DNA from: Longimicrobium sp.
Lineage (GTDB): Bacteria; Gemmatimonadota; Gemmatimonadetes; Longimicrobiales; Longimicrobiaceae
Assembly: GCA_030446945.1 (NCBI GenBank)
Contig: JAUJMI010000052.1
Span: 2,651 to 12,957, forward strand
DNA: 10,307 bases
Reading direction: 5' to 3'
Made by a program: the position numbers and the translations under genes. This document shows positions 1 to 10,307 of the stretch, in pieces. Within the stretch, counting starts at the first letter, position 1. Each line of letters opens with the position of its first letter. Below the pieces are notes generated by a model that had not been told where the DNA came from, ran no database searches, and saw nothing but the letters and a program-made list of their open reading frames with translations.

Positions 1-36
1 GGAGCGCGGCTCGGCCTCCTCCGCATCGAGGAGTAG
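1..36 (+). CDS. 3' end of an upstream gene (partial)
   Basis: Reading from base 1 in frame 1 gives GARLGLLRIEE followed by a TAG stop at 34-36. This looks like the C-terminal tail of a protein whose body lies outside the window. The purine-rich GAGGAG at its end doubles as the likely ribosome binding site of the next gene, whose GTG start lies two bases after this stop. That spacing is typical of translationally coupled genes in one operon. The fragment is too short to identify the product. Confidence 0.5.
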   Translation, partial: GARLGLLRIEE

Positions 37-38
37 CC

Positions 39-1100
39 GTGCTTCCCGTTCCCGAGAGCACCCTGCGCCCCCTGCGCGCCGCCGCCGGCGACATCAGCGC
101 GCTGCGCGGAGGCACGGCCAGCGCCGGCGCCCTGGTGCGCGTGGCCCGGGCAGCCGAGAGCACTCTGCGCCGCGTGCTGCGCGACGATCCCACCGCTCCC
201 GTGGAGCTGCGGCTGCGCGCCCTCTCCCCCGACGACCTCTCCACCGACGAGATGCTGGCCGAGCTGCGCCGCCGCGACCGCCTCTCGCTGGAGCTGGCGG
301 CGGGGGTGCACGAGCTGGGGGCGGTGGCCGCGCGCGTGTCCGACGGCGCGGAGCCGAGCGCGCGCGACTTCGAGATGGCCCGCACGGTGGCCGACGGGCT
401 GGAGCGCCACCTCCTTTCCGCACCCGCCACGCCGGCCCCGCTCCTGGAGGATCCCGTGCTCGCTGAAGAGGCAGAGGCGCCGATCCCGGCCCACGACGAC
501 GCCACCCGGGTGCACGCCGTTCCCCGCGACCGCGGACGCAGGCCGCTGGCGTTCCTGGCGGGCGCGGCGGGGATCGCCGCCATCGTGCTCCTCGCCGCCT
601 GGGCCGTGCGCGGCAACCGCGGCGGCGACCTGGAGCGCGCCGACCGTCTGGTGCGCGAGGGGAAGGTGGCCGCCGCCGCGCAGCTCCTGCGCGAGTACGC
701 CAATGCCCGCCCGGAGGACCCGGAGGGGCGCCTTCGCCTGGCCGCCCTCTACCGCGAGGCCGGCCGCCGGCAGGACGCGCTCAAGGAGGTCCGCGCCGGC
801 CTGATCTCGCGCGGCGAGGACGCGGGGCTCAACTCGGAACTCGGCCACCTCCTGCTCGACTCCGGCCGCCCCGCCGAGGCGGTGCGCGCCTTCCGCCGCG
901 CCCTGGACGCCGACGCGGAGAACGAGCGCGCGTGGGTCGGCCTCCTGCGCGCCATGCGCGAGGCGGGGATGGGTCCGCAGGCGGAGCAGGCGCGCGAGCG
1001 TGCGCCGCTGGCGGTGCGCGAGCTGGTGCCGCGCTCGCTCCCCGACATCCCGGCCGCGCCCGCCCCGACGCCGCAGGGCCAGCTTCCCGCGGCCCCCTGA
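39..1100 (+). CDS. Single-pass membrane protein with C-terminal TPR-like repeats
   Basis: This 353-residue protein is not recognised as a named family. Residues 1-127 are charged and predicted largely helical. Residues 128-165 form a Pro/Ala/acidic linker. Residues about 169-190 are a clear hydrophobic transmembrane segment preceded by Arg-rich RDRGRR. This suggests a cytoplasmic N-terminus and an extracytoplasmic C-terminus by the positive-inside rule. Residues about 197-325 contain TPR-like helix pairs, for example AAAAQLLREYANARPEDPEG and AVRAFRRALDADAENERAW. The tail is Pro/Ala rich. TPR domains normally act as protein-binding scaffolds, so an assembly or scaffolding role at the membrane is an inference. 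The start is GTG at 39, with GAGGAG at 28-33, immediately after the preceding stop. The zinc-ribbon gene follows 35 bases downstream on the same strand. Confidence 0.85.
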   Translation: MLPVPESTLRPLRAAAGDISALRGGTASAGALVRVARAAESTLRRVLRDDPTAPVELRLRALSPDDLSTDEMLAELRRRDRLSLELAAGVHELGAVAARVSDGAEPSARDFEMARTVADGLERHLLSAPATPAPLLEDPVLAEEAEAPIPAHDDATRVHAVPRDRGRRPLAFLAGAAGIAAIVLLAAWAVRGNRGGDLERADRLVREGKVAAAAQLLREYANARPEDPEGRLRLAALYREAGRRQDALKEVRAGLISRGEDAGLNSELGHLLLDSGRPAEAVRAFRRALDADAENERAWVGLLRAMREAGMGPQAEQARERAPLAVRELVPRSLPDIPAAPAPTPQGQLPAAP

Positions 1101-1135
1101 CCGGGGCCGCTTCTCTTTCCGGGGCACCGTCTACG

Positions 1136-1765
1136 ATGGACGCACTCGACCGCCTGTACCGGCGGGTCGCCGACGTTCTCCTCCGCCAGCCGGACGCACA
1201 GGTCACGGTGGGGGACGTGTACCAGAACCTCGTGCCGTACCGCCTGGTGCGGAGCGAGCTCGGCTTCAGCGAGCTGGCGGAGTACGAGCACGCCCTGCTG
1301 CGCCTGCTGGCCGGCGAACGCGACTACGTGATCGTGGAGCGCCCGGAGGTGCAGGAGGAGCTGCAGCGGGAGCTGCGCGCCACCAACCCGATCCTGGGGA
1401 TCTACCGCGACTACGCCGGCGTGGGGGTGTACCTTAACCCCTTCGCCCCCGAAGTCACCGTGGCCGCGGCGGCCGCTCCGCCCATGCCCCTGCCGCGCCC
1501 CGTCGCCGCCGAGACCGGGGCCGCGCCCGCCGCGGAGGTGACGGCGCCGAAGCGGGCGGCGGCGTGCCCCGGGTGCCGCACCCCGCTCCCCGGCGACCGT
1601 CCGGTGCGCTTCTGCCCATCGTGCGGCAAGTGCCTGGTGCCGGTGCCGTGCGCCGAGTGCAGCTCCATGATCGAGCCGGAGTGGAGGTTCTGCGCGACGT
1701 GCGGGTGGCCGCGCGAGCCGGGGGCGCGCGCCGTGCCGCCGTCACCGGAACAACGCTTGCGATGA
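1136..1765 (+). CDS. Double zinc-ribbon protein with uncharacterised N-terminal domain
   Basis: This 209-residue protein has no signal peptide or membrane segment. Residues 1-103 form a compact predicted alpha/beta region, starting MDALDRLYRR and containing YRLVRSELGFSELAEYEHALL, that I do not recognise. Residues about 106-142 are a low-complexity Ala/Pro linker. Residues 144-189 hold four CxxC knuckles: C144/C147, C160/C163, C172/C175 and C186/C189, plus an extra C166. This matches two consecutive zinc ribbons, a fold used for protein or nucleic-acid contact. The ATG at 1136 was chosen because upstream codons in the frame overlap the end of the previous gene and have no domain character. No strong Shine-Dalgarno is visible. 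Spacing to the TPR membrane protein suggests co-transcription. Its function is unknown. Confidence 0.85.
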   Translation: MDALDRLYRRVADVLLRQPDAQVTVGDVYQNLVPYRLVRSELGFSELAEYEHALLRLLAGERDYVIVERPEVQEELQRELRATNPILGIYRDYAGVGVYLNPFAPEVTVAAAAAPPMPLPRPVAAETGAAPAAEVTAPKRAAACPGCRTPLPGDRPVRFCPSCGKCLVPVPCAECSSMIEPEWRFCATCGWPREPGARAVPPSPEQRLR

Positions 1766-1808
1766 CGCGCCTCCCGCGACGCGCTCCCGGCGGGCGCGTC
1801 CCGTTTTT
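1764..1808 (+). terminator. Probable intrinsic terminator after the zinc-ribbon gene
   Basis: GACGCGCC (1764-1771) or GACGCGC (1778-1784) can pair with GGCGCGTC (1793-1800). The right arm is followed by CCG and five T residues at 1804-1808. Two alternative left arms compete for one right arm. Only 24 bases separate the T tract from the cytochrome start codon. The cytochrome gene therefore either depends on read-through or has a promoter inside the preceding gene. Confidence 0.5.
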
Positions 1809-1832
1809 CCTGCGACCGGCGGACATGAGCTG

Positions 1833-2282
1833 ATGCGGCGACGGACCTGGTGGGTGGCGGCGGTGCTGGCGGTGGTGGCGTGCGATCGCGGCGGCGGGGC
1901 GGCGCGCGTGGGTGGCGGCGGCAACTCCGCGCCCGCCTCCGCGGCCCAGACCGCCCGTCCGGCCGCCGCGGCGCCGGTGGGGGTGCTTCCGCCCGGCGTG
2001 ACGCGCGAGGTGGGAGAGCAGGGACGCGAGCTGTACCTCAAGGCGTGCGTGATGTGCCACGGCGAGAACGGCGGCGGCACCGCGCTGGGCCCCTCGCTCA
2101 CGGACCGCACCTGGCTGGAGGGGAATGGCTCCTTCGACGAGATCATCGCCGTCACGCGCGACGGCGTCGAGACCCCGAAGGAGTTCCCCGTCCCCATGCC
2201 TCCGCGCGGCGACGGCAGCTTCACCGACGAGCAGATCCGCGCGGTGGCCGCCTACACGTCTTCCATCGCCAACGCGCGCTAA
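1833..2282 (+). CDS. Lipoprotein monohaem cytochrome c
   Basis: This 149-residue protein has a short N-terminal signal (MRRRTWWVAAVLAVVAC) ending in a lipobox, VVAC, so Cys17 is the predicted lipidated residue. Asp18 follows it, which in E. coli favours retention in the inner membrane; whether that rule applies here is unknown. Residues 19-55 are a flexible Gly/Ala/Pro linker that would tether the domain. The class I cytochrome c domain covers about 60-149. It has the haem motif C72-V-M-C75-H76 and a likely axial Met122 in the context PVPMPPRG, followed by the usual C-terminal helix (TDEQIRAVAAYTSSI). It should carry electrons on the outer face of the membrane; the partners are not encoded here. 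A strong terminator follows directly. The ATG at 1833 gives a complete signal peptide. Confidence 0.92.
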   Translation: MRRRTWWVAAVLAVVACDRGGGAARVGGGGNSAPASAAQTARPAAAAPVGVLPPGVTREVGEQGRELYLKACVMCHGENGGGTALGPSLTDRTWLEGNGSFDEIIAVTRDGVETPKEFPVPMPPRGDGSFTDEQIRAVAAYTSSIANAR

Positions 2283-2305
2283 AACCCCTCGCCTCACAAG
2301 AGTGT

Positions 2306-2345
2306 CGCGCCCCGCTCCTCAGTCTGGAGCGGGGCGCGTGCTTTT
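2306..2345 (+). terminator. Strong intrinsic terminator after cytochrome c
   Basis: A perfect 13-bp stem joins CGCGCCCCGCTCC (2306-2318) and GGAGCGGGGCGCG (2326-2338) across the 7-base loop TCAGTCT. TGC and four T residues (2342-2345) follow. It lies 24 bases beyond the cytochrome stop codon and is a standard factor-independent terminator. Confidence 0.9.
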
Positions 2346-2354
2346 GATACGGCC

Positions 2355-2414
2355 ACACGCAGAGACGCGGAGGTGAGCGCCGCGAAGTTCTCCGCGCCTC
2401 CGCGTCTCCACGTG
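2355..2414. repeat. Palindromic intergenic repeat element
   Basis: GAGACGCGGAGG (2362-2373) pairs perfectly with CCTCCGCGTCTC (2397-2408). Pairing extends outward with two mismatched patches to CACACGC on the left and ACGTGAG on the right. The interior contains a second small inverted pair, CGCG with CGCG around AAGTTCTC. No open reading frame of note lies within it. The size and placement, between a terminator and the next promoter, suit a dispersed REP- or MITE-like element. Copy number cannot be judged from one window. Confidence 0.6.
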
Positions 2415-2432
2415 AGACTGCTGTCGGGATGC

Positions 2433-2462
2433 TTGACGCCCGGACCGGCGTTCGGGTACGTT
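2433..2462 (+). promoter_or_regulatory. Candidate sigma-70-type promoter for the leuB-like gene
   Basis: TTGACG (2433-2438) matches the -35 consensus at five of six positions. It is separated by 18 bases from TACGTT (2457-2462), a weaker -10 with three of six matches. The start codon lies 48 bases downstream. The site follows the preceding terminator and repeat, as expected for the start of a new transcription unit. Confidence 0.4.
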
Positions 2463-2510
2463 GGCGCCCTTCGTTGCGGCACCTTCCCATCGAGAACAAG
2501 GCGAGAGATC

Positions 2511-3548
2511 ATGGCCCGCGTTGCGGTGCTCCCTGGCGACGGCGTTGGCAAGGAGGTCACCCGCGAGGCCGCGCGCGTGCTGCGCGCCGTGCGGCCGGAG
2601 CTGGAGCTGGTGGAGTGGCCGCACGGCGCCCACCGCTTCCTGGAGTCCGGCGAGACGATCACCGACGCCGAGCTCGGCGAGCTGTCCTCCAGCTACGACG
2701 CCATCCTCCTGGGAGCCCTCGGCGATCCGCGCGTGCCGGGGAACGAGCACGCGCGCCAGATCCTGCTGGGGATGCGCTTCAAGCTCGACCTGTTCATCAA
2801 CTTCCGCCCCGTGCGCCTTCTCCACGAGCGCCTCTGCCCGCTCAAGGGGAAGACGGTGGAGGACCTCGACTTCGTCATCTTCCGCGAGAACACCGAAGGG
2901 GTGTACGTGGGAATGGGCGGCACCTTCAAGCAGGGGACGCCGGACGAGGTCGCCGTTCAGGAGGACATGAACACGCGCAAGGGCGTGGAGCGGATCATCC
3001 GCGCCGCCTTCGACTACGCGCGCGCCCACGGCCACTCCCGCGTCACCCTCTCGGACAAGGCGAATGCGATGGAGTTCGCGGGCGGCCTCTGGCGCCGCGT
3101 CTTCGCCGAGGTCGCCAGGGAGTACCCGGAGATCGAGCGCGAGGCGCTGTACGTGGACATGCTGGCGATGGACCTCGTGCGCCGCCCCGAGCGCTACCAG
3201 GTGATCGTCACCGGCAACCTGTTCGGCGACATCCTGAGCGACCTGGGCGCCGCGCTGGTGGGCGGGCTGGGGCTGACCGCGTCGGGCAACATCCACCCGG
3301 GCCGCGTCTCGCTGTTCGAGCCGGTGCACGGCTCCGCGCCGGACATAGCGGGGCAGGACACGGCCAACCCCCTGGCCGCGATCCTCACCGCCGCCCTCAT
3401 GCTCCGCCACCTGGGCGACGACGACTCCGCAGCGCGCATCGAGGCCGCCGTCCAGGCCGCCGTCCTCGCCGGCGAGACGACCTCGGACCTGGGCGGGACG
3501 CTGGGGACGGTGGCCGCGGGCGAGGCGGTGCTGCGACGGCTGGGGTAG
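2511..3548 (+). CDS. Isocitrate/isopropylmalate dehydrogenase family protein (leuB-like)
   Basis: This 345-residue NAD-dependent beta-decarboxylating dehydrogenase is most often called 3-isopropylmalate dehydrogenase, which oxidises and decarboxylates 3-isopropylmalate in leucine synthesis. Visible family residues include LPGDGVGKEV at the N-terminus, substrate arginines R89, R99 and R125, Y132, K183 (SDKANAM), metal aspartates D216, D240 and D244 (GNLFGDILSDLGA), and the NAD site HGSAPDIAG (273-281) with the Asp-Ile pair typical of NAD rather than NADP preference. The RENTEG motif at 125-130 and the stretch after it (GTFKQGTPDEVAVQEDMNTRKGV) look closer to tartrate or homoisocitrate dehydrogenase relatives than to the RELTGG of classical bacterial LeuB. 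R82 occupies the place of the Glu found in Thermus LeuB. Substrate is therefore open. The ATG at 2511 fits the family N-terminus; AAGG and GAGAG precede it. No other leu genes lie nearby. Confidence 0.9.
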   Translation: MARVAVLPGDGVGKEVTREAARVLRAVRPELELVEWPHGAHRFLESGETITDAELGELSSSYDAILLGALGDPRVPGNEHARQILLGMRFKLDLFINFRPVRLLHERLCPLKGKTVEDLDFVIFRENTEGVYVGMGGTFKQGTPDEVAVQEDMNTRKGVERIIRAAFDYARAHGHSRVTLSDKANAMEFAGGLWRRVFAEVAREYPEIEREALYVDMLAMDLVRRPERYQVIVTGNLFGDILSDLGAALVGGLGLTASGNIHPGRVSLFEPVHGSAPDIAGQDTANPLAAILTAALMLRHLGDDDSAARIEAAVQAAVLAGETTSDLGGTLGTVAAGEAVLRRLG

Positions 3549-3713
3549 GCCGCGGGCCCTCTCCCCGCCCGTTCCTCGCTGCCCCGCCCCGACGGCTGGG
3601 CGAGTGCGCGTAGATCTATGCGTGGAGCACGGATCCCGTAGGTGCGCGATTCATCGTGCCCGTGTCACGGGCGTGCACCGGCCCCGATGCCCAGCCGCCG
3701 CAACCCCCACGGA
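3549..3713. other. Convergent intergenic region
   Basis: This is the gap between two genes that end towards each other. It has no coding potential that I trust. The one visible structure is the near-palindrome GCCCGTGTCACGGGC at 3658-3672, which lacks a T tract in either direction. Any role as a bidirectional transcription stop is speculative. Confidence 0.35.
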
Positions 3714-4649
3714 TTACCACAGCCGCAGCTTGTCCAGATCCGCGCGGAGCTTCAGCAGGGCCTGGTCTTTTTGCTTCGCCTCCAACATCACGTCGTAGGG
3801 GAGGGGGCCCGTTTCGCGGAGGAACCAGGCGAACTCCCAGGGATTCACGAAGTCGGCGTGCTGCGAGAGGAGGGGCGGGACGGCGACCTCCTTTTTGCCG
3901 CGCACGATGGTGCGCAGGTCCATCTTCGGGGAGGAGAAGTGCACCTTGGGCTGGATCCCGCGCCAGGTGCCGAGCGCCTTGCGAGCCGCTTCGCCCACGC
4001 TGAGCCCGCCGGGGTTCAAGTTGTGGTGCTGGTGGTCGAATACGACCGGGACGCCGGTGGCCTCGTGGGCGCGCAGGCAGTCGGCCATGGAGTAGACGGT
4101 CTCGTCGTTTTCGATCACCAGGCGGCGGCGGGCGGACTCGGAGAGGCGGGCGAAGTTGTCCACGAAGCGCGCGACCGCCGAGCTCTTGTCGCCGTACGCG
4201 CCGCCCAGGTGCAGCACGACGACGGCCTCGGGGCCCTGCTCCATCGCGTCGAGGAGCTCGGCCTGGGCGTTGACGTCGGCGATGCCCTTGGCATTGATCG
4301 CGGGGTCCTGCGCGGAGAGGAGGACGTACTGCGACGGGTGCAGCGAGAGGCGGATCCCGAAGTCGCGTGCGCGGCGCCCCAGCTCCGCCAGCTCGCGGGC
4401 GCACTCGCGCACCTGCGCGTGGAACTGCGGCATGTCCGGGTGCGTGGAGTACGGGACGAAGTCGGAGGAGATCCGGTACATGCGGATGTCCATCTCGTCC
4501 AGGTAGTCCAGGATCGGGTGGAGGTAGTCGATGGAGACGCGCACGTGCGGGTTGGACTGCCACTTCCGCGCATCGTTGCTCTTGAGCCCCTCGCGCCCCA
4601 CCACCTTCACCGCGAACCCCAGCCGCCGCGGCCATTCCCGCTTCGCCAT
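3714..4649 (-). CDS. uvsE: UV DNA damage endonuclease UvsE/UVDE
   Basis: This 311-residue protein has the full UVDE signature. The enzyme nicks DNA 5' to UV photoproducts and some other lesions, starting an excision repair route independent of UvrABC. It is a TIM-barrel metal enzyme. The N-terminus has RLGFAVKVVG, followed by RMYRISSDFVPY, LSLHPSQYVLLS, VVLHLGGAYGDK, VIENDE, PVVFDHQHHN, KVHFSS and MLEAKQKD. Likely metal ligands by comparison with the Thermus enzyme are H104, H147, E180, D205, H208, H237 and E290. K235, two residues before H237, corresponds to the carboxylated lysine. All are present, so the enzyme should be active. The ATG at 4649 fits the conserved N-terminus; only a weak purine-rich GGGGCGACGG precedes it. 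It lies downstream of the PYP gene on the same strand, separated by 194 bases of repeats. Confidence 0.96.
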   Translation of the reverse strand: MAKREWPRRLGFAVKVVGREGLKSNDARKWQSNPHVRVSIDYLHPILDYLDEMDIRMYRISSDFVPYSTHPDMPQFHAQVRECARELAELGRRARDFGIRLSLHPSQYVLLSAQDPAINAKGIADVNAQAELLDAMEQGPEAVVVLHLGGAYGDKSSAVARFVDNFARLSESARRRLVIENDETVYSMADCLRAHEATGVPVVFDHQHHNLNPGGLSVGEAARKALGTWRGIQPKVHFSSPKMDLRTIVRGKKEVAVPPLLSQHADFVNPWEFAWFLRETGPLPYDVMLEAKQKDQALLKLRADLDKLRLW

Positions 4650-4675
4650 CCGCCGTCGCCCCGGTGTGAATGTGC

Positions 4676-4710
4676 CGCGGGGCGGGCGCCGGTCCGGCGC
4701 CCGCCCCGCG
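4676..4710. repeat. 35-bp GC palindrome with 17-bp perfect arms
   Basis: CGCGGGGCGGGCGCCGG (4676-4692) and its exact complement (4694-4710) flank a single central T. It sits 26 bases upstream of the uvsE start codon and would form a very stable hairpin in the RNA. No T tract follows on the minus strand, so it does not look like a normal intrinsic terminator. It could be a transcript-stabilising or attenuating structure between the PYP gene and uvsE. Confidence 0.75.
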
Positions 4711-4742
4711 CGGTAGGGTCAAGAAGTTTGCCGCTGGAAGGA

Positions 4743-4781
4743 AGTGCCCAGTGCCCAGTGCCGAGTGCCGAGTGCTCAGTG
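4743..4781. repeat. Heptanucleotide tandem repeat (AGTGCCC/G/TC)
   Basis: Five successive 7-base units (AGTGCCC, AGTGCCC, AGTGCCG, AGTGCCG, AGTGCTC) and a partial AGTG are seen. The repeat is non-coding and lies between the PYP and uvsE genes. It resembles in style the short tandemly repeated repetitive sequences known from other bacteria. Confidence 0.8.
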
Positions 4782-4788
4782 AACACCG

Positions 4789-4808
4789 CACTCACGCACT
4801 CACGCACT
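4789..4808. repeat. Octanucleotide tandem repeat (CACTCACG)
   Basis: Two full CACTCACG units plus CACT are present. The unit carries the core GCACT, complementary to the AGTGC of the adjacent heptad repeat. The two arrays together can therefore form a long imperfect hairpin in the transcript downstream of the PYP gene. Confidence 0.75.
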
Positions 4809-4843
4809 TCCCCACCGATCTCTCCCCCGCGCCGATCCTCCGC

Positions 4844-5224
4844 CTACGGCCGCTGCACCAGCACCCAGACCGATTCCGTGCTCACGCTGTAGAACATCGA
4901 GATCACCACGTCCTTCTGCCGGCCGTCCTTGAAGCGGAACTTGTAGTTGAAGGCCGTGTTGAGGCTCTTCGCGGCCACACCTTCCAGGAAGCGGCCGTGG
5001 AACTCCTGCACCTTTGTGCACGGCGCCACCTCGTCGAAGAAGTTCTTTCCGATCGCCTCTTCCTTGAGCATGCGCGCCAGGTCCGACTCCGTCTGATTGA
5101 ACTTCAGCACCACGCCGTCGCGGCTGAGCTGGATCATCCCCACCGGGAGGGTGTCGAGCTCGCTCTCGGAGAGGATGTCGGCCTGCTCCAGCAGACCCGG
5201 GGGGGACTGAACGGTGGAAAGCAT
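4844..5224 (-). CDS. pyp: Photoactive yellow protein homologue (stand-alone PAS domain)
   Basis: This 126-residue single-domain protein resembles photoactive yellow protein, a cytoplasmic blue-light sensor that binds p-coumarate through a cysteine thioester. It aligns without gaps to Halorhodospira halophila PYP (125 residues) from residue 1 to about 100, so numbering is shared. Clear matches are IGKNFF (58-63), VAPCT (66-70) with Cys69, EF at 74-75, EGVA (81-84), LNT (88-90), Y94 and F96. Glu46, which contacts the chromophore phenolate, is kept. Tyr42 is Phe, Thr50 is Ala, Arg52 is Met, and the Met100 loop is changed (FKDGRQ). The start at 5224 is set by AGGAG seven bases upstream and by the family length; the frame runs further upstream without family similarity. 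No tyrosine ammonia-lyase or coumarate ligase gene is in view, so chromophore loading is unproven. It lies upstream of uvsE and is divergent from the PRC-barrel gene. Confidence 0.9.
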   Translation of the reverse strand: MLSTVQSPPGLLEQADILSESELDTLPVGMIQLSRDGVVLKFNQTESDLARMLKEEAIGKNFFDEVAPCTKVQEFHGRFLEGVAAKSLNTAFNYKFRFKDGRQKDVVISMFYSVSTESVWVLVQRP

Positions 5225-5231
5225 AAGCGGG

Positions 5232-5236
5232 CTCCT
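5232..5236 (-). promoter_or_regulatory. Ribosome binding site of the PYP gene
   Basis: AGGAG on the minus strand lies seven bases before the ATG. It decides the start codon in favour of the 126-residue product over the longer upstream frame. Confidence 0.8.
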
Positions 5237-5278
5237 GTAAATAGTGGGCGTGGCGCGCGCGGGGCACGGTCCGGGCAC

Positions 5279-5307
5279 AATGTACGTGCTTGTCTCAGGT
5301 TTGTCGA
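5279..5307 (-). promoter_or_regulatory. Candidate sigma-70-type promoter for the PYP gene
   Basis: On the minus strand, TCGACA (5307-5302) matches the -35 consensus at five of six positions. It is followed after exactly 17 bases by TACATT (5284-5279), with four of six -10 matches. It would give a leader of roughly 50 bases. The -10 box is bracketed by the short inverted repeat GCAC (5275-5278) and GTGC (5286-5289), a possible but weak operator. Confidence 0.5.
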
Positions 5308-5380
5308 TAGTTGGGGAGGTGTGTAACAGAAGGGCGGTACCGGGGGGCGCGTGGAACGGCTGTTGCGATGGGATCGGCCT
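5301..5380 (+). promoter_or_regulatory. Possible promoter region of the PRC-barrel/DUF2382 gene
   Basis: Two weak candidates are visible. TTGTCG (5301-5306), 17 bases, then TAACAG (5324-5329) is a poor sigma-70 match that shares its -35 area with the divergent PYP promoter. GGAAC (5353-5357) followed about 16 bases later by TCGG is reminiscent of ECF-sigma promoters, which control envelope and stress genes. Neither is decisive. Confidence 0.25.
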
Positions 5381-5410
5381 CCCCGGTGAGCGGGGAGGGG
5401 TCTTCCCCTC
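5378..5410 (+). promoter_or_regulatory. Two overlapping, mutually exclusive leader hairpins
   Basis: Hairpin A pairs CCTCCCCG (5378-5385) with CGGGGAGG (5391-5398). Hairpin B pairs GAGGGG (5395-5400) with CCCCTC (5405-5410) across TCTT. They share GAGG at 5395-5398, so only one can form at a time. They lie 60-90 bases upstream of the PRC-barrel gene start, probably in its leader. Confidence 0.4.
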
Positions 5411-5458
5411 TGAGGATCGAGCCGGCGCGGCGCGGTCACCGGGAGCCGGCGTAACCGC

Positions 5459-5464
5459 AAGGAG
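5459..5464 (+). promoter_or_regulatory. Ribosome binding site of the PRC-barrel/DUF2382 gene
   Basis: AAGGAG lies seven bases before the ATG at 5472. It sets that start in place of the longer open frame beginning at 5244. Confidence 0.85.
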
Positions 5465-5471
5465 ACTTCCC

Positions 5472-6494
5472 ATGGCGAGCGAAATGGATCGGGTGGTACC
5501 GCTGGGGCAGCTGGACGACTTCAAGGTGGCCGACGGCGATCCGGACGTGCGCGGCTGGCAGGTGGTGGCCTCCGACGGGCAGACGATCGGCGAGGTGGAC
5601 GAGCTGCTGATCGACACCAACGCCATGAAGGTGCGCTACCTGGACGTCGAGGTGGAGAACGGCCTGATGGCCGAGCCCGACCGCCACGTCCTCGTCCCCA
5701 TCGGCTACGCGCGCCTGGACCGCAGCGCCGACCGCGTGATGGTGGACAACATCGCCTCCACGGATCTTCGCACCATGCCCGCCTACGACCAGTCGCCGGT
5801 GACGCGCGACTATGAGACGAGCGTGCGCAACAGCTTCCCCGGCGGCACGGCGGCTACCGAGATCGAGAGCGGCGCCGGGATGGCCGCGGCCGGCTCGCAC
5901 GACACCGACTTCTACACGCACGACTCGTTCGACGACAACCGCTTCTACGGGCGCGGGATCGAGACGGGGGCCGGCGAGCAGCGGATGACGCTCTCCGAGG
6001 AGGAGCTGGACGTCGGCACGCGGCAGGTGCGGGCGGGCGAGGTGGAGATCGACAAGCACGTCGAGACCCGCCACGTGTCCGAGAACGTGCCGGTGATGCA
6101 CGAGGAGGCGGTCGTGGAGCGCCGCCCGATCACCGACCCCATGTCGGCGCGAGGCGCCACCATCGGTGAGGACGAGACGATCCGCGTCCCGCTCACGCAG
6201 GAAGAGGTGGTCGCCGAGACGCGCACCGTCGCAAGGGAGGAGCTGGTGGTGCGCACCAACCAGGTGACCGAGACCGACACCGTCGAGGCCGACCTGCGCC
6301 GCGAGCGCGCCGATGTGCACCGCGAGGGCGAGACCCACGGCGCCGGCTACAGCGCCGGCTCCCCGGGCCTCGGCGGGACGGCCGGGAGCGGCCTGACCGA
6401 CAATCCGGGGATCGGGAACGGGAACGATAGCACGGGGCTGAACAACAGCTCCACCGACCCGCTCCGGCGCGACAACACCGGCGGCAACCTGTAG
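5472..6494 (+). CDS. PRC-barrel and DUF2382 (YsnF/AvaK) domain stress-type protein
   Basis: This soluble, acidic 340-residue protein has no signal peptide. Residues about 28-98 form a PRC-barrel (WQVVASDGQTIGEVDELLID, KVRYLDVEV, VLVPIGYARLD), a small beta-barrel also found in photosynthetic reaction centre H subunits and RimM. Residues about 100-168 are a polar linker. Residues about 171-284 are a DUF2382 domain (MTLSEEELDVGTRQVRAGEV, VPVMHEEAVVERRPI, IRVPLTQEEVVAETRTV), with its repeating charged strand pattern. The tail from about 286 is Gly/Asn/Ser rich and probably disordered. PRC-barrel plus DUF2382 proteins are widespread in bacteria and often linked with general stress; no biochemical activity is established for the family. 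It has a strong ribosome binding site and its own terminator, so it is probably monocistronic. It is divergent from the PYP gene. Confidence 0.93.
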   Translation: MASEMDRVVPLGQLDDFKVADGDPDVRGWQVVASDGQTIGEVDELLIDTNAMKVRYLDVEVENGLMAEPDRHVLVPIGYARLDRSADRVMVDNIASTDLRTMPAYDQSPVTRDYETSVRNSFPGGTAATEIESGAGMAAAGSHDTDFYTHDSFDDNRFYGRGIETGAGEQRMTLSEEELDVGTRQVRAGEVEIDKHVETRHVSENVPVMHEEAVVERRPITDPMSARGATIGEDETIRVPLTQEEVVAETRTVAREELVVRTNQVTETDTVEADLRRERADVHREGETHGAGYSAGSPGLGGTAGSGLTDNPGIGNGNDSTGLNNSSTDPLRRDNTGGNL

Positions 6495-6517
6495 CCACCG
6501 GCGCCACCGGATGAACG

Positions 6518-6555
6518 GAGGGGCGCTTCCGCAGCCGCGGGGGTGCCCCTCGTTT
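6518..6555 (+). terminator. Intrinsic terminator after the PRC-barrel/DUF2382 gene
   Basis: GAGGGGC (6518-6524) pairs with GCCCCTC (6545-6551). An inner CCGC/GCGG pair lies between them, and GTTT follows. It begins 24 bases after the stop codon. The T tract is short but the stem is strong. Confidence 0.65.
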
Positions 6556-6568
6556 ACTCTGCTGGGGG

Positions 6569-6720
6569 CCGTGCCGGGGCACGGGTCGGGTCACCGGGTC
6601 CGGATCACCGGGGGCTGAAGCCCCGGCTGGAACTACGGGAAGACCACTGAAGTGCTCTCGCGAGCCGCGACCAGACCGCGAAGGCGGACTTTGTGCTGTT
6701 GTTGCAGCGAGCTCACTCGC
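6569..6720. repeat. Cluster of five short hairpins (modular intergenic repeat)
   Basis: Five small inverted repeats occur in series: CCGTGCC/GGCACGG (6569-6584), CCGGGG(G)CT/AGCCCCGG (6608-6626), CACT/AGTG with GA loop (6645-6654), CCGC/GCGG with GAAG loop (6676-6687) and GCGAG/CTCGC with CTCA loop (6707-6720). Three have loops containing GA or GAA. The stretch is non-coding and ends 15 bases before the next start codon, so part of it must form the leader of the sugar kinase mRNA. It resembles composite repeats I remember from Longimicrobium-like genomes, which is a recollection rather than a search result. Confidence 0.6.
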
Positions 6721-6735
6721 CACCGGGGCACTGCA

Positions 6736-8190
6736 ATGAACGATTCGGGCGCGGTACGGGGGCCGTGGATCCTGGCGCTGGACGCCGGGAGCTCGTCCGT
6801 GCGCGCCGAGTTGTTCGACACGGCGGGGGCGGAGCCGACGGGGTTCGGGGCCGCGAGGGCCGAGTATTCGTGGCGCACCGAGGAGGGCGCTATGGAGACC
6901 GACGCGGAGGCGCTCGTCGGGCGCTGCGTGGAGGTGATCGACGGGGCGGTGGTCGCGGCCCGACGCGCCGGGGCCGAGATCGGCGGAGTGGCGATGGCGA
7001 CCTTCTGGCACGGTCTCGCGGGCGTAGGAAGCGACGGGCGCGCCGTGACGCCGCTCTTCGGGTGGGGCGACGCCCGGGCGGCCGACGCGGCGCGCGAGCT
7101 CGCCGGGCGGATGGACGCGGCGGAGTACCACCGGCGGACCGGGTGCTGGCTTCATGCCAGCTATCCCGCCGCGCGCCTCCTCTGGCTTCGCGCCGAGGCC
7201 GGCGATAGCTTGCCGCGCGCCGTCACCTGGCTCTCGGTGGGCGAGATGCTCCTCCTGCGCTTCTTCGGCGAGGCGCGCACGTCGCTCTCTATGGCGTCGG
7301 GGACCGGGCTGTTTGGCCTTCGCTCGTGCGCGTGGGACGAGGAGACGCTGGCCGCGGTCGGCGTGGAGACGAGCGCGCTGCCGGCGGTGTCGGACGAGCC
7401 GCTGCGCGGGCTCGGGTCGGAGTGGGCGGCGCGCTGGCCGGAGCTGGCGGAGGTCCCCTGGTTTCCCGCGCTGGGCGACGGCGGGTGCGCGAGCCTGGGG
7501 AGCGGCGCTTTCGGACCCGGCCGCGTCGGGCTGACCGTGGGGACGTCGGCGGCGCTGCGGGTGCTCCGTGTCGATCCCGATCCGCAGCCGCCGGTGTCGT
7601 TGTGGTGCTACCGGCTGGATGCGTTGCGCACGGTCTCAGGGCGGGCGCTGTCGAACGGGGGGAACGCGTTCGCGTGGCTGTCGCGGACGCTGGTGCTGCC
7701 GGCCGCCGAGGAGCTGGACGCGGCGCTGGACGAGCTTCCGCCGGACGGGCACGGGCTGACGGTGCGCCCGGGACTGGTGCCCGGACGGCCCCCCGCGATG
7801 GATCCCGACGAGCGGGCTGTGCTCCATGGTGTCTCGCTCGCCACGACGCCGCTGCACATTGCGCGGGCGTGGCTGGAAGCGGTCGCCTATCGCATCGCGG
7901 ATGCGGCGGACGCGGTGGAGCGCGCGTACGGACCCGCCGCCGAGGTGGTCGCCAGCGGCGGCGCGTTGCATGCGTCGCCCGCGTGGACCCGCATCATGGC
8001 GGACGTGCTGGGACGCCCCGTGCGCCTGGCCGCGGTGGACGAGGAAACCGCGCGCGGCGCGGCGCTGATCGCGCTGGAGCGGCTGGGGCTGATCGACGAT
8101 CTGGCGGCCGTGGCGCGGGTCGGCGGCGAGCTGTTCGAGCCGGACGAAGGGCGGCACGCGGTGTACGCGGCGGCGAGGGAACGGAGGTAG
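6736..8190 (+). CDS. FGGY family carbohydrate kinase, gluconokinase-like
   Basis: This 484-residue soluble kinase transfers phosphate from ATP to a sugar or sugar acid. The FGGY fold is shown by the N-terminal phosphate loop LALDAGSSSVRAELFD (13-28), FWHGLAGV (90-97), the likely catalytic base D248 in PALGDGGCAS, the second phosphate motif VGTSAAL (268-274) and the adenosine motif VVASGGALHASPAWTRI (404-420). RTGCWLHASYPAARLLWL (134-151) and SMASGTGLFGL (185-195) resemble the gluconokinase branch more than glycerol or xylulose kinase, so gluconate is the best guess and is not proven. The usual GERSP-like motif is altered to GRPPAMDPDE (350-359). The ATG at 6736 matches the family N-terminus, though only a poor GGGG stands before it. 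The transketolase gene follows 96 bases later on the same strand, which fits a role feeding the pentose phosphate pathway. Confidence 0.9.
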   Translation: MNDSGAVRGPWILALDAGSSSVRAELFDTAGAEPTGFGAARAEYSWRTEEGAMETDAEALVGRCVEVIDGAVVAARRAGAEIGGVAMATFWHGLAGVGSDGRAVTPLFGWGDARAADAARELAGRMDAAEYHRRTGCWLHASYPAARLLWLRAEAGDSLPRAVTWLSVGEMLLLRFFGEARTSLSMASGTGLFGLRSCAWDEETLAAVGVETSALPAVSDEPLRGLGSEWAARWPELAEVPWFPALGDGGCASLGSGAFGPGRVGLTVGTSAALRVLRVDPDPQPPVSLWCYRLDALRTVSGRALSNGGNAFAWLSRTLVLPAAEELDAALDELPPDGHGLTVRPGLVPGRPPAMDPDERAVLHGVSLATTPLHIARAWLEAVAYRIADAADAVERAYGPAAEVVASGGALHASPAWTRIMADVLGRPVRLAAVDEETARGAALIALERLGLIDDLAAVARVGGELFEPDEGRHAVYAAARERR

Positions 8191-8286
8191 GGGACAGGGG
8201 AACGGGGACAGCAAGCGGCCTCGGTCCGCTGCTCCGTCACCCGCCCGGGGAAGGCCGCGATCCAATCACATTCGAACCAAAAGACG
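8191..8286 (+). other. Intergenic spacer before transketolase
   Basis: The spacer begins with an imperfect purine direct repeat (GGGACAGGGGAACGGGGACAG, 8191-8211). A small hairpin, AGCGG (8214-8218) with CCGCT (8226-8230), follows. No terminator T tract and no convincing promoter were seen. Co-transcription of the kinase and transketolase is therefore likely. Confidence 0.4.
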
Positions 8287-10307
8287 ATGCCCTCTTCCGG
8301 CACCACGAGCGGGAGCGAACTGGACCAGCTCTGCATCAACACGATCCGCACCCTTTCCATGGACGCGGTGCAGGCGGCCAACTCGGGACACCCGGGGACG
8401 CCGATGGCGCTGGCTCCGCTGGCGTACGTGGTCTGGATGCGACACATGCGCCACAACCCGCTCGATCCCAAATGGTTCGGGCGCGACCGCTTCATCCTGT
8501 CCGCGGGTCACGCCTCGATGCTCCTGTACTCGATGCTCTACCTGACCGGGTATGGGCTGGAGCTGCAGGACCTCAAGGACTTCCGCCAGTGGGAGAGCCG
8601 CACCCCCGGGCACCCCGAGTACGGCCACACGCCCGGCGTGGAGACGACGACGGGGCCGCTGGGGCAGGGCATGGCCAACGGAGTGGGGATGGCGATGGCC
8701 GAGGCGCACCTGGCCGCCCTCTACAACCGCGAGGGGCACGAGATCATCGACCACCACGTCTACGCCATCTGCTCCGACGGCGACCTGATGGAGGGCGTCG
8801 CGGCCGAGGCGGTGTCGCTGGCCGGGCACCTGAAGCTGGGGAAGCTGATCTACTTCTGGGACGACAACAAGATCACCATCGAAGGCTCCACCGATCTCGC
8901 CTTCACCGAGGACGTGGAGGGGCGCTTCGCCGCGTGCGGTTGGCACACGCAACGGGTGGAGGACGTCAACGATCTGGAGGCGCTCGATGCGGCGATCCAG
9001 GCGGCCAAGGGGGACCCGCGCCCGTCGTTCATCGCCGTGCGCACGGTGATCGGCTACGGATCGCCCAAGAAGGCGGGCTCGGAGAAGGCGCACGGCGAGC
9101 CGCTGGGGGCGGAGGAGATCGTCGCCACCAAGCGCAACCTCGGGTGGCCGTCCGAGGAGCCGTTCCACGTCCCCGAGGAGGCGCTGCGGCATATGGGCCA
9201 GGCGGCGGAGCGCGGCCCCGGCGTGCAGCGCGAGTGGGAGGAGCGGTTCGATGCGTACGCGGCGGCGCACCCGGAGCTGGCGCGCGGCCTCCACGGCGCG
9301 CTGGAGCACCGGCTCCCCGACGGGTGGGACGCGGAGATCCCCACCTGGGCGCCGGACGAGAAGCCGATCGCCACGCGCGCGGCGTCGGGAAAGGCGCTGA
9401 ACGCGATCGCAAAGAACGTCCCCTGGCTGATGGGCGGGAGCGCGGACCTGGCGGGCTCCAACAACACCAACATCGACGGCGGCGGCGACTTCGAGGCGGG
9501 GAGCTACGCGGGGCGCATCCTGCACTTCGGGGTGCGCGAGCATGCGATGGGGTCGGTGATGAACGGGATGACGCTGCATGGCGGCGTCCGCGTCTTCGGC
9601 GGTACGTTCCTGATCTTCTCAGACTACATGCGCCCGCCGATCCGCCTGGCGGCGCTGATGGAGCAGCCGACGATCTACGTCTTCACGCACGACTCGGTGG
9701 GGCTGGGCGAGGACGGCCCCACGCACCAGCCGATCGAGCAGCTCGCGGCGCTGCGCTCCATCCCCGGCCTCGTCGACCTGCGGCCCTGCGACGCCAACGA
9801 GACGGCCGAGGCGTGGCGCTTCGCGATGGAGTTCACGGAGGGGCCGGTCTTCATGGCGCTGACCCGCCAGGCCCTTCCGCACCTCGACCGCACCCGCTTC
9901 GGCGCCGCATCCGGCCTGCGCCGCGGCGCCTACGTGCTCTCGGACGCGGAGGGCGGCGATCCGGAGGTGGTGCTGATGGCCACCGGCTCGGAGGTCGCGG
10001 TGACGCTGGAGGCGCAGGAGGCGCTGCGGGCCGAGGGGATCCGTGCGCGCGTGGTGAACATGCCGAGCTGGCAGCTCTTCGCCCGCCAGCCGCGCGAGTA
10101 CCGCGAGTCGGTGCTGCCGCCAGCCATCACCGCGCGGGTGGCGGTGGAGGCGGGGAGCCCGATGGGCTGGCACCAATGGGTGGGGAGCGAGGGGCACATC
10201 GTGGGGATCACGCGCTTCGGCGCATCGGCGCCGGCCACGCGTGTCTTCGAGGAGCTGGGCTTCAGCGCCGGCAACATCGCCGCGCACGCCCGCGCCGCCC
10301 TCGGCCG
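8287..10307 (+). CDS. tkt: Transketolase (3' end cut by the window)
   Basis: This thiamine diphosphate enzyme moves two-carbon ketol units between sugar phosphates in the non-oxidative pentose phosphate pathway. The window holds 673 codons with no stop, and the family is about 660-680 residues, so only a few are missing. Visible motifs: SGHPG (33-37, H35), GHAS (74-77, H75), TPGHPEYGH with H109, TTTGPLGQG, the thiamine site GDLMEG (165-170) with DDN (192-194), KAHGEPLG with H269, catalytic E418 in [10 protein letters not shown], and [11 protein letters not shown] with H480. All known catalytic and cofactor residues match the E. coli enzyme with an offset of 7-9 residues. The C-terminal domain reaches [19 protein letters not shown], the standard end. 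The ATG at 8287 gives the normal N-terminus; the ribosome binding site is weak. Confidence 0.97.

Follow-up and report, generated by a model that had tools for sequence, protein, structure and literature searches.

A photoactive yellow protein gene directly ahead of a UV-damage endonuclease gene in Longimicrobiaceae, with CarH-type promoter repeats in part of the loci

Photoactive yellow protein (PYP) has already been described in Gemmatimonadota (PMC9664959, PMC12826048), and the published neighbors of PYP genes are those for kinases, c-di-GMP enzymes, chemoreceptors and regulators, together with chromophore genes (PMC12826048, PMC9664959). In predicted pyp operons, tyrosine ammonia-lyase (TAL) is found in 5% and pCL in 32%, and the signaling target of PYP is described as an important gap (PMC12826048). 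CarH binds tandem 11-bp repeats (nnnnTnnACAn), one of them over the -35 element, and can recognize even one or two full repeats plus partial ones (PMC9304148). In the openly licensed literature, photoactive yellow protein is not linked with UV damage endonuclease or with Longimicrob, CarH is not linked with UV damage endonuclease, and CarH and photoactive yellow protein are mentioned together mainly in reviews on optogenetics and photoreceptors, judged by their titles. The terms Gemmatimon and CarH do co-occur in this literature, as do photoactive yellow protein and error-prone DNA polymerase; the main texts of two PYP surveys (PMC9664959, PMC12826048) do not mention DNA repair, DnaE, endonuclease or polymerase.

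We analyzed a stretch of 10,307 nucleotides (the window, G000:C45:2651-12957) from a Longimicrobium sp. genome of 526 contigs that is 86% complete and contains one pyp copy, with an open reading frame of 126 codons plus a stop codon (Table 1). A sequence-only reading of this DNA had proposed a stand-alone PYP homologue, and our searches confirmed this: the protein is a 126-residue single domain with a Pfam assignment of PAS, its best NCBIfam model is TIGR02373 (photoactive yellow protein; E 7.2e-31), and 33 of the 35 matches in a PDB sequence search (E <= 1) are PYP or PYP-derived, the best with an E of 2e-24, with the other two being PAS sensors (E 0.013 and 0.89). The profile check which that reading had recommended returned the PYP model as the best one, but at 106.9 bits and thus below the cut-off of 143.05, which is passed by none of 395 Gemmatimonadota genomes. 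Since TIGR02373 reaches only about 20% of PYP homologues (PMC9664959), its cut-off defines a subset of PYPs, and missing it does not refute membership. Cys69, which serves as the criterion of PYP membership in one survey (PMC9664959), is present in the window protein. The alignment to PYP is gap-free through Cys69, with one extra residue at about position 100-105, and Glu46, IGKNFF, VAPCT, Tyr94 and Phe96 are all in place, as had been read from the sequence. With 339 homologues at E <= 1e-3, and a dN/dS of about 0.16-0.24 among three near relatives, this open reading frame is more than a chance one. By sequence tests suited to its own subgroup, the window protein is a member of the PYP family; our tree (116 columns, with 39 of 89 inner branches open) contains PYPs only, without a PAS outgroup, and is therefore no test of PYP against other PAS domains.

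Table 1. Features at the pyp locus of the window (positions counted from the first letter of the window)
Feature	Position	Strand	Basis
uvdE, UV-damage endonuclease	3714..4649	minus, same as pyp	TIGR00629, 170.9 bits (cut-off 124.45); PF03851
Perfect 17-bp inverted repeat between pyp and uvdE; possible partial terminator or 3' stem-loop	4676..4710		sequence
pyp, single-domain PYP-family (PAS) protein, 126 aa	4844..5224	minus	open reading frame, profiles, PDB matches, alignment
Putative -10 (TACATT), 17 bp from the -35-like TCGACA (5302-5307)	5279..5284	minus	read from sequence (predicted)
TCGACAAACCTGAGACA, at the place of the relatives' CarH-type repeats; one full repeat (TnnACA, over the -35) and one partial repeat	5291..5307	minus	upstream comparison
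PRC-barrel + DUF2382 (YsnF/AvaK) protein, divergent from pyp	5473..6494	plus	profile matches

Our survey of 21 Longimicrobiaceae genomes showed that 9 contain a match to the window protein and that 14 contain uvdE. In all nine pyp-bearing genomes, uvdE is the next gene downstream of the closest pyp copy and shares its strand, the two matches being 38-251 bases apart; in the window, uvdE starts 194 bp past the pyp stop codon. Three further, more divergent PYP copies (two in G032 and one in G400) do not adjoin uvdE. Profile scans confirmed that photosynthesis, chemotaxis and coumarate genes are absent from the window; the description of its context as merely non-phototroph-like had overlooked both the uvdE partner and the CarH-type promoter present in relatives. 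The PRC-barrel neighbor scores 74.5 bits on the model for reaction-centre subunit H (cut-off 200), a match that could mislead annotators towards photosynthesis.

On the other side, 8 of the 9 pyp loci have a PRC match next to the gene. Together with those for FGGY kinase and transketolase, the PRC gene is syntenic as far as the contigs reach, so that shared descent explains much of the linkage of pyp and uvdE. In four genomes with uvdE but without pyp (G251, G286, G224 and G398, the last without an FGGY match), uvdE keeps its place next to PRC, and in G251 (L133) pyp and its promoter have been cleanly deleted between repeat-rich flanks, with the retained uvdE being 97% identical. Outside Longimicrobiaceae, the other Gemmatimonadota PYP regions contain no linked uvdE (tblastn, E <= 1e-6), and neither do 80 named PYP loci (E <= 1e-4), except for L141 and L142, which are themselves members of Longimicrobiaceae. 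We do not assert that pyp and uvdE form a plain operon, as stem-loops of unrelated sequence are present between the two genes (positions 4650-4843 of the window, and the corresponding gaps of relatives) in 8 of 9 genomes, with none in G400. Compared with shuffled sequences, five of these have clearly lower energy (z -2.6 to -10.2) and three slightly lower energy (z -1.5 to -1.9), and they may end transcription before uvdE.

PYP genes of a second family, Gemmatimonadaceae, are located beside a different DNA-damage gene. TIGR02373 matches (E <= 1e-8) are present in 52 of 395 Gemmatimonadota genomes; we examined the regions around all 68 of them and recovered a PYP open reading frame in 66. For Gemmatimonadaceae we counted 31 loci, one per genome, with a main-type Cys69 PYP, leaving out two long-branch copies (L101, L107), two of another subfamily (L081, L085) and the Cys69-less copies; no dnaE2 gene is present in the regions of these left-out copies. 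The error-prone polymerase gene dnaE2 is divergent from pyp and within 210 bp of it in 27 of the 31 loci, and within 4.4 kb in 30; the two proteins scanned score 1269 and 1260 bits on NF004225 versus 939. An ImuB-like gene is present within the region on the far side in 15 of 31 loci (two proteins scanned gave weak DNA polymerase IV matches, and three scanned had no Pfam match), and the far-side neighbors otherwise vary between loci. The family also contains 14 PYP paralogues with Ser or Gly at position 69 that keep Glu46 (L091-L093, L095-L100, L102-L106); six of these, placed in the tree, form one starred group, four also have Cys42, and the neighbors conserved beside them read as an SSS transporter, a NosD-like protein and PhoD.

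A box between dnaE2 and pyp, CCGAAYATANRCCGAA, was considered as a PYP operator and rejected, because it tracks dnaE2 or the ImuB-like side and not pyp. Allowing up to two mismatches, 16 of 31 loci have it in the 300 bp upstream of pyp, and 19 further sites lie elsewhere; in L066 and L084, where dnaE2 lies 3.8 and 4.4 kb from pyp, it remains beside dnaE2. An ImuB-like gene lies roughly 0.5 kb or less from pyp in nine loci, and in six of these the box is found 2.1-3.5 kb off on the ImuB-like side. Our guess is that it could be a damage box of the polymerase genes. A direct repeat between dnaE2 and pyp, CCGAATATACACCGAA (e.g., in L060 and L074), likewise tracks dnaE2 or the ImuB side and is a candidate damage box; two of its nine exact sites, which come from eight genomes, are near a radical SAM gene (L271) and a formamidopyrimidine-DNA glycosylase gene (L272).

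These comparisons bear on whether pyp and uvdE are neighbors by inheritance only, i.e., whether a single insertion placed pyp between PRC and uvdE, with no role for PYP in repair and with any operator serving uvdE and the genes behind it. The conserved PRC, FGGY kinase and transketolase flanks, the four pyp-less genomes in which uvdE is still in place, the G251 locus that lost pyp with its promoter and kept uvdE, and the promoter repeats present before uvdE in G286 and G224, which have no pyp, are all consistent with this. The Gemmatimonadaceae loci argue against it, since their PYP genes are next to another damage-tolerance gene in 27 of 31 cases while the far-side neighbors change, and a position of pyp behind a light-type operator is what would be expected of a photosensor. 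We regard neighborhood by inheritance only as less likely than not, though as a serious possibility.

At position 42 the window protein has Phe where PYP has Tyr, at 50 Ala in place of Thr, at 52 Met in place of Arg, and an Asp replaces Met100; of these positions, Tyr42 and Thr50 belong to the chromophore pocket of PYP. The motifs listed in the sequence-only reading are correct, but these four substitutions had been overlooked. We compared 121 sequences, i.e., the window protein and the best 120 of its 339 homologues, a set that leans to near relatives because only the best 120 were used. Across these 121, Cys69, Glu46, Pro68, Phe62 and the Trp equivalent to W119 are invariant and Phe96 is present in 120, whereas position 42 is Phe in 114 and Tyr in 7, position 50 is Ala in 110 and Thr in 11, Phe42 and Ala50 occur together in 108, and Arg52 occurs in none. 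In Halorhodospira halophila PYP, the Y42F substitution moves the hydrogen bond to Thr50 (PMC9664959), and this fallback partner is also absent from most of the same 121 sequences. Phe42 is found in about 9% of PYPs, and Ala50 is the consensus of the PYP family (PMC12826048). The pair is not unique to Longimicrobiaceae, as it also occurs in myxobacterial PYPs. In such a natural F42/A50 pocket, Glu46 would be the sole usual hydrogen-bond partner left of Tyr42, Glu46 and Thr50, which makes these proteins a test of chromophore tuning.

The search for lyase genes that the sequence-only reading had called for gave a negative answer. PF00221 ammonia-lyase has no match in the 86%-complete window genome (profile search), and has matches in 338 of 395 Gemmatimonadota genomes. 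We read eight of these lyases, six from pyp-bearing Longimicrobiaceae (one per genome, including one of the two matches in G180) and two from Gemmatimonadaceae; of the nine pyp-bearing genomes, the remaining three are the window genome and G399 and G400, which were outside the lyase search. All eight have Ser-His, at a place where the lyase near PYP in L217, labeled TAL in our analysis, has His-Leu. We take Ser-His to mark histidine ammonia-lyase, and therefore read these eight as histidine-type. With no PF00221 match in the window genome, and Ser-His in all eight lyases read in relatives, we see no TAL candidate among them.

This result, in which the only lyases read are of the histidine type, and the loss of both Tyr42 and Thr50, the hydroxyl partners of the chromophore, would fit a protein with the PYP fold that has given up p-coumarate and uses Cys69/Glu46 to sense a different signal, e.g., redox state or another ligand. 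We consider this unlikely, given that Cys69, Glu46, Pro68, Phe62, Phe96 and the W119-equivalent Trp are retained across the 121 sequences as described above, that Ala50 is found in characterized photoactive PYPs, and that most of the predicted pyp operons have no TAL gene (PMC12826048).

Upstream of pyp, Longimicrobiaceae genomes contain TTGACAAACATTGTACA or a related sequence, followed after about 17 bp by a -10-like hexamer. We searched the 400 bp ahead of pyp, or of uvdE in loci that lack pyp, for the exact tandem pattern TnnACA-N5-TnnACA and found it in 7 of 14 pyp/uvdE loci, always on the sense strand: in five of nine pyp loci (G180, G032, G312, G379 and G243) and in two of five pyp-less uvdE loci (G286 and G224). 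Elsewhere in the 348,214 strand-bases of these 14 regions there are no exact tandem pairs, and dinucleotide shuffles gave a mean of 0.017 loci with exact repeats, with 0 of 2000 reaching seven; as the pyp/uvdE loci share descent, 7 of 14 does not represent seven independent events. The exact repeat is absent from the window itself (G000), from G273, G400 and G399, and from the pyp-less G251, G398 and G397. Since the repeats of the window are degenerate, control in this genome may be altered or lost. The pyp promoter of G379 contains three tandem repeats, one of which includes TTGACA, like published CarH operators (PMC9304148). In the other Gemmatimonadota regions, five exact pairs occur in 1,510,582 strand-bases, none of them within 400 bp upstream of a PYP gene; in L105 an exact tandem pair is located 546 bp upstream of one.

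Similar sites are present at other genes of the same genomes. The pattern TTKACAAACNTTNTNCA has 6 sites in 12 Longimicrobiaceae genomes versus 0 for the reversed control, with five of the six at pyp or uvdE. The looser TKKACANNNNNTKNACA has 27 matches versus 14 for its reversed control (11 genomes), a weak enrichment by which single matches prove little; these matches include sites before three MerR-B12 genes and a carotenoid gene of G312. A third pattern, TTKACAARNNKTRNRCA, has 15 sites in 21 genomes versus 1 for the reversed pattern, counts that are partly circular because the pattern was written after the pyp, carH and G312 carotenoid sites had been seen. Six of the 15 are at pyp/uvdE (G243, G399, G312, G379 and G180, and G286 without pyp), three precede genes encoding MerR_1, B12-binding_2 and B12-binding domains (G312, G379, G286), two precede Caroten_synth genes (G312, G180), and four are at genes that we did not assign to a light program (the other strand of the G312 carotenoid site near a contig end, G305, G286:C141 and G400:C167). 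In G180:C840 (L310 / L305), three tandem CarH-type repeats separate a Caroten_synth gene from a divergently oriented MerR-B12 gene that is cut by the contig end.

A MerR-B12 regulator with the Wx9EH signature is also encoded in the window genome (G000:C334; MerR_1, B12-binding_2 and B12-binding). Its gene belongs to a carotenoid cluster, together with genes for a lycopene cyclase, a polyprenyl synthetase and an amine-oxidase-fold protein that we read as phytoene desaturase. In this cluster, TTGCACAAAGATTGGACG, a near site, lies between the lycopene cyclase gene (if a later Met start is used) and a divergent Pfam-less gene, toward which it is oriented. The corresponding crt-cluster intergenic region contains an exact tandem pair in G032 and near matches, placed by their flanks, in G273 and G400; the loose pattern used to look at these loci has no background count. 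One observation speaks against CarH-type control: in G243, which has operator-like repeats, only one MerR-B12 gene was found, and it is of the type beside crtB in G032. Taken together, the candidate operators at pyp/uvdE, MerR-B12 and carotenoid genes make a light regulon that includes pyp and uvdE plausible. We think it improbable that a regulator not of the CarH type binds these repeats, or that they simply reflect a strong -35 and a conserved spacer. In favor of such an alternative, each genome has two to four PF02607 matches, with several regulators and MetH-sized proteins among them, the window copy is degenerate, and the loose pattern is weakly enriched genome-wide; against it, the sequence and 11-bp spacing fit the published operator (PMC9304148), three tandem copies over the -35 included, and the sites precede MerR-B12 and carotenoid genes.

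With moderate confidence, we propose that in Longimicrobiaceae the gene of the Y42F/T50A PYP heads a small light-response module that also includes uvdE, under CarH-type control in part of the loci. The PYP family assignment, the pocket residues, the gene order and the operator-like repeats are read directly from sequence, and the context of pyp suggests that it is part of a program of sunlight protection and UV repair; the gene order and promoter pattern across Longimicrobiaceae argue strongly for this link, and the window's own promoter does so more weakly. For CarH binding, light induction, the chromophore and signaling we infer the following scheme. In the dark, a B12-loaded MerR repressor of the CarH type would block the pyp promoter, in just over half of the Longimicrobiaceae pyp loci; in the light, the repressor would be released, and pyp-uvdE, the carotenoid genes and carH itself would be expressed together. 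PYP would bind p-coumarate, supplied from outside or by some other route, on Cys69 and respond to blue light, Glu46 being the chief polar contact of the phenolate; its signal would pass on through contact with other proteins and might reach the repair response. A wider version, which is speculative and which we rate as rather improbable, is that Gemmatimonadota PYPs are a light input to the handling of UV damage, where a B12 photoreceptor switches on PYP and the UV endonuclease and PYP in turn adjusts repair (UvdE in Longimicrobiaceae, translesion synthesis by DnaE2 in Gemmatimonadaceae). We found no earlier report in the openly licensed literature of links from PYP to uvdE, dnaE2 and CarH-type promoters, and a recurrent association with UV-damage genes in two bacterial families, together with a seemingly light-controlled promoter, offers concrete and easily tested PYP outputs.

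Compared with the CarH-controlled carotenoid promoters of Thermus, Bacillus and Myxococcales (PMC9304148), the Longimicrobiaceae loci are alike in having tandem 11-bp nnnnTnnACAn repeats with one over the -35, and differ in that pyp and uvdE are located behind them and in that most positive loci have two exact repeats; the window differs further in having no exact tandem repeats. The prototype PYP of Halorhodospira halophila shares with the window protein its length, the register through Cys69, Glu46, IGKNFF, VAPCT, Tyr94 and Phe96, but the two are 38% identical and differ at Phe42, Ala50, Met52 and the Asp at 100, and the window gene has uvdE in the stead of an adjoining TAL or pCL gene. The myxobacterial PYPs (Corallococcus, Pyxidicoccus, Hyalangium, Archangium) are the best-scoring named matches outside Gemmatimonadota (49-59% identity) and share Phe42 and Ala50, with Ile at 52; their loci, unlike the window, have no uvdE. 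Among 13 neighbor proteins scanned from nine of these loci there are no repair families, with the matches being to deoxynucleoside kinase, thioesterase, WGR, GNAT, GST and amine oxidase, and with several matching nothing. The Gemmatimonadaceae PYPs beside dnaE2 differ from the window protein in having Tyr42 in 28 of 31 cases and in being divergent from dnaE2 instead of ahead of uvdE, with the intervening box following dnaE2; they resemble it in their identity of about 50% and in having a DNA-damage gene as a neighbor.
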